Positions 1-64,000 of a DNA stretch of 64,000 nt are shown here, piece after piece. The notes below the pieces were generated by a model, which was not told the origin of the DNA, searched no databases, and saw only the letters and a program-made list of their open reading frames with translations. Source of the DNA: Thermodesulfovibrio yellowstonii DSM 11347 (GTDB lineage Bacteria; Nitrospirota; Thermodesulfovibrionia; Thermodesulfovibrionales; Thermodesulfovibrionaceae); NCBI RefSeq assembly GCF_000020985.1, contig NC_011296.1, positions 1,230,001 to 1,294,000 of the forward strand, in the 5' to 3' direction. Each line of letters begins with the position of its first letter. The stretch's first letter is position 1. The position numbers and the translations under genes were made by a program.

Positions 1-749
1 ACATGGGATATCTCTTTTATTTTAAAAAAATTTTCAAATCCTTTAATGCCAATATTTCCTCTACCTATATGCTCATGTCTGTCTATTCCTGAGCCAACAG
101 ATGCCTTTGAATCATTTAAATGAATGAGTTTTATGAGATTAAAATCTCCAAAATTTTTAACTTCTTCAATAAATTCTGAAATTACCTTTTCATTAGAAAT
201 ATCGTAACCCGCGGCAAACAAGTGACAGGTATCAATACAAACTCCACTAACATTTTCTGTATTAATATTTTTAAATGTGTCAAAAAGATCTGAAATTCTG
301 GCAGTTATTTTGCTTTTTGCTGTATTTTCAATAAGAATTTTACATTTTTGAAGTTTTCCAATTTTACTGAAAGCTTCTCTGACTTTGTCAAAAATTTCTT
401 CATTTTGCATTTCCCGATTATCCTTTAAGTGGATTACATAATAATCAGCACCAAGCAAATCTGACATTAAAACTTCTCTTTTAAGAAGATATTTTGAGGA
501 GTTTATAGTTTTTGGATTAGATGAAATAAGATTTATTAGATAAGACGCATGAACAACAAAAGGACTGAGGTTGTTTTCCTGAATCTTTTTTTTAAATTTT
601 TCAATAATCTCTTCTTCAAATTCAGGAATCTTCCATATTCTTGGACTATGAAGAAAAATTTGGAATGTTTCACATTGAAGATTTTTTGCCTCTTCAATTG
701 CATTAAGAATACTTTCTTTTATTGAAGTATGAACACCTAATGGCCTCAT
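1..749 (-). CDS. nfo: Endonuclease IV (AP endonuclease), 3' end beyond window
   Basis: Zinc-dependent apurinic/apyrimidinic endonuclease of base excision repair. Translation of the reverse strand from the ATG at 749 starts MRPLGVHTSIKES and runs open to the window edge. Family signatures are visible: LGVHTSI at the N-terminus, the FQIFLHSPR and PFVVHASY metal-ligand regions, YYVIHLKD, KILIENTA, and the CIDTCHLFAAGYD and HLNDSK...RHEHIGRG blocks that carry zinc ligands. The start is supported by an AGAGGA Shine-Dalgarno directly upstream. About 249 codons are present of the usual 280 or so, so only the C-terminus is missing. It lies downstream of the tRNA-Gly/tRNA-Cys pair on the same strand. 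Confidence 0.95.
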   Translation of the reverse strand, partial: MRPLGVHTSIKESILNAIEEAKNLQCETFQIFLHSPRIWKIPEFEEEIIEKFKKKIQENNLSPFVVHASYLINLISSNPKTINSSKYLLKREVLMSDLLGADYYVIHLKDNREMQNEEIFDKVREAFSKIGKLQKCKILIENTAKSKITARISDLFDTFKNINTENVSGVCIDTCHLFAAGYDISNEKVISEFIEEVKNFGDFNLIKLIHLNDSKASVGSGIDRHEHIGRGNIGIKGFENFFKIKEISH

Positions 750-914
750 TTTCCTCTCGGATTGAGTTTGATTTTTTTATTATTCTGAAAAGCGATGCGA
801 AAAATTTGTTCATTTTTATTATGAATATATCGTTCTAAGATACTCAATTAACAGAAAGAATCTTTGAATTTTGATAAAAGTTAAGGGAGAAAATATCTAT
901 AAACCTATTACAAA

Positions 915-987
915 AGGCGACGGCCGGATTCGAACCGGCGAATGGCGGTTTTGCAGACCGCTCCCTTAGCCACTTGGGTACGTCGCC
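915..987 (-). tRNA. tRNA-Cys (anticodon GCA)
   Basis: Reverse-strand cloverleaf with acceptor stem GGCGACG/CGTCGCC, T-arm with GGTTCGAATCC, and an anticodon loop CTGCAAA giving GCA. The discriminator is U and CCA is not encoded. It sits 8 nt downstream of tRNA-Gly, so the pair is probably one transcript. Confidence 0.95.
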
Positions 988-995
988 AATAAAAA

Positions 996-1068
996 AGCGG
1001 GCGACGGGATTTGAACCCGCGACCCCAACCTTGGCAAGGTTGTGCTCTACCAGCTGAGCTACACCCGC
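996..1068 (-). tRNA. tRNA-Gly (anticodon GCC)
   Basis: Reverse-strand cloverleaf: acceptor GCGGGTG pairing with CGCCCGC (one G.T-type position), D-arm AGCTCAGCTGGTAGAGC, anticodon loop TTGCCAA giving GCC, T-arm GGGTTCAAATCCC. CCA is not encoded. The preceding coiled-coil gene ends one nucleotide before the 5' end of this tRNA, so they are probably co-transcribed. Confidence 0.95.
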
Positions 1069-1069
1069 A

Positions 1070-1333
1070 TTAATTGATTCTTTTCTTAGGATCAAGTGAA
1101 TCTACAACTTTCTCAAAGACCGCCAATTGCTCTTCCATATAATTTATTTTTAATTCTAACTCTTTTATCCTTCTATTTGCAAATTCCTCAAGTACCTCTG
1201 CCCTTTTTAATAAATTTTCACGCATTTCTTCAAAATCTTTTATTAGTTTATTAAATTTTTTTAATTGTCTTTTCTTTCTCCATTTTCTTAAAAATGACAA
1301 CATGTAAAAAATTATCATAAAAGCTTTATACAT
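1070..1333 (-). CDS. Small membrane-anchored coiled-coil protein, unknown function
   Basis: An 87-residue protein from the ATG at 1333 (an in-frame TTG at 1360 lacks a ribosome site). Residues about 4-15 are a short hydrophobic segment (KAFMIIFYMLSF), followed by a basic patch RKWRKKRQLKK typical of the cytoplasmic side of a membrane anchor. After that comes a long heptad-like helix rich in Glu, Leu and Lys, running almost to the C-terminus. No family is recognised. The stop codon abuts the 5' end of tRNA-Gly, so it would share a transcript with tRNA-Gly, tRNA-Cys and perhaps nfo. It looks like a real gene because of its consistent amphipathic pattern, but homologues have not been checked. 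Confidence 0.5.
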   Translation of the reverse strand: MYKAFMIIFYMLSFLRKWRKKRQLKKFNKLIKDFEEMRENLLKRAEVLEEFANRRIKELELKINYMEEQLAVFEKVVDSLDPKKRIN

Positions 1334-1436
1334 GTCAATCTTTAGACCTTTTCTATTCAAGACAGATTGAGCTACATTAGAGATTTGGAATTTTCAACTC
1401 TTCAGAAAACAATTGAAGTGATGTTATATTAAATAC

Positions 1437-2210
1437 ATGTCTAAAATTAAGAAAATAAAGATAAGCTCTTTGTTTTATCTATCTGGTTTCTTATTTATAT
1501 TAGCTGAAACCATTCTTCATATTTATGGGAAAAGTGTTTGCTCAACCGAAGGATGCAAAGTTGTAGAAAGCTTCGTCAAAGGTGGAAATCTTGTCCTTCT
1601 TATTGCAGGCTTAATTTTATTCGGAACACTGTTTTTTATTTCATTTCATAAATTTTCTGAATCATTAATTAGTTTTGTTGAAAAAGTTCATTCAGGCATT
1701 CTTATTATAGCTTTATCAATAGAAGGTTATTTATTAGGATTCCAGACTTTCATAATAAAAGAATTTTGTGTTTTTTGCTTTACTGTATTTGGAATCCTCT
1801 TTCTAAGTAGTTTATTTAGAATTTTTGAGAGGCGATTTGAAATAATTCTTGCATTTGCTGGTTTTATCTCTGTATTTTTCATGACTTATATTATAAATCC
1901 TGAAATTAATCAAATACCTTCTAACCAGTATGTCCTTGTTTACTCTAAAGGATGTCCTCACTGTGAGGAAGTAATTCAATTTTGCAAAAGTCATTCAATT
2001 TCAATTCAGACTGTTGAAGCAAAAAAACTTGCAGGTATTCTTAAGTCTTTGAAAATAGAACATGTTCCAATTTTAGTCTGTGATGAAGGTGAAACAAAAA
2101 AATTTATTATTGGTCAGGATAATATAAAAGAATATTTGCTCACAAAAGCTTCAACAACAAATACCGAACAAGGGGTTTGCCCTATTTTTGAGAAGGAGAA
2201 ATGTCAGTGA
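1437..2210 (+). CDS. VKOR-family membrane protein fused to a thioredoxin-like domain
   Basis: Bacterial vitamin K epoxide reductase homologues re-oxidise DsbA-type proteins using quinone, so they drive disulfide formation outside the cytoplasm. Here 257 residues contain a VKOR-like four- to five-helix bundle. The loop cysteines are in KSVCSTEGC (near residues 32-40) and the redox pair is CVFC near residue 113. A C-terminal thioredoxin-like domain carries the active site YSKGCPHCEEV near residue 171 and a HVPILV cis-proline-type segment. The fused arrangement is known in the family. The natural partner in this window is the DsbA-like selenoprotein at 33476-34078. The tail overlaps the convergent DUF72 gene by 29 nt. 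Confidence 0.8.
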   Translation: MSKIKKIKISSLFYLSGFLFILAETILHIYGKSVCSTEGCKVVESFVKGGNLVLLIAGLILFGTLFFISFHKFSESLISFVEKVHSGILIIALSIEGYLLGFQTFIIKEFCVFCFTVFGILFLSSLFRIFERRFEIILAFAGFISVFFMTYIINPEINQIPSNQYVLVYSKGCPHCEEVIQFCKSHSISIQTVEAKKLAGILKSLKIEHVPILVCDEGETKKFIIGQDNIKEYLLTKASTTNTEQGVCPIFEKEKCQ

Positions 2211-2940
2211 GCAGTTCTTTAAGTTTTAATGCATTTTTTACAGCATATCCCATATAGTCGTTGTCAAAGTAAATATATGCAGGTTTATTCCATATTTTAA
2301 GTTTTTGAACCCATTCACTGAGTTCTTTATCTGTATACTCTGAAGCATAAAGCCTCTGTGAACCGTGAAGTCTCACATAAACAAAATCTGCTGTAATTAC
2401 CTCGTAATAAGGAAATCTTCCAGCAGAGTCTGCTATGCAAAAAGCAATATTATTCAATTTCAGAATCTCAAAGAAAATATCATTAATGAATGTTTTATTC
2501 CTCGCTTCAACTGTATATCTATATGTTTTATCTAACATGGAAATAAAATTATCAACCACCACCTTGTCAAATTTTAGTCCTGGTGGAAGTTGAATTAGTA
2601 TAACTCCGAGTTTTCCTTTCAAAGTTGAATACTTATTAATAAAATAATCAATTGTAGCTTTATCAATTTTGAGTTTCTTAAAATGTGTTATCTGTCTTGA
2701 AAGTTTTACTGAAAATAAAAAATCTTCTGGTGTTAGATTATACCATTTTTGAAATGTTGAAGGTTTTACATCTCTGTAAAAAGTTACATTTATTTCAACT
2801 GTAGAAAAATGTTTACAGTAATAAGAAAGCCACTCTGAATATTTTAATTTTTCAGGATAAAAAATACCTTTCCAATGCCCATACTGCCATCCAGATGTGC
2901 CAATATGATAATCTAATCCTCTTTGTATAGCCTGCTCCAT
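2182..2940 (-). CDS. DUF72 family protein
   Basis: A 252-residue DUF72 (YecE-like) TIM-barrel protein. The N-terminal signature YHIGTSGWQYGHWKGIFYPE, the YCKHFSTVEINVTFYR block, IQLPPGLKF, and the late WNKPAYIYFDNDYMGYAVKNA motif are all characteristic. Biochemical function of the family is not established; nucleic-acid or Fe-S links have been suggested. The start overlaps the 3' end of the upstream epimerase gene by 28 nt, implying translational coupling in a two-gene unit. Confidence 0.85.
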   Translation of the reverse strand: MEQAIQRGLDYHIGTSGWQYGHWKGIFYPEKLKYSEWLSYYCKHFSTVEINVTFYRDVKPSTFQKWYNLTPEDFLFSVKLSRQITHFKKLKIDKATIDYFINKYSTLKGKLGVILIQLPPGLKFDKVVVDNFISMLDKTYRYTVEARNKTFINDIFFEILKLNNIAFCIADSAGRFPYYEVITADFVYVRLHGSQRLYASEYTDKELSEWVQKLKIWNKPAYIYFDNDYMGYAVKNALKLKELLTDISPSQK

Positions 2941-3905
2941 AAGTCTTCATAATAAAACAACTTCTTAAAAAGCCACGTTCTATTATTCAAATTCCACTCT
3001 ATTGTAGATTTTAAACCTGATTCAAATTTTGTTGTAGGTGACCAGCCTGTAGTACTTTTTATTTTTTCACTACTAATAGCAAACCTTTTTTCATGTCCCG
3101 GACGGTCAGAAACAAATTTTATCAGATTTTCAGGCTTGTCAAGAATTTTCAATATTTGTTTTACAATATCAATTACTTTAAATCTTTCTCCACTACCTAC
3201 ATTGTATACCTCACCCGGTTTTCCTTTCTCAAGAAGAGCAAAAACTGCTCTAATACAGTCGCACAAATAAAGCCATTCTCTTATTATGTCGCCTGTTCCA
3301 TGAATTGGAATCATTTCATTTCGTAAAGCTTTCAGGATTGTCATTGGAATAAGTCTTTCAGGATTTTGCCAAGGTCCGTAAATACTGCATAACCTGACAG
3401 TAATAACAGGAAGCTTTAAAGCTCTCCAATAAACCTGCCCAAGCATATCAGCAGAAGCCTTGCTCACAGCATAGGGTGAGCGAGGATTTAAAGGACAGTC
3501 TTCGTCTCTTTCTCCCTCTTTAATATCTCCATATTCTTCATAAGATGTGATATTTATAAACTTTTCCACCCCAAGCTCCTTAGCAAGTTCAAGAAGATAT
3601 ATTGTTCCTATAATATTTGTTTCCATAAAAACGCTTGGTTCTATAACTGACCTATCTATGTTTGTTTCAGCTGCGAAATGTAACACAGCCTCTGGTTTTT
3701 GTTTTTCAAATATTTTTCTTAATTCTTCTTTATCAAGGATATCAACATTATAAAAATCCAGTCTGTCTTGAATTGGTTTAAGTCTTTCCATATCGCCTGC
3801 ATATGTCAATTTATCAACAACTGTAACCTTCCAGCCTTTTCTTGCAGCTAATCTCACAAAATCACTTCCTATAAAACCGGCTCCACCTGTAACAAGAACT
3901 TTCAT
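2913..3905 (-). CDS. NAD-dependent epimerase/dehydratase (dTDP-glucose 4,6-dehydratase-like)
   Basis: Extended short-chain dehydrogenase acting on a nucleotide sugar. The Rossmann motif GGAGFIGSDFV is at residues 7-17, the segment HFAAETNIDRSV near residue 77 is typical of RmlB-like dehydratases, and the catalytic YAVSK (Tyr-x3-Lys) lies near residue 145. The C-terminal half holds YNVGSGERFK and a SDRPGHEKRFAI block, again like RmlB. At 330 residues it is of normal length. An AGGAGG site precedes the ATG at 3905. No other sugar-nucleotide genes are nearby, so the substrate (dTDP-, UDP- or GDP-sugar) cannot be assigned. Confidence 0.85.
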   Translation of the reverse strand: MKVLVTGGAGFIGSDFVRLAARKGWKVTVVDKLTYAGDMERLKPIQDRLDFYNVDILDKEELRKIFEKQKPEAVLHFAAETNIDRSVIEPSVFMETNIIGTIYLLELAKELGVEKFINITSYEEYGDIKEGERDEDCPLNPRSPYAVSKASADMLGQVYWRALKLPVITVRLCSIYGPWQNPERLIPMTILKALRNEMIPIHGTGDIIREWLYLCDCIRAVFALLEKGKPGEVYNVGSGERFKVIDIVKQILKILDKPENLIKFVSDRPGHEKRFAISSEKIKSTTGWSPTTKFESGLKSTIEWNLNNRTWLFKKLFYYEDLWSRLYKED

Positions 3906-4011
3906 TTTTGAAGCCTCCTAAAAAATTTTTTACTTAATTATACCAAAAATAAAGAATGATGTTTTAAAATAAAATTTATTAATATATTTAGGTTAAGGGG
4001 GTGCATTAGAA

Positions 4012-4260
4012 ATGCCAATTTATGAGTATGAATGTATGCAATGTCACAAAATTCACGAAGTTATTCAGAGATTCACTGAAGAACCCCTAAAAAACTGCCC
4101 TGTTTGTGGGGGAGAGGTTAAAAAACTTATCTCTCAGTCTTCCTTTATTTTAAAAGGCAGTGGTTGGTATGTAACTGACTATGCAAGAAAAAATAACTCA
4201 GGCAATAGTTCATCTAACTCAAACAAAACATCTAAAAAAGTAGAAGGAAAATCAACATAG
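4012..4260 (+). CDS. FmdB-type zinc ribbon protein
   Basis: An 82-residue protein beginning [13 protein letters not shown], with a zinc ribbon formed by CMQC and CPVC, and the family's [13 protein letters not shown] segment. The tail is Ser/Asn/Lys-rich and disordered. FmdB-family regulators are widespread small proteins of uncertain role, named after a gene beside formamidase/amidase operons. A GGGGGTG ribosome site precedes the start. The stop is directly followed by the ATG of the next gene, so the two are co-translated. Confidence 0.88.
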
Positions 4261-5019
4261 ATGGTAAAGTCTCATATCCATGTGCCATATGATAAAATCT
4301 ATGACTATATAGATATTATTACAAGGGAGAGATTCAATCTTGAAATATATTTTAACTCTCAAACTCTTGATAATATCTCAAAAAAAGACATAGAAAAACT
4401 TAAGAAGGCTTTTTTCAATGAAACTTCCTTATCTTTTCATGCACCATTTATGGATTTATCCCCCGGTGCAATTGATTCAAGAGTAAGAGAAGTAACAATT
4501 GAAAGATTTAATCAAATTTTTGATATTGCTACTTTATTAAATCCCAAATCAATAGTTTTTCATTCAGGCTATGAAAAATGGAAATATGCTTTTAAAGTAG
4601 ATATATGGCTTGAAGCAAGTCTTAAAACATGGGAAAGAATTTTGCCAAGAGCTGAGCAGTTGAAAATTAAAATCGCAATAGAAAATATTTTTGAGGAAGA
4701 ACCTGAAAGTTTAAGAATGCTTGTAGAAAAAATTTCCTCTCCATATTTTGGAATATGTTTTGATACAGGGCATTTTAATCTTTTCTCAAAAAAGAGCATT
4801 GAAGAATGGATGTTCTGTCTGAATGATTATATTGTTGAAATTCACCTACATGACAATAATAAAAACTTTGATGAACATCTTGCTATAGGAAGCGGTTGTT
4901 TTGATTTTGAAAAATTTTTTGAATTATTTAAAAATAAAAATTGTATCTATACAATTGAGGCTCATTCACCTGAAAACGTATTTAAAAGCCTAAAAATGTT
5001 GGACAAATTGATTAAATAA
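4261..5019 (+). CDS. TIM-barrel protein of the sugar phosphate isomerase/epimerase (AP endonuclease 2-like) superfamily
   Basis: A 252-residue xylose isomerase-like TIM barrel. Metal-binding strand ends are visible: LSFHAPFMDL, SIVFHSGY, KIAIENIFEEEPE, FGICFDTGHFNL, EIHLHDNN and the terminal CIYTIEAHSP. This pattern of Glu/His/Asp residues is that of divalent-metal isomerases/epimerases and endonuclease IV relatives. The specific substrate is unknown. It starts immediately at the stop of the fmdB-like gene. Confidence 0.75.
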   Translation: MVKSHIHVPYDKIYDYIDIITRERFNLEIYFNSQTLDNISKKDIEKLKKAFFNETSLSFHAPFMDLSPGAIDSRVREVTIERFNQIFDIATLLNPKSIVFHSGYEKWKYAFKVDIWLEASLKTWERILPRAEQLKIKIAIENIFEEEPESLRMLVEKISSPYFGICFDTGHFNLFSKKSIEEWMFCLNDYIVEIHLHDNNKNFDEHLAIGSGCFDFEKFFELFKNKNCIYTIEAHSPENVFKSLKMLDKLIK

Positions 5020-5070
5020 AAATTATTATGGTATTTTATTGTTTAAAATTTATAATATAAGGGTATAGCC

Positions 5071-6801
5071 ATGGCAAAGATGAAAGGTGCGGAAATTTTG
5101 ATTGAATGTTTAAAAAGGGAGGGGGTAAAACATATTTTCGGATACCCCGGTGGAGTAATTCTTGACATTTTTGACCTTCTTTATGATGACCCAGATATAA
5201 AACTAATTCTCACCAGACATGAACAAGGAGCAACGCATGCAGCTGATGGATATGCAAGGGTCAGTGGCAAACCAGGTGTTGTTCTTGTAACAAGCGGACC
5301 TGGTGCAACAAATACTGTAACAGGAATCGCAAATGCATATATGGATTCTGTTCCACTGGTTGTCTTTACAGGACAGGTTCCAACATTTCTTATTGGAAAT
5401 GATGCTTTCCAAGAGGCAGATATAGTAGGAATTACAAGACCATGCACTAAATATAACATTCTTGTTAAAGATGTTAAAGACTTAGCAAAACAAGTAAGAG
5501 AAGCTTTTTATATTGCAACTACTGGTAGACCAGGACCTGTTCTTATAGACCTTCCAAAGGATGTTACACAGGGAAAAACAGAGTTCATTTGGCCTGAAAA
5601 AATTCATATAAGAAGCTATAATCCTACTTATGAAGGCAATGTTTATATGATAAAAAAAGCAGCACAGGAAATAGCAAAAGCAAAAAAACCTGTTATTATT
5701 GCTGGTGGTGGTTGCATTATCTCCAATGCTCATGAATATTTAAAAGAACTTGCAGAGTTTACACAGATTCCTGTTGCAAATACTCTCATGGGATTGGGAA
5801 GTTTTCCAGGCACACATGAACTTTCACTTGGAATGCTCGGTATGCATGGAACATACTATGCAAATATGGCAGTTCAAAATTCAGATTTGATAGTTGCAAT
5901 TGGAATGAGATTTGATGACAGAGTTACAGGCAAAACAGATGCTTTTGCACCTAATGCTAAAATTATTCATATTGATATTGACCCTACGTCTATTCGTAAA
6001 AATGTGAGAGTAGATATCCCTATAGTTGGTGATGTAAGTAGAGTTTTACAGGTCTTAAATAAAATCTTAAAAGAAGAAGTTAAACCTCAATGGAAAGAAA
6101 TAAGACAAGCATGGCTAAAACAGATAAATCAGTGGAAAAAAGAAAGACCTTTAACTTATGAATTTGACGAAGCAGTAATCAAGCCGCAATATGTTATTGA
6201 AAAAATATATGAAGTTACAAAAGGTGATGCTATTATTACAACAGAAGTTGGGCAAAATCAAATGTGGGCAGCACAGTTTTATAAATTTGACAAACCCCGC
6301 AGATTAGTAACATCAGGAGGGCTTGGGACAATGGGTTATGGATTTCCTGCTGCAATTGGTGCTCAGCTTGCTTTTCCTGACATGACTGTTATTGATATTG
6401 CAGGAGATGGAAGTATTCAAATGAACATACAAGAACTCGCTACTGCTGTGATTTATAATCTGCCAGTAAAGGTTGCTATAATTAACAACAGTTATCTTGG
6501 AATGGTAAGGCAGTGGCAGGAAATCTTTTATGGGGAAAGATATTCACATACTTACTTAAGCACTGCTCCTGATTTTGTAAAAGTTGCAGAATCTTACGGA
6601 GCAGTTGGGTTAAGAGCTACAAAACCGAGTGAAGTTGAACCAGTTATAAAGGAGGCTCTATCAATAAGAAAACCAGTATTTATGGATTTCGTTGTTGACT
6701 GGAAAGAAAAAGTCTATCCCATGGTTCCACCAGGAGCTCCTATTGACCAGATGATTTTTGAAGAGAAGAAAAAAGAGCGTAAACTCAAAGCAGTGAAATA
6801 G
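5071..6801 (+). CDS. ilvB: Acetolactate synthase, large (catalytic) subunit
   Basis: Thiamine-diphosphate enzyme that condenses two pyruvates (or pyruvate with 2-oxobutyrate) in branched-chain amino acid synthesis. All three domains are complete in 576 residues. The activating glutamate is E51 in [15 protein letters not shown] follows at about residue 73; the central FAD-binding domain contains [12 protein letters not shown]. The C-terminal ThDP/Mg motif GDGS begins near residue 445 with [11 protein letters not shown] downstream. The regulatory subunit gene follows after 9 nt. A TATAAT at 5051-5056 may be the -10 element, but no convincing -35 was seen and no T-box or leader peptide was found. 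Confidence 0.97.
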
Positions 6802-6810
6802 GAGGCAACT

Positions 6811-7302
6811 GTGAGACATACAATCTCTGTGCTTGTAGAAAATAAATTCGGTGTTTTAGCAAGAATAGCAGGTTTATTCAGTGGTAGAGGCTATAACATA
6901 GAAAGTCTATCAGTTGGTGAAACCATAGACCCTAATATTTCAATAATGACAATTGTTACAACAGGCGATGACAGAGTTATTGAACAAATTACAAAGCAAC
7001 TCAATAGATTGGTTGATGTAATTAAAGTTGTTGATTTAACTGAAATAGACCATGTGGAAAGAGAAATGGTATTAATTAAGGTTGCACCAAGAAAAGAAAA
7101 TAGATTGGAGCTATTGAAAACAGTAGAAATATTCAGAGGTAGAGTAGTTGATTCAGGTCCAACAACTTATACAATAGAAGTTACAGGAGATGAGAAAAAA
7201 ATTCAGGCTTTTATTGAACTAATGAAGCCTTTGGGAATAAAAGAGTTCGTTAGAACAGGCAAAGTAGCTATTCCACGAGAAATATCTCAAAAAAAACAAT
7301 AA
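6811..7302 (+). CDS. ilvN: Acetolactate synthase, small (regulatory) subunit
   Basis: Regulatory subunit carrying the N-terminal ACT domain ([27 protein letters not shown], residues 3-29, shown here in outline) and a C-terminal ACT-like domain typical of the 160-residue class (163 aa). It binds valine and stimulates IlvB. Start is GTG at 6811 with GGAGG upstream. The small spacing to ilvB and the following synthase gene (24 nt) indicates a single operon. ilvH is an equivalent name. Confidence 0.96.
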
Positions 7303-7325
7303 AAAATTATTCGTAGGAGGAATAA

Positions 7326-8567
7326 ATGATAACTAAAGGTAAAGTATATCTTATTGATGTAACAAATAGAGATGGCGTTCAGACTTCAAGAATATTACTT
7401 CCAAAGCTTTCAAAAACTCTACTCAATCTATACCTTGATGAAATGGGAGTGTATCAAAGTGAAATTGGTTTCCCAACATTAAAGCACGAAGTTAATTACA
7501 TCAATGCTAATTTAGAACTTGTTGAACTTGGTGCATTCAAAAGAATTCATCTTGAAGGATGGGCAAGAGCAATTCCTGAGGATGTTGAACTGGCTTTTAA
7601 AAATTGTCCAAAAATAAAACATCTTAATCTTTCAGTTTCTACATCTGAGATAATGATACAGGGGAAATTTCAGGGAAGAAAAACATGGGATGACATTGTA
7701 AAAGGAATGTATAATGCTGTAAAACTTGCCAAAGAACTGGGAGCGGAAACAGTTGGATTTAATGCAGAAGATGCTTCTCGCACAGAATTAAGCAGATTAA
7801 TTGAATTTATTTTAGCAGGAAAAGAAGCAGGGGGAGATAGATTCCGCTACTGTGATACACTTGGCTGTGAAGACCCGATTACCATTTATGAAAGAATCCA
7901 TACTCTTGCGCTGGCAACAAGATTTCCGATTGAAATGCATTGCCATAATGACCTTGGAATGGCAGAAGCAGTTTCTGTTGCAGGAGCACAGGGAACAATA
8001 GAAGCAGGAGTTGACAGTTATATAAATACAACAGTTAATGGATATGGTGAAAGAGCAGGAAATGCTGATTTGGTTTCAACAATTCTGGCATTAAAATTTT
8101 CTCATGGTTTAAAAGAAAAATGCCCTCTTGACGAACATGTTAATCTAAAAATGGCATGGAAAATAGCAAAATATGCATCATATGCTTTCAATATTCCTAT
8201 TCCTATAAATCAACCAGGTGTTGGTGCAAATGCTTTTGCTCATGAATCGGGAATTCATGCTGATGGGGTTCTTAAAGACAGAGCTAACTATGAGCTTTAT
8301 TCTCCTGAAGATGTAGGACGTGGTGAGCCTGAACTTCTTGAGACAGGCAGAATTATAACAACAGGAGAATATGGTGGAATTAAAGGCTTCAGATATGTAT
8401 ACAGCAAACTTGGAATAGAATTTCACGATGATAATGAAGCAAGAAATATACTTGAGCTTGTTCAGTATGCTAACCTTCACACTCAGAAGCCTCTTACCGA
8501 TGACGAATTAAAATTCATTGCAACCTATCCTGACATTGTCAGGCAGATTCTAACAGTAACACCCTAA
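7326..8567 (+). CDS. Homocitrate synthase-family enzyme, probable Re-citrate synthase (or homocitrate/isopropylmalate synthase)
   Basis: DRE-TIM metallolyase that condenses acetyl-CoA with a 2-oxo acid. The signature is present as DVTNRDGVQTS (residues 11-21, N-R-D-G-V-Q in place of the more usual R-D-G-x-Q). The metal site is MHCHNDLGMA, and the second family signature NTTVNGYGERAGNADL and the FAHESGIHADGVLK loop are complete. At 413 residues it lacks the long C-terminal leucine-binding LeuA regulatory domain. My recollection of anaerobe Re-citrate synthases is that they share the DVTNRDGVQTSR start, and the next gene is isocitrate dehydrogenase, so production of citrate for 2-oxoglutarate synthesis is the favoured role. 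Co-location with ilvBN keeps 2-isopropylmalate or citramalate synthase possible. Confidence 0.75.
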   Translation: MITKGKVYLIDVTNRDGVQTSRILLPKLSKTLLNLYLDEMGVYQSEIGFPTLKHEVNYINANLELVELGAFKRIHLEGWARAIPEDVELAFKNCPKIKHLNLSVSTSEIMIQGKFQGRKTWDDIVKGMYNAVKLAKELGAETVGFNAEDASRTELSRLIEFILAGKEAGGDRFRYCDTLGCEDPITIYERIHTLALATRFPIEMHCHNDLGMAEAVSVAGAQGTIEAGVDSYINTTVNGYGERAGNADLVSTILALKFSHGLKEKCPLDEHVNLKMAWKIAKYASYAFNIPIPINQPGVGANAFAHESGIHADGVLKDRANYELYSPEDVGRGEPELLETGRIITTGEYGGIKGFRYVYSKLGIEFHDDNEARNILELVQYANLHTQKPLTDDELKFIATYPDIVRQILTVTP

Positions 8568-8581
8568 GGAGGACATAACTA

Positions 8582-9664
8582 ATGTATAATATTACCCTAA
8601 TTCCTGGAGACGGAATAGGTCCTGAAATTTCAGAAGCAATGAAAAAAGTTGTTGAAGCCACAGGAGTTCAAATTCAATGGGAAATTCAAAACGCAGGTGA
8701 AGAGGTATATTTAAAAGAAGGTAATCCTCTCCCTGAAAGAGTTATTGAATCAATAAAAAAAAATAAAATTGCTATAAAAGGACCTGTAACAACTCCTGTT
8801 GGAACAGGGTTCAGAAGTGTTAATGTATCATTAAGACAGGCTCTGGATCTTTATGCATGTGTCAGACCATGTAAGAGCTTTAAAGGTGCAAGAACATTAT
8901 ATGATAATATTGATTTAGTCATTGTAAGGGAAAACACAGAAGATCTATATGCAGGCATAGAGTTCAAAAAGAACGAGCCTGAAACACTTGATTTAATTAG
9001 ATTTATTGAAGAAAAATCAGGCAAAAAAATTAGAGAGGATTCAGGAATAAGTATTAAGCCAATTTCAGTTTTTGGAAGCGAAAGGATTGTCAGATTCGCT
9101 TTTGAGTATGCAAGAAAAAATGGCAGAAAAAAAGTTACAGCAGTTCATAAGGCAAACATTATGAAACACAGTGATGGACTTTTCCTTGAAGTTGCAAGAC
9201 AAGTTGCCACACATTATCCTGATATTGAGTTTGAAGACAAAATTGTTGACAATATGTGTATGCAGCTTGTTCAGAAGCCTGAATTATATGATGTTTTAGT
9301 TTTGCCAAATCTTTATGGAGATATCATCAGTGACCTTGCAGCAGGACTTATTGGTGGACTCGGATTGGCACCGGGTGCAAATATAGGAGATGAATATGCA
9401 GTTTTTGAACCAACTCATGGAAGCGCTCCAAAATATAAGGGATTGAATAAAGTAAATCCTTTTGCAATAATATTAAGTGCAGTAATGATGCTAAAACATG
9501 TAGGAGAAGAAAAAGCTGCAAATAAAATAGAAAAGGCAGTAGCTGAAATAATAGAAGAAGGTAAATTTGTTACCTATGATATGAAATCACCTGATAACCC
9601 GGTTCCCCCTGTTGGAACACAAGAGGTGGCAGAGGCATTGGTAAAAAAGATAAAAAGTTATTAA
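8582..9664 (+). CDS. Isocitrate/isopropylmalate-family dehydrogenase, probably NAD-dependent isocitrate dehydrogenase
   Basis: Beta-decarboxylating dehydrogenase of 360 residues. LIPGDGIGPEI opens the protein. The substrate loop reads RSVNVSLRQALDLYACVRP, where the Ser-x-Asn pair is typical of isocitrate rather than isopropylmalate enzymes, and VRENTEDLYAGIE is the classical NAD-IDH block. Metal ligands lie in NLYGDIISDLAAG, and the nucleotide segment EPTHGSAPKYKG favours NAD. It follows the citrate-synthase-like gene by 14 nt with AGGAGG, forming citrate-to-2-oxoglutarate capability if aconitase is encoded elsewhere. A role as 3-isopropylmalate dehydrogenase is less likely from the loop sequence. 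Confidence 0.85.
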   Translation: MYNITLIPGDGIGPEISEAMKKVVEATGVQIQWEIQNAGEEVYLKEGNPLPERVIESIKKNKIAIKGPVTTPVGTGFRSVNVSLRQALDLYACVRPCKSFKGARTLYDNIDLVIVRENTEDLYAGIEFKKNEPETLDLIRFIEEKSGKKIREDSGISIKPISVFGSERIVRFAFEYARKNGRKKVTAVHKANIMKHSDGLFLEVARQVATHYPDIEFEDKIVDNMCMQLVQKPELYDVLVLPNLYGDIISDLAAGLIGGLGLAPGANIGDEYAVFEPTHGSAPKYKGLNKVNPFAIILSAVMMLKHVGEEKAANKIEKAVAEIIEEGKFVTYDMKSPDNPVPPVGTQEVAEALVKKIKSY

Positions 9665-9711
9665 AATGTTTAGTGTGCAAAATAAGCCTCTGCAAAATCT
9701 CCTATGTCAAA

Positions 9712-9740
9712 TTGACAAGAAAAGTATTTTTAGGTATTCT
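9712..9740 (+). promoter_or_regulatory. Predicted sigma-70 promoter for the CorC-like gene
   Basis: TTGACA (9712-9717), 17-nt spacer, TATTCT (9735-9740). It lies in the 126-nt gap between the isocitrate dehydrogenase gene and the CorC-like gene, giving a leader of about 45 nt. Confidence 0.65.
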
Positions 9741-9790
9741 ATGACAACATCTGAGATGAGGGATTATAATTTTATCCTCTTTTTATTAAT

Positions 9791-11089
9791 ATGAATGAAA
9801 TTTTTTTAATAATTTTTCTCATCATTTTAAATGGTTTTTTTGCTGCAGCTGAAATTGGAGTAGTTACATTAAGAAAAACAAGACTTAAACAGCTAATAGA
9901 AGAAAAAAGACCGAATGCTGAAATAGTTCAGAAATTTAAGGAAAACCCAGATAAATTTCTTGCAACAATCCAGGTTGGGATCACTCTCATAGGAAGTCTT
10001 GCTTCAGCATTAGCAGGTGCATATGCAGTAAAAAATATAAAACCCTTGATTGAGATTTTGCCATTTAGTTTTTTAAAAATTTCTGCGGAAGTAATATCTA
10101 TAGCAATAGTTGTAATATTGGTAACGTACTTTTCAGTTGTAGCTGGTGAACTAATTCCCAAATCCATTGCACTGTCTCATCCTGACTGGATAAGCTTAAA
10201 AACAGCAAAATTTATTGATAGATTTTCAAAATTAACCTTCATTTTTGTAAAAATTCTTACTATTAGCACAAACTTTCTTCTTAAACCTTTCGGACTCAGA
10301 GCATTTTCACAGAGAGGTTTCATTTCTCAGGAGGAATTAAAACTTTTAATTGAAGAGGGAGAAGAAAAAGGAATATTTGAACCCGATGAAAGACAACTTA
10401 TTCATAGTGCATTCAGTTTCGCTGAAATAACCGTTAAAGAAATAATGGTGCCTGCACCTCAAATGGTTACTGTTAGCATTTATATGAGTGTTAATGAAAT
10501 TAAAGAAATTATAATGGATGAAAAATTTTCAAGATATCCTGCCTTAGGCAAGGACCTGAATGATATTAGAGGAATACTTCATGCAAAAGACTTCTATAAT
10601 GCACTCATTAAAAATCCTGACTTATTGGATATAAAAAGACTTCTTAAGCCTCCAATGTTTGTTCCTGAAACAATGAAAATAAATATACTTCTTAAAGAGA
10701 TGCAGAAAAAAAGAGTCCATATGGCAATAGTTGTTGATGAATATGGTGTTGTAACAGGACTTGTAACCCTTGAAGATATTCTTGAGGAACTTGTAGGCGA
10801 AATCAGAGATGAGTATGACATTGAAATGCCTGTAATTACACTTCCTGATGGTTCAATGATAATTGATGCTACAATCTCCATAAGAGATTTAAAGGAAGAC
10901 TACGGAATAGAAATTGAAGAATCAGAAGAGTATGATACTTTGGGAGGATTTATTCTTACATCACTTCAGAGAATACCGCATGTCGGTGATACTGTAGATA
11001 TGGATGGAAAAATTTTCAAAGTAATAGAAATGGTAGGACAAAGGATATCAAAAATAAAGTATGAAGCTATAGATGTTAAGAAAGAATAG
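9791..11089 (+). CDS. CNNM/CorC (HlyC) family membrane protein with CBS pair
   Basis: A 432-residue membrane protein in the order: N-terminal CNNM transmembrane domain (three to four helices, residues about 1-150, including NGFFAAAEIG), two CBS domains (residues about 200-330, the second with VVDEYGVVTGLVTLEDILEE), and a C-terminal CorC_HlyC domain. The family is linked to Mg2+/Co2+ efflux or homeostasis, and older annotations call it hemolysin. No SD of note lies before ATG 9791. The 3' end overlaps the convergent hmcC gene by 14 nt. Confidence 0.9.
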   Translation: MNEIFLIIFLIILNGFFAAAEIGVVTLRKTRLKQLIEEKRPNAEIVQKFKENPDKFLATIQVGITLIGSLASALAGAYAVKNIKPLIEILPFSFLKISAEVISIAIVVILVTYFSVVAGELIPKSIALSHPDWISLKTAKFIDRFSKLTFIFVKILTISTNFLLKPFGLRAFSQRGFISQEELKLLIEEGEEKGIFEPDERQLIHSAFSFAEITVKEIMVPAPQMVTVSIYMSVNEIKEIIMDEKFSRYPALGKDLNDIRGILHAKDFYNALIKNPDLLDIKRLLKPPMFVPETMKINILLKEMQKKRVHMAIVVDEYGVVTGLVTLEDILEELVGEIRDEYDIEMPVITLPDGSMIIDATISIRDLKEDYGIEIEESEEYDTLGGFILTSLQRIPHVGDTVDMDGKIFKVIEMVGQRISKIKYEAIDVKKE

Positions 11090-12257
11090 GCATTCTTCTT
11101 ACAATAAATCTGTAAAATAGTATTATCAAAACTACAACTCCTAATGAGAGAGCAATTTCCATCCATGTAGGATAATACTTTTCTGAAAATGGAATATACC
11201 AGTTGTATGCAATTAAACTTACATTGAATCTATTAATTATAACTCCCAATGCTATAAAGAAAGCCATAATCCGCACCAATTTAGCAAATTTTATTTTTAT
11301 TGCATAAATTAAAATAATTGCAGGAGCAAAAACAAAACCAATATTTTCAAAAAGATACCATAATCCATAATCAGTAGTTAAATAATGCCAGTTGTCATAA
11401 TGAGTAAGATCAAAAATTTTAAGAATTAAGTATATAAAAAGGGCTAAAACAAGCACTTTAGCAAGTCCTATGGTTTTACTATCAAAATCTTCTTGATCAA
11501 AGTTTTTGATTCTGTCTCTGAAAAATTTATGTGATATCGTGCTTTCTATTATTACCATTGATATCCCAGCAAAAATTGCGGAAATAAGGAAAAACAGTGG
11601 AAGTAATGCTGAATACCAAAGTGGATGCACTTTGGTAGGAGCGACAAGGAAAAGCCCTCCAAGTGCCGATTGGTGTCCACCAGCTATAATAACTCCAAAA
11701 ACTGTTGCCCATATACCAAGTTTTGAAAAAAATTCTCTTAACTTTTCTCTACCAAGCCATTCAAAAAATGAAGGAAACATCTCAATAAAGCAAATAATAA
11801 TATATAAAAAGAAATGCCATGCGATCAGAAAAAGTATTGAATTTAAGCCCCAAGACCAGCCAATTACATAGACAACACGATAGTATCTACCGAGGTCAAA
11901 CATTAAAGCAAAGACTGCAAATACATAGCCAAGAAGGCTTGAAAGAATTGCTGGTTTAGCAAAGTGTTTGTAATCCTTTATTCCAAAAAGGTAAACCGCA
12001 GTTCCTACTGCAAGTCCTGGTGCAGCAAGAGCAATTCCTGCAAGGATGTCAAAACTAATCCATAATCCCCATGGATAGGTATCTGAGAGATTTGTTGCAG
12101 GTCCGAGTCCGTAAATAAGCCTGTATATCATTGAGTAAAAAGATGCAATGAGCACAATTAAAGCAATAATATTCCAGAAAGTTGTTCTGCTTAATATATA
12201 TTCTTTAAATGTCATACCTAAAAGAATTTTTTCTCTGAACCAGCTATTCTTTCTCAT
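11076..12257 (-). CDS. hmcC: HmcC-like polytopic quinone-interacting subunit (NrfD/PsrC family)
   Basis: A 393-residue integral membrane protein with about ten hydrophobic helices, NrfD/PsrC fold. Family features include the acidic/aromatic SDTYPWGLWISFDILAGIALAAPG segment (residues 38-62, discontinuous summary) and the H-bond rich GGHQSALGGLF block near residue 193. It is the last gene of the operon. It would pass electrons between menaquinone and the ferredoxin-like HmcB. The start overlaps hmcB by 14 nt. Confidence 0.88.
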   Translation of the reverse strand: MRKNSWFREKILLGMTFKEYILSRTTFWNIIALIVLIASFYSMIYRLIYGLGPATNLSDTYPWGLWISFDILAGIALAAPGLAVGTAVYLFGIKDYKHFAKPAILSSLLGYVFAVFALMFDLGRYYRVVYVIGWSWGLNSILFLIAWHFFLYIIICFIEMFPSFFEWLGREKLREFFSKLGIWATVFGVIIAGGHQSALGGLFLVAPTKVHPLWYSALLPLFFLISAIFAGISMVIIESTISHKFFRDRIKNFDQEDFDSKTIGLAKVLVLALFIYLILKIFDLTHYDNWHYLTTDYGLWYLFENIGFVFAPAIILIYAIKIKFAKLVRIMAFFIALGVIINRFNVSLIAYNWYIPFSEKYYPTWMEIALSLGVVVLIILFYRFIVRRMPILS

Positions 12258-13212
12258 GGCTTTTATCTTTACTTTTTTTGTTTTTTGAAATCATATAGTA
12301 AGCTCCCCAGACAAGTGGAGCAGCAGCAACTATTTCAAAAACTTTGACAGTGAAAAGAAAACTTTTACTAACCTTTGGAATCAGAGTTTTATCAAGTTTT
12401 GGAAATCCAAGCTTTTCAAAGGATGTTCCTGAAATATAAAGCCAGCTTGTTCCTCCAGCTTCATGTTCTCCATAAACATGAGGAATGTATCTCTGAGGAT
12501 TATTATTTATTGTTTCATAAGCAAGTTTAAGCATTTCACTCCTTAATCCGAATTTCATAACATCAGCTGAACATATTTCAATACAGGCAGGGAGTTTGCC
12601 CACTGTGATTCTATCAAAACACATTGTGCATTTTGTAATCTGTGGAGTAATAGGATCATAATATTCATAGGCTGGAATATCAAAGGGACATGCAATCATG
12701 CAGTAACGACAGCCTACACAAAGTGATGGATTATAAAGAACAGCACCTTGTTCAGTTTTCTTAAATGCGTCAACAAAACAGGCAGACTGACAGGCAGCAT
12801 CAATACAATGCATGCATTGTTTTTTAACGTATACAGGAGCATTGTTTTCATAAAATCTATTAACTACTGTAAATGAACCAGCAGTAGGTCTCCGAACTTT
12901 ATCAAAAACTGAAGGCTTTTTATCTTTTGATTCCTCAAACTCTTTAATAGGGCTATTAGGATTTTTATTCCATTCGTTGCATGCCCATTCGCATCTACGA
13001 CAACCAATACATTTTGTTAGGTCAACTAAAACAGCATAGGGTTCTTTTTGTAATACACCTGCTTTTTTTACTTCCTCATACTTTTCCCAGTTTTTTCTGT
13101 TTGCCAGATTTCCTGTAGAGTAAGTAGAAGAATCTGTACCAAAAGCATTTTTGCCTATAAGAGTTAATCCTGTAATCGTAAAAGCTTTTTTTATGAACTC
13201 TCTCCTATTCAT
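12244..13212 (-). CDS. hmcB: HmcB-like periplasmic iron-sulfur protein with Tat signal
   Basis: A 322-residue DMSO reductase/HmcB-type ferredoxin subunit. The twin-arginine signal is MNRREFIKKAF followed by a hydrophobic stretch. Cysteine clusters for about four [4Fe-4S] centres are CIGCRRCEWAC, CMHCIDAACQSAC, CVGCRYCMIACPF and CTMCFDR...CIEIC. A C-terminal hydrophobic helix (residues about 290-308) may anchor it to the membrane. It links the multihaem cytochrome outside to the membrane NrfD-type subunit. Tat export fits an extracytoplasmic location. Confidence 0.9.
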   Translation of the reverse strand: MNRREFIKKAFTITGLTLIGKNAFGTDSSTYSTGNLANRKNWEKYEEVKKAGVLQKEPYAVLVDLTKCIGCRRCEWACNEWNKNPNSPIKEFEESKDKKPSVFDKVRRPTAGSFTVVNRFYENNAPVYVKKQCMHCIDAACQSACFVDAFKKTEQGAVLYNPSLCVGCRYCMIACPFDIPAYEYYDPITPQITKCTMCFDRITVGKLPACIEICSADVMKFGLRSEMLKLAYETINNNPQRYIPHVYGEHEAGGTSWLYISGTSFEKLGFPKLDKTLIPKVSKSFLFTVKVFEIVAAAPLVWGAYYMISKNKKSKDKSHEKE

Positions 13213-13220
13213 AATATCCT

Positions 13221-13337
13221 CTAATACTTTTTCTTTTCTCTAATCATGTTACAAATTACTATAAAAGCAAATATTGAAATTATAGCAACTAAATATTCAT
13301 ATCCATGATGTGAAAAAAGTTGCTCAATTATGGGCAT
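13221..13337 (-). CDS. HmcD-like single-helix small membrane subunit
   Basis: A 38-residue protein from the ATG at 13337, preceded by GGGAG at suitable spacing. A longer in-frame start at 13406 would lie inside hmcA and is less likely. It has one transmembrane helix (EYLVAIISIFAFIVICNMI) ending in a basic REKKKY tail. Its position between the multihaem cytochrome and the ferredoxin gene is exactly that of HmcD (47 aa) in Desulfovibrio. The start overlaps hmcA by 14 nt. Confidence 0.65.
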   Translation of the reverse strand: MPIIEQLFSHHGYEYLVAIISIFAFIVICNMIREKKKY

Positions 13338-14895
13338 TTCCTTTGCTCCCTTTTCTTTCATGACATTCATGACATTTTCTTGGTTTTTCAAGTCCCATAT
13401 TTTCATGACATTTTATGCACATACTGTGATATGCTGATTGAAGTCTCGGTCTTCCCAAAGCCTTTGAATCAAAAGAAATGCTATGACAACTTGCACATAG
13501 AGGAGGCTTGTTTTTTTGAGCTTCAGCATCTTCTTTGCTTTTATGATGGCATCCCTTACACATAGTCTGTATATCTTTATGAAAGTATGTTGCCATAGAA
13601 CTTTTGTTTGATATATCAGTAAGCTTTTTAACCATTTTATAATGAGGGATTTTTGCAGGTTCAAACTCCTTTTCAATATGTTTGATTATTACCTCTTCTT
13701 TTACTTTATCTGATGAAACAGTAAATGATTTTATTTCTTCAGGTTCTTTTTTCCCTGTATGACAACGATTACAAATTTCTCTGTTACCCACTTCTGTTTT
13801 AATTGGTGCAATAAAGTAATGGCAACCTGAACACTCTTTTTTTGAAGTCATCTGTTTATGACATCCCTGACAACTTATTTCTGAATTAAGTGAATGGAAA
13901 GCTGTAAGAGTATTTACAAATCCACCTTCTTCTTTACCTTGTAAACTATGGCAATCTCTACAAGCCTTTAATGTCTCATGGTGACAGACTCTACATGTTT
14001 TATTATTTTTCTCATGGAAGTTATGTTTAAAAGCAACACCTTTCATTCTCCCTTCTTCAACATTAAGGAATACTTTATCTGGTTGATCTCTTTCAGGTCT
14101 TGAAACTTCTTTAAGCTCCTCAGTTGTTTTATATTTTCCTGTATGACACTTTGAGCACTCTAAAGGACCTGCGTTTAATCCCTGTAGTTTATTTTGCATA
14201 TGACAGTTTAAACAAAGTTTATGGCAAGAATTTTCCATATTTAAATTCTTTTCTTTTGCTACTTTGACTATTTTTGACAGTTCAGGACCTCTTTTTTTAG
14301 TAAAATCATGGCAGTAATAACATGACTGCTCAGTTCCTTTCTCATATACAAGTGCAAGTTCCTTATTTTTTTCTTCCATGTCATAGATATGATGACAGAG
14401 GCTACAGTCTTTTTCATGTTTTTTAACATGCTTGTCATGAAGGTAAAAATCAAACTCAAATATAGGATATTTTACTTCAAATTTCTCATTTACCTTTTTA
14501 TGACAATCCCTGCAGGAAAGAATTTCAGGACCTGTTTTTTTACCTTGAGCACTTATTTTTTGATGACAGATAAGGCACTTACTATGATAGGCATTTTTAA
14601 GATTTTCAGGATTTTTTATGTTTTCTTGAAAAGAAAAAACAAAATCATTATATTTATCCTTTAAGTGACATTCCTGACAGACTAATTCTTGAGGTTTATT
14701 AAGTATTTTTGCCATAGAATCAACATGTTTTTGATGTTCAAATATTACTTTACCATACTGAAGAATGCCAAACACCTCTTTATGGGCTATTTCTACACGA
14801 TTTTCAGGCTCTTTTAACACTACTTGACTTTTAGAGTAAATTGTCATAGCCAGAAAAATAAATACTGATAAAACTAAAAGAAACATTTTTTTCAT
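13324..14895 (-). CDS. hmcA: 16-haem cytochrome c (HmcA-like)
   Basis: Secreted multihaem cytochrome, 523 residues with an N-terminal signal peptide (MKKMFLLVLSVFIFLAMTIYS). I count sixteen CxxCH motifs, from CQECH near residue 73 to CHECH near residue 512, the same number as Desulfovibrio HmcA. Many extra histidines before and between motifs (for example HDKHVKKH) can serve as distal ligands. It would take electrons from periplasmic hydrogenases or cytochrome c3-type carriers, or deliver to them, and exchange them with the Hmc membrane complex. It overlaps hmcF by 4 nt. Confidence 0.93.
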   Translation of the reverse strand: MKKMFLLVLSVFIFLAMTIYSKSQVVLKEPENRVEIAHKEVFGILQYGKVIFEHQKHVDSMAKILNKPQELVCQECHLKDKYNDFVFSFQENIKNPENLKNAYHSKCLICHQKISAQGKKTGPEILSCRDCHKKVNEKFEVKYPIFEFDFYLHDKHVKKHEKDCSLCHHIYDMEEKNKELALVYEKGTEQSCYYCHDFTKKRGPELSKIVKVAKEKNLNMENSCHKLCLNCHMQNKLQGLNAGPLECSKCHTGKYKTTEELKEVSRPERDQPDKVFLNVEEGRMKGVAFKHNFHEKNNKTCRVCHHETLKACRDCHSLQGKEEGGFVNTLTAFHSLNSEISCQGCHKQMTSKKECSGCHYFIAPIKTEVGNREICNRCHTGKKEPEEIKSFTVSSDKVKEEVIIKHIEKEFEPAKIPHYKMVKKLTDISNKSSMATYFHKDIQTMCKGCHHKSKEDAEAQKNKPPLCASCHSISFDSKALGRPRLQSAYHSMCIKCHENMGLEKPRKCHECHERKGSKGNAHN

Positions 14896-16232
14896 GGTTT
14901 CATCTCTTCTGGAATCTCTATTACTTCAGCGATAATATCAGTTAAAAATTTAACATGCACTCCAAGTTTATAGTAGTCATTTAAATCTTCAATTCCTTTG
15001 TGACAGGTATGACACGGAGCTATCACTATTTTTGCACCTGTATCTTTTATCTGTTCTGCTTTTATTTTTCCCCCTTCAATCCTTGCCATCTTCCATGGAG
15101 GTCCTGCATCTATCATCCCTCCACCTGCGGAACAGCAGTAGTTATATTCATATCCAGGATTTATATCAATAAAGTTTTCACATGTGGCTTTTACTATATA
15201 TCTAATCATATCTCCCAATCCTCTATATCTTACGATATTACAAGGATCCTGAACTGTAACCGGTTCTTCAATTTTTTTTGCGATTTTAATTTTTCCATAT
15301 CTGATTAGTTCATAGAAAAACTCAACACCGTGAATGTAAGGAATGGGAGAATCTTTCCAGCCAAGAAATCTTACTCCCTCATAAACTCCAGTTCTAAATG
15401 CATGTCCACACTCACCCATTACAATCTTTTTCACATTTAATTTAAAGGCAAGCTCATAATGTCTTCTTACAACCATACCCATTGTTTCTGAATCCTGAGC
15501 ATAAAAAGCTTTATTTGTATAGTCCCATCCATCAGTATCCGGCATGGTCCAGTCAACTCCTGCAACATTCATTATTTTTGCCATGTTTGTAAGAAGTCCT
15601 GTCATATATTTTGCTTCAAGTCCATGAGCAAGATAAAGAATTTCAGCATTTTTCTTACCAAGAGGAATTCTTGCATTTTTAATTTCTGCCCTTAATTCAT
15701 CTTCAAGCCACTGGACCGTATCAAGCCATTCATCCTGTCTAAACCAGAGCATATTTGTTGTTTGCATATGGCTCAATGCCTGATCCTGTATATACTGCGG
15801 CACTGCTCCAATAAGGCAGCATATCCTTCTTACAAGAGAGATTAAATAAGCAATGTCTATACCAAAAGGACAAAACTGTACACATCTCCGACAAAGATTA
15901 CATTCGGAAAAAGCAATTCTGGCATACTTTTTAATATCATCCTTGCTAACATTTCCATTTTTATTAAGCATATCCCAGACTGTCTGTTTTACTTTAGCTG
16001 CAGGAGCATAGGTAGGATCATTATTATGAGCAAGATAGTGATGACAAGAATTTGTGCACATTCCGCATCTCATGCAGGTTTCAACAAAAATCTTAAGTCT
16101 TGCAGATGCTTCATTTTTTAAAACTTTATCAATAGCTTTCTTTATTTCTGCTTCAGAGATATTTTCTAATGTTTTATCTATGCCTATATCTGTAACTGGC
16201 TTTCTATTAAAGGGAAAAATCTTTTCAGCCAT
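14892..16232 (-). CDS. hmcF: HmcF/TmcB/DsrK-like cytoplasmic iron-sulfur subunit
   Basis: A 446-residue HdrD-related protein. Two [4Fe-4S] ferredoxin clusters appear in CMRCGMCTNSC (near residue 52) and CNLCRRCVQFCP (near residue 113). Two CCG-type domains follow, with VMGECGHAFR and ending in YCCSAGGGM and APCHTCHKG, the catalytic cluster fold of heterodisulfide reductase. In sulfate reducers this subunit is proposed to deliver electrons to the DsrC trisulfide. The gene lies between hmcE and hmcA with a 1-nt gap and 4-nt overlap. Confidence 0.9.
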   Translation of the reverse strand: MAEKIFPFNRKPVTDIGIDKTLENISEAEIKKAIDKVLKNEASARLKIFVETCMRCGMCTNSCHHYLAHNNDPTYAPAAKVKQTVWDMLNKNGNVSKDDIKKYARIAFSECNLCRRCVQFCPFGIDIAYLISLVRRICCLIGAVPQYIQDQALSHMQTTNMLWFRQDEWLDTVQWLEDELRAEIKNARIPLGKKNAEILYLAHGLEAKYMTGLLTNMAKIMNVAGVDWTMPDTDGWDYTNKAFYAQDSETMGMVVRRHYELAFKLNVKKIVMGECGHAFRTGVYEGVRFLGWKDSPIPYIHGVEFFYELIRYGKIKIAKKIEEPVTVQDPCNIVRYRGLGDMIRYIVKATCENFIDINPGYEYNYCCSAGGGMIDAGPPWKMARIEGGKIKAEQIKDTGAKIVIAPCHTCHKGIEDLNDYYKLGVHVKFLTDIIAEVIEIPEEMKP

Positions 16233-16233
16233 A

Positions 16234-16911
16234 TTAGTAATCCTTTGAATGTCTTACAGCACCAAATTCAGAGCCCGTATGAGCTCTTGTTAACCAGAAT
16301 AAAAACATATGGCTTAACCTTGTGAAAGGAATTGAAATGAGCATAATCTCTCCAGCAATAAAATGAATTACAAGCATAACTTTATATTCAAATAAAAGCT
16401 CATAATGGGCAAGAAATCCTGTTATAAAAGGCAAGGAAACAATGAATAGAGATAGATAATCGGCTTTGCCTGACAGAAATTTTACATCTGGCTGTAGCAT
16501 TCTGCGTATCAGGAGTAAGAGCACACAAACTATAACAATGATTGTCATCGCATCCGCTAAACCTTGAGGTAGACTCCACCAACTAATTTTCCATGACTCA
16601 TACCATAATTCAATATGTCCTATTAAAAAAATCGGAGTAATAATAAGGCATATATGAAAAATAAATGTAATCATTGTAAACCATGGATGTTTTTTCATGC
16701 TTATACTTCCATAAGGCATAAGCCAGTGAATAACAGAACGAAGGGTGTATTTTAAGCTTAGATAGGGATAAATAACTCTTTCTTTTTTTGCAAGCTGGAG
16801 AAATTTCCATATCCGATAAAACATTCCAATAAAAAACACTGCAAAAGCAAACCATACAAGAGGACCTCTTGCCAATGTATAAATTGAAGGATCTTTAAAA
16901 AACTGTTCCAT
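16234..16911 (-). CDS. hmcE: HmcE/TmcC/DsrM-like cytochrome b subunit
   Basis: A 225-residue membrane protein of the NarI/DsrM type with about five to six helices. Histidines suitable as b-haem ligands occur in the helices: FIFHICLIITP, AHYELLFEYK and LVIHFIAGE. It should transfer electrons from membrane quinol or from haem groups to the cytoplasmic HmcF-like protein. The start ATG shares its first base with the stop of the upstream propeller gene. Confidence 0.87.
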   Translation of the reverse strand: MEQFFKDPSIYTLARGPLVWFAFAVFFIGMFYRIWKFLQLAKKERVIYPYLSLKYTLRSVIHWLMPYGSISMKKHPWFTMITFIFHICLIITPIFLIGHIELWYESWKISWWSLPQGLADAMTIIVIVCVLLLLIRRMLQPDVKFLSGKADYLSLFIVSLPFITGFLAHYELLFEYKVMLVIHFIAGEIMLISIPFTRLSHMFLFWLTRAHTGSEFGAVRHSKDY

Positions 16912-18164
16912 TACCTTAAAATCTCTCCAATTGTTAAAATTTTTCTGTAATACCTGCCATTTTTAATACATCTTACAAGAATTTTTTCACCATCAGGGCT
17001 AAATTGAGGTTCCCACAGTATATCAAAGGTATCTTTTCCTATTTCTCCATCTAAAACTATAAAATAGACTCCTTCTTTCTCTGCCTTTGTTATAATATGA
17101 GAACTGTCAGGACTAAATTGAGGTGACCAGACTCTCTCAAATCCTCGTTTCCATGGTATCCCATCAACAGCTACAGTCCACTGATTATTTTCCCTTACAA
17201 CCGCAGCCACTTTTTTCCCGTCAGGACTGAATTGAGGAGGTAAAACAGCCTGAGAAAATGTCCTATTCCACGGTATCCCATCAACTGCAATAGTCCATTT
17301 TCCAAAATCCGTGGCAACTACCGCAGCAATTTTTTTCTTATCTGTACTTACTCTTTGATTCCAAAGTTGAACAAAGTATTTATCCCAAATTGTTTTACCA
17401 TTCATTGCAAGTGTAAAACCTTTTTGAGTTTTCACTGGCACACAAATATGATTTTCATCTACAAACAACGGTTCCCAAGCATAAGGAAAAATTTCATTCC
17501 ATATTTCACCATTAGCAGCAACAGAAAATTCCTGCTGTGAAAGCCTTACTGTTGCTGAAACTTTTTCACTATCCGGACTAAAATTGCATCCGTAAACTGA
17601 AATAAAATTTTTATCCCATGCAACGCCATCAACTACTACAGTCCATACACCTTCTTTAAAAGTGAATATATCAAGAACCTGAGGATTCTTTGTTCTGACA
17701 TAAGATGCGGTTTTTTTACCATCAGGAGAAATAAATAAATCTCTTGTATCAAAAAATAAGTTCTCCCATACTTTACCATTTATACAAACTCCGTAAGAGT
17801 CTCCTTTTTTTATGTTGAATGCTATTGTTGAAGCATCTTTACTAAACTGAAGATTCCATGCATAATCAAAAGTTTCTTCTAAAAGGTTTTCCTCTACTGC
17901 CAATGTCCATTCATAGTTTTGTAAAACAAGACAAGCAATGGAATTGTCAGGAAGAAAATTTAGAAAGCAAATCCTTTCATATGAACTATTCCATGTTTTT
18001 CCATTTATACATGGTGTAACCTTTTTATCTTCTATCTCAACTGTTGCAGCTAATTTTTCTCCATCTGGGCTTGCAAGCAACTCATGGACAAAAGAGAACT
18101 TCTTTTTATATTCATTAACATCACAGATAAATTTTTCTTTAGTTTCCCAATCCCAGTTGAACAT
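16911..18164 (-). CDS. Repeat beta-propeller protein, TmcD-like, first gene of the hmc/tmc operon
   Basis: A 417-residue soluble protein made of about nine repeats of roughly 40-48 residues. Each has a FSPDGKK(V/I)AA strand and a WTVAVDG-x-x-W turn, resembling WD40/TolB-type blades and rich in Trp. There is no signal peptide, so it is cytoplasmic. In Desulfovibrio the tmc operon carries a tryptophan-rich TmcD of unknown function, and this gene occupies an equivalent position, adjacent to the HmcE/TmcC-like gene. It may be a scaffold or assembly factor for the cytoplasmic face. No Shine-Dalgarno is visible and the predicted promoter leaves a leader of only about 8 nt. Confidence 0.7.
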   Translation of the reverse strand: MFNWDWETKEKFICDVNEYKKKFSFVHELLASPDGEKLAATVEIEDKKVTPCINGKTWNSSYERICFLNFLPDNSIACLVLQNYEWTLAVEENLLEETFDYAWNLQFSKDASTIAFNIKKGDSYGVCINGKVWENLFFDTRDLFISPDGKKTASYVRTKNPQVLDIFTFKEGVWTVVVDGVAWDKNFISVYGCNFSPDSEKVSATVRLSQQEFSVAANGEIWNEIFPYAWEPLFVDENHICVPVKTQKGFTLAMNGKTIWDKYFVQLWNQRVSTDKKKIAAVVATDFGKWTIAVDGIPWNRTFSQAVLPPQFSPDGKKVAAVVRENNQWTVAVDGIPWKRGFERVWSPQFSPDSSHIITKAEKEGVYFIVLDGEIGKDTFDILWEPQFSPDGEKILVRCIKNGRYYRKILTIGEILR

Positions 18165-18178
18165 GTTAATCGTTATCT

Positions 18179-18207
18179 ATTAAATAACAGACTAAAAAAA
18201 AAGTCAA
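18179..18207 (-). promoter_or_regulatory. Predicted sigma-70 promoter of the hmc/tmc operon
   Basis: On the reverse strand TTGACT (18207-18202), 17-nt spacer beginning with a T-tract, TTTAAT (18184-18179). The expected start site is only about 8-10 nt before the ATG at 18164, giving an almost leaderless transcript. Confidence 0.55.
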
Positions 18208-18345
18208 GTATTCGCCTTTACTCAAAAATAATCTCTCTAAAAACGCATTGTTTACACATAATTGACAAAGGAGGCAAACATCCATTATCTCCTACTATTT
18301 TGGCAATGAATAAAAAAGTTAGGAAGATATATTGCTGGTTACCAC

Positions 18346-18852
18346 ATGTCTAAAGAAGTACACACTATAAAGGACAGATTAGTCTATACTGAACCTTTAA
18401 AGAGTGGACATGGTGTACATCAGGGAGTTGTTGCTAAAATAAAACCCCAAAAAACAATCAGTCTTGATGAAGCTTTAAAAAATATCTGCATATAAAAATG
18501 AACCTGCTTTTTTTCTTATTCTTGATTTAATTGAAGATCCTCAAAACTTTGGAGCAATTCTGAGAATTGCTGATGCAGCAGGTGTTCATGCAGTTATATA
18601 TAAAAAAAACAAGGATTAAAATATTTGCTGCAAAGACTCAAGGAAAATATATTTTTTGTAAAACTGATTTTTACTCAACTTTTAGCTATAATATTTAGCT
18701 CTGAGAAAAAAGGGATAAGATAAACATTAATACCTTTCTGTGATGAAATTATTCAAATTGCAATGAAAGGCAAGATAAATTCTTTAAATATAGCTGTAGC
18801 CACATCTTTACTTGTTTATGAAGTTTTAAGTCAGAGAAAATTATCTAAATAA
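18346..18852 (+). pseudogene. Decayed TrmH/SpoU-family 23S rRNA 2'-O-methyltransferase (rlmB-like)
   Basis: Three frames are needed to follow the protein. Fragment one (18346-18495) reads MSKEVHTIKDRLVYTE...SGHGVHQGVVAKI and ends at TAA. Fragment two (about 18500-18619, shifted by one) reads [20 protein letters not shown] then [14 protein letters not shown] and ends at TAA. The last fragment (about 18743-18852) reads CDEIIQIAMKGKINSLN then [42 protein letters not shown] and SLNIAVA are hallmark SPOUT motifs. The N-terminal substrate-binding domain is missing or unrecognisable. The broken frames mean no active enzyme. The remaining part of the 800-nt gap (18165-18345) holds the hmc promoter and nothing else I can identify. 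Confidence 0.85.
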
Positions 18853-18883
18853 TGAGATTAATATTTTTAATGTGAAAATTACC

Positions 18884-18912
18884 TTGACATGTGATTTTTT
18901 AACTGATATACT
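18884..18912 (+). promoter_or_regulatory. Strong sigma-70 promoter for the radical SAM/peptide operon
   Basis: TTGACA (18884-18889), 17-nt spacer, TATACT (18907-18912). It is close to consensus and gives a leader of about 45 nt ending in the AAGGAGATG ribosome site of the radical SAM gene. Confidence 0.75.
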
Positions 18913-18964
18913 TTGTCTAAAAGCTTCAATGCAGAATCGCCATTAATTTTAAGGAGATGAATTA

Positions 18965-20383
18965 ATGGAAAAAATGCTTAACTTAAATGATATTCATCTT
19001 TTTTCTATTAGAGATGAGCATTTTCTACTTGATGTTGAAGGCAATAAAATTTTCTCCATCAGTCCTGAAGCATATGAAATAGCTCTTTCGTTAATGTCAG
19101 GTAATAAATCAACAAATAAACTTTCTCTACGATATATTCGCGCTGAACGCGAACTTCGTAAAATATTTGATTCTTTTGAGCCATTAAATTCTGAAGAAAT
19201 AGAGCATAGAAGCAAATTACTTGAAGAGAAACCTTATAAATTGAATGGATTATGGCTTGGACTTGCTCATGCGTGTAACTTGGGCTGTTCTTACTGTTTT
19301 GCTAATACTCCCAATTATCTTCAGAATCATCGTCCTTTTATGTCTGAAGAAACTGCTAAAAGAGCTATTGATTTTCTTATAAACCAATCACCTGATATTG
19401 AAGAGTATGACATTATTTTCTTTGGTGGAGAACCTCTTTTGAAATTTGATTTACTTCAAAAAGTTGTAGACTACGCTTCATCTTTTCTAATTAATGGTAA
19501 AAAGTTTGAATATTCTATTACAACAAATGGAACTCTTTTGACACCTGATGTGTTTAGTTACCTTGTAAAAAATCAAGTATCTATTATGGTTAGCATAGAC
19601 GGAACCAAGGAAATGCATAACAAGAATAGACCTTACAAGAATGGAAGACCATCTTGGGATGATATAGTTAAGAATATTTCAAGTATTCAGGATGTTGGAA
19701 ACTGGATTATGGCAAGGGTTACCATAACTTCAACAGATATTCCTCTTATTGAAATTTATAAAACTATGCGTTGTCTTGGATTTATTGATATTGCACTTGT
19801 TGAAGTATGTCCGAATTCTGGTGAAATGCCAGTTTTTCCATCAGAAATCATTCCTATATGGAAAGAACAATATCTTGAGCTTGCTGAGCATATTATTGAG
19901 ACAGAACCAGATGCTTATGAAAGAGGACTTAAATGTCTCACAGTTAACATGCAGGCTTTGAGAGAACGAAGACGTTCTTTTTACTGTTGCTCTACAGGAA
20001 TCACTTCTTTATATTTAACTCCTGATGAAGAATTTTATCCCTGCATGAGATTAATAACAGAAAAAGGTGAAAATCGTATGGGGGATCTTAAATCAGGCAT
20101 TGATATGATGAAAGTTAGTCACTTTATTCAAAATCATATTTTTAATAAACGCTGTAAAGAATGTTGGGCAAGATATCTATGTGGAGGAGGCTGTTACGGA
20201 GATTCCTTTGCTTATGCAAAGGATATAAGAGCAACAATAGACACATACTGTATTATGACCAAACATAAAATTCATGTTGCCGCATATGTTTTAAAAAAGT
20301 TAAAAGACAGAAAACTAATTCCTAAAAATAATACAAAAATCTCAGGTATTCTTACAAAAATTCGGCGTTTCGCCGGATTGTAA
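18965..20383 (+). CDS. Radical SAM/SPASM peptide maturase
   Basis: A 472-residue radical SAM enzyme that probably modifies the small cysteine-rich protein encoded 39 nt downstream. The N-terminal ~90 residues form a precursor-recognition-like domain (HFLLDVEGNKIFSISPEAYE). The radical SAM cluster is C104-x3-C108-x2-C111 (ACNLGCSYCFAN), with FFGGEPLL and a SITTNGTLL strand following. A SPASM/twitch C-terminus holds further cysteines in YCCSTGI, FYPCMR, CKECWARYLCGGGCYGD and DTYC, enough for two auxiliary [4Fe-4S] clusters. The layout is that of SCIFF maturases and QhpD-type enzymes, which form Cys thioether bonds. Arginine codons are about half CGN, unlike neighbouring genes, which suggests recent transfer. 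Confidence 0.85.
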   Translation: MEKMLNLNDIHLFSIRDEHFLLDVEGNKIFSISPEAYEIALSLMSGNKSTNKLSLRYIRAERELRKIFDSFEPLNSEEIEHRSKLLEEKPYKLNGLWLGLAHACNLGCSYCFANTPNYLQNHRPFMSEETAKRAIDFLINQSPDIEEYDIIFFGGEPLLKFDLLQKVVDYASSFLINGKKFEYSITTNGTLLTPDVFSYLVKNQVSIMVSIDGTKEMHNKNRPYKNGRPSWDDIVKNISSIQDVGNWIMARVTITSTDIPLIEIYKTMRCLGFIDIALVEVCPNSGEMPVFPSEIIPIWKEQYLELAEHIIETEPDAYERGLKCLTVNMQALRERRRSFYCCSTGITSLYLTPDEEFYPCMRLITEKGENRMGDLKSGIDMMKVSHFIQNHIFNKRCKECWARYLCGGGCYGDSFAYAKDIRATIDTYCIMTKHKIHVAAYVLKKLKDRKLIPKNNTKISGILTKIRRFAGL

Positions 20384-20422
20384 GGATTTTAGAAAATAAA
20401 GTTGGAAAGGAGGTGAAAAATA

Positions 20423-20743
20423 ATGAATGATGATCGTCGTTCTTTTCTGAAAAAATTAGGATTTATTGCTTTAGGTGCTGTTGCTTCCATGATTTCTATT
20501 GGTTCAAATCGTAATGTAAATTTATTGAGCCTTGCTGATGAAGTTCATGCTCAGGACCCTGATAATATGCCAGACCGTTGTCGCTCTGGTTCAAAAGGTT
20601 TGACCCGTTGTAGAAATCATTGGGGTGCCTGCGATGGTGAATGGCATGCCTGCAGTGGGCATCAAAGTGGTGGTCGCGGTAGTGGATGTAAAAAAACAGT
20701 CCAGTGTAGAGATCATAATTTTAACCGGGGACCAAATCGTTAA
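20423..20743 (+). CDS. Tat-signal, six-cysteine peptide, likely radical SAM substrate
   Basis: A 106-residue protein with a twin-arginine leader DRRSFLKKLGFIALGAVASM (residues 4-23) and a plausible cleavage after VHA at residue 43. The mature part is Gly-, His-, Arg- and Cys-rich: cysteines at 53, 63, 70, 77, 89 and 95, so six cysteines in 43 residues. The centre reads WGACDGEWHACSGH. It has a very strong ribosome site (AAAGGAGGTG) and follows the maturase, within one transcript that ends in a perfect terminator. The arrangement suggests a Tat-exported ribosomally made and modified product or a maturated small redox/enzyme subunit. No known family was recognised. Nine of eleven arginines use CGN codons. 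Confidence 0.75.
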   Translation: MNDDRRSFLKKLGFIALGAVASMISIGSNRNVNLLSLADEVHAQDPDNMPDRCRSGSKGLTRCRNHWGACDGEWHACSGHQSGGRGSGCKKTVQCRDHNFNRGPNR

Positions 20744-20760
20744 GTTAAATGCCTTGTCTA

Positions 20761-20800
20761 ATAAGGTGTTCATTACAGAGATGAACACCTTATTTAATTT
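20761..20800 (+). terminator. Rho-independent terminator of the radical SAM/peptide operon
   Basis: Perfect 13-bp inverted repeat: ATAAGGTGTTCAT (20761-20773), 7-nt loop, ATGAACACCTTAT (20781-20793), then TTAATTT. It isolates the locus from feoAB. Confidence 0.85.
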
Positions 20801-20885
20801 AATACTGAATGTTAAAATAAAAGTGGTTAATCCCAAACACTGCATAAATCCATAATAATAGTTGAAGGATTAGATTGTTTTTTTC

Positions 20886-20923
20886 TTGACATTTTATTTA
20901 AATTTACGTAAATACGTTATACT
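20886..20923 (+). promoter_or_regulatory. Candidate feo promoter with overlapping inverted repeat
   Basis: TTGACA at 20886-20891 is followed after 17 nt by TAAATA (20909-20914). A perfect 5-2-5 inverted repeat ACGTA-AA-TACGT spans 20906-20917 and covers that -10 element; a second possible -10, TATACT, is at 20918-20923. The position suits a repressor operator, plausibly metal responsive because feoAB follows. It does not match a Fur or DtxR consensus that I can recognise. Confidence 0.4.
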
Positions 20924-20964
20924 ATGACTCATTCTGAATAGGCATTAAAGCATAAAAGAAAAGA

Positions 20965-21014
20965 AACCGAGATAAGGTTCCTAAATGGCACTTACTATCC
21001 ATATGGAGTGACCA
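20965..21014 (+). other. Possible structured leader RNA upstream of feoA
   Basis: Two adjacent hairpins can be drawn in the roughly 200-nt leader: AACC/GGTT at 20965-20979, and TGGCACT pairing with AGTG(A)CCA at 20986-21014 with one bulged A. No known riboswitch class was recognised. The rest of 20794-21121 holds the promoter region and AT-rich sequence with no gene that I can support. Confidence 0.3.
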
Positions 21015-21121
21015 ATAAATGTAATTCTCAAAAAAAAGACACAAATAAACTCTGTTGTTGAAAGGTATTCTTAAAATGTTTTATTATTAACAATGATTTT
21101 TAATTAATTTTGGAGGTAGCA

Positions 21122-21352
21122 GTGAAAACATTAGTTAATATAGATAATGGGAAAAAAGTCAGAATTTTAAAAATTTCAGGAGGCAGAGGTGTTCGCCAAC
21201 ATCTTCAATGTCTTGGATTACATGTTGGTGATATTGTAACTTTAAAAAAAAGCTCCTTTTTAGGCGGGCCTGTGCTTTTAGAGGTTAATGGCTATGATGT
21301 AGCAATTGGTAAAGGAGTGGCTTCAAAGATAGAGGTTGAAGAAGTAGAATGA
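21122..21352 (+). CDS. feoA: Ferrous iron transport protein FeoA
   Basis: A 76-residue SH3-like FeoA protein, cytoplasmic partner of FeoB. It shows GGRGVRQHLQCLGLHVGD and a VLLEVNGYDVAIGKGVASKI C-terminus. The start is GTG at 21122 because a GGAGGT ribosome site lies at 21112-21117; an upstream in-frame TTG at 21110 would overlap that site. The stop overlaps the ATG of feoB (ATGA). Confidence 0.92.
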   Translation: MKTLVNIDNGKKVRILKISGGRGVRQHLQCLGLHVGDIVTLKKSSFLGGPVLLEVNGYDVAIGKGVASKIEVEEVE

Positions 21353-23259
21353 AAATTGCTTTTATAGGACAACCAAATGCTGGTAAAAGCACAATATTCA
21401 ATGGTCTTGCAGGATACAAAACAGTAACAGCCAACTTTCCTGGACAAACAGTCCACTATACAGTAAGCAAAGTAAAAGTCGGAAACGAAACTTTTGAAAT
21501 AGTTGATTTACCAGGTATTTATTCCCTTACAGCCATTGACATGGCTGAACTGGAATCAAGAAAATACATTTTATCTGGACAGGCAGATGTTGTTATAAAT
21601 GTAATTGATGCTTCTACTCTTTCAAGAAGTTTGGAACTAACGCTTCAACTTGCGGAACTACAGGTTCCAATGGTTATCTGTTTGAATATGATAGATGAGG
21701 CTCGTAGAAAAGGCGTTGAAATAAGCCAAGAAAAACTTTCTCAAATTTTTGGAGTGCCTGTTATTGAAACTGTTGCAAATAAAGGAATTGGTCTTGATAA
21801 AATTTTTAGTTCTGCAAAACAGGCATATTATGAAAAACTTATTCCAAAAATTCAATTTTTTCACAAAGATATAGAAGAAAAAATTGAAGAAATTGAAAAA
21901 ATTATTCCTTATGAATTCTTAAAAAACATTCCCAGAAGATATATAGCTATAAAATTATTAGAAGGAGATAAAGAACTTTTTGAGATAATTGGAAAATATC
22001 CTGAAATCTTAAAAAAAATTAATGATTTGAGAGAAGAAATTAAAACAACACATGGAAGACACGCTGATACTGTTATATCATCTGAAAGGCATGCCCTTGC
22101 AATGAATTTATTTGAAGATGTAGCAAAGGTTGGAGAGCCCTTGAAATCATTTAGAGAAAAGGTTGACGATCTTCTTACAAATAAATATCTCGGTTATCCT
22201 CTATTGTTTTTAATTCTATTTGGAATATTTTTTATAGTATTTGAAGTTGGAAAAATTATAGAAGAACCTCTCACAGAAATCTTCAATTCTTTAATTAAAA
22301 GACTTCCAGAATTTGTTCAGGAAAACTCTCTACTATTTTTTATTTTTAAAGGATTGCTTGAAGGCTTCTCAGGAGGCTTAGGAGTTGCTATTCCCTATTT
22401 AATCCCATTTTTTATAGGGCTAACTATTCTTGAAGACATAGGATATCTACCAAGAATGGCTTTTTTAATGGATACAGTAATGCATAGAATTGGTTTGCAT
22501 GGTAAAAGCATCCTTCCTTTTGTTATTTCCTATGGATGCAATGTTCCAGGAGTTATGGCAACAAGAATACTTGAGTCTCCAAGAGACCGTTTTATTACTG
22601 CAACACTTTCTGTTTTAATTCCATGTGCAGCACGAACAACAGTAATATTCGGATTGATTGGAGCATATATCGGAGGATTTGCTGCAGCAGGGCTTTATCT
22701 TTTTAATATGTTTGTAATCATGATTTTAGGTGCAATATTAACAAAATTTATTCCAGAAACAGCAGGATTAATAATGGAAATTCCACCATTGAGAATTCCA
22801 GCAATAAAAAATGTTTTTATGAAAACATGGCTTAGATTAAAAGATTTTATGGTTGTTGCCTGGCCTCTGCTCATTATAAGCAGCATTATTCTCAGTTTTC
22901 TTGAGTATTTAGAGCTTGATCTAATTCTGAATAAAATTTTTTCTCCAGTAGTTAGTTGGCTACTTGGGTTACCAGAACAAACTGGTATAACGCTTCTTTT
23001 TGGTATTCTCAGAAAAGAACTCTCAATGATAATGCTTTTTCAGGCAATGCACACAACTCAGTTAAATACTGTTATGTCAAATTTGCAATTGATTGTTTAT
23101 ACAATATTCACGATATTTTATATACCCTGCGTTGGAACAATGGGAGCATTGCTCAAAGAATTAGGCTTTAAAAGAATGATTTTAATAACTATTTTAACCA
23201 TTGCTTTGGCATTAATACTGGCTTTGACTTCAAGAATAGCTCTGTCTATTATCATTTGA
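21349..23259 (+). CDS. feoB: Ferrous iron transporter FeoB
   Basis: Fe2+ uptake protein of 636 residues with an N-terminal G-protein domain and a membrane part. G1 is GQPNAGKST (residues 7-15), G3 DLPGIYS, G4 NMID. The transmembrane core includes both inverted Gate motifs, YGCNVPGVMATR and the later PCVGTMGALLKELG, and PCAARTTVIFGLIGAYIGGF. It is shorter than the Escherichia coli protein (773 aa) but in the range of many anaerobes. No feoC gene follows. Confidence 0.96.
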   Translation: MKIAFIGQPNAGKSTIFNGLAGYKTVTANFPGQTVHYTVSKVKVGNETFEIVDLPGIYSLTAIDMAELESRKYILSGQADVVINVIDASTLSRSLELTLQLAELQVPMVICLNMIDEARRKGVEISQEKLSQIFGVPVIETVANKGIGLDKIFSSAKQAYYEKLIPKIQFFHKDIEEKIEEIEKIIPYEFLKNIPRRYIAIKLLEGDKELFEIIGKYPEILKKINDLREEIKTTHGRHADTVISSERHALAMNLFEDVAKVGEPLKSFREKVDDLLTNKYLGYPLLFLILFGIFFIVFEVGKIIEEPLTEIFNSLIKRLPEFVQENSLLFFIFKGLLEGFSGGLGVAIPYLIPFFIGLTILEDIGYLPRMAFLMDTVMHRIGLHGKSILPFVISYGCNVPGVMATRILESPRDRFITATLSVLIPCAARTTVIFGLIGAYIGGFAAAGLYLFNMFVIMILGAILTKFIPETAGLIMEIPPLRIPAIKNVFMKTWLRLKDFMVVAWPLLIISSIILSFLEYLELDLILNKIFSPVVSWLLGLPEQTGITLLFGILRKELSMIMLFQAMHTTQLNTVMSNLQLIVYTIFTIFYIPCVGTMGALLKELGFKRMILITILTIALALILALTSRIALSIII

Positions 23260-23307
23260 GAAAAAGTTTAAAATTTTGATATCCTTAAATTAAGGAGGCA
23301 AATCAAA

Positions 23308-24945
23308 ATAGCTAAAGTTTACGGTAATACAACAGGATTAAAAAAAAGTATAATTAATACATTAGAAAGACTTTATAGAAAAAGACAATCCTCTGAATTC
23401 TTTATAACTCCAGAATTGGCAAAATCTTTATGCTCTATATCCTACGAACTCAACAGGCAAATTGGAGTATTAATTGATAGGTCAGGCAATATAACTCATG
23501 TCATAATAGGAACTGCTCACTCAATTTTTATTCCTCCACTGGAAGATTTTCCTATCGGAAAAAAGCAATTAAGAGGTTTAAGATACATCCATACTCACTT
23601 AAACAAAGAGATGCCTGACAGAGAAGATATAACTGACCTAAGACTTCTCAGATTTGATCTTGTTGCTGTTTTAACACATGAGAAAGGAATACCTGAAACT
23701 GTTCATATTGTTCATCTTTTACCTTATGGAAAACAAAACCAATTTGAAATCATTTCATCAAATCTTTATTCTCTTAAACACAATTTTAAAGAATTCATAG
23801 ATAATCTTGAAGCAGAAATGGATAGAGCAAGAGTTATTGATATGCAAGACCCTCGAGAAAAAGCTATTCTTATCAGTGTATCTACTGCTCCAAAATATAT
23901 TCTTGAGGAACATATGGAAGAATTAAAAGACCTTGCAGAATCAGCAGACCTGATTGTAATAGATAAAATTATTCAAAGAGTAAAACAGATAAATCCAAAA
24001 TATCTTCTTGGTGAAGGAAAACTCAGAGAATTAATTATTAAAGCAATGGATATGGGAGCAACACTTTTGGTATTTGACCAGAATTTAACTCCATCTCAGA
24101 TAAGAGCAATAACTGATATGACAGAGTTAAAAGTAATAGACCGTAGCCAGCTTATACTTGATATTTTTGCTAAAAGAGCTCATACAATGGATGGAAAAGT
24201 TCAGGTAGAACTTGCTCAACTCCGTTACATGCTTCCAAGACTTACAGGTAAAGGAACTGCTATGTCAAGACTTGCAGGAGGCATTGGAGGAAGAGGACCT
24301 GGAGAAACAAAGCTTGAATTAGATCGCAGAAGAATAAATAAAAGAATCCATCATCTTGAAAACGAACTTGAAAAACTCACGCTGGCAAGAATTGAAAGAA
24401 AAAAACGCAGAAAAGAACTTTCAATCCCTATTGTCTCAATTATAGGATATACAAATGCTGGTAAATCCACACTTCTTAATGCTCTTACAAAAAGTTCAGT
24501 CTTTGTTGAGGATAAAATGTTTGCAACCCTTGATACATCCTCAAGAAGACTGAAATTTCCTGAAGAAAAAGAGCTTATAATTACTGATACAGTAGGTTTT
24601 ATCAGAGACCTCCCCGATGACCTTGTAGCAGCATTTAAAGCTACATTGGAGGAACTACAAGACGCATCTTTGCTTATTCATCTTGTTGATATTTCTAATC
24701 CTCAATTTGAAAATCATATTGAGTCTGTAAATAGAATTTTAAGTCAATTAGGGCTTGATATAAAACCTGTTATTCTAGTATTTAACAAAATTGATAAACT
24801 CTCATCATTGGAAACAAAGCAAATTTGTAATAGATACAATGCAATCGGAATCTCTGCAATAGATAAAAAAACTCTTATCCCACTAATAGATGAAATAAAA
24901 AATAGACTCTGGGAAGAAAAAGTTACTTGTAACGCTCCACTTTGA
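23308..24945 (+). CDS. hflX: Ribosome-associated GTPase HflX, non-AUG start
   Basis: GTPase that splits stalled 70S or 50S ribosomes under stress. The N-terminal HflX domain is followed by the glycine-rich linker [22 protein letters not shown] and a G domain ([26 protein letters not shown]). The first possible standard start (TTG 23416) would remove conserved residues: upstream in-frame codons encode [20 protein letters not shown] and IGVLIDR follows later. The AAGGAGG at 23292-23298 points to ATA at 23308 (9-nt spacing) or ATC at 23302. The predicted length is then 545 residues. The 3' end overlaps the convergent AMMECR1 gene by 23 nt. Confidence 0.9.
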
Positions 24946-25432
24946 ATCTGTAAATTTCCACATCAGAATCATACGGGTCAATACCTGCTTTTAGTTTAGC
25001 AATTCTTAGTTGTTCATCTACTGTATTAACACCTTCTATATCTGGAAGCAATAATCCCCTTTGCCATCCCTTTACAACAATTACTCCGTATTTTTTAGGG
25101 TCAAGTTCATCAAGACTTTTAACAGGTTCAGGTGGGCTGAGTATATCAACTGAATATTCCAATTCTTGAAGTTCCTGAGGATGAACAGGAGGAAAGCGAG
25201 GATCTTCTGTTGCTGAAGCTATAGCATTTCTAACTATTTCTGTGTATATATTTTCAGTGGTAGGAACAAATGTTCCTATACAGCCACGAAGTTGACCTTT
25301 TTTCTTAATTGAAACAAATACCCCTGCTTTTTTATTCATCTCAGGGGGAATCTTATCAGGGATTGTGGGTATTTTTCCGGTTTTTACATATTCTTCCACA
25401 GTCTTCTTAGCAAGTTCTACAAATGGATGCAT
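24923..25432 (-). CDS. AMMECR1-domain protein
   Basis: A 169-residue AMMECR1 domain protein. The hallmark LRGCIGTF is near residue 48, followed by [15 protein letters not shown] and the [15 protein letters not shown] block, and [14 protein letters not shown]. The family is found from archaea to humans and its bacterial function is unknown; it is often fused to or beside MEMO or radical SAM genes. Convergent with hflX. Confidence 0.9.
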
Positions 25433-25486
25433 AGTAAAGTATACACTAAATTATTCATACAAATCCAATAAAACATCTGGAAAAGT

Positions 25487-25516
25487 TTGACAATTTAAAC
25501 ATTTTTGTGATATATC
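25487..25516 (+). promoter_or_regulatory. Promoter for the tRNA-Gln/tRNA-Glu unit
   Basis: TTGACA (25487-25492) with an AT-rich spacer of 17-18 nt and ATATAT/TATATC (25510-25516), ending about 10 nt before tRNA-Gln. The position and consensus match a stable RNA promoter. Confidence 0.6.
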
Positions 25517-25526
25517 TTTAAAAGAT

Positions 25527-25597
25527 TGGGGAGTCGTCTAACGGCAGGACGGCAGACTCTGGATCTGCTTGTAGGGGTTCGAATCCTCTCTCCCCAG
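25527..25597 (+). tRNA. tRNA-Gln (anticodon CTG)
   Basis: Acceptor TGGGGAG/CTCCCCA with discriminator G, anticodon loop CTCTGGA giving CTG, T-arm GGGTTCGAATCCT. The U1-A72 pair is typical of bacterial tRNA-Gln. CCA is not encoded. Confidence 0.93.
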
Positions 25598-25607
25598 TAT
25601 TTTTAAA

Positions 25608-25682
25608 GGTCCCATCGTCTAGCCAGGTCTAGGACGTAGCCCTCTCAAGGCTAAAACACGGGTTCGAATCCCGTTGGGACCG
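25608..25682 (+). tRNA. tRNA-Glu (anticodon CTC)
   Basis: Acceptor GGTCCCA/TGGGACC, discriminator G, anticodon stem TAGCC/GGCTA with loop CTCTCAA giving CTC, T-arm ACGGGTTCGAATCCCGT. It lies 10 nt after tRNA-Gln. Both are C34 isoacceptors reading G-ending codons only, so the major TTG and TTC isoacceptors must be elsewhere. Confidence 0.93.
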
Positions 25683-25709
25683 TTTTAATTTAGACAATAA
25701 ATTTGACAT

Positions 25710-26639
25710 ATGAAAAAATGTTTTTATTTAACAATTATATGTTTCATATTGCTGAATTTTAATATCTCTTCTGGTGAGACATTTTCGGTCTCACAGGATA
25801 CAACAATTATTGGAAAACTCCAAACTCATATATTAAAAAACAAAGAATCACTTATAGAAATCGCAAGACATTACGATTTAGGTTATAATGAAATCGTAGA
25901 TGCCAATCCTAATTTGGATCCTTTTGTGCCCGGAGATGGAAACAAAGCAATAATTCCCACTTTCTGGATTCTACCTGATAGAGTGAACAACTTTCAGGGA
26001 ATTATCATAAATCTTTCTGAAATGAGACTTTATTATTTTCATAAAAAATCCAAGGAACAATTAGTTACAACATTTCCAATTGGTATAGGTGATGATGGAG
26101 TTGAAACTCCAATGGGTAAATTTAAAATATCTCATAAAATTGTTAATCCTCCATGGTATGTTCCAGAGTCAATAAAACAGGAAAGACCTGAACTTCCAGC
26201 AGTTGTTCCACCAGGTCCGGAAAATCCACTGGGAACACATGCAATGAGACTTTCTGGTTTAAGCTATCTGATTCATGGGACAAACAGACCATGGGCTGTT
26301 GGCAGAAAGGTTACTCATGGTTGTATAAGACTTTATCCAGAAGACATTCCAAAACTATTTGATATAGTTCCTGTTGGCACAGAAGTAATAATTGTAAGAC
26401 AACCTGTAAAGGTTGGTAGAGTCGGCAATGAGGTTTACATTGAAGTCCACAGAGATGACCAATTAAAAGACTATGATTATCTTAAAAACGCAATAGAACA
26501 GCTTGCTAAGAAAGGACTTTTAAAACATGTGGATACTTTCAAACTTTACTATGTAATAAAACAAAAAAGTGGAATTCCCACCTCTGTAAGCATCAAAAAT
26601 AAAGAGCCACAAATCCTGCCTTCGGATTCGTGGCTCTAA
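25710..26639 (+). CDS. L,D-transpeptidase (YkuD) with LysM-like N-terminus
   Basis: Exported peptidoglycan cross-linking or lipoprotein-attaching enzyme of 309 residues. A signal peptide (residues 1-22) precedes a LysM-like region (THILKNKESLIEIARHYDLG, DANPNLDPFVPG). The catalytic YkuD motif HGTNRPWAVGRKVTHGCIRL (residues about 190-209) contains the active cysteine of SHGC(I/V)R. It starts 27 nt after tRNA-Glu with no terminator between, so it may share that transcript. The adjacent convergent gene encodes an Lpp-like lipoprotein, a possible substrate. The last codons form half of a terminator stem. Confidence 0.92.
   Translation: MKKCFYLTIICFILLNFNISSGETFSVSQDTTIIGKLQTHILKNKESLIEIARHYDLGYNEIVDANPNLDPFVPGDGNKAIIPTFWILPDRVNNFQGIIINLSEMRLYYFHKKSKEQLVTTFPIGIGDDGVETPMGKFKISHKIVNPPWYVPESIKQERPELPAVVPPGPENPLGTHAMRLSGLSYLIHGTNRPWAVGRKVTHGCIRLYPEDIPKLFDIVPVGTEVIIVRQPVKVGRVGNEVYIEVHRDDQLKDYDYLKNAIEQLAKKGLLKHVDTFKLYYVIKQKSGIPTSVSIKNKEPQILPSDSWL
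26603..26637 (-). terminator. Rho-independent terminator of the lipoprotein gene, embedded in the transpeptidase 3' end
   Basis: Stem AGAGCCAC-A-AATCC (26603-26616) pairs with GGATT-C-GTGGCTCT (26624-26637) with one A.C mismatch and a 7-nt loop. On the reverse strand it is followed by TTTATTTTT, so it terminates the leftward lipoprotein transcript; rightward it precedes an A-run instead. The hairpin codes for the last residues of the transpeptidase. Confidence 0.8.
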
Positions 26640-26650
26640 AAAAATCTAAA

Positions 26651-26959
26651 CTACTTCTTCTGCTGAAGCTCAAATGCTTTTCCTGCTTTTTGTGAAGCAG
26701 CTTCTGCTCTCTTTGCTGCATCCTCTGCTCTCTGAGCAGCAGCTTCTGCTTTCTTTGCTGCTTCATCAGCCTTTGTGCAGCAGTCATCAACCTTCTTATC
26801 AATAGCGTTAACTTTTGATTCAAGATTATTTACTTTGCTTTCAAGTTTTCCTATTCTGTCAACCAGAGGGTCAATTTCCTGTTTAACATAGTCCTTTGTT
26901 GCGCAACCAAAAGCAAAAATAAACATAGCAGATACTACAACTAATAAAAACTTCTTCAT
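26651..26959 (-). CDS. Small coiled-coil lipoprotein (Lpp-like)
   Basis: A 102-residue lipoprotein with a lipobox FAFGC (lipidated C19). The mature part is one continuous heptad repeat: a V/I/L-based half (residues about 25-58) and an Ala-rich half with KAEAAAQRAEDAAKRAEAA. Composition and size resemble Braun lipoprotein-type peptidoglycan tethers. It ends in KK, giving a possible C-terminal lysine for transpeptidation. A CysCys pair (DDCC) at residues 59-60 is unusual and may form intermolecular disulfides. An AGGAGG ribosome site precedes the start. Confidence 0.82.
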   Translation of the reverse strand: MKKFLLVVVSAMFIFAFGCATKDYVKQEIDPLVDRIGKLESKVNNLESKVNAIDKKVDDCCTKADEAAKKAEAAAQRAEDAAKRAEAASQKAGKAFELQQKK

Positions 26960-27014
26960 CCTTTCTCACCTCCTTTCTTGAAAAAATTCCAATTAATACA
27001 ACTTTAGCTCAAAA

Positions 27015-28127
27015 TTAAAATTTTTTCAACCCTTTTAAATATCCTTCTATAAAAATATCTCCTCCAAACATTCTTATTTTTAAATCTTTGATTTCAAAAG
27101 CTTCATCAAGATTTTTATAAATATTACCTCCAATGCTTGGATAAGATTGTGCACCGCCTATTATCTTTGGTGCAATAAAAATCATCAGTTTATCAACTAT
27201 CCCGCTCCATAAAGCATAACTATTTAGTGATGAACCTCCTTCTATCATTAAAGAAGTTATCTGTCTTTTTCCTAATTCTTCCATAAGCCATTGAAGGTCT
27301 ACTTTTTCTGAAGAAAAAGATACAATTTCTATCCCTCTATGTATAAGATGTTTTATATTTTTATCATTTAATTTTTTCTCATGCACTACAGCTATGGTAT
27401 TTGGAGGAGGATTATAGACATGATAATTGAGAGGAATCTTGAGTTCTGGGTCTATTATAACTCTCAAAGGATTTTTTCCACCTTTTATTCTTGATGTAAA
27501 CATCGGATTGTCTTTCAACACGGTTCCGTAAGCAGAAAGCAAAGCATCAACTCTTGAACGTATCAAATGCACAAATTTTCTTGATTTTTCTGATGTAATC
27601 CACTTAGACTCACCTAAGGGAGTGGCAATTTTGCCATCAAGAGTCATTGCTATTTTAAGAATTACAAAAGGACGGCTGGTTGTTATGTATTTTATATAAA
27701 ACTCATTTAGTTTCTTGACTTCTTCTTCCAGCACTCCTTCTATAACTTTAATTCCATGATTATTTAAAATTTCTACACCCTTTCCTGATACCTTCGGATT
27801 AGGGTCCCTCATACCAATAACAACTCTATTAATTCCTGAGTTTATTATAGCGTCTGTGCATGGAGGTGTTTTTTTATCTTTATGACAGCATGGCTCAAGA
27901 GTCACATAAAGAGTTGCACCTTTTAAAGATTCATTTGCATTCCTTATAGCTTCAGCTTCAGCATGGGGTAAACCTGCTTTTTTATGATAGCCTTCTGAAA
28001 TAATTTTTCCATTTTTGACAATCACAGCACCAACCATTGGATTTGGAGACGTTCTCCAGTTTGCCTTTTTTGCCAAAAGCAATGCTTTTTTCATAAAAAA
28101 TTTATCGTCTAATATATTGCTTTGCAT
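27015..28127 (-). CDS. ribD: Riboflavin biosynthesis bifunctional deaminase/reductase RibD
   Basis: Catalyses deamination and NADPH reduction of the pyrimidine intermediate in riboflavin synthesis. Residues 1-145 are a cytidine deaminase-like domain with zinc ligands in HAEAEAI and PCCHKDKKTPPC. The rest is the DHFR-like reductase with LKIAMTLDGKIAT, DALLSAYGTVLKDNP and SLMIEGGSSLNS. Length 370 is normal. It stands alone; no other rib genes are in the window. Confidence 0.96.
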   Translation of the reverse strand: MQSNILDDKFFMKKALLLAKKANWRTSPNPMVGAVIVKNGKIISEGYHKKAGLPHAEAEAIRNANESLKGATLYVTLEPCCHKDKKTPPCTDAIINSGINRVVIGMRDPNPKVSGKGVEILNNHGIKVIEGVLEEEVKKLNEFYIKYITTSRPFVILKIAMTLDGKIATPLGESKWITSEKSRKFVHLIRSRVDALLSAYGTVLKDNPMFTSRIKGGKNPLRVIIDPELKIPLNYHVYNPPPNTIAVVHEKKLNDKNIKHLIHRGIEIVSFSSEKVDLQWLMEELGKRQITSLMIEGGSSLNSYALWSGIVDKLMIFIAPKIIGGAQSYPSIGGNIYKNLDEAFEIKDLKIRMFGGDIFIEGYLKGLKKF

Positions 28128-28192
28128 TGTTTAATTGTAACATATTTAAACCATTTGTAAGCATTAGAGGTATGGTAATTAATAAATAAAAA

Positions 28193-28221
28193 TTGATTTT
28201 TTTAATCTGATTCTGTATAAT
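28193..28221 (+). promoter_or_regulatory. Promoter for scpB giving a leaderless or near-leaderless mRNA
   Basis: TTGATT (28193-28198), 17-nt spacer, TATAAT (28216-28221). The start site expected near 28228 is beyond the ATG at 28222 but directly before the ATG at 28231. Confidence 0.6.
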
Positions 28222-28230
28222 ATGGAAGCT

Positions 28231-28773
28231 ATGAATCTCTTCAATAAAAAAGAACAAATAAAGGGAATTATAGAATCTTTATTGTTCATTGCTGAAAAAC
28301 CTATTTCTACAAAAATCCTGCTTACAATACTAAATATATCTGAATCGCATCTTAAAGAAATTATCTTTGAACTTATGGAAGAATATAAATTAAGGAATTC
28401 AGGGATTATCATTATTAAAATTGAAGATTCTTATCAAATGGTTACAAATCCTGAATATGCGGAATGGATAAAAATATTTCAAAAAATACATACACATAAT
28501 AAACTTTCTGAACAGGCACTTGAAACACTCGCTATCATAGCTTATAGACAACCTATTACCAAGGCAGAAATAGAAAAAATAAGAGGTATAAACTCAGATT
28601 ATGCAATAAAAAGCTTAATAGAAAAAAAACTTATAAAAATTGTAGGTAAAAAAGAATTACCTGGTAGGCCTTTTCTTTATGGAACAACAAAGGAATTTTT
28701 AAAACTTTTTGGTATTTCAAGTTTAAACGAATTACCGGGGTTGACTGATTTTCAAAAGATAAATGCTGCATAA
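28231..28773 (+). CDS. scpB: Segregation and condensation protein ScpB
   Basis: Winged-helix kleisin-associated subunit of the SMC-ScpAB condensin, 180 residues from ATG 28231. Typical features are IKGIIESLLFIAEKPIS at the N-terminus, SEQALETLAIIAYRQPITKAEIE, and the GRPFLYGTT segment near the end. An ATG three codons earlier (28222) is excluded if the TATAAT at 28216-28221 is the real -10. No Shine-Dalgarno is visible for either start. scpA is not adjacent. Confidence 0.92.
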   Translation: MNLFNKKEQIKGIIESLLFIAEKPISTKILLTILNISESHLKEIIFELMEEYKLRNSGIIIIKIEDSYQMVTNPEYAEWIKIFQKIHTHNKLSEQALETLAIIAYRQPITKAEIEKIRGINSDYAIKSLIEKKLIKIVGKKELPGRPFLYGTTKEFLKLFGISSLNELPGLTDFQKINAA

Positions 28774-28786
28774 GGAGGTGATTTAT

Positions 28787-29725
28787 ATGGGTAAAATATT
28801 TATTTTTTTAATTAGTTTAATGATTTTTCCCTGTCTTGTGTTTGCTCAGACATATACAGTAAAAAAAGGTGACAATATCTGGCAGATTTCAAAAAAATTT
28901 AATGTTTCAATTAGTGATATTAAAAAAGCAAATAATTTGAAAAATAATAAATTGCAAGTAGGTATGAAATTAGAAATCCCTCAAAAAAATGAAAAAATTA
29001 CAAAACAATCAAAATCAAATGAAGCAGAATATCACATTGTCAAAAAAGGCGATACACTATTCAGAATTGCAAAGAAATACAATATATCAGTAGAAGAACT
29101 GAAAAATCTTAACGGTTTAAATAGTAATAAACTTAGCAAAGGACAAAAACTTATTGTAAAAGCTCCAGAAAAACCTAAAGAAAATATCTCCATAAGAGAG
29201 AATGAAAAAGTTCCTGTTTTAGCTTCGGCAAAATTAGATATAGATGAAAAAGCAGAAGAAATAGAAGAGATTAAAGCATCAGAAGATCTTTCCCAAATGA
29301 GTCTCACAGAAAGGCTGCTTTTATTTGCAAAAAAAATGCTTCATCTCCCATATAGATTTGGTGGAAACAGTTTTAACGGACTTGATTGTTCCTTTTTTGT
29401 CAAAAAAGTATATTCAATGGTTGGTATAGAACTGCCAAGAAGTGCAAGAGAACAGTTTACAATGGGAATTCCAGTTAAGAAAGACGAACTTCAGCCAGGT
29501 GACCTTGTATTTTTCAGAACCTATGCAAAATTTCCATCGCATGTAGGAATTTATCTTGGAGACAATCTATTTATTCATGCATCAACAAGATCAAAAAAAG
29601 TAACGATTGATAGTTTAGAAGCTCCCTATTATCTGAGCAGATTTATTGGTGCAAAAAGGATTCTGGGTATTGATAAAGAAACCATTGAAAAAGCTATTGA
29701 AGAGCTTAAAAATAATCAAAGCTAA
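28787..29725 (+). CDS. Peptidoglycan endopeptidase: two LysM domains plus NlpC/P60
   Basis: Exported cell-wall hydrolase, 312 residues from ATG 28787, which has AAGGAGGTG upstream. A signal peptide (to FAQT) precedes two LysM repeats: YTVKKGDNIWQISKKFNVS and YHIVKKGDTLFRIAKKYNIS. A linker leads to an NlpC/P60 domain with the catalytic cysteine in GLDCSFFVKKVY, the His in PSHVGIYLG, and a third polar residue in FIHAST. It follows scpB closely in one unit, and ends converging (4-nt overlap) with the moeA-like gene. Confidence 0.93.
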   Translation: MGKIFIFLISLMIFPCLVFAQTYTVKKGDNIWQISKKFNVSISDIKKANNLKNNKLQVGMKLEIPQKNEKITKQSKSNEAEYHIVKKGDTLFRIAKKYNISVEELKNLNGLNSNKLSKGQKLIVKAPEKPKENISIRENEKVPVLASAKLDIDEKAEEIEEIKASEDLSQMSLTERLLLFAKKMLHLPYRFGGNSFNGLDCSFFVKKVYSMVGIELPRSAREQFTMGIPVKKDELQPGDLVFFRTYAKFPSHVGIYLGDNLFIHASTRSKKVTIDSLEAPYYLSRFIGAKRILGIDKETIEKAIEELKNNQS

Positions 29726-31653
29726 TTAGAATAAAATATTTTCCCCATATCTGTAGTATCATAACCACCGAGTTTTTCAACTGCTTTTCTAAATTCTTTG
29801 TCTTCCTGTATTACCCTTAAAACTGCTTGAATTATTTTAAGCTCAAGAAATTCATAGGGAATCAAAATATCGTATCTTTCCTTAGCTACTGGTATAAAAT
29901 CAAGATCAAGTGCCTGTGCAGCAGCAAGAATACCCAACCCTACATCAGCTCTACCTGTAAGCACAGCTGAAGCAATTCCCATGTGAGTATATTCATCTGT
30001 ATCATAGCCTTTTATCTGAGATGGTGATATTCCCAGTTCTTTTAAATGTTTATCAAGTAATAGCCGTGTTCCTGAACCTGCCTGCCTATTTATGAAAACT
30101 ACATTTTCATTTGTAAGGTCATTAAATCCTCTAATGTTTTTAGGATTTCCCTTTTTCACAATAAATCCCTGTATTCTATAAACAAGATTTATAAGAACAA
30201 CTTTTTTATCAGGCATAAGTTTTTTTATAAATGGAATATTATACTCACCAGTTACTTCATCAAGAAGATGAGTGCCTGCCATATGGGCTTCTCCTTTTTT
30301 AATTGCAACAAGACCACCCATTGAACCAACATGAGCAGAGGAAAGAGTAACGTCAGGATAACTTTTTCTTAAAAAATTGTATAAAACATCAAGCGTATTA
30401 TCATGACTACCAATGCATACCACAGTATTGTCAATTTCTTCTTTATTTCGCCATAAGTTAACTTTTACTTCCGCCCCTTGTGAAAATCCTTCAGAACCTT
30501 TGGGAATAACAATATATCCATCAGCTCTTACAACAGACATTAAAAGTCCTGCTCCTCTTCCCATGGGCGTTACTGTATATTTTCCCCCTACCCTACCTAC
30601 TTTTACTCTAACAAACTCATCAACTCCCATATTTGAAGAAATTTGTCTTGACAGTATTGCTTTAAGTTTTTCTTCCTTTTTTACAGATATACCTAAAAAA
30701 AGTTCAATTAAGGGTTTAACAAAAAGGTCAAAACATAGAAATGCTGATACAGGATATCCAGGAATTCCTAATATGGGTTTATTTTTGATAAATCCTGCAA
30801 TAAAAGGTTTACCAGGTTTTATTGCTACACCATTTATAATGACATTGCCAAGCTCATTAATGACTTTATATGTAAAATCTTCCTTTCCGTATCCAGAACC
30901 TGCATTTAAAAGCACTATATCACATTCTTTGATAGCATTTAAAATAGCATTCTTTATTTCCTTTTCTTCATCTGGAACTATTGGATAAACCTTTGGCTCT
31001 GCTATAGCCTCTTTAATCAAATTTTCTAAAACAGCTGAGTTATATTCAATCAGTTCTGGTGGTTGTGGCATTCTTTCTTTAAGTTTTTCTGGCTGAATTA
31101 ATTCTGAACCTGTAGGAATAATCCCTATAATAGGCTTCTTTCTCACCTTTATTTCAATAATTCCACTTGCTAAAATAGCTCCAATATCAACAGCTCTGAC
31201 TACATGGCTTTCGGGAATTATAAGTTCTGTTGCAACAATGTCTTCTCCAATTGGTCTTACATCATTATAGGGAGGTACAGAGGAATAAATCTCTATAAAT
31301 CCATCTCTAAGTGTTACATCCTCAACAGGGATAACAGCATCAAAGCCATCAGGGAGAGGGTCTCCTGTTTCAATCCATTGAGCATCAACACCTATTTGAA
31401 GTCTTACAGGCTCTCGTTCTGTTGCTAAGAATGTTTTTTGGGATTTAACTGCATATCCATCCATTGCAGCTGAATGGAAATAAGGAGAAGAAAATTTTGC
31501 TAAAACAGGCTCTGCTGTAATTCTTCCTAATGCGTTTTTAACTAAAATAGTTTCAGATTCAGTAGGAACAGGTATTATTTTTTTTAAGTTGTTAAAAAGT
31601 TTTTCCTTTGCTTCATCAAGTGATATAAGCTCGTGAAAAACCTTTTTCCCCAT
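29722..31653 (-). CDS. MoeA-like molybdopterin molybdenumtransferase fused to a PBP-like domain
   Basis: A 643-residue fusion. Residues 1-400 are MoeA: SPYFHSAAMDGYAVKS, VPVEDVTL, GIIPTGSELI, NAGSGYGKEDFTYKV and GIPGYPVSAFLCF for molybdate insertion into adenylated molybdopterin. Residues 410-643 are a periplasmic-binding-protein-like domain (VVCIGSHDNTLD, AHVGSMGGLVAIKKGEAHMAGTHL in outline, FINRQAGSGTRLLLDKHL) as seen in ModE/LysR-type tungstate or molybdate sensing proteins. The domain order is known in anaerobes. It overlaps fdhE at TAATG and ends an operon with a formate dehydrogenase accessory gene, so it probably serves Mo or W formate dehydrogenase. Confidence 0.88.
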   Translation of the reverse strand: MGKKVFHELISLDEAKEKLFNNLKKIIPVPTESETILVKNALGRITAEPVLAKFSSPYFHSAAMDGYAVKSQKTFLATEREPVRLQIGVDAQWIETGDPLPDGFDAVIPVEDVTLRDGFIEIYSSVPPYNDVRPIGEDIVATELIIPESHVVRAVDIGAILASGIIEIKVRKKPIIGIIPTGSELIQPEKLKERMPQPPELIEYNSAVLENLIKEAIAEPKVYPIVPDEEKEIKNAILNAIKECDIVLLNAGSGYGKEDFTYKVINELGNVIINGVAIKPGKPFIAGFIKNKPILGIPGYPVSAFLCFDLFVKPLIELFLGISVKKEEKLKAILSRQISSNMGVDEFVRVKVGRVGGKYTVTPMGRGAGLLMSVVRADGYIVIPKGSEGFSQGAEVKVNLWRNKEEIDNTVVCIGSHDNTLDVLYNFLRKSYPDVTLSSAHVGSMGGLVAIKKGEAHMAGTHLLDEVTGEYNIPFIKKLMPDKKVVLINLVYRIQGFIVKKGNPKNIRGFNDLTNENVVFINRQAGSGTRLLLDKHLKELGISPSQIKGYDTDEYTHMGIASAVLTGRADVGLGILAAAQALDLDFIPVAKERYDILIPYEFLELKIIQAVLRVIQEDKEFRKAVEKLGGYDTTDMGKIFYSN

Positions 31654-32390
31654 TACTTTATTACTCTTAACCCAATAAAATTAGGAGATCTTCTTATATA
31701 TCCTTTTTTTTGAGCTACTATGTCAAGAGGTAAACTAATCAGGTCAATCAAAAATGGATCTCTGTATTTAATATAGTGATTTTCTCTGAAACTTTTTATA
31801 TAAGTGTTACATTCAAGACAAACTTCTGCTCTTATTTCTTCATCATCAAGAAGTATTTCAATTTTACTTGAATCCTTATTAAAGCAATAAGGACATCCTA
31901 TTCTGAAAAAGCTTCCACCATGTTCACAAAGTGGACAAATCATTATTTTTTCATTATTCTCTGTAATCATAGCAAGAGATGAATCTGTTCCACAAACAGG
32001 ACATTTACCTGTATCCATAAATGATGCCTGTTGTCCTTCCTTCCTCAGAAATACAAAAAAAGGTTTACTCAATATAAAAAGCATCCTTTCCAGTTCTTCT
32101 TTTGAAAGTTCCTCACTTTGTATGGGAAGAAACCAGAGACTATCAGGCTCTTTTATTATGTCTTTGCCAGATTTTATAATTTCATCCTTTAGAAAAGATA
32201 TGGATTCAAAAGGAATATTAAAAATAGAGGAAAAATTTTTAAGAACAATATCAATCAAGGCAATATCATTGTCAAGTTTCACTCTTTCTTTTTCTTGTTT
32301 ACATTGCTCTGTTAAATTTTTTATTTTTTCATAAAGCTCAAGTGGGCTCTGTAAATGAGGCTTCTCTTTTATTATTTCTTCAATTTTCAT
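31653..32390 (-). CDS. fdhE: Formate dehydrogenase accessory protein FdhE
   Basis: A 245-residue FdhE-family protein involved in maturation of respiratory formate dehydrogenase. The C-terminal zinc/iron ribbon region has paired cysteines: CPVCGTDSSLAMI, CPLCEHGGSFFRIGCPYC and CLECNTYIKSF. These match the family rubredoxin-like folds. AGGAGG precedes the ATG at 32390. It lies between the di-haem peroxidase and the MoeA-like gene. Formate dehydrogenase itself is not in the window. Confidence 0.9.
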   Translation of the reverse strand: MKIEEIIKEKPHLQSPLELYEKIKNLTEQCKQEKERVKLDNDIALIDIVLKNFSSIFNIPFESISFLKDEIIKSGKDIIKEPDSLWFLPIQSEELSKEELERMLFILSKPFFVFLRKEGQQASFMDTGKCPVCGTDSSLAMITENNEKIMICPLCEHGGSFFRIGCPYCFNKDSSKIEILLDDEEIRAEVCLECNTYIKSFRENHYIKYRDPFLIDLISLPLDIVAQKKGYIRRSPNFIGLRVIK

Positions 32391-32412
32391 AAATCCTCCT
32401 CAATAGAAATAC

Positions 32413-33492
32413 TTATGGAATATCAGGTGGTTTTATTTTTAAATCTTCGCCACTCAGGGCTTCAACAAGAAATGTTTTTAAAACTTTTTTCTCTTCTTCA
32501 GTCAAGTTAAGAGGTTTCAAAACTTTATTACCTTCTCCTCCACCCTTATTAAAAAAGTCTATAACTTCATCAAGACTCTTGAATATACCATTATGCATAT
32601 ATGGAGCAGTTTTTGCAACCTCTCTCAATGTAGGTGTTTTAAACGCTTTATAATCTTTTTGTTTTTTGGTTTTGAAATATCTCCCGAGGTCTTCCTTGAT
32701 ATTCATGTAGTCTGGATATTTATTTATCTTTGCTACATATCTTCTTGTAACAATAAATTTGTCTTCATTAGCATATTTTGGATTTTCAGGAACCATAAGC
32801 GCATGAAATTCCTGATCACTTAAGTAATAACCATAATGACAATCTATGCATTTTCCTTTACCTGTAAATATTTCAAGTCCTTTTTTAGCTTCAGAAGATA
32901 ATGCGTTTTTATCTCCTTTGAGGTATCTGTCAATAGGTGCATTTTTTGAAATTAGAGTTCTTTCAAAAGCAGCAATAGCCTTTGCAATCAATTTAATATT
33001 TACATCCTGCCCAAAAATCCTCTTAAATGCTTCCCTGTATTCAGGCACTATTCTAATTTCTTCCTCTACAAAATCAAGATTTTGATTCATTTCAAAAGGT
33101 GACATAATGGGAAACTCTGCCTGTTCTTCTAATGTTTTAGCTCGTCCATCCCAGAAAAGATGTTTAGCATAAGCAGAATTCATAAGAGTCGGAGCATTCC
33201 TAAAGTTTCTTGTGGTGGGATAACTTAGAGATATCTCAGAGGCATCTGTAAATGCCTTCTCAGGGTCATGACAGCTTGCACAACTTGTTGTTCCATCGCC
33301 TGAAAGTCTTCTGTCAAAAAACAGCTTTTTACCAAGTTCTATTTTTTCCTGAGTCATTGGGTTATTCTCAGGAACAGGCACCGCTGGCAAAGGCTGAATT
33401 TTCTTTTTCTTTTTTTCAGAAGCAAAGCCTTCAATATTAAAAAACAAGGCAATCAAGCATAAAAAAATTAAAATACTATTTCTTCTTAACAT
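32413..33492 (-). CDS. Di-haem cytochrome c peroxidase (MauG/CcpA family)
   Basis: Periplasmic protein of 359 residues with an N-terminal signal peptide (to about GFAS). Two c-haem sites are CASCH (followed by DPEKAFTD) near residue 76 and CIDCH near residue 216. ELGKKLFFDRRLSGDGTTSCASCH in outline and the AYMHNGIFKSLDEVIDFFNKGG block (residues about 300-325) are family hallmarks. It reduces H2O2 with periplasmic electrons. It overlaps the selenoprotein gene by 17 nt, so translation is coupled. The combination suggests a periplasmic peroxide/redox defence unit. Confidence 0.93.
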   Translation of the reverse strand: MLRRNSILIFLCLIALFFNIEGFASEKKKKKIQPLPAVPVPENNPMTQEKIELGKKLFFDRRLSGDGTTSCASCHDPEKAFTDASEISLSYPTTRNFRNAPTLMNSAYAKHLFWDGRAKTLEEQAEFPIMSPFEMNQNLDFVEEEIRIVPEYREAFKRIFGQDVNIKLIAKAIAAFERTLISKNAPIDRYLKGDKNALSSEAKKGLEIFTGKGKCIDCHYGYYLSDQEFHALMVPENPKYANEDKFIVTRRYVAKINKYPDYMNIKEDLGRYFKTKKQKDYKAFKTPTLREVAKTAPYMHNGIFKSLDEVIDFFNKGGGEGNKVLKPLNLTEEEKKVLKTFLVEALSGEDLKIKPPDIP

Positions 33493-34078
33493 TTTTAAGT
33501 TCTCTGAAAATTATCTCTTTAAAGTATTCGCTGTCTCTAACACCAAGCACTTTTATACCGTTAATATAAAAAGCCGGTGTTACATAAAGATCAAGCTCTT
33601 TTGCAAGCTTTAAATCTTTATCAATTATTGATGCACCTTCCTGATTATCTATTGCTTTTATAAATTTTTCTACGTCCATATTCAGCTTCTTTGCGTAATT
33701 TATAAGTGATTCTCTGTCAAGTCTTGGAGAGTTTTTTATTAATAAATCATGCATTTCAGTGAACTTTCCCTGTTTCCAAGCCTCTACTGCTGCTTCAGCT
33801 GCAATCCTTGAATAATCTCTATACCGATAAGGGAAAAATTTTATAACAAGCTTAACCTTGCCTTCCAGTTCTTTTACCAATCTATCTATGGTCGGACCGA
33901 CCTCCACGCAGTGTGGTCACTGATAATCAATAAATTCTATAATTGTAACAGGTGCATCCTTATTACCAATGACAGGAGAGTTTTCAATAGATAGATTATA
34001 TCTCTGGTCAGCAGCTATAGCAAAAGAATAAAAATAGAAAATAAAAAAAAGCATCACAAAAATTCTAAATTTTTTCAT
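33476..34078 (-). CDS. DsbA-like thioredoxin-fold selenoprotein (UGA read as selenocysteine at active site)
   Basis: Read from ATG 34078 the reverse strand gives a signal peptide (MKKFRIFVMLFFIFYFYSFA), then NKDAPVTIIEFIDYQ, an in-frame TGA at 33919-33917, then PHCVEVGPTIDRL and a normal DsbA-type continuation ending at 33476. The TGA stands exactly where the first cysteine of the CPHC active site is expected, so the motif is U54-P-H-C57. The total is 200 residues, standard for this fold, with cis-proline in VTPAFYING (P168). A short GTG start at 33907 would make a headless protein lacking the active site. A SECIS-like hairpin follows the UGA. The gene leads an operon with a peroxidase, fdhE and moeA-like genes. 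Sequencing error or a pseudogene cannot be excluded, but the conserved flanks and hairpin argue otherwise. Confidence 0.82.
33890..33919 (-). promoter_or_regulatory. Candidate bacterial SECIS element after the UGA
   Basis: The UGA (33919-33917) is followed by 14 nt and then a hairpin: GGUC (33902-33899), loop GGUCC (33898-33894), GACC (33893-33890). A loop beginning GGU, starting 19 nt after the UGA, fits the SelB-recognised bacterial SECIS pattern. A second small stem CCAC/GUGG (33916-33904) lies in the spacer. Confidence 0.65.
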
Positions 34079-34168
34079 AATCTATTCCCTTTAAAGTTAT
34101 TTTGAAACAATTATAACAGAATTAAGATGAAATAAAAAAGGAACAGAATAAAAAAATTTAAAAATAAA

Positions 34169-34242
34169 TGCCCCCTGCAGGGATCGAACCTGCGACACCA
34201 GGTTTAGGAAACCTGTGCTCTATCCTACTGAGCTAAGGGGGC
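34169..34242 (-). tRNA. tRNA-Arg (anticodon CCT)
   Basis: Reverse-strand cloverleaf with acceptor GCCCCCT/AGGGGGC, discriminator A, D-arm GCTCAGTAGGATAGAGC, anticodon stem CAGGT/ACCTG around TTCCTAA (CCT), T-arm GCAGGTTCGATCCCTGC. It reads AGG. CCA is not encoded. Confidence 0.95.
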
Positions 34243-34305
34243 TTAAAAAATTATAGCAAAAAATTAAATCAAAATGCCAAGTCTATACTTTGTATTTATA
34301 AGCAC

Positions 34306-34334
34306 TTGACAAAATTTTTAAAAGTGGATAAAAT
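34306..34334 (+). promoter_or_regulatory. Sigma-70 promoter of cydAB
   Basis: TTGACA (34306-34311), 17-nt spacer, TAAAAT (34329-34334), with start codon at 34364 after TAGGAGGG. Confidence 0.7.
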
Positions 34335-34363
34335 TAGTCAACAATAAAATTTAGGAGGGAAGT

Positions 34364-35668
34364 ATGGACACAGTTTTATTAAGCAGGCTACAGTTTGCTG
34401 CAACTGCAGCCTTTCATTTTATCTTTGTTCCTCTTACTCTCGGACTATCCATTCTTGTAGCCTACATGGAAACAAAGTATGTAAGAACTGGAGACAAAGA
34501 CTACTTAAGAATGGCAAAGTTCTGGGGGAGGCTTTTTGTTATTAATTTTGCCTTAGGGGTTGTTACGGGAATTACTATGGAGTTTCAGTTTGGAATGAAC
34601 TGGGCAGAATACTCCCGCTATGTAGGCGATATTTTTGGTTCACCACTTGCGATTGAAGCAACTGTTGCCTTCTTTCTTGAGTCCACTTTCCTTGGTGTCT
34701 GGATTTTTGGCTGGAATAAAATATCTCCAAAACTTCATGCCCTTTCCATCTGGCTTGTGGCTTTAGCTACCAATCTGTCTGCTTTATGGATTTTGATTGC
34801 CAATGGCTGGATGCAGCATCCTGTGGGATATGTAATAAATAATAACCGTGCTGAGATGGTTGATTTCTGGGCAGTTGTAACAAATGCCTACGGGCTTCTT
34901 AAATTTGCCCACACTGTTCTTTCAGGCTGGGTAGTAGCAGGATTTTTTGTGCTTGGAATCTCAGCCTACCATCTGCTCAATAAAAATGAAACCGAATTTT
35001 TCAAAAAGTGTCTAAAAATTGGTGCTATATTCGCTCTTGTAAGCTCCATATTGGTTGCTGCAGTTGGTGATTTTCATGCAAAGGAAGTAGCACATACTCA
35101 GCCAACAAAGCTTGCAGCAATGGAATCTCTTTGGAACACCACTACGAACGCACCTATGTATTTACTCCTTATCCCAGACCCTGAAAATGAAAAAAACTCA
35201 GTTGAGGCAATAGGAATACCTTCAATGTTAAGTATACTTGCTGGAAAAAAGGAAATCAAAGGCTTAAAAGAGTTTTCACCCTCTGAAAGACCTCCTGTTA
35301 CTCTTACTTTTGTGAGCTTTAGACTAATGGTTGGATTAGGTTTTCTCTTTATTCTGCTTACTCTTTTGGTTTTGATAAAGTTTAGATATATTGAAAACAG
35401 TACAATTTTTTTAAAATTACTTCTTTGGTCAATTCCTCTTCCCTATATTGCAGGTCAGCTTGGCTGGATTGTGGCAGAAGTAGGGAGACAGCCATGGATT
35501 GTTTATGGACTTCTAAAAACAACTGATGCTGTATCAAAAGCTGTTGAGCCCTCACAGGTTTTAGCATCCTTAATTGGCTTTACAGTCTTTTATGGTGCAT
35601 TAGGCATAATTGATATATACCTTCTTGCAAAATATGCAAGAAAAGGTCCTGAACCAAAGGAGGTGTAA
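34364..35668 (+). CDS. cydA: Cytochrome bd quinol oxidase subunit I
   Basis: Membrane subunit I, 434 residues, about nine helices with haem ligand regions LQFAATAAFHFIFVPLT (His near residue 18), MEFQFGMNW and GWIVAEVGRQPW. The glutamates in GDFHAKEVAHTQPTK and WNTTTNAP segments are recognisable. The Q loop is short, as in the CioA-like or short-Q-loop class. A bd oxidase in a sulfate-reducer-like genome is usually for oxygen detoxification. Confidence 0.96.
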   Translation: MDTVLLSRLQFAATAAFHFIFVPLTLGLSILVAYMETKYVRTGDKDYLRMAKFWGRLFVINFALGVVTGITMEFQFGMNWAEYSRYVGDIFGSPLAIEATVAFFLESTFLGVWIFGWNKISPKLHALSIWLVALATNLSALWILIANGWMQHPVGYVINNNRAEMVDFWAVVTNAYGLLKFAHTVLSGWVVAGFFVLGISAYHLLNKNETEFFKKCLKIGAIFALVSSILVAAVGDFHAKEVAHTQPTKLAAMESLWNTTTNAPMYLLLIPDPENEKNSVEAIGIPSMLSILAGKKEIKGLKEFSPSERPPVTLTFVSFRLMVGLGFLFILLTLLVLIKFRYIENSTIFLKLLLWSIPLPYIAGQLGWIVAEVGRQPWIVYGLLKTTDAVSKAVEPSQVLASLIGFTVFYGALGIIDIYLLAKYARKGPEPKEV

Positions 35669-35670
35669 TC

Positions 35671-36693
35671 ATGGAGTTTCAAATTATATGGTTTATTTTA
35701 TGGGGATTGCTCTGGGCGGTATATTTTGCTCTTGATGGATTTGACTTTGGAGCTGGTATTCTTTATCCATTTATTGCAAAAGATGAGATGGATAAAAAAG
35801 CAGTAATTCATGCAATAGGACCTGTATGGAATGGTAATGAAGTATGGCTTATAACTGCTGGAGGTGCAACTTTTGCTGCATTCCCTACTACCTATGCCTA
35901 TATGTTTAGTTATCTTTATACGCCGCTCCTTATAATCCTTTTTGCTTTAATTTTACGGGGTGTTGCTGTAGAGTTCAGACCAAAAGCCGTAACAGACACA
36001 CAAAAAAAACTGTGGGATATTGGTATTTTCTTAGGAAGTCTCATTCCCTCTTTACTTTTCGGTGTTGCCTTTGGAAATATATTTATGGGGCTAAAATTTG
36101 ATGATTCTGGTTACTATGGAACACTATTTAGCCTTCTTAATCCCTATGGATTACTTGTAGGTTTGTTATTTCTTTTCACATTCATAGTTCATGGAGGATT
36201 ATGGATATCTCTCAAAGTTCAAGATACCTTAGCAGAAAAAGCAATGGCAAGAGCCAAAAAATTCTGGTATCTACAGGCTATATGCGCTGTCTTATTTCTT
36301 ATTCTTACAGCAGTATTTACAAATCTTTACGATAACTTCCTCAAACTTCCCTTTTGGTTTGCTGTGCCTGCATTGGCTGTAACATGTCTGCTTGTAACAG
36401 GCTTTTATATAATGAAAAACAAAAGAGGTAGAGCTTTCATTTCATCAGCCTTGTTCATTATATCTCTTGTATTTAGCGGTGTCATAGGGCTTTATCCAAA
36501 TCTTATTCCTTCTTCAATTGACTCTAAATACAGTCTTACGCTATTTAACTCTTCCTCAAGCCCTTACACTTTGAAAATAATGACAATTGTTATTATAATT
36601 TTTGTTCCGATTGTTCTTTTTTATCAGGCATGGACATATAAAACATTTATGTATAAAATTACAGAAAAAGAGCTTAAGGAGGAAGGCTATTAA
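35671..36693 (+). CDS. cydB: Cytochrome bd quinol oxidase subunit II
   Basis: A 340-residue membrane subunit with the signature LDGFDFGAGILYPF near residues 22-35 and VWNGNEVWLITAGGATFAAFP (residues about 52-72, in outline). Eight to nine helices. It follows cydA by 2 nt with AAGGAGGTG. The final codons contain the ribosome site of the Rrf2 gene, and its stop overlaps the probable ATT start of that gene. Confidence 0.96.
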   Translation: MEFQIIWFILWGLLWAVYFALDGFDFGAGILYPFIAKDEMDKKAVIHAIGPVWNGNEVWLITAGGATFAAFPTTYAYMFSYLYTPLLIILFALILRGVAVEFRPKAVTDTQKKLWDIGIFLGSLIPSLLFGVAFGNIFMGLKFDDSGYYGTLFSLLNPYGLLVGLLFLFTFIVHGGLWISLKVQDTLAEKAMARAKKFWYLQAICAVLFLILTAVFTNLYDNFLKLPFWFAVPALAVTCLLVTGFYIMKNKRGRAFISSALFIISLVFSGVIGLYPNLIPSSIDSKYSLTLFNSSSSPYTLKIMTIVIIIFVPIVLFYQAWTYKTFMYKITEKELKEEGY

Positions 36694-37105
36694 AGGACTA
36701 CAGATTACAAGGGAAACAGATTATGCAATTAGAACTGTGCTTTATCTTTCAGGTAAAAAAGATTACTCTGCACGGGCAGAGGAGATATCACAACAGATGC
36801 AAATTCCAAAAAGCTTTTTAAGGAAAATACTGAAACAGCTTGAAAAAGTAGGATTAGTTCAACTTAAAAGAGGGGTAAGCGGTGGCATAAAACTTTTAAG
36901 AGAGCCTGTAGAGATAACACTGTTTGATGTAATAGTTGCAATGGAAAAAGCAGTAGCTTTAAACAGATGTGTAATAAATGACAAAATCTGTGGACTAATC
37001 TCTCACTGTCCTGTACATCCTGTCTGGTTTAAAGTTAGAGAAAGGCTTATTCAGGCTTTACAGGAAATTAAATTTCAAGAATTAGCTAAGGGGGCTGCTT
37101 CATAA
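36689..37105 (+). CDS. Rrf2-family transcriptional regulator, probable ATT start
   Basis: Winged-helix Rrf2 regulator of 138 residues, about the usual length. The N-terminus ITRETDYAIRTVLYLSG and the helix-turn-helix KSFLRKILKQLEKVGLV with LKRGVSGGIKLLREP wing are canonical. Three cysteines C-x6-C-x5-C (residues about 96-109, RCVINDKICGLISHCPVH) suit an Fe-S cluster. No ATG, GTG or TTG lies in a usable position: the AAGGAGG at 36676-36682 points to ATT at 36689. A longer reading from 36602 would be inside cydB. It is likely to regulate cydAB by oxidative or nitrosative stress. Confidence 0.85.
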   Translation: MKGLQITRETDYAIRTVLYLSGKKDYSARAEEISQQMQIPKSFLRKILKQLEKVGLVQLKRGVSGGIKLLREPVEITLFDVIVAMEKAVALNRCVINDKICGLISHCPVHPVWFKVRERLIQALQEIKFQELAKGAAS

Positions 37106-37645
37106 GGCAGTCCCTTCAAACATATTAATCCATTCCTTAAAAATTCTGACCTTTTCTTCACCGTATCTTGAAAGGTCTTTGATAATCTCATCAACTGTTC
37201 TTACTCTTACTGAACCATCAGATTCTTTTGAGAAAAATTTATCTGCATAGGCAATTATTTTTTCCTCTAATGTAATGGGGATCATGTCTCTTTGAGGTAA
37301 AGGAAGATTTTTTTTAACTATTTCTTCCTTTGTTATTCCTACGCCAGTGTGTCTCTCGCAAACAAGAGCATGATTAGGATATCCCTCCTTTTCAAGTATT
37401 TCTTTTCCAAGATAACCATGAGCTAAATAGGGATATTTGCCATGACAATCAAATTTCGGAGTATTTGTCATAAAAATTCCTATGTCATGCAACATTGCTG
37501 CCTCATAGATAAACTGTTTATCTGCATTTAAATTTTCCGCTATTTTTACTGCTTTTTCTGCAACTTTCTGTGAATGATTAACAAGAATAATAAATGCCAA
37601 ACTTTGAGGACTATAGTATTTTTTTATGACTTCTAATGGATCCAT
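37100..37645 (-). CDS. HD-domain hydrolase
   Basis: A 181-residue metal-dependent phosphohydrolase with HD motif HDIGIFMTN near residue 53 and upstream LVNHSQKVAEKAVKIAENL. HALVCERHTGVGITKEEI and ADKFFSKESDG complete the domain. Related to uncharacterised tRNA- or nucleotide-type HD proteins (YqeK-like). Its 3' end overlaps the convergent rrf2 gene by 6 nt. Confidence 0.8.
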   Translation of the reverse strand: MDPLEVIKKYYSPQSLAFIILVNHSQKVAEKAVKIAENLNADKQFIYEAAMLHDIGIFMTNTPKFDCHGKYPYLAHGYLGKEILEKEGYPNHALVCERHTGVGITKEEIVKKNLPLPQRDMIPITLEEKIIAYADKFFSKESDGSVRVRTVDEIIKDLSRYGEEKVRIFKEWINMFEGTAL

Positions 37646-37657
37646 TTTTTCATTATA

Positions 37658-38860
37658 TCATGAAATTCTAATACGAGTTGCAGGTAAAATTTTAAGAAAA
37701 ATAATTCCTCCAGCTAAACATATTAAAGAATAAAGTTCAAGCACTGGGTTAACGCCAAATCTGTCAACAAGAATTCCCGCAAGTAAATTCCCAATTGGAG
37801 TAAATCCTAAAAAAACAAACGCAAAAAAACTCATTATTCTTCCTCTGAGTCTTTGTTCTGTCTGATGCTGAATAAAGCTGTTACTCACAATAAAAAAATT
37901 AACTAAGGCAAAACCTATTATAAAAGCAAATGAAATTGTAATGTAAAATTCATTGAAAAATGCAATTCCGAAAATAGCAACAGGAAATAAAAGCGATGCT
38001 CTAAAAATGTGATTTAGCTTTTCTTTAATATCTTTTTTTAATGCTATGAGAATGCCAGCTAAAAGTGAACCTGCTCCTATAGATGAGACAATTATACCAA
38101 AACCCTTAGCTCCAACATTTAAAACCTCTCCAGCTATTATAGGCAGTATTGTCATAAAGGAAAGGCCAAATAATGTAAAAATTCCCACTGCACAAATTGT
38201 ATACAAAATTTGTTCATTTTTAAGAAGAAACCTAAATCCTTCTTTCAAACTTTTTCTGAAAGACCTATTTTCTGAAGCACTTAAAGGAAAGTCTGGTTTA
38301 ATGCTCAGAAGAATTAAAATAAGAGGTATAAAACTCAATGCATTAAGGTAAAAACACATATAAAAACTCAAATGAGTCACAATAAATCCTGCAAAAACAG
38401 GTCCTGCAATTCTTGCGATATTAAAAGATATTGATTGCATTGCTACAGCAGTAGTAATCATCTCATGAGATACTATTTCAGTTATAAAAGCCTGCCGAGC
38501 CGGCATATCAAAAGCAGTAGCTACTCCAAGAATGAAAGATGCTGCGGCAATATGCCAGATATTTATAACATTTAAGTGAATAAGGATACCAAGAATCACA
38601 GCAGGTAAACATGATAAACACTGGGTTACAATTAAAATATTTCTCCTTGGATATCTGTCAGCTATTACACCTCCAAATAATGTGAAAAGAAGCGCAGGGA
38701 ATGAAGCAAGAAAAGAAATCAATCCGAGATAAAAAGCGGATTTAGTAAGAACATAAACAAGCCAACTCTGTGCTATTTGCTGCATCCATGTGCCACTTAA
38801 AGAAATTATCTGACCTATCCAGTAAGCTCTGAATTCCTTAATTTTCAATGGATGGGACAT
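37658..38860 (-). CDS. Major facilitator superfamily transporter (MFS_3/EntS-like)
   Basis: A 400-residue, 12-helix MFS protein. The N-terminal FRAYWIGQIISLSGTWMQQIAQSWLVY (residues 9-35) and GGVIADRYPRRN are the MFS_3 signature of EntS-like or putative multidrug exporters. Helix 4/5 holds ATAFDMPARQAFITEIV. Substrate unknown. It lies 12 nt upstream of the HD gene on the same strand. Confidence 0.88.
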   Translation of the reverse strand: MSHPLKIKEFRAYWIGQIISLSGTWMQQIAQSWLVYVLTKSAFYLGLISFLASFPALLFTLFGGVIADRYPRRNILIVTQCLSCLPAVILGILIHLNVINIWHIAAASFILGVATAFDMPARQAFITEIVSHEMITTAVAMQSISFNIARIAGPVFAGFIVTHLSFYMCFYLNALSFIPLILILLSIKPDFPLSASENRSFRKSLKEGFRFLLKNEQILYTICAVGIFTLFGLSFMTILPIIAGEVLNVGAKGFGIIVSSIGAGSLLAGILIALKKDIKEKLNHIFRASLLFPVAIFGIAFFNEFYITISFAFIIGFALVNFFIVSNSFIQHQTEQRLRGRIMSFFAFVFLGFTPIGNLLAGILVDRFGVNPVLELYSLICLAGGIIFLKILPATRIRIS

Positions 38861-38948
38861 CTTTTATTATATCATTTTATGTTCTTTTGACTTGCCTTAT
38901 AGTATGAAGAACTTTTTATTTTTGAGTTAAAAAACATTTATGAGAGCT

Positions 38949-40055
38949 TTATTCAAGTTCTTGTTTAATTATTTCAATAGTTTCCATGACTTCATCAACC
39001 GTTGTAAATTTTCCTGTGCTTATTCTTATTGAGGAGAGAGCATCTTCAGGAGAAACACCCATTGCAAGCAAAACATGGCTTGGTTTCCTTGTTCCTGCAT
39101 GGCAAGCAGAACCTGATGAAATTGCGACTTTGCCAGATAACCTCTCAACGAATTCATCTGCCAATATACCTTTGATTGAAATATTTATTGTGTTTGGAAG
39201 TCTTGGAGCTTTCTTTCCGTTAAACTTAACATTATGAATCTCAAGAAGTCCGTTAAGTAATGGCTCTGTAACATGATGAAGATGTTCGGTTATTTGAGAA
39301 AACTCTTGAGAGATTATTTCACTTGCTTTTCCTAATCCTGCAATATAAGCAGTATTTTCAGTCCCTGGTCTTAAGCCTTTTTCATGAGATGCGCCCAAAA
39401 GCACAGGCTTTATAATAAAATTTTTTCTTATATAAAGCGCTCCAATTCCTTTAGGTGCATAAAATTTATGCCCTGCTAAACTAAGCATTGTAACAGGAAG
39501 TTCATTTACAGAAACAGGAACTTTTCCAATACTCTGAGCGCAATCTGTATGAAAAGGTATTTCTTTTTCAAGAAGAATCTCTCCAATTTCTTTAATTGGC
39601 TGAATTATACCTGTTTCATTATTTGAGTGCATTATAGTTACAAGAATCGTATCCTTTTTTATTGCTTTCTTTACATCTTCTGGATCAACAATGCCTCCAG
39701 GACTTACAGGAAGAAAAGTTACATCATATCCCATGCGAAGAAGTTGTCTGCATGGATTAAGCACTGAAGGATGTTCAATTGAAGATGTTATTATATGCCC
39801 TTTGCTAAAACATAAAGCTCTTCCAAATATTGCAAGATTGTTTGACTCTGTGCCTCCTGAAGTAAAAATTATCTCTTCAGGTTCTGCTTCAATAAGTTCT
39901 GCTACTTTCTTTCTTGCAGTTTCAATGATTTTTCTTGCGTTTTTACCATAGCTATGAGAGCTTGAAGGATTTCCGAACTCCTCAAAAGTTCTTATTATTT
40001 CTTCTTTTACTCTTGGTTCTAAAGGAGTTGTTGCATTGTAATCAAGGTAAATCAT
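38949..40055 (-). CDS. Cysteine desulfurase (NifS/IscS family)
   Basis: Pyridoxal-phosphate enzyme supplying sulfur for Fe-S clusters or thiolation, 368 residues from MIYLDYNATTPLEP (ATG 40055). The PLP lysine is in LAGHKFYAPKGIG, cofactor-binding His/Asp/Gln in FHTDCAQSIGK. The catalytic cysteine is in SSGSACHAGTRKPSH, the class I mobile loop. No iscU/nifU neighbour. It is divergent from the MBL-fold gene over only 49 nt. Confidence 0.93.
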   Translation of the reverse strand: MIYLDYNATTPLEPRVKEEIIRTFEEFGNPSSSHSYGKNARKIIETARKKVAELIEAEPEEIIFTSGGTESNNLAIFGRALCFSKGHIITSSIEHPSVLNPCRQLLRMGYDVTFLPVSPGGIVDPEDVKKAIKKDTILVTIMHSNNETGIIQPIKEIGEILLEKEIPFHTDCAQSIGKVPVSVNELPVTMLSLAGHKFYAPKGIGALYIRKNFIIKPVLLGASHEKGLRPGTENTAYIAGLGKASEIISQEFSQITEHLHHVTEPLLNGLLEIHNVKFNGKKAPRLPNTINISIKGILADEFVERLSGKVAISSGSACHAGTRKPSHVLLAMGVSPEDALSSIRISTGKFTTVDEVMETIEIIKQELE

Positions 40056-40104
40056 GTTATATAAATTTATCAAAAAATATATTTTTTATGCTATTATTTA
40101 TTTC

Positions 40105-41433
40105 ATGAAAATTCAGTTTTTCGGAGCAACAAAAACTGTCACAGGTTCATGTTTCCTCCTTGAAATAGAAAAACAAAATATTCTCATTGAGTGTGGACTT
40201 TTTCAGGAAAATGATAAAGAATTCCTAAATTATGAACCTTTCCCATTCAATCCAAGAAAAATAGACCTCGTTATTCTTACTCATGCTCATCTTGATCACT
40301 CTGCTCTTATTCCAAAGCTTGTCAAAGAAGGACTAAGATGCAGAATTATCACAACTCCTGCCACAAAAGACCTTCTTGAAATAATGCTCTTTGATGCATT
40401 AAAAGTACAAAAAAATGAGAATCATAAACAACTTCTTTATGATGAAGAAAATATATACAAAGCTTTGAAACAGATAGAAACTTTACCCTATCAAAAAACA
40501 TTAAATTTTAATGGAATAAGCATAAGATTCCTTGATGCCGGACATATTCTTGGCTCAGCAACTGTTGAAATAAAAATTAATAATAAAACGATTGTATTCT
40601 CAGGAGATATTGGAAGAACAGGGAATCCGATTTTAAAGGATCCTATCCCTCCAACTGAAGCAGACTACCTTGTTTTAGAGTCAACCTATGGAAACAGACT
40701 TCATAAAAATCTTGAAGAAAGTATTAAGGAGCTTATTCAAGCGATAAAAGATACATTTAAAAAAGAAGGGAATGTTATAATACCAGCTTTTGCTGTTGGA
40801 AGAACCCAAGATTTGCTTTATATTCTCAATAAATCTGTAAGGCAGGGAATTTTAGAACCAATAGATGTCTATCTTGACAGTCCTCTTGCAGAAGAAGCCA
40901 CAAGAATATATCTTTCACATCCAGAACTTTTTGATGATGAAGCCTTAAGAGAAATGAGACACCCGAATCGCTCATCCATAAAGCTTCATTTTATAAAAAG
41001 TGTTGAAGAATCAAAAAAACTTAATACAATTAACTCAAAGGCTGTTATTATTGCTGGAAGCGGAATGTGTCAGGGTGGAAGAATAATATATCACCTTTAT
41101 CATAATATTTACAGAGAACAATGTAGCATTATCTTCGCAGGATTTCAGGCTAAAGGCACACTTGGAAGAAAAATTGTTGATGGAGAAAAAGAGGTTTTGA
41201 TACTTGGTAAAATGCTTCCAGTAAAAGCTAAAATTTACACTATTGGAGGTTTTTCAGCACATGCTGACAGAGATGAACTTCTTGAATGGCTTAAAGCTAT
41301 CAAAACAAAGCCTGAAATTTTTATTGTGCATGGTGAACCAGAAGTCATTGATATTTTTAAAAAATCAATAGAAGAAAGATTCAACTTTAGATGTCATTGT
41401 CCAGAAAGGCTTTCCACTTATGAAATTGGGTAA
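40105..41433 (+). CDS. MBL-fold RNA-processing nuclease (CPSF73/Ysh1-like)
   Basis: Beta-CASP metallo-beta-lactamase family, 442 residues from ATG 40105 (MKIQFFGATKTVTGSCFLLE). A reading from 40054 would add an unlikely 17-residue leader. Zinc ligands are THAHLDHSALIP, SGDIGR and SADHxx-type blocks; the beta-CASP cap and GSGMCQGGRI, FSAHADRDELLEWL and HGEPEVIDIF motifs follow. These proteins cut or trim RNA. It overlaps the next radical SAM gene by 14 nt. Confidence 0.88.
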   Translation: MKIQFFGATKTVTGSCFLLEIEKQNILIECGLFQENDKEFLNYEPFPFNPRKIDLVILTHAHLDHSALIPKLVKEGLRCRIITTPATKDLLEIMLFDALKVQKNENHKQLLYDEENIYKALKQIETLPYQKTLNFNGISIRFLDAGHILGSATVEIKINNKTIVFSGDIGRTGNPILKDPIPPTEADYLVLESTYGNRLHKNLEESIKELIQAIKDTFKKEGNVIIPAFAVGRTQDLLYILNKSVRQGILEPIDVYLDSPLAEEATRIYLSHPELFDDEALREMRHPNRSSIKLHFIKSVEESKKLNTINSKAVIIAGSGMCQGGRIIYHLYHNIYREQCSIIFAGFQAKGTLGRKIVDGEKEVLILGKMLPVKAKIYTIGGFSAHADRDELLEWLKAIKTKPEIFIVHGEPEVIDIFKKSIEERFNFRCHCPERLSTYEIG

Positions 41434-42637
41434 GTATTATCTCAATGAAAAAATCTTTATAAAACTAATTGAGTTTCCTGCACTTTATAATATAAAAACA
41501 GATGAAATTTACTGTATTGATAAAAGGGCATTAAAAATACTCAGTGACATATCAGAAAGTAATGCTCTACCCAATACACTCAATAAAGGGGAAAAAGATG
41601 ACAAAAAATTCATTGAATACTGCTTAAATGAAGGAATTTTAACTAAAATCCCTCAAAAAAGAATTAAAACTGCAATAGAGCAATCACCAATTCCATCTCT
41701 AAGATATCTTGAGCTTCAGATTACAAATCGTTGCAATCTAAGATGCAAACATTGCTTTGTAAATTCAGGTACATGTCAGAAGAAAAAATTTTCGCATTTT
41801 GTAGATATAGACAAGTCTCAGGAACTTTCTTTTGAAAAAATAAAAAAAACTCTCAAAGAGTTTGAAAAAATGCAAGGATTAAGAGTTCTGATTACAGGTG
41901 GAGAACCTTTATTACATTCAGAATTTAAAAAAATTAATAATTTTATAAAAGACCTCGCTATAAGGAAAATTCTTTTTACAAATGGACTATTACTCAATGA
42001 TAACATATTAAAAAATCTAAATTTTGAAGAAATCCAGATAAGCCTTGACGGAATGAAAAGAGGACACGAAATATTAAGAGGACAGGGAACATTTGATAAA
42101 ACTTTAAAAGCAATTAAAAAATCCATTGATTACGGATTTCAAGTAAGTATCGCAACAGTTATTCATAAAGAAAACATAGAAGAGTTTGATGAACTTGAAA
42201 ACCTTATCAAAACTTTAAAAATAAGGGAATGGACCATTGATGCCCTTACAATTACAGGAAATTTGAAATTAAATAAAGAACTCTGGGTTTCTCCAGAAAA
42301 AACCTACACAATCATGCAGAAATATGGGTTTTCCGTAGAAGACCATCCAAGAGCAGAAGGATATGGATGTGGTGCCCATCTTATGGCAATCCTTGCAACA
42401 GGTTCAGTTGCTTTTTGTTCTTTCTATGAAAATGAACCTATTGGACAAATTGATGAAGGGTTAGAAAATCTATGGAAAAAGAAAAAACAGATTATTTTAA
42501 AAGAACTTGAATGTTCTGAAATAAACTGCGCATTTCTTCAGGAATGTAGAGGCGGTTGCAGATTTAGAGCCAGAACTTTAAGTGGAAATGAAAAATCTCC
42601 TGACCTATTTAAATGTTATCAGTTTGGCAGGCTATAG
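41420..42637 (+). CDS. Radical SAM/SPASM protein, substrate unknown
   Basis: A 405-residue radical SAM protein. An N-terminal PqqD-like domain (residues about 1-80: KTDEIYCIDKRALKILSDI) precedes the cluster motif ITNRCNLRCKHCFVNSG (C-x3-C-x2-C near residues 112-119) with TGGEPLL. The SPASM part has GCGAHL, VAFCSFYENEPIG, CSEINC and ECRGGCRFRA, then a last cysteine in FKCYQF. The fold suits a peptide maturase or haem/cofactor enzyme, but no precursor gene is visible nearby. It overlaps the MBL-fold gene 5' and the convergent radical SAM gene 3' by 29 nt. Confidence 0.82.
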   Translation: MKLGKYYLNEKIFIKLIEFPALYNIKTDEIYCIDKRALKILSDISESNALPNTLNKGEKDDKKFIEYCLNEGILTKIPQKRIKTAIEQSPIPSLRYLELQITNRCNLRCKHCFVNSGTCQKKKFSHFVDIDKSQELSFEKIKKTLKEFEKMQGLRVLITGGEPLLHSEFKKINNFIKDLAIRKILFTNGLLLNDNILKNLNFEEIQISLDGMKRGHEILRGQGTFDKTLKAIKKSIDYGFQVSIATVIHKENIEEFDELENLIKTLKIREWTIDALTITGNLKLNKELWVSPEKTYTIMQKYGFSVEDHPRAEGYGCGAHLMAILATGSVAFCSFYENEPIGQIDEGLENLWKKKKQIILKELECSEINCAFLQECRGGCRFRARTLSGNEKSPDLFKCYQFGRL

Positions 42638-44252
42638 CTATTGCTTTTTCGTACTCCTTCCACAAAGCCTCTTTGCTTAATCCTTCATGTTCAATAAAAT
42701 CCCATGGGAGATAATCATTAAATGATTTTATTTCATAAAGGCTATCCTGTATTTCATCAAAAAAATGCCAAAAATTTTCTCCCTTTGAAAGTCTCTCAAT
42801 CACTGAAATTGCTTTTCTTGGAGCCTTTGCAAAATAACCTTCCATGTAAGAATACTTCGGGACTTCATGAACAAGTTTAAATCCTTTAATCTGCAATGTG
42901 TCTTTTTTTAGTTTTTTCAGTTTCTCTTTAACTATTTCATATTTCTCCATTCTATGCCATTGAAACGGAGTAAAAGGCTTTGGAACAAATATACTGACAC
43001 TTGCTGTTATCTTGCGTTGAAAAACACTCCGAATTTTTTTAATAAGATTAACTATTTCATCAATCTCTTCGTCCTTTTCAAAAGGAAGACCTATCATGAA
43101 ATAAAGCTTGAGAATTTCAAGTTCTGTTTCATTAAGCTCTTGAGCAATAAGCAATAAATCATTTTCACTTATTTCCTTTTTTATTATCCTTCTGAGTCTG
43201 TCAGTCCCTGCTTCAGGAGCTAAAGTGACGGTTTTACGTAATGCGAGAGTTTTTAAAATTTCAATAGTAGATTTATCCGCCCTTAAGGAAGTAAAAGACA
43301 ATTCAACATCAGAAATTTTTAATAATTCTTTTAGTTCCTTATAAGCTGTAATTGAGGGAGCTATTAAACCTGCCTGAAAAGGTTTAAGTTCCTCAATTTT
43401 TGATTTTAAATCTTCAATGTTAGCCTTTCTGACAGGTTTATATACATGTCCTACAAGACAAAATCTACAACTAAAAGGACATCCACGCATGGTTTCAACA
43501 AGAAACATATTAGAAAATACAGCTTCTTGTGTTATTATTTGAGAAAAACTAAATTTTTTTGTAAATTCTTTACAGTAAACTCTTTTTATCTTTTCAGAAG
43601 CATTGTTCCAGACGGGTTGTCTTCCAATCAATTTTCCATGTGCATCATGTATTTCCTCATAAGCCTCTGGAACATAAAATCCATCAAGTTTTAAAACTTC
43701 TCGTTTAAGATTTTCTTTAAAATCCTCTTCATAGGAATTATTCTTAACAAACTTATAAACTTCAATAAATTTATCAATAAGTCCTTCAGCCTCACCAATG
43801 AAAATAATATCAAAAATTTGAGCTACAGGTTCGGGATTAGTAAAACATAAAACTCCACCTGCTATTACCAAAGGATGATTAAAATTCCTTTGAAAACTAT
43901 AGTAAGGAACCTTACCGAGTTCAAGGATTTTTAAAATGGATGGATAATCATTTTCAAAACAAAGACTGAAAGCCAATATATCAAATGCATAAATAGGAGT
44001 TTTTGATTCAAATGAAACAAGGGGATATTTTTTATAATCCTCTATATCTTTTGGAAGAAAAACTCTCTCACAGACAATATCTTTTCTTTGATTAAAAAGC
44101 CTGTAAACAGTTTGAAATCCTAAATTTGATATTCCAATCGGATATAAATTTGGATATATAAGACATATTCTTATTCTGCCACCATGTTCTTTAAAAATTG
44201 TGCCCTTTTCTTTCTCTAATAGAGCATTAATCTTTTCAAATATTTTTCTCAT
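42609..44252 (-). CDS. B12-binding-domain radical SAM protein
   Basis: A 547-residue radical SAM protein with an N-terminal cobalamin-binding-like domain (IRICLIYPNLYPIGISNLGF, IAGGVLCFTNPEPVAQIFD) and the cluster motif MRGCPFSCRFCLVGH near residue 258. TLAPEAGTDRLRRIIKKE is the family block after it. This class (related to TIGR03960) is of uncertain function; methyltransferase or tRNA-modifying roles have been proposed for relatives. It is last in line of the dcw cluster, overlapping ftsZ by 17 nt, so probably read with it. Confidence 0.82.
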   Translation of the reverse strand: MRKIFEKINALLEKEKGTIFKEHGGRIRICLIYPNLYPIGISNLGFQTVYRLFNQRKDIVCERVFLPKDIEDYKKYPLVSFESKTPIYAFDILAFSLCFENDYPSILKILELGKVPYYSFQRNFNHPLVIAGGVLCFTNPEPVAQIFDIIFIGEAEGLIDKFIEVYKFVKNNSYEEDFKENLKREVLKLDGFYVPEAYEEIHDAHGKLIGRQPVWNNASEKIKRVYCKEFTKKFSFSQIITQEAVFSNMFLVETMRGCPFSCRFCLVGHVYKPVRKANIEDLKSKIEELKPFQAGLIAPSITAYKELKELLKISDVELSFTSLRADKSTIEILKTLALRKTVTLAPEAGTDRLRRIIKKEISENDLLLIAQELNETELEILKLYFMIGLPFEKDEEIDEIVNLIKKIRSVFQRKITASVSIFVPKPFTPFQWHRMEKYEIVKEKLKKLKKDTLQIKGFKLVHEVPKYSYMEGYFAKAPRKAISVIERLSKGENFWHFFDEIQDSLYEIKSFNDYLPWDFIEHEGLSKEALWKEYEKAIAIACQTDNI

Positions 44253-45618
44253 TCAGTATTTTATGTTTCTTTCTTAAATAAGCTGGAATATCAATTTCAT
44301 CTTCAATCTCTGGAGGAATATCTTTGGAAGGTTCTTTAAGAAAGATAACTGAATTTTCATGTTCTACAGGCTCTGTTTTTTGTTTTTCATCAGTAGGCTC
44401 TAATTTTGTTTCAGAATGTTTAGTATTTTCTTGAGCTGAGACTGAAGATACTAAATGCTCATCTGTTTCTTTTTTCAAAGAAGTTTCTGATGCGGTCATA
44501 TCTAAATCTGACTGTTTACTGGAAAAATTTGAAACTGAATCAAGACTTAATGAAGAAAGAGATTGAATATCTTTTGAAATAATTCTCTTTGTTTCTTTCA
44601 AAGAAATGCTGCTACTTTTAGGCATCCATTTCTCAGTGGAGCTTAAAGTTATCTCTTCAGATTTATCCTCAAAACCTGTTGCAATGACCGTGACAAATAT
44701 CTCATTTTCTATTTCAGATTTTATTACAGTTCCAAATATTATATTTGCGTCTTCATGGGCAATATCATATACAGTCCCAGCAATTTCTTGAACTTCATCA
44801 AGAGTAAGATCAAATCCTCCAGTGATATTTATGAGAATTCTTTTAGCACCTTCTATGGATGTTTCTTCAAGCAGTGGATTATTAATTGCCCGGCGAGCTG
44901 CCTCAGTTGCTCCTTCCTGTTTTGTGCATGTTCCAAGTCCTATCACAGCCTTACCAGAGTTTTCAATAATAGTCCTTACATCTGCAAAATCTCTATTTAT
45001 AAAGCCTGGACTTAAAATAAGATCTGAAATTCCCTGAACAGCCTGCCTTAAAATATCATTAGCAATTGCGAAAGATTTCACAAGAGGAGTTCCTTTTTCA
45101 ACAACCATGTAAATTCTATCATTAGGAATAACAATTATAGTATCTACATATTTTTTAAGCTCTTTTATTCCAACAACTGCATTATGAAGCCTTTTTTTAC
45201 CCTCAAAATAAAAGGGCTTAGTAACAACTGCTACTGTCAGTATTCCAAGTTCTTTTGCTAAAGAAGCAATCACAGGTGCAGCACCAGTTCCTGTTCCTCC
45301 ACCCATTCCAGCAGTTATAAAAATCAAATCAGAACCTTCTATGCAAGAAAGAAGTGTATCCTTGTCTTCAAATGCTGATTTCTTGCCAAGTTCTGGATCA
45401 GAACCTGCACCAAGACCTTTTGTAAGCTCTTTTCCAATCTGCACTTTAACAGGAGCTAAGGAAATTTCAAGATGTTGTATATCTGTATTTACTGCTATAA
45501 ATTCAACTCCATAAATACCAGAAGAAATCATTGTATTTACAGCATTCGTGCCTGCTCCTCCAACTCCTATCACCTTTATCTTTGCTACAGGTCTCTCTAC
45601 TTCTTCAATTTCAAACAT
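44236..45618 (-). CDS. ftsZ: Cell division GTPase FtsZ
   Basis: Tubulin homologue that forms the Z ring, 460 residues. The GTP-binding GGGTGTGAAP signature is near residue 104, N-terminal VGGAGTNAVNTM and the T7 loop NRDFADVRTI follow. The C-terminal linker (residues about 320-440) is long, acidic and Ser/Glu/Lys-rich. It ends in the conserved DIPAYLRKK peptide that binds FtsA and other partners. GGAGGAG site upstream of ATG 45618. Confidence 0.97.
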   Translation of the reverse strand: MFEIEEVERPVAKIKVIGVGGAGTNAVNTMISSGIYGVEFIAVNTDIQHLEISLAPVKVQIGKELTKGLGAGSDPELGKKSAFEDKDTLLSCIEGSDLIFITAGMGGGTGTGAAPVIASLAKELGILTVAVVTKPFYFEGKKRLHNAVVGIKELKKYVDTIIVIPNDRIYMVVEKGTPLVKSFAIANDILRQAVQGISDLILSPGFINRDFADVRTIIENSGKAVIGLGTCTKQEGATEAARRAINNPLLEETSIEGAKRILINITGGFDLTLDEVQEIAGTVYDIAHEDANIIFGTVIKSEIENEIFVTVIATGFEDKSEEITLSSTEKWMPKSSSISLKETKRIISKDIQSLSSLSLDSVSNFSSKQSDLDMTASETSLKKETDEHLVSSVSAQENTKHSETKLEPTDEKQKTEPVEHENSVIFLKEPSKDIPPEIEDEIDIPAYLRKKHKILNEKNI

Positions 45619-45641
45619 TTTGCTCCTCCTCCCTTCTAATT

Positions 45642-46928
45642 TTATTTAAACTTTCTTAAGGTTTTTTCCATTATCCATGTTCCAATTTTACTAAATAATT
45701 TCGCTAAACCAGAGTATGACTCACTAAAACCTCTTGTTTTAATTGCATAAATTATTGTTCCTATGGTTGAAGCAAATTCGGGAGTAAAAATTTCTTCAAA
45801 TTCCTCTTTCTGCTCCATTATACTTTCATCTAAACCAAACTCGGAACAAACTGTCATGAGTCCTGTATCTGGTTTTCCTATTCTTGCAGGTATTGATAAA
45901 AATCCTTCAGCTAAGGAGATAAAACCCTGCATCAATGATGTCCCACCTGTAAAAACTACTGAAGATATAGAAATATCCTGAGGGATAGAGGTAAATTCCT
46001 TTTTTAAGACTTCCAGTATTTCTTCACATCTTGCATAGATTATCTCTTTTATCACATTAAGAGGAATTTTAATAGAATGCTTATCCAGTCCAACAATTTC
46101 TATATCTTTTTCATTTTCTTTGAACTTCAAACTACCAAATCTGATATCAGGCAATGCAACTCCGAATTGCGTTTTTATTCTCTCTGCTTCATGGAATGGA
46201 ATTTTTAATCCTATTGCTAAATCATTTGTAATGTGATTACCTCCGATACCATATGTTGCAACATGTCTTAAATAACCATCATAAAATACTGCCATGTCTA
46301 TGCTTCCTCCACCTATATCAACAACCAGTGTTCCCATTTCTTTATCATGTTCTGAAAGTGTAGCCTCCGAAGAAGCCACACTCTGAAGCACAATGTCTTC
46401 AACTTCAATGCCCGCTTTATTACAACATGTAATAAGATTCTGAATATGTGACGATGAAGCAGTTATAATATAAACCTTAGACTCAAGCCTTAATGCCTTC
46501 ATTCCAACAGGATCTTTTATCCCGTTTACTCCATCCACAACAAATTCAACAGGTAGAATATGAACTGCCTGTCTATCATAAGGAATCTGCATAGCAGTTG
46601 CTGCTTCAATTGCTAAATCAACATCCTGTTCTGTTACTTCTCTCTTCTTTACTTTTACTGCTGCATTACTACATATACCTTCAATATCACTTCCAGAGGA
46701 ACAAACAAAAGCTTTTTTCAATCTTATTCCTAAGGTGCTCTCTATATCCTGTAAAGATTTCTTAATAGATGAAATCATTGCTTCCATGTCAACTATTTTG
46801 CCTCTTTTTAAACCAGCAGATGGATAACTCTTTAAAAAATCAATTACTAATTTTCCACTTTCAATTTTTGCTCCTGCAAATGATATTTTTGTTGTTCCAA
46901 TATCAATTACTTTAATCATTTCACTCAT
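45642..46928 (-). CDS. ftsA: Cell division protein FtsA
   Basis: Actin-like ATPase that tethers FtsZ to the membrane, 428 residues. IDIGTTKIS phosphate loop near residue 8, a 1C domain, VVDIGGGSIDMAVF near residue 203 and GGTSLMQGF near residue 330 are all present. A C-terminal amphipathic helix (TWIMEKTLRKFK) gives the membrane-targeting sequence. It is 23 nt upstream of ftsZ. Confidence 0.96.
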   Translation of the reverse strand: MSEMIKVIDIGTTKISFAGAKIESGKLVIDFLKSYPSAGLKRGKIVDMEAMISSIKKSLQDIESTLGIRLKKAFVCSSGSDIEGICSNAAVKVKKREVTEQDVDLAIEAATAMQIPYDRQAVHILPVEFVVDGVNGIKDPVGMKALRLESKVYIITASSSHIQNLITCCNKAGIEVEDIVLQSVASSEATLSEHDKEMGTLVVDIGGGSIDMAVFYDGYLRHVATYGIGGNHITNDLAIGLKIPFHEAERIKTQFGVALPDIRFGSLKFKENEKDIEIVGLDKHSIKIPLNVIKEIIYARCEEILEVLKKEFTSIPQDISISSVVFTGGTSLMQGFISLAEGFLSIPARIGKPDTGLMTVCSEFGLDESIMEQKEEFEEIFTPEFASTIGTIIYAIKTRGFSESYSGLAKLFSKIGTWIMEKTLRKFK

Positions 46929-46940
46929 TTTTAAAATCCT

Positions 46941-47675
46941 CTATTCAACAGGTTTTACTATCACTCTATCGGGAACTCTTAGGTCAATGTATTGAACATT
47001 TAAACCTCTTTTTTGAATCTCGCCATTAACTACAAGATATTTCGCAAATTTTGCTTCAAGCTCTCCTTTGCCTACAATAATTGGGAAATTATTTATATAA
47101 AGAGTCAGGTCATCTGGATTATTGCCTGTTATTATTATTTTATCATCAGCTTTTACAAAACCTTTATGATTAATGAAATTGAGTAGTTTGACGGCTTCAT
47201 TAAGAGTTTCTTTGTTTTTGAATGGATCAATATTTTTTATGATAGGTAAAAAAATGGTTGGGTTTGTTTCTTTGGTGTCTACTTCAGAAACATGCTTATC
47301 CTTTTGAATCTTTTCAGTGAAATTCTCAAGAACCTGAGCTTCGTAATCAACCAAATAATAATTTTCATTAAACATAGCAATAGCAACCGGAGTGGATTCC
47401 TTTATATAAATTGTCATTGTTCCGTTTAAATCTTTTCTTATAATTGCATCTTTTATCCATGGCGTTTTTTTTAGTCTTTCATATAAAGTCTTTGATGACG
47501 GATAAATGATAGAATTCCCTTCTTTTATTGACAGGATTGCTCTGATTTCTTTATCAGTTAGATGTTTATTACCAATAATAACAACATTCCTTACAGTAAA
47601 TTCCTCAAAAGCCAAAAAACCAACTAATACAACAAAAAAAACGCATATTAAAATTATCCATTTCTTACTTTTCAT
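46941..47675 (-). CDS. ftsQ: Cell division protein FtsQ
   Basis: Bitopic division protein of 244 residues: one N-terminal helix ([18 protein letters not shown]), a POTRA domain ([21 protein letters not shown]) and an FtsQ beta domain ending in [17 protein letters not shown]. It overlaps ddl by 11 nt. Confidence 0.93.
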
Positions 47676-48579
47676 TATTTTTAAGTGAAAGTTCCAGAAT
47701 CTCTTTAACTAAACCTTTAAAATCATAACCAGCAAGTGAAGCTATTTTAGGTAAAAGAGATGTTTCTGTCATGCCAGGAATTGTATTTACTTCAAGAACA
47801 TAAGGATTACCTTGTTGATCAACTATCATATCAACCCTTGTACCCCCTTTACAATTTAGCGACTTATGAGCTTTGAGTCCAAGTTCTTTGAGTTTCTCAT
47901 AAAGAGCATTATCTATCTCAGGAGGCAGTATATATTCAGTCAAACCTTTTGTATACTTTGCTTCATAGCTGTAAAAACCTTTTTTAGGTCTTACTTCAAC
48001 TCCTCCAAGAGCTTTATCTCCTAATACTCCAATATGTATTTCTCTGCCTTCAATAAATTTCTCTATAATTACTCGTTTCCCAAATTGGAATGCTTCATTA
48101 ATTGCATTCTTAAACTCTCTCTCATTTTTAACAATGTTTACTCCTATAGATGATCCTTCCTCTGCAGGTTTTACAACACAGGGAAAACTAAAAGATGATA
48201 GACTAACGGCTGAACTTATATAATCTTTTTTATTAAGCACTTTAAAAGGAGGAACAGGAATACCGTGATAAAGAAATATCTTCTTTGATGCTTCCTTATC
48301 CATTGCCAGAGCAGAAGCAAGAACTCCTGAACCAGTATATGGAATACCCATAACTTCAAGCATCCCCTGAACTGCTCCATTTTCTCCCCATCCACCATGA
48401 AGAACAAGAAAAGCTATATCAATTTTTTCTATTTTTATCTTCTCACAAAGGTCTATTCCTGCATCTATAAATACCACATCATATCCAAGTTCTTTTAAGG
48501 CATTGAAGACCGCCTGTCCACTCCTAAGAGAGACTTCTCTCTCTGAGGAAATTCCTCCCGCGATTACTCCAACTTTCAT
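47665..48579 (-). CDS. ddl: D-alanine--D-alanine ligase
   Basis: ATP-grasp ligase making D-Ala-D-Ala for peptidoglycan, 304 residues. N-terminal [48 protein letters not shown] and the C-terminal [18 protein letters not shown] metal loop are complete. It sits between murB and ftsQ as in many dcw clusters. Confidence 0.96.
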
Positions 48580-48580
48580 A

Positions 48581-49468
48581 TTAAGCCTCCAAAATTTTTA
48601 TCTCAGGCACCAATTCTATTGAAAAAAGCTTGAATACCTTTTCCTTAACAATATCCATTAACTTTAAAAAATCATTTGCCTTACCTTTACCAACATTAAT
48701 GAAATAGTTAGCATGGAGATGACTTATAAGTATATCTCCAACTCTGAATCCTTTTAGTCCTGCTTTTTCTATTAAATAACCTGCTGATTGTCCTTCTGGA
48801 TTTTTAAATACGCATCCTGCAGAATACTCTCTTAAAGGTTGAGTCTGTTTTTTTCTTTGGAGAAACTGTTTCATCCTGTTAAAAGCCTCTCCATCATCTT
48901 CCTTTAAACTAAAGGTTGCAGATTTTATAAGCCATGTTTCAACCAAATTTGAGCTACGATATTGAAAAGTAATATCTTGTTTTTTTAGAATTTTAGTTTC
49001 CAGTTTATCGGTTATAATTTCAACTTCTGCAAGGCAATCACTAATTTCATATCCAAAAGAGCCTGCATTGCCTTTTATTGCACCTCCAACTGTTCCTGGT
49101 ATACCAATAAGACCTTCTATTCCTGAAAGCTTTATTTTTAAAACAAAAGCAAGAAGTCTTGGCAACATTACGCCAGCTGAAGTCCTTATGGTAAATCCTT
49201 CAAGATTTATTCTCTTCATTTGCTTTGTATTGATTATCACTCCCTTAAATCCTTCATCATGCACAACTAAATTACTGCCTCCTCCTATAACATAGTATGC
49301 TGTTCCTTCATTTCTTATAATTTCAAGCAATTTTAAAACAGAGTCTTCATCTGGAAATACAACAAAGTCTGCATATCCTCCAATTCTAAGAGTTGTATAT
49401 TTAGCCAAAGACTCATATTTTTTATAAGGTATCCTATTTTCTTTTAAGAAAATTTCAATATTTTTCAT
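48581..49468 (-). CDS. murB: UDP-N-acetylenolpyruvoylglucosamine reductase MurB
   Basis: FAD enzyme forming UDP-MurNAc, 295 residues. [45 protein letters not shown] and [22 protein letters not shown] (in outline) are standard, with the catalytic serine type II/I region AGCVFKNP. It overlaps murC by 4 nt. Confidence 0.96.
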
Positions 49469-50835
49469 AACTTCTCTTTAATGCTTTCCCCAACTTTGTA
49501 TACATCTCCTGCTCCAATCGTAAAAACAAGGTCTCCTTCTTTTAATTCTCTTAAAATATCAATTTTTATATCTTCTTTGTCAGGATTGAATATCACATTA
49601 ACTCCTACATTTTTCAATTTTTCATATAAAATCTCTGCACTTACTCCTTCAATAGGAGGTTCACTTGCGGCATATATATCCATGAGAAATAAAACATCAT
49701 TTTTTCTTAATGTTGTCTTAAAAACCTGAATAAACTGTTCCATCAAATCTCTTGTTCTTGTATATCTGTGAGGCTGAAAAATTACGCAGAGCCTTTGTGG
49801 TTTTAGCCATAAAGCAGTTTTTATTACAGCCTTTATCTCTGTTGGATGATGTCCATAGTCATCATAAAATTTTACACCATTTTTCTCACCTTTAAACTCA
49901 AATCTTCTGCTAATGCCTGTAAAATTCTCAAGGGATTCTCTTACTTTTTCAATAGGTATGGAAAGCTCCTTTGCCACAGCTATAGTTGCAAGAGCATTTA
50001 ATACATTGTGATTTCCCGGAACAGTAATTGCAAATCTTCCAAGAAACTTATTTCTAAAAAAAGCGTCAAATAAGACTTTTGAGGATGAATATTCAATATT
50101 TTTCGCGCAAAAATCAGATGCCTCATCAAAACCATAGGTTACATATCTTCTTGTTAGATGAGGAATTAAATCTCTTATATGTCTGCACTCTCTGCAAAGA
50201 ACTGAAACACCATAAAAAGGAACTTTATTTGCAAACTCAAGAAAAGCTTTTTTAATTCTTTTAAGATTTTTGAAATAATCAAGATGTTCTCTGTCAATGT
50301 TTGTAATAACAGAAACAGCAGGTGAAAGTTTAAGAAAACTTCCATCACTTTCATCAGCCTCTGCCACAAGAAATTCACCCTGACCTAATTTTGCATTTGT
50401 TCCTATAGATTTAAGTTTCCCTCCAATAACAATTGTAGGATCAAATCCAGCATCACTTAAAATAGTGGCAATAAATGAAGTGGTTGTTGTCTTACCATGT
50501 GCACCTGCAACTAAAATGGAATATTTAAGTCTACAAAGTTCAGCAAGCATCTCAGCTCTTGGAATGACTGGAATTCCAAGTGATCTTGCTTTAATAATTT
50601 CAGGATTATCAGGTTTTACCGCAGAAGAAAAAACCACCACTTCTGTGTTATCAATATTATCACTGCTATGTCCTATGAATACTTTTATCCCAAGTTTTTT
50701 TAATCTTCTTACAGTGTCAGACTCTTTTATATCAGAGCCTGAAACTGTATAACCCATGTTATGAAGAACTTCCGCTATACCGCTCATTCCAATTCCGCCA
50801 ATTCCAACAAAATGAATTCTTTTGTATTGATACAT
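49465..50835 (-). CDS. murC: UDP-N-acetylmuramate--L-alanine ligase MurC
   Basis: Mur ligase adding L-Ala, 456 residues. HFVGIGGIGMSGIAEVL, the ATP loop AGAHGKTTTTSFIA near residue 108, ADESDGSFL, NIDREHLDYF and DDYGHHPTEI are all present. Next to murG (upstream, 1 nt) and murB. Confidence 0.97.
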   Translation of the reverse strand: MYQYKRIHFVGIGGIGMSGIAEVLHNMGYTVSGSDIKESDTVRRLKKLGIKVFIGHSSDNIDNTEVVVFSSAVKPDNPEIIKARSLGIPVIPRAEMLAELCRLKYSILVAGAHGKTTTTSFIATILSDAGFDPTIVIGGKLKSIGTNAKLGQGEFLVAEADESDGSFLKLSPAVSVITNIDREHLDYFKNLKRIKKAFLEFANKVPFYGVSVLCRECRHIRDLIPHLTRRYVTYGFDEASDFCAKNIEYSSSKVLFDAFFRNKFLGRFAITVPGNHNVLNALATIAVAKELSIPIEKVRESLENFTGISRRFEFKGEKNGVKFYDDYGHHPTEIKAVIKTALWLKPQRLCVIFQPHRYTRTRDLMEQFIQVFKTTLRKNDVLFLMDIYAASEPPIEGVSAEILYEKLKNVGVNVIFNPDKEDIKIDILRELKEGDLVFTIGAGDVYKVGESIKEKL

Positions 50836-51936
50836 TTATCTTTTCCTCCTGAGCAAACTTTCTGCAATTTCTATAATTTTCTCTCCTGCATAAGGTTTTC
50901 CAAAAGCAAGTGATGCCATTTCCATCTCTTTCATAATTTCTGGTTTATTTAAAATTTTATTAATCTTTTTTGCAAGAACCTCCCCATTTAACTCCCTGTC
51001 AAGAATAAGTTCACATGCACCTCTGCTAAGAAGTCTTCTTGCATTCATTTCCTGATGATTATATGCAGCATATGGATATGGAATAAGAATTGATGCCTTA
51101 CCAATAGCTGTGAGCTCTGCAACAGTGGATGCACCCGCCCTTGAAATAACTAAATCTGCTACTGAGTAAGCTTCTACCATATCATATATAAATGGCAATA
51201 CAGTTGCTCTAAATGATAAGTTTCTATACTCATTGTAAACCCAGTTATAGTCAGCCTCACCTGTTTGATGAATTATCTGTATCCTGTTTTTTAAAGGAAG
51301 CAAATATGAAAGTCCTTCTGTCATAGCCTTGTTTATCTTTCTTGCTCCAAGACTACCTCCCAAAATCAGTATTGTAATTCTTCCTTCTTCAATATCAAAA
51401 AGTTTTTTTGCCTTTTCCTTATTTCCTTCTAAAATTTTCTTTCTAATTGGAGTTCCTGTTAAATATGTCTTCTCCCTTGAGAAATACTCTATTGTCTCTG
51501 GATATGTTATCGCAACAGCAGAAGCAATTTTGCCAAGTAATTTATTCGCAAGCCCTGGAACAGTATTTTGTTCAAGAATAATCGTAGGAATTTTTTTCAA
51601 AAAAGCTGCTAAAACAACTGGAAACGATGCATATCCTCCAACTCCGAAAACAATATCTGGAGCAAATGAATTTATAATATTTTTTGATTCAAACATGGAT
51701 TTTAAAAGACTCTTCAGCGATTTTGCCTTTTCACTAAAAGACTTTCCAACAAATCCCTGAATTGAAATAAAACTTAACTCATAGCCTGTTTTAGGTATTA
51801 CCTTTGCCTCCAGTCCTTTTGGAGTTCCCACAAAGATAATTTGAGCCTCTGGATATTTACCTATCAAACTCTCTGCAAGAGCAATGCCAGGGAAAAGATG
51901 TCCCCCTGTTCCTCCACCTGCAATAATAACTCTCAT
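50836..51936 (-). CDS. murG: UDP-GlcNAc transferase MurG (lipid II synthesis)
   Basis: Membrane-associated glycosyltransferase adding GlcNAc to lipid I, 366 residues. IIAGGTGGHLFPGIALAE near the N-terminus, FGVGGYASFP, EQNTVPGLANKLL, GGSLGARKIN and the SRAGASTVAELTAIGKASILIPYP region (summarised) are diagnostic. It overlaps ftsW by 4 nt. Confidence 0.97.
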   Translation of the reverse strand: MRVIIAGGGTGGHLFPGIALAESLIGKYPEAQIIFVGTPKGLEAKVIPKTGYELSFISIQGFVGKSFSEKAKSLKSLLKSMFESKNIINSFAPDIVFGVGGYASFPVVLAAFLKKIPTIILEQNTVPGLANKLLGKIASAVAITYPETIEYFSREKTYLTGTPIRKKILEGNKEKAKKLFDIEEGRITILILGGSLGARKINKAMTEGLSYLLPLKNRIQIIHQTGEADYNWVYNEYRNLSFRATVLPFIYDMVEAYSVADLVISRAGASTVAELTAIGKASILIPYPYAAYNHQEMNARRLLSRGACELILDRELNGEVLAKKINKILNKPEIMKEMEMASLAFGKPYAGEKIIEIAESLLRRKR

Positions 51937-53111
51937 GAAAATTTTCTTCCTTTGTAGTAATATCTATATGTTCTTAATTTATTTTTTTTCTGTAATGTTA
52001 ATTCTGTAAAATCTGCCTTATAATCAAATCTTGAAAGATTAAGCAAAACTCCCACTGCTATAAGATTGACAACAAGGGAAGAACCACCGTAACTAATAAA
52101 AGGCAAGGGAAGTCCTTTTGTTGGTGCCAGACCTGTTACAACTGCAAAGTTTATTAATGCCTGAATTGAAATCATGATTGTAATTCCCGAAGCAAGAAAA
52201 TAACAAAAAGGGTCAATCTGCTTTGCTGCAATATTTAGTCCTCTCATACATATGAAAAAGAAAAGAATAACAACTACGCAAACACCAATAAATCCCATTT
52301 CTTCACCGATGTGAGCAAATATAAAATCTGTGTGTATCTCAGGTAAAAAAGCAAGTTTCTGCTTTCCTTCGCCAAGACCTTGTCCTGTAAGCCCTCCGCT
52401 TCCAAGTGCAATAAGTGACTGAACAAGCTGAAAACCGCTTCCCTGAGGATCTGACCAAGGGTCAAGAAATGAAGTTATTCTTTTCCATCTATAAGGTTCT
52501 TTTGCAAGATAAAATAAAACAGGAATTGCAAGCAAAATAGTAAGTCCCAAAAATCTTAAACTTACACCTCCGATAAAAAGCATCACAAAGGTGATTATTC
52601 CAAGTGTCATAACTGCACCAAAATCTGGTTGTTTAAGAAAAATTATCTGAAATACTCCCATTAAACTTATCGGAATTACAAAATCCTTGATACTTTCTTT
52701 ATTATAACTTTCTCTGCTCATATACCATGCAAGGAAAAAAACCATTGCAAGCTTTACAAGTTCAGAAGGTTGAAAAACACTGGGCCACAGTCTGAGCCAT
52801 CTTCTTGCACCTCCTGCACTTACTCCTAATGGACTAAAAACAGCAATAAGCATTATAAAAGAAATAATAAGCAGAGGAAAAACAAGTTTTTTTAATTTTG
52901 TAACAGGTAAAAATATAAATACAACTATGAAAAAAAAGCCTATAATCAATGTAAATAGTTGCTTCTGTAAGTAAATCATTCCACCTTTATCAGCATATTT
53001 TGCCTTAACAGAAGCTAAAACAGAAGTAGAACTATAAACTGCAATTAATCCAATTATTACAAGAATAGTTACAGCTATTATAAGAGTTTTATCAATAGAA
53101 CCTTTTTTCAT
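51933..53111 (-). CDS. ftsW: Lipid II flippase/polymerase FtsW (SEDS family)
   Basis: SEDS-family peptidoglycan glycosyltransferase, 392 residues and about ten helices. GGARRWLRLWPSVFQPSELVKLAMV, PDFGAVMTLG, SGFQLVQSLIALGSGGLTGQGLGEGKQK and PFISYGGSSLV blocks (each summarised) identify it, with the catalytic aspartate region WKRITSFLDPW. It works with FtsI at the septum. It overlaps murD by 4 nt. Confidence 0.96.
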   Translation of the reverse strand: MKKGSIDKTLIIAVTILVIIGLIAVYSSTSVLASVKAKYADKGGMIYLQKQLFTLIIGFFFIVVFIFLPVTKLKKLVFPLLIISFIMLIAVFSPLGVSAGGARRWLRLWPSVFQPSELVKLAMVFFLAWYMSRESYNKESIKDFVIPISLMGVFQIIFLKQPDFGAVMTLGIITFVMLFIGGVSLRFLGLTILLAIPVLFYLAKEPYRWKRITSFLDPWSDPQGSGFQLVQSLIALGSGGLTGQGLGEGKQKLAFLPEIHTDFIFAHIGEEMGFIGVCVVVILFFFICMRGLNIAAKQIDPFCYFLASGITIMISIQALINFAVVTGLAPTKGLPLPFISYGGSSLVVNLIAVGVLLNLSRFDYKADFTELTLQKKNKLRTYRYYYKGRKFS

Positions 53112-54556
53112 AAAGAGTTCACAATATCTTTAAATACTTCTCCTCTATGTTCAAAGTTTTTGAACATATCAAAACTTGCGCATCCAGGAGAAAGAAGCAC
53201 TACATCACCAGCACGAGCAATTTCCTTTGCTTTAATCACAGCAGACTTCATATCACTTTCTAAATAGCATGGAACCAAATCTCCAAGAGCATCTGCTATC
53301 TTATGCTTTGCCTCACCGATAAGTAGTAAAGCCTTTACTTTTTCTTTTACAATACTTTTCAAAGCAGAAAAATCTCCATCTTTATCTCTTCCACCAGCAA
53401 TCAATATCACATTACCGGGAAAACTTTCAAGAGATTTCTTAACTGCGTCAACATTAGTGCCCTTTGAGTCATTTATATAGATTACTCCATCTATTTCTCT
53501 GACAGGCTCCATTCTATGTGGAAGACCTGGAAATTGCTGAACAACGTCTTTTATACTTTGCCCCTTGCATCCAGAACATAAAGCAAGTAAAGATGCTGCC
53601 ATTATATTTTCAACATTATGAATACCCTTTATTTTAAATGTGGAAACAGAAAGAACCGTGTTTTCCATCTCTTTCTTTATGTCATCAGAGACTTCTTCTC
53701 TGGCATTAAAATAAATAGAATCATTCTTTAAATAGGCACCATAGACATTTTGAACCCTGCTAAAATAAAAAACATGAGGAAGTTTACCTTTTTTTAAATA
53801 TACATTTCTTAAATATTCAATAGCTGATATAGTATTTTCATCATCCATGTTAAGAATTAAATAATCATCTCCGTTTTGATTCTGAAAAATTTTTGCCTTT
53901 GCCTCAATATATTCTTTCATGTCTGAATATCTATCCATATGGTCTGGAGTAATATTCAGAATTGCTGCAAAATCAGGTTTAAAAGTTTTGATTCCTTCAA
54001 GTTGAAAGCTGGAAAGTTCCAGCACAAGATATTCCATATCAATTTCTTTATTTAAAAGTTTTAAAACAACTTCTGCCATAGGATATCCAATATTTCCTGC
54101 AAGTTGAACCTTTTTACCATCTCTTTTTAAAAATTCATATGTAAGCGTTGAAGTAGTAGACTTTCCATTTGCACCTGTAATACCTATTATTTTTACATTC
54201 TCTTTTATTAAACTCAGAATCTGCCAACTAAGTTCTATCTCACCAATAACTGGTATGCCTTTATAAACTGCTGAAACAATTGAAGGTGTGCTTAATGGAA
54301 CTCCTGGACTTACAACAACAATATCAGCATTTTCAAGGGCTTCTGGTGGATGCCCCTCTCCTATGATTCGTTCTATTTTCCCGTTTACTGTTATTAAATC
54401 CTTTAAAATTTCCTCTTTGCTTTTTTTATCATTTATTATCAATTTTGCGCCAAGACTGCAAAGTAACTTAGATGCTGCTATACCACTTTTACCAAGACCA
54501 ACAACTGCTACTGTTTTATTCTCCAGTTCAGATAGTTCTTTTATTATTTTTTGCAT
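53108..54556 (-). CDS. murD: UDP-N-acetylmuramoylalanine--D-glutamate ligase MurD
   Basis: Mur ligase adding D-Glu, 482 residues. VGLGKSGIAASKLL, the ATP motif GITGANGKSTTSTLTYEF, LELSSFQLEG, NITPDHMDRY and NDSKGTNVDAVKKSLESF are standard. The start lies inside the 3' end of the carboxypeptidase gene (29-nt overlap). Confidence 0.96.
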   Translation of the reverse strand: MQKIIKELSELENKTVAVVGLGKSGIAASKLLCSLGAKLIINDKKSKEEILKDLITVNGKIERIIGEGHPPEALENADIVVVSPGVPLSTPSIVSAVYKGIPVIGEIELSWQILSLIKENVKIIGITGANGKSTTSTLTYEFLKRDGKKVQLAGNIGYPMAEVVLKLLNKEIDMEYLVLELSSFQLEGIKTFKPDFAAILNITPDHMDRYSDMKEYIEAKAKIFQNQNGDDYLILNMDDENTISAIEYLRNVYLKKGKLPHVFYFSRVQNVYGAYLKNDSIYFNAREEVSDDIKKEMENTVLSVSTFKIKGIHNVENIMAASLLALCSGCKGQSIKDVVQQFPGLPHRMEPVREIDGVIYINDSKGTNVDAVKKSLESFPGNVILIAGGRDKDGDFSALKSIVKEKVKALLLIGEAKHKIADALGDLVPCYLESDMKSAVIKAKEIARAGDVVLLSPGCASFDMFKNFEHRGEVFKDIVNSL

Positions 54557-55556
54557 TCGCTGCCCTCTTTGTTTTTGAGATTTTCTTTACTTTCTTTTTA
54601 TCTGTTTTAACTTTTTTATTCAATTTCTGATTTTTCTTATAGGAAACAGGCATTACTGATTTTTCTTCTGAAAGCTTAACAACAGGTTCATCTTTGCCTG
54701 TAAGAACATATTCTGCCTTTTCTACTAATTGTTGAGTATCTTTCCAAAGTTGCTCTCTATTTGTATCTCCTAAGATTGCTGTATAAACAAGTCTTCCATT
54801 AACTTTATAGGCACTTACAAAACAATGTCTTGCTCGCCTTGTATATCCTGTTTTGCCTCCTATCATATTATCTTCTGCCCATAAAAGCTGATTTGTATTC
54901 TGAATAAAATGCTCTTTTCCATTTTCAGACCTGATTAAATAAACACGAGTATGCACAGCCTCTTTTATTAATGGATAAGCAAGAGCATGAGACATTATTT
55001 TTGTTAAATCGTAGACTGTTGTATATTGACCTGCTCCAGGTAAACCTGATGCATTTATAAATCTTGTATCTTTTGCTCCAATTTTCTGCACTTTATCGTT
55101 CATAAGCTTTACAAAATTCTCCTCCCTTCCTGCAGTAGCTTCTGCAAGAGCAACTGCTGCGGAATTTACAGATCGCATTAATGCAAGATAAACAAGGTCA
55201 CGGACTTTATAAACTTCTCCTTCCACCAACTTTGGTGAAACACTCGGAGTTCTTGCTGCTTTTCTTGATATGGTTACTTTATGTTCAGGATCAAGTTTCT
55301 CAAGAGCAACCATCACTGTTACAAGTTTTGTTGTGCTTGCTGGAGGAAGTTTTATATGCGGATTCTTGCCGTATAAAACCTTCCCTGTCTGAGCATCAAC
55401 TGCAACAGCACTTGGAGCATCAATATCAACTTGTTTTTTAGTTTCCTGAGCTAAAGCTTCAGGAGAGTAAACTAAGACATAAATAAACAAAATAAAACAC
55501 ATAAAACGCATTCCTTTACATGTAAAACGAGTGAAACTGTTAAAATATCCTGTCAT
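54528..55556 (-). CDS. D-alanyl-D-alanine carboxypeptidase (peptidase S11, DacA-like)
   Basis: Low-molecular-mass penicillin-binding protein, 342 residues, exported by a long signal peptide (cleavage near ALAQ). The triad is complete: SxxK in PASTTKLV (Ser near residue 77), SxN in RSVNSAAVALAEA, KTG in IGGKTGYTRRARH. The C-terminal 60 residues are very Lys-rich (KKVKTDKKKVKK) with no PBP5 C-terminal beta domain. ATG 55556 has GAGGTG upstream. Its position between mraY and murD interrupts the usual dcw order. Confidence 0.9.
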   Translation of the reverse strand: MTGYFNSFTRFTCKGMRFMCFILFIYVLVYSPEALAQETKKQVDIDAPSAVAVDAQTGKVLYGKNPHIKLPPASTTKLVTVMVALEKLDPEHKVTISRKAARTPSVSPKLVEGEVYKVRDLVYLALMRSVNSAAVALAEATAGREENFVKLMNDKVQKIGAKDTRFINASGLPGAGQYTTVYDLTKIMSHALAYPLIKEAVHTRVYLIRSENGKEHFIQNTNQLLWAEDNMIGGKTGYTRRARHCFVSAYKVNGRLVYTAILGDTNREQLWKDTQQLVEKAEYVLTGKDEPVVKLSEEKSVMPVSYKKNQKLNKKVKTDKKKVKKISKTKRAANAKNNKRTI

Positions 55557-55560
55557 AATA

Positions 55561-56646
55561 TCACCTCAGTTTTAATGTTAAAAGACTCAAAAGGGCAAGT
55601 ATAATTCCTATTATCCAAAATCTAACAATAACCTTAGGTTCGGGCCATTTTTTTAATTCAAAATGATGGTGAAGCGGTGCCATTCTAAAAATTCTTTTTC
55701 CATTTGTTAATTTGAAATATCCTACTTGAAGGATAACAGAAAGAGCCTCTACAACAAATATGCCTCCAACAAGAGCTAAAACTATTTCATGCTTTGTAAT
55801 AACCGCAAGACTACCGAGTGCTCCACCAAGACTTAAAGAACCAACATCTCCCATAAAAACCTCAGCAGGATAGGAATTATACCATAAAAAGCCAAGACAT
55901 GCACCAAGCATTGCACCGCAAAAAACAGCTAATTCTCCTGTTCCGGGGATATAAAGAACATAAAGATATTTAGCAAATACAGCATGCCCTGATATATAGA
56001 GAAGAACAGCATTTACAATAGATGCAATACCTACAAGACCTGCTGCAAGTCCATCCATTCCATCTGTAAGATTTACAGCATTTGAACTACCTACAATCAC
56101 AAAAATAGCAAAAGGCAGATAAAATATTCCTAAATCAATAAGCCACTGTTTGAAAAATGGAATACTTAAAACAGTTGTATAAGGGTCCTTTGGGTTGAAA
56201 TAAAGAAAAAGAGTTACAGAAGAAGCAAGTAATAACTGAGCAAACAATTTATATCTACCTGGTAATCCTTTGTAATTTTTTCTTGTAATTTTTAGATAAT
56301 CATCTATAAATCCTATTAAGCCAAAACCTAAGAAACTAATTATCATAATCCACATATAGTGATTCTTTAAATTTCCCCACATAAGCACGGCAACTAAGAC
56401 TGAAGCAGTTATTATTATACCGCCCATTGTAGGTGTGCCTTCTTTTTTAAGATGTGTTTTAGGACCATCATCTCTTATATGCTGTGTAAGACTTAATTTT
56501 TTAAGCCATCTTATGCATGGTGGAGCAATGATGAATGTAAAAAAGAAAGATGTAAGGATAGCAAGCATTGTTCTGAAAGTAATATATTTGAAAACATTTA
56601 ATCCAGAAATATAGTCACTTAAACTGTAAAGAATCTCATAAAGCAT
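55561..56646 (-). CDS. mraY: Phospho-N-acetylmuramoyl-pentapeptide transferase MraY
   Basis: Ten-helix membrane enzyme making lipid I, 361 residues. GTPTMGGI near residue 71, LIGFIDDYLKI (catalytic Asp pair), NAVNLTDGMDGLA, EVFMGDVGSLSLGGALG and MAPLHHHFELKKWPE are all present and diagnostic. Confidence 0.97.
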   Translation of the reverse strand: MLYEILYSLSDYISGLNVFKYITFRTMLAILTSFFFTFIIAPPCIRWLKKLSLTQHIRDDGPKTHLKKEGTPTMGGIIITASVLVAVLMWGNLKNHYMWIMIISFLGFGLIGFIDDYLKITRKNYKGLPGRYKLFAQLLLASSVTLFLYFNPKDPYTTVLSIPFFKQWLIDLGIFYLPFAIFVIVGSSNAVNLTDGMDGLAAGLVGIASIVNAVLLYISGHAVFAKYLYVLYIPGTGELAVFCGAMLGACLGFLWYNSYPAEVFMGDVGSLSLGGALGSLAVITKHEIVLALVGGIFVVEALSVILQVGYFKLTNGKRIFRMAPLHHHFELKKWPEPKVIVRFWIIGIILALLSLLTLKLR

Positions 56647-56648
56647 TA

Positions 56649-57983
56649 CTATCTCCCTTCTTTCAAAATCTCAAGAATCTTCTCCAGCTTCATAGCCCTT
56701 GAACCTTTGATTAAAACAATTTCAGAACCCTTGAGTTCTTTTTTTAAAAACTCTGCCGCCTGTATAGGATCGTTAAAAACATATCCATTAACATATCTTA
56801 ATGCATTTTTTATAAACTTTCCCACTCCAATAAAAATATCTATCCCCATCTCATTTACCCATTTACCAACTTCTTCATGAGCTAAATCTGTAAATTCTCC
56901 AAGTTCGAGCATATCTCCTAAAACAGCAACTGTCCGTCTACCTTTTTTCCTTCTTGTAAGCTCCTGCAATGCGACTTTCATTGAAGAAGGATTGGCATTG
57001 TAAGCATCAAAAAATATTTCAACTCCATTAATTTTGATTATTTCTCCACGCATCTTCACAGAAGTGAAACTTTCTGTAATCTGTTGTATAGAACATTTAG
57101 ATATACCTAAAAAAGTAGCAACAGCAATCGCTCCTGTAAGATTGTAAATATTATAAATCCCCACTAAAGGAGTTTTAACTGCAAAGGCTGCAATATCACT
57201 ATAAAAATCAAATTCAACATGATCATTATAAAAATTAATGTTTTCAGCTCTAAAATCACATTCTTTGCTCATTCCGAATGTCAAAATTTGTCCGCTGTAT
57301 CTTTTAAGCCCATCCATTAGGAATTTATCATCTCCATTGGCAAAAACTGTTTTAACATAAGGAAGTATTTCTAATTCTCCCTCTCTTACTCCTTGAATTG
57401 AACCAAAGCCTTCAATATGTTCATATCCAATATTTGTAATCAATGCATAATCTGGATATACTATATCGCAAAGCTCTTTTATATCACCAGGTCTATTTGT
57501 TCCAAGCTCAAGAACCATAATTTCAGTATTGTTTTCAATCCTGCTGATGCAGAGCGGAACTCCGATGTTATTATTAAAATTTCCCTCAGTTTTAAGAATT
57601 TTGTATTTTTTTGATAAAAAACTGGCAATCAATTCCTTTGTTGTTGTCTTACCATTGCTTCCTACAACTGCGATAATCTTTCCCTTAAATTTTTTTCTTA
57701 AATATCCTGCTAAATTTTGTAAAGACTTAAGAGTGTCATCCACTATAACTACTGTTTTATTTTTAAAATCCATGCCTTCATTTTTTGAAACTACTGCACC
57801 AGAAGCCTTAATCAAAGCTTCATCTACAAATTCATGTCCATCTTTTTTTGAACCTTTCAATGCAAAAAAAAGATCATTCTTGCCAATTGTTCTTGTATCA
57901 ATTGATGCTTCTTTAAATATCTCATTTCCTTTTGAAACTAATTTTCCTCCTGTAGCTATCAATAAATCGTCAAGGGTAAACAT
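56649..57983 (-). CDS. murF: UDP-MurNAc-tripeptide--D-Ala-D-Ala ligase MurF
   Basis: Mur ligase adding D-Ala-D-Ala, 444 residues. SIDTRTIGKNDLFFALKG, the ATP loop GSNGKTTTKELIASFL, NNNIGVPL, ELGTNRPGDI, DAYNANPSSMKVAL and LGDMLELG confirm the family. Ends 2 nt before mraY. Confidence 0.97.
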   Translation of the reverse strand: MFTLDDLLIATGGKLVSKGNEIFKEASIDTRTIGKNDLFFALKGSKKDGHEFVDEALIKASGAVVSKNEGMDFKNKTVVIVDDTLKSLQNLAGYLRKKFKGKIIAVVGSNGKTTTKELIASFLSKKYKILKTEGNFNNNIGVPLCISRIENNTEIMVLELGTNRPGDIKELCDIVYPDYALITNIGYEHIEGFGSIQGVREGELEILPYVKTVFANGDDKFLMDGLKRYSGQILTFGMSKECDFRAENINFYNDHVEFDFYSDIAAFAVKTPLVGIYNIYNLTGAIAVATFLGISKCSIQQITESFTSVKMRGEIIKINGVEIFFDAYNANPSSMKVALQELTRRKKGRRTVAVLGDMLELGEFTDLAHEEVGKWVNEMGIDIFIGVGKFIKNALRYVNGYVFNDPIQAAEFLKKELKGSEIVLIKGSRAMKLEKILEILKEGR

Positions 57984-57989
57984 AATGAA

Positions 57990-59468
57990 TTACCTCAACT
58001 CTCTTAAGGCTTTTACAAGAATTTCTCTATCGCTGAAAGGATATCTTTTCCCTTTTATTTCCTGATAATCTTCATGTCCTTTGCCAGCAACAATTAGAAT
58101 GTCTCCCTTTTTACATATCTTTGTTCCTATATATAAACTCATGGTTCTGTCAGGAACAACAATGTAGTTGTCTTTTAAAATACCTTCTTCAATTTCTTTG
58201 ATTATTTCTCTTGGTTCTTCCCATCTCGGATTGTCTGAGGTAAGAATTACATAATCACTTAATTCAGTAGCAATTTTACCCATCTGGGGTCTTTTTCCTC
58301 TATCCCGATTTCCACCACAACCGAAAACTGTTACTATCTTTCCATTTTTTGATATCTCTTCTTTAAGTTTTCTTACACTTATAAGCAATCTTTCAAGAGC
58401 ATCTGGTGAATGAGCATAATCAACAAAAACAAGAAAATCCTGTCCTTCATCAACTCTCTCAAATCTTCCATCTGGAGAATGAGCATCTGAAATCGCAGAT
58501 TCAATAATATCAAAGGGAATATTCAAAGCTACAGCAACTGATACTGCGGAAATAACATTATAAATATTAGGAATACCTAAAAGATGAGTTTTTACAACTA
58601 ATTCCTTTTCCTTCTTAATATGAAGATTAATCTCTGTCTCTTTAAAGTTTAGTCTGTAGTTTTTAACATAAATATCTGCCTGAGGATTTTCTATTGAGTA
58701 AGTAATTTTTTTAGTGTTCAACTGTTCTGCCAACCTTCTTCCATAGACATCATCAAAATTGATAACCGCAACTCCTTCGTTTTTAAGCAACTCAGTAAAT
58801 AGCCTTTTTTTAGCATTGAAGTAATCTTCCATATCTTTATGAAAATCAAGATGGTCCCTTGAAAGATTTGTAAATACTGCGATATCAAATTTTGTGTAAT
58901 CAACTCTCTTTAAAGCAAGAGCATGCGAAGACACCTCTGTAATGACATATTCTACGCCTTTGACGAGCATTTCATGGAGAAGCTCTTGAAACTCAGGAGC
59001 TTCTGGAGTTGTGTGAACAGCAACTTTCTCCTCATTGTCAATCAAATATTTTATTGTTCCAATAACTCCGGTTTTTTTGTCATATCTTTTGAGTATTTCT
59101 CTTATAAGATATGATGTTGTTGTTTTTCCATTTGTGCCTGTTATTCCAATAATTTTAAGTCTTTCAGATGGATTTCCATAAAATTTTGAACTAATCCATG
59201 AAAGAGCGTCTCTTGAATCATTAACACCTATCCATGTAACATCTGCATACTCGGAAGGCATAAAGTGTCCTGTCTCATAAACAACAGCTTTTGCTCCTTT
59301 TTTTATTGCTTCCTCAATAAAAAAATGCCCATCTGCTTTCTGTCCTGATACTGCAAAAAAAAGACTTGCTTCTTTTACATCCTTAGAATTATAGGTTATG
59401 TAATCTATATTTTTGTTTATATCTCCCTTAACATTAAAATCACTCCTTAAAAGTTCTTTTAAAATCAT
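57990..59468 (-). CDS. murE: UDP-MurNAc-L-Ala-D-Glu--meso-diaminopimelate ligase MurE
   Basis: Mur ligase adding the third residue, 492 residues. GITGTNGKTTTSYLIREIL, TTPEAPEFQELL, NLSRDHLDFHKDMEDY, DYAHSPDALERLL and GCGGNRDRGKRP are standard. The DNPR motif in TSDNPRWEEP predicts meso-diaminopimelate rather than lysine, consistent with a Gram-negative wall. Confidence 0.97.
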   Translation of the reverse strand: MILKELLRSDFNVKGDINKNIDYITYNSKDVKEASLFFAVSGQKADGHFFIEEAIKKGAKAVVYETGHFMPSEYADVTWIGVNDSRDALSWISSKFYGNPSERLKIIGITGTNGKTTTSYLIREILKRYDKKTGVIGTIKYLIDNEEKVAVHTTPEAPEFQELLHEMLVKGVEYVITEVSSHALALKRVDYTKFDIAVFTNLSRDHLDFHKDMEDYFNAKKRLFTELLKNEGVAVINFDDVYGRRLAEQLNTKKITYSIENPQADIYVKNYRLNFKETEINLHIKKEKELVVKTHLLGIPNIYNVISAVSVAVALNIPFDIIESAISDAHSPDGRFERVDEGQDFLVFVDYAHSPDALERLLISVRKLKEEISKNGKIVTVFGCGGNRDRGKRPQMGKIATELSDYVILTSDNPRWEEPREIIKEIEEGILKDNYIVVPDRTMSLYIGTKICKKGDILIVAGKGHEDYQEIKGKRYPFSDREILVKALRELR

Positions 59469-61195
59469 TCTTTTGCTACCACAACCTTTCTATTGGTTTC
59501 ATTTTCAAATGTAACAACAAGTCCTTTTTCTTTAGCATCATCTCTTGGAATATTAAGATAAGCCATAGCTTCATCAGAAATTGCTTTAAATACTGGTGCA
59601 GCAACAACTCCTCCATAATGAGCTCCCTTAGGGTCATGAATAACAACTATCATTGCTATACGGGGATTATCTGCTGGAATAAATCCGACAAAAGAGCTTA
59701 CAAATCTATCTTTTGAATATCTACCTGTTTTAGGGTCATACTTCTGAGCTGTTCCTGTTTTCCCTGCAACATTATTACCATCAAGCTTTGCTTGAGTTGC
59801 TGTTCCGCCTTCTTCTGTAACTTTTTTCAATATATCTCTCATTATCTTTGCTGTTTTTTCAGATACTATTTTTTCTCTCTGTATAACAGCCTTATACAGA
59901 ATATTTCCTTCTGACGAACGAATTTCAGAAACTACAAATGGCTTTACAAGATAACCACCATTTGCAATAACAGAATAAGCTCTCAAAACCTGAATGGCTG
60001 TAACTGCCACTTCCTGCCCGATTGGAATAGCTCCTATTGATGTGCCTGACCATTTTTGAGTAGGTCTTATATAACCTGCCATTTCTCCAGGAAGGTCTAT
60101 CCCTGTCTTTTCACCAAAACCAAATTTCTTTATATATTGATAAAGCTTTTCCTTACCAAGCATCATCGCAATTTTTATTGTACCAACATTTGAAGACTTT
60201 TGAATAACTTCTTCAAAAGTAAGAACTCCGTGTCTGTGGGCATCTTTTATTTTTTTACCCCATACTTCTATATATCCCTGAGAGCAATCAAATTTAGTGT
60301 ATGGCTTTACAATACCTTCTTCTAATGCTGCGGTTGCTGTAACTATCTTAAAGGTTGAACCTGGTTCATATAAATCTGTTAATGCACGATTTCTTATTAT
60401 ACCAATATTTTTTATGAATTTTAAATTATTTGGATCATATGTTGGTCTGTTTGCTAAGGCAAGAATCTCTCCTGTAAATGGATCCATCATTATGGCAATT
60501 CCTGAAGAAGCTTGCCATTTTTTTACTGCTTCCTCAAGATATTTTTCAACAATGTATTGCAATCCTTCATCAATGGTTACAAAAATATCATTTCCTTTTA
60601 TATCTTTCAAGCTTCCATCAGAAAGTTTTTTTCCTCTGGCATCTACTGAAACTACTTTTGAGGATTTTTCTGCTTTAAGATATTTGTCATACTGCCTTTC
60701 TAATCCTTCCATGCCTTGTTCATCAATATTGACAAAACCAATAACATGAGAAGCTAAAAATCCATTAGGATAAAACCTTGCTCCTTCAGGAACAGAACCA
60801 ACTCCTTCAATCTTTAAAGCTTTAATTTTCTCTGCCACAGCATGATCAACTTTTCTTTCAAGCCATAGAAATCTTATATTTTTTTCTGATTGAGTTTTTA
60901 TCTGTTCAGCATTAACTTTTATATAACTTTTTAAAATATTTATTGTTTCATCTGACTTTAAAGATGAAGGGTCAATGAATAAAGATTCTTTTTCTAAAGA
61001 AACCGCTAATTCCCGTCCCATTCTATCATATATATTCCCTCTTTTTGGAATGATTTCTTCCTTTTTTATTTGTTGAATTTTTGCTCTTGAGAAATAAACC
61101 TGATGTTCAACAAACATGATTAAACCAAGACGAAAAATAATAGAAGCGAAGCAGACTAAGAGCATTATTTTCAGTAAAATAACTCTCTTTTGCAT
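59465..61195 (-). CDS. ftsI: Peptidoglycan D,D-transpeptidase FtsI (PBP3)
   Basis: Class B penicillin-binding protein, 576 residues with an N-terminal helix. The pedestal holds RGNIYDRMGRELA. The transpeptidase triad is EPGSTFKIVTA (Ser near residue 290), SSNVG and AGKTGTAQKYD. There is no PASTA domain. It overlaps murE by 4 nt. Confidence 0.95.
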   Translation of the reverse strand: MQKRVILLKIMLLVCFASIIFRLGLIMFVEHQVYFSRAKIQQIKKEEIIPKRGNIYDRMGRELAVSLEKESLFIDPSSLKSDETINILKSYIKVNAEQIKTQSEKNIRFLWLERKVDHAVAEKIKALKIEGVGSVPEGARFYPNGFLASHVIGFVNIDEQGMEGLERQYDKYLKAEKSSKVVSVDARGKKLSDGSLKDIKGNDIFVTIDEGLQYIVEKYLEEAVKKWQASSGIAIMMDPFTGEILALANRPTYDPNNLKFIKNIGIIRNRALTDLYEPGSTFKIVTATAALEEGIVKPYTKFDCSQGYIEVWGKKIKDAHRHGVLTFEEVIQKSSNVGTIKIAMMLGKEKLYQYIKKFGFGEKTGIDLPGEMAGYIRPTQKWSGTSIGAIPIGQEVAVTAIQVLRAYSVIANGGYLVKPFVVSEIRSSEGNILYKAVIQREKIVSEKTAKIMRDILKKVTEEGGTATQAKLDGNNVAGKTGTAQKYDPKTGRYSKDRFVSSFVGFIPADNPRIAMIVVIHDPKGAHYGGVVAAPVFKAISDEAMAYLNIPRDDAKEKGLVVTFENETNRKVVVAKE

Positions 61196-61196
61196 T

Positions 61197-61490
61197 TTAA
61201 TTCTTTTTATTGAAACTTACTGCTTTTACTAAACTCTCAGGGTTTCCAGATATATAAACAATCTTTCTTCTATCAGGAAATACGAGAAAATGCCCATCAG
61301 CATTATTAATTCTTACGAATGAAGTTAAAGATGCCTTTTCAGCAAGTAAAAGCCTTCTTTCATTAAGCATTTCCTTTTTTTTCTCTTCAAGACTACTTAA
61401 TCTGTACTCTACAGAAATTACATTTGACCTTACCCATAAAATTGCAAAAATTGCGAATAAACTGAAAACTATTAAAACAATCTGCTTCAT
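61197..61490 (-). CDS. ftsL: Cell division protein FtsL-like
   Basis: A 97-residue bitopic protein with one helix ([17 protein letters not shown]), a short coiled coil ([20 protein letters not shown]) and position between rsmH and ftsI, which defines FtsL in most genomes. Sequence conservation of the family is low. The ATG overlaps the rsmH stop (ATGA) and has AGGGGGTG upstream. Confidence 0.85.
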
Positions 61491-62380
61491 ATTTTTTCAC
61501 CCCCTCTTAGCCTTGCGCTTCTTGCTGATGGATTTTTAGCAACTTCTTCAAGAGATGGTAAAAGAGGTTTTTTAGTAAGAATACGCAGATTTCCTTTTTG
61601 TTCTTCCTCTCTGAAAAAATTTTTTACAACTCTGTCTTCACCTGAATGATAAGAGATTACACAAATTCTTCCACCAGAGTTTAATAATTCAACTGCCTGC
61701 AACAATCCTTGTCTAAGTTCTTCAAATTCCCTGTTTACTTCAATTCTTATTGCTTGAAAAATCTGAGTGGCAGGATGAAGCCTCCCATGTCTTGGAACAG
61801 TTTTTTTTACTAAATCTGCAAGCTCTTTACATGTATCAATAGTTTTTTTGCCTCTCTGTCTTATAATTTCTCTTGCTATTCTCCTTGCAAAAGGCTCATC
61901 ACCATAATCTCTAAAAATTTGAGTTAACTTTTGCTCAGGATATTTGTTTACAACATCCCATGCTGTCAATGGTTCTGTCTGATCCATTCTCATATCAAGT
62001 CTTTCCTCAGAATGAAAACTAAATCCTCTTTCAAAATCCTTAAGTTGAAGCATTGAAACACCAAGATCAAAAATTATCCCGTCAATTTTTTCAATATTTA
62101 ACTCTGACAAAACTTCTTTAAGATGAGAAAAGCTTGCTTTTCTTAAAATCACCCTTGAATCATCCAGAATTCTATTAGCATAAAAAATAGCAGACTCATC
62201 CCTGTCAATGCCGATTAATCTGCCATCTGGGCTAAGCCTTTTAAGTATCGCTAAAGAATGCCCACCACAGCCTAAGGTGGCATCAACATATATACCTCCG
62301 TAAGGATTCAGAAGTTGAATAACTTCCTTAACCATTACAGGAATGTGTATTTTTTTATAATCCATACTTAGCAAGAGCAT
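61487..62380 (-). CDS. rsmH: 16S rRNA m4C1402 methyltransferase RsmH (MraW)
   Basis: SAM-dependent methyltransferase, 297 residues. [66 protein letters not shown] and [16 protein letters not shown] identify it. ATG 62380 has AAAGAGG upstream; an alternative ATG at 62365 lacks it. Overlaps mraZ by 26 nt. Confidence 0.96.
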
Positions 62381-62810
62381 CTTGTATCCTCTTTATATCT
62401 ACCTTTGTGGGATCAGTAATGCTATCCCAAGTAGCCTTATCCCATATTTCAATTCTTTCAATCTGACCAACAATAACAACTGCAGAGTTAATACCAGCAT
62501 CTTGTCTATGTTCATAAGGAATCAATATTCTTCCTTGTTTATCAAGTTCACATGGTATTGCAGAAGCGATAACTCTCCTTAAAAAATACATTACAGATTC
62601 ATCAGACTTAGGTAGCCCTCTTATTTTTTCTTCAAGTTTCAACCATTCCTCAAGAGGATAAAGATGTAAGGCTTTATCAAAAGGAGCATTCGTAAGATAG
62701 AGTTCGCCCGAAGAATATTTATTTGTCAGAACCTCCCTAAGGGAGGCTGGCATTATAACTCTTCCCTTTTGATCAAGATTATGGTAATATTTTCCTATGA
62801 AAGATATCAT
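62355..62810 (-). CDS. mraZ: Transcriptional regulator MraZ
   Basis: SpoVT-AbrB-fold repressor of the dcw cluster, 151 residues from [21 protein letters not shown] (ATG 62810). A longer start at 62840 would translate through its own operator. The second repeat is [21 protein letters not shown]. It is the first gene of the cluster, preceded by three operator repeats. Confidence 0.95.
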
Positions 62811-62813
62811 ATT

Positions 62814-62840
62814 CCACTTTCTACCACTATTTACCACCAA
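62814..62840 (-). promoter_or_regulatory. MraZ operator: three direct repeats with 10-bp period
   Basis: Reverse strand GTGG repeats (CCAC on the plus strand at 62814-62817, 62824-62827, 62834-62837), each followed by T/A-rich spacers, the middle and last reading AAATAGTGG and GAAAGTGG. This matches known MraZ boxes, short G-rich repeats spaced one helical turn apart. They lie between the predicted start site and the mraZ ATG. Confidence 0.75.
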
Positions 62841-62841
62841 T

Positions 62842-62868
62842 ATTATACGAATACGAAAATTTTGTCAA
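62842..62868 (-). promoter_or_regulatory. Promoter of the mraZ-dcw operon
   Basis: On the reverse strand TTGACA (62868-62863), a 15-nt spacer, TATAAT (62847-62842). Consensus hexamers but short spacing. The start site falls next to the MraZ repeats. Confidence 0.65.
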
Positions 62869-62880
62869 GGGGTATTTTGA

Positions 62881-64000
62881 ATGTCTGAAAAATTTTTTGA
62901 AATTTTTGAAAAAAAGCTTGAAAAACTTAAAGAACAAAATCTTTACCGTTCAGTAAAAGATATGGAATCAAGGCATGGAATGGAAATTACAATTCAAGGT
63001 AAAAAATACATAAATTTTGCATCAAATGACTATCTTGGACTAAGTCAACATCCACTGGTCAAAGAAGCTGGTATAGATGCAATCAAAACATTTGGCGCTG
63101 GGGGAGGAGCTTCAAGACTTTTAAGTGGAGGCACTATTTTACATAGAAAACTTGAAGAACTTTTATCCGAATTTAAAAACACAGAAAGCTGCCTTATTCT
63201 TAATTCTGGCTATACAGCTAATACTTCTTTAATTCCTGCATTAGCAGGAGAAAATGATATTATTTTCAGCGATGAACTTAATCATGCAAGCATAATAGAC
63301 GGTTGCCGACTAAGCAGAGCAGAAAAAATTATCTACAAACATGCCGATATTGAGGATTTAAAAAAATTAATTAGAAATATATCTTGCAAAGGCAAGAAAG
63401 TAATCATAACAGACACAGTTTTCAGTATGGATGGAGACATAGCGCCAATCAGAGAACTTTATGAATTATGCAAAGCTGAAGGGGCTTTACTTTATATTGA
63501 TGATGCTCATGGAACTGGAGTATTGGGTAATGGTTACGGCATATTGAAACATCTGGGACTACAGACAGAGGCTTTTGTAATTCAGATGGGAACACTTTCT
63601 AAAGCAATCGGAGTTTTTGGAGCATTTGTCTGCGGCGATTCATCCATTATTGACTGGTTTATAAACTCTGCAAGAGGTTTTATTTTTTCAACTTCTTTAC
63701 CTCCAAGCACTGTTGCTTCTGCTTATGCTTCTTTAAAAATTATTATGGAAGACAAAGAATTGATTAAAAGGCTCTGGCAGAATATTGAAAAAGTTATGGA
63801 GATAATAAAAAATCTTGAACTTAAAACAACAAAAACACAAACTCCGATTATTCCCATTCTTTTTGAAAACATTGAACAAGCAATAAAGGCTTCAAGGATT
63901 CTATATGATTCAGGTATTTATGCACCTGTTATCAGACCTCCTACTGTAAAAACTCCAAGAATCAGAATAACAATAACTGCAGGGCATTCTGATAATGATA
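62881..64000 (+). CDS. bioF: 8-amino-7-oxononanoate synthase (BioF), 3' end beyond window
   Basis: PLP-dependent alpha-oxoamine synthase that makes 8-amino-7-oxononanoate for biotin, open to the window edge. The first 373 residues are visible of about 390. Typical blocks are INFASNDYLGLSQHP, GAGGGASRLLSGG, LNSGYTANTSLI, DELNHASIIDGCRLS, DDAHGTGVLG and the PLP-lysine motif GTLSKAIGVFGAF. An AAGGGG ribosome site precedes ATG 62881. It is divergent from the dcw operon; promoters are separated by under 80 nt. Other KBL/serine palmitoyltransferase paralogues are less likely given the sequence. Confidence 0.9.
   Translation, partial: MSEKFFEIFEKKLEKLKEQNLYRSVKDMESRHGMEITIQGKKYINFASNDYLGLSQHPLVKEAGIDAIKTFGAGGGASRLLSGGTILHRKLEELLSEFKNTESCLILNSGYTANTSLIPALAGENDIIFSDELNHASIIDGCRLSRAEKIIYKHADIEDLKKLIRNISCKGKKVIITDTVFSMDGDIAPIRELYELCKAEGALLYIDDAHGTGVLGNGYGILKHLGLQTEAFVIQMGTLSKAIGVFGAFVCGDSSIIDWFINSARGFIFSTSLPPSTVASAYASLKIIMEDKELIKRLWQNIEKVMEIIKNLELKTTKTQTPIIPILFENIEQAIKASRILYDSGIYAPVIRPPTVKTPRIRITITAGHSDND

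Follow-up and report, generated by a model that had tools for sequence, protein, structure and literature searches.

A DsbA-like selenoprotein gene of Thermodesulfovibrio yellowstonii, its di-haem peroxidase neighbour and a statistical link to the switch cysteines of formate dehydrogenase

The formate dehydrogenase (FDH) FdhAB of Desulfovibrio has an allosteric surface disulfide, C845-C872, which keeps the enzyme at rest, with low activity and stable to O2; once this bond is reduced, the enzyme is active and O2-sensitive (PMC13397495, PMC11323313, PMC11134731). In the published switch work that we found, the bond was reduced with DTT, and that literature, which does not cover the primary paper (Oliveira 2024), names no cellular partner for it. 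Catalogues of selenoproteins have included DsbA-like and DsbG-like members since 2005-2006 (PMC1088965, PMC1794560), and a 2026 table contains them as well (PMC13188914); for D. vulgaris, no DsbA-like selenoprotein is given in the 2006 survey (PMC1794560). The DsbA-like 'form 1' (Sargasso Sea survey, PMC1088965; PF01323 in PMC13188914) has in common with the protein described here, as far as the accessible parts of these sources tell, the DsbA-type fold, a UxxC motif with an N-terminal selenocysteine (Sec) and a SECIS-like hairpin after the UGA, and these parts give neither a function nor an operon partner for it. Compared with this partial description, the present subfamily differs by its fixed UPHC motif, the lack of a Cys form in 90 loci, its peroxidase partner and its link to FDH. 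The DsbG-like / Rcas_1661 thioredoxin-like (seleno)lipoproteins (NF041057) have the same fold with Sec at the same place, while BdbD of Bacillus subtilis (3eu3), 3gyk, ScsC and classical DsbA share the fold, the CxxC motif and the cis-Pro loop, but differ in having Cys for Sec, general substrates and no FDH operon. DsbA-like selenoproteins as such are already known, and it is the genomic context, i.e. the peroxidase, the FDH operon and the link to C872, that is the new part. No mention of an association of DsbA-like selenoproteins with FDH operons was found in the literature searched; the primary switch paper (Oliveira 2024) is outside that literature, and the absence of a report is not established.

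The gene lies in the window, i.e. the whole stretch of 64,000 nucleotides that was analysed (Table 1). The initial annotation had described a frame that starts at ATG 34078 and has one TGA in the place of the first cysteine of a C-P-H-C motif, and this was borne out on re-reading: the frame passes through a single in-frame TGA (active-site region ...EFIDYQ-U-PHCVEVGP...), ends at a normal stop and encodes 200 residues. It had also foreseen that automated annotation would call only a short headless protein, and the plain list of open reading frames indeed shows at this locus nothing but a headless GTG frame of 143 amino acids (33907-33476). The peroxidase, fdhE-like and moeA-PBP_like genes are close-packed downstream on the same strand, the peroxidase gene overlapping the selenoprotein gene by 17 bases, and the initial annotation had suggested that the gene leads an operon with these three.

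Table 1. Predicted features of the selenoprotein locus (window coordinates).
Feature	Position	Strand	Evidence or remarks
DsbA-like selenoprotein gene	33476..34078	(-)	signal peptide, U54-P-H-C57, Thr-cisPro loop T167-P168
In-frame TGA, selenocysteine codon, first position of the CxxC motif	33917..33919	(-)	TGA in 90/90 distinct loci
SECIS-like hairpin GGUCG-GUC-CGACC, apical loop ~20 nt past the UGA	33890..33902	(-)	synonymous freezing, synonymous-permutation test, pair counts
Di-haem cytochrome c peroxidase / MauG-like gene (CASCH, CIDCH)	32413..33492	(-)	PF03150 1.7e-55
fdhE-like formate dehydrogenase accessory gene	31653..32390	(-)	PF24860; TIGR01562 (below its equivalog cut-off)
moeA-PBP_like molybdopterin biosynthesis gene	29722..31653	(-)	NF011068 763 bits, above cut-off
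tRNA-Arg(CCT)	34169..34242	(-)	same strand as the selenoprotein gene, ~90 bases upstream of its ATG

The proposal of a DsbA-like Sec oxidoreductase behind an in-frame UGA would have been refuted by a genome without Sec machinery, by a TGA that is not genuine or by a lack of conservation ahead of it; all three points were tested and none spoke against it. The genome encodes SelA (617.5 bits), SelB (385.5 bits) and SelD (376.5 bits), all above the cut-off, and contains a tRNA-SeC with the anticodon UCA. Among 90 distinct homologous loci from Nitrospirota and Desulfobacterota, codon 54 is TGA in each and every case, and neither TGC or TGT nor TAA or TAG was found at this codon in the 90 loci. Members with Cys were not excluded by design, as the fetch patterns for homologous loci included the Cys form (the best 80 of 93 loci obtained with these Cys-permitting patterns were kept). 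The motif is UPHC throughout, except in two Desulfuromonadales that have UPYC. About 60 full-length orthologues, each with an in-frame TGA, were found when 176 genomes of the order were searched; the orthologues, Desulfobacterota included (Desulfopila, Desulfofustis, Desulfoprunum, Desulfocapsa), reach 42% identity, and when aligned with DsbA/BdbD sequences U54 falls at the position of the redox-active Cys of the wider family. The region ahead of the TGA is conserved among the homologues, and amino acids are maintained with synonymous change both before and after it.

Two other readings of the TGA have to be considered. That it is a true stop, in a decayed gene or through a sequencing error, would fit the headless frame that automated calling yields, but a TGA in 90 out of 90 loci with no other stop, together with amino-acid conservation on both sides, leaves this idea virtually no credence; sequencing error is excluded because the 90 loci share the same TGA, and the pseudogene is likewise already refuted by the comparative data. 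It is also conceivable that the UGA is read as Cys by a selC*-like tRNA-Cys of the genome together with SelB, since a second selC-like tRNA with a GCA anticodon, an 8-bp acceptor stem and a long variable arm is indeed present (G000:C1:966725-966817), and tRNAs of this class have been reported in Nitrospirae (PMC7609411). However, its anticodon is GCA and not UCA, and a proper tRNA-SeC(UCA) is present along with SelA and SelD, so that we consider decoding as Cys very improbable. We conclude that the DsbA-like gene encodes a selenoprotein, a conclusion reached by comparison and not by chemistry, there being no selenium data on the protein, and that this selenoprotein is real and old. The tRNA-Cys(GCA) just mentioned (L015:1497-1589, minus strand; 93 nt, U73) scores over the tRNA-Sec cut-off and coexists with a normal tRNA-Cys (window 915-987) and with selC. 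Two further observations concern selenoproteins: SelD of this genome (G000:C1:348575-349492, L011) is itself one, with one in-frame TGA, and in another genome (G016) the selenoprotein gene is tandemly duplicated (C1:24485-25066 and 25220-25804) with a TGA in both copies.

A GGU-loop hairpin had been placed at 33902-33890, and it was confirmed exactly there as a region frozen at synonymous sites. Upstream and downstream of the TGA, there is free variation at third codon positions (mean entropy 0.97 bits, mean GC3 0.24; 12 congeners, 125 codons), whereas codons +5 to +9 (GAG GTC GGT CCG ACC) are frozen among the 12 congeners in this AT-rich gene; GC3 is 0.92-1.0 at four of these five codons, and GGT, which holds the loop, ends in T. 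The alifold consensus energy is -6.14, as opposed to -2.63 +/- 0.59 under permutation of synonymous codons (0 out of 100 as low). Three pairs are invariant and one changes on both sides (U-A to C-G), 7 of 30 sequences having C.A at that pair; only this one pair truly covaries, and the folding of single sequences is unremarkable (z ~ -1). The case for the hairpin rests on the frozen synonymous sites, and on this evidence a conserved GGU-type stem-loop is predicted just past the UGA.

The protein read through the TGA matches Thioredoxin_4 (PF13462) across the TGA with 92.4 bits (residues 32-190), in comparison to 46.6 bits for the headless frame, and DSBA (PF01323) with 60 bits, both over their cut-offs. 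Its AlphaFold2 model has a mean pLDDT of 91.8, and the nearest solved structure found by Foldseek is BdbD 3eu3 (TM 0.79/0.84), followed by 3gyk, Wolbachia DsbA2, a Salmonella periplasmic thioredoxin-like protein and ScsC. The features of the DsbA family are present, i.e. a predicted thioredoxin fold with a helical insertion, a cis-Pro and a CxxC motif in which Sec replaces the first Cys, and the periplasmic DsbA fold suggested in the initial annotation is thereby supported. The N-terminus is a plain signal peptide (...SFAIA-ADQ), and no lipobox Cys was found in the signal region of the translated frame (...FYSFAIAADQRYN); from this we infer that the product should be soluble in the periplasm. 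The best NCBIfam match is NF041057 with 72.6 bits, far below the curated cut-off of 190, and membership in the Rcas_1661 (seleno)lipoproteins was rejected on account of this score and of the missing lipobox. Among the known DsbA-like selenoproteins, the protein represents a distinct subfamily. A second, longer DsbA-like family (290-327 aa, one in-frame TGA, 33-35% identity) was also seen; its members are separate genes, perhaps of the NF041057 type (G078:C14:5107-5640, G145:C46:267-791, G027:C158:9132-9659 and G143:C1:1867619-1868134).

The neighbourhood of the gene was compared over the homologous loci. The di-haem peroxidase is the next gene downstream in 84 out of 85 loci with enough sequence. 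Outside Thermodesulfovibrio, genes of FDH lie upstream: alpha, on the same strand, in 48 out of 54 loci, beta in 52 out of 62, and the gene of a membrane subunit of the cytochrome b or NrfD type in 61 out of 72; fdhE follows downstream in 27 out of 64. The genes are usually arranged as fdhA(Sec)-fdhB-fdnI or nrfD-[selenoprotein-peroxidase]-fdhE-moeA, with fdhE and moeA not always present. In Thermodesulfovibrio itself FDH is adjacent in 0 out of 12 cases, and the selenoprotein and peroxidase genes stand apart with fdhE and moeA; the association with FDH operons and switch cysteines had escaped the initial annotation because the FDH genes of Thermodesulfovibrio lie elsewhere in the genome. Over the 176 genomes of the order, 62 have both the gene and FDH, 2 the gene only, 41 FDH only and 71 neither (Fisher p 4e-17, uncorrected for ancestry), and relatives that lack the two genes often keep the same FDH operon minus exactly these two. 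From operons and co-occurrence we infer that the selenoprotein and the di-haem peroxidase form a two-gene cassette dedicated to a Tat-exported, Sec-containing, membrane-bound FDH.

It is instructive to compare these FDHs with the D. vulgaris enzyme. The sole FDH-N type alpha gene of the genome (G000:C1:859486-862536), which has its own Sec TGA and a Tat-type start, encodes an FDH that is closest in the PDB to Desulfovibrio FdhAB and keeps the equivalents of C845 (PLECP), C872 (YCDTRY) and M405 (YAMGWTQ), as counted along an alignment with 6sdr/9qm0. Both cysteines occur in the FDHs of all carriers of the gene (60 out of 60, of which 16 come from genome-contig loci, mostly of Desulfobacterota; the carrier G057 also has the pair), and, unlike D. 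vulgaris FdhAB, the FDH operons of the carriers encode a membrane subunit of the cytochrome b or NrfD type. Membrane-bound-class FDHs from genomes without the gene have the pair in only 4 out of 16 cases (Fisher 6e-11 against carriers). Out of 407 FDH columns conserved in carriers, C872 ranks first for loss in non-carriers (lost in 12 of 16; the next-best column is lost in 5 and kept in 11), and C845 ranks fourth. C872 is replaced by R, N, G, Y, A, S or L, and the fact that the replacements differ speaks for repeated loss. Where the operon lacks just the two genes, C872 has become R in G005, N in G011, G in G012 and G019, A in G050 and Y in G049, and contrasts are also found within a genus, as between G051 (gene, Cys) and G050 (no gene, Ala), or G017 (gene, Cys) and G019 (no gene, Gly). 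In G001 (L210:1-700, contig 67) a deletion between fdnI and fdhE has left part of the selenoprotein frame fused to the 3' portion of the peroxidase frame; the FDH beside this remnant has lost both switch cysteines, and the genome shows the loss half-way.

The pair is not confined to carriers. Seventeen non-carrier FDHs keep it, 13 of one family, whose three examined operons resemble that of soluble FdhAB in having no gene for a membrane subunit, and four that are membrane-bound (G023, G030, G135, G138). Because of these 17, the gene predicts the switch and not the reverse, and other reductants must exist. G151, G137 and G021, where the pair is present and the gene was not seen, were set aside because in each the contig stops within the FDH genes or directly behind them. 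A 99-row tree offers 8 independent gene contrasts on supported branches; on average the Cys pair follows the gene in 4.8 of them, and it goes against the gene in 0. With 4 such contrasts, 2.2 concordant and 0 opposed, a more carefully built 76-row tree has too few for the sign test to be significant. Correlated change is supported by a Pagel-type likelihood test (LR 32.8, p 1e-6), in which, however, the fitted rates lie at their bounds. Additional Nitrospirota loci agree, the pair being present in every readable adjacent FDH; since most of these loci belonged to the earlier set, they were not counted as independent. Second FDH paralogues without switch cysteines (PYESP or PFETP type) occur in G016, G146, G147, G153, G154, G172 and G023; where such a genome also has the selenoprotein, the operons seen have the cassette beside the FDH copy with the cysteines. 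The FDH alpha subunits at L201 (G091) and L206 (G107), which belong to one family of the order, have Cys in place of the active-site Sec (RICHS, RLCHS).

How the selenoprotein might act on FDH can only be inferred, since the link to C872 is statistical and there is no biochemistry on the action of the selenol on the FDH disulfide. We lean, without great assurance, towards a dedicated periplasmic selenol oxidoreductase that sets, and probably re-reduces, the FDH switch; the link is genomic, the direction and the chemistry are inferred. A periplasmic DsbA-fold U-P-H-C protein would be made with the help of SelA, SelB, SelD, tRNA-Sec and the hairpin after the UGA, and its likely substrate would be the FDH surface disulfide equivalent to C845-C872, which would toggle the enzyme between rest, when it is protected from O2, and activity. 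This bond would be broken (or formed) by the reactive selenol; most probably, the protein would reduce it again after an oxidative stress, drawing electrons from a membrane relay of the CcdA type. The peroxidase would meanwhile remove H2O2 near FDH or could pass on oxidising equivalents. A reducing role is favoured because the genome contains a CcdA-type DsbD_TM protein and neither DsbB nor VKOR was found in it, although CcdA may have its role in cytochrome c maturation instead.

An oxidising role could be just as compatible with the CPHC-type motif, the BdbD-like fold and the peroxidase neighbour, and the selenoprotein might form the FDH disulfide, locking the enzyme on exposure to O2 or H2O2 with oxidising equivalents from peroxide or from the neighbouring di-haem peroxidase. 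The nearest structure, BdbD, is annotated as a disulfide bond formation protein, the C-P-H-C of the motif is shared with oxidising DsbA, whose dipeptide this is, the peroxidase is a constant neighbour, and all associations with C872 fit formation of the bond just as well; the lack of DsbB and VKOR in a genome that has CcdA, and the fact that the redox potential is usually lower with Sec than with Cys, make this direction unlikely, but not to be dismissed. A service to the di-haem peroxidase (haem attachment, activation or repair) or to the general periplasmic thiol balance, with the FDH link reflecting shared oxidative-stress physiology, appears decidedly doubtful to us: no neighbour is more constant than the peroxidase, which accompanies the gene even where FDH lies elsewhere, but such a service does not account for why C872 of FDH, and not other positions, tracks the gene, nor for the place of the gene inside FDH operons.

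Returning to the favoured reading, in which the selenoprotein acts on the FDH switch, the broader proposal would be that the cassette of selenoprotein and peroxidase is dedicated to operating, in vivo, the allosteric O2-protection disulfide of membrane-bound FDHs, and that it is gained and lost with the switch Cys across Nitrospirota and with carriers also in Desulfobacterota; on this our judgement is evenly divided. Tungsten- and molybdenum-dependent formate dehydrogenases are leading catalysts of CO2 reduction, and in Desulfovibrio FdhAB a surface disulfide decides whether the enzyme is active or O2-protected. A selenoprotein gene that tracks one of the two switch cysteines provides a concrete and testable candidate partner, and accounts for a DsbA-like selenoprotein that the calling of open reading frames cuts to a headless protein. 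If the proposal is true, one selenoenzyme would control the thiol switch of another.
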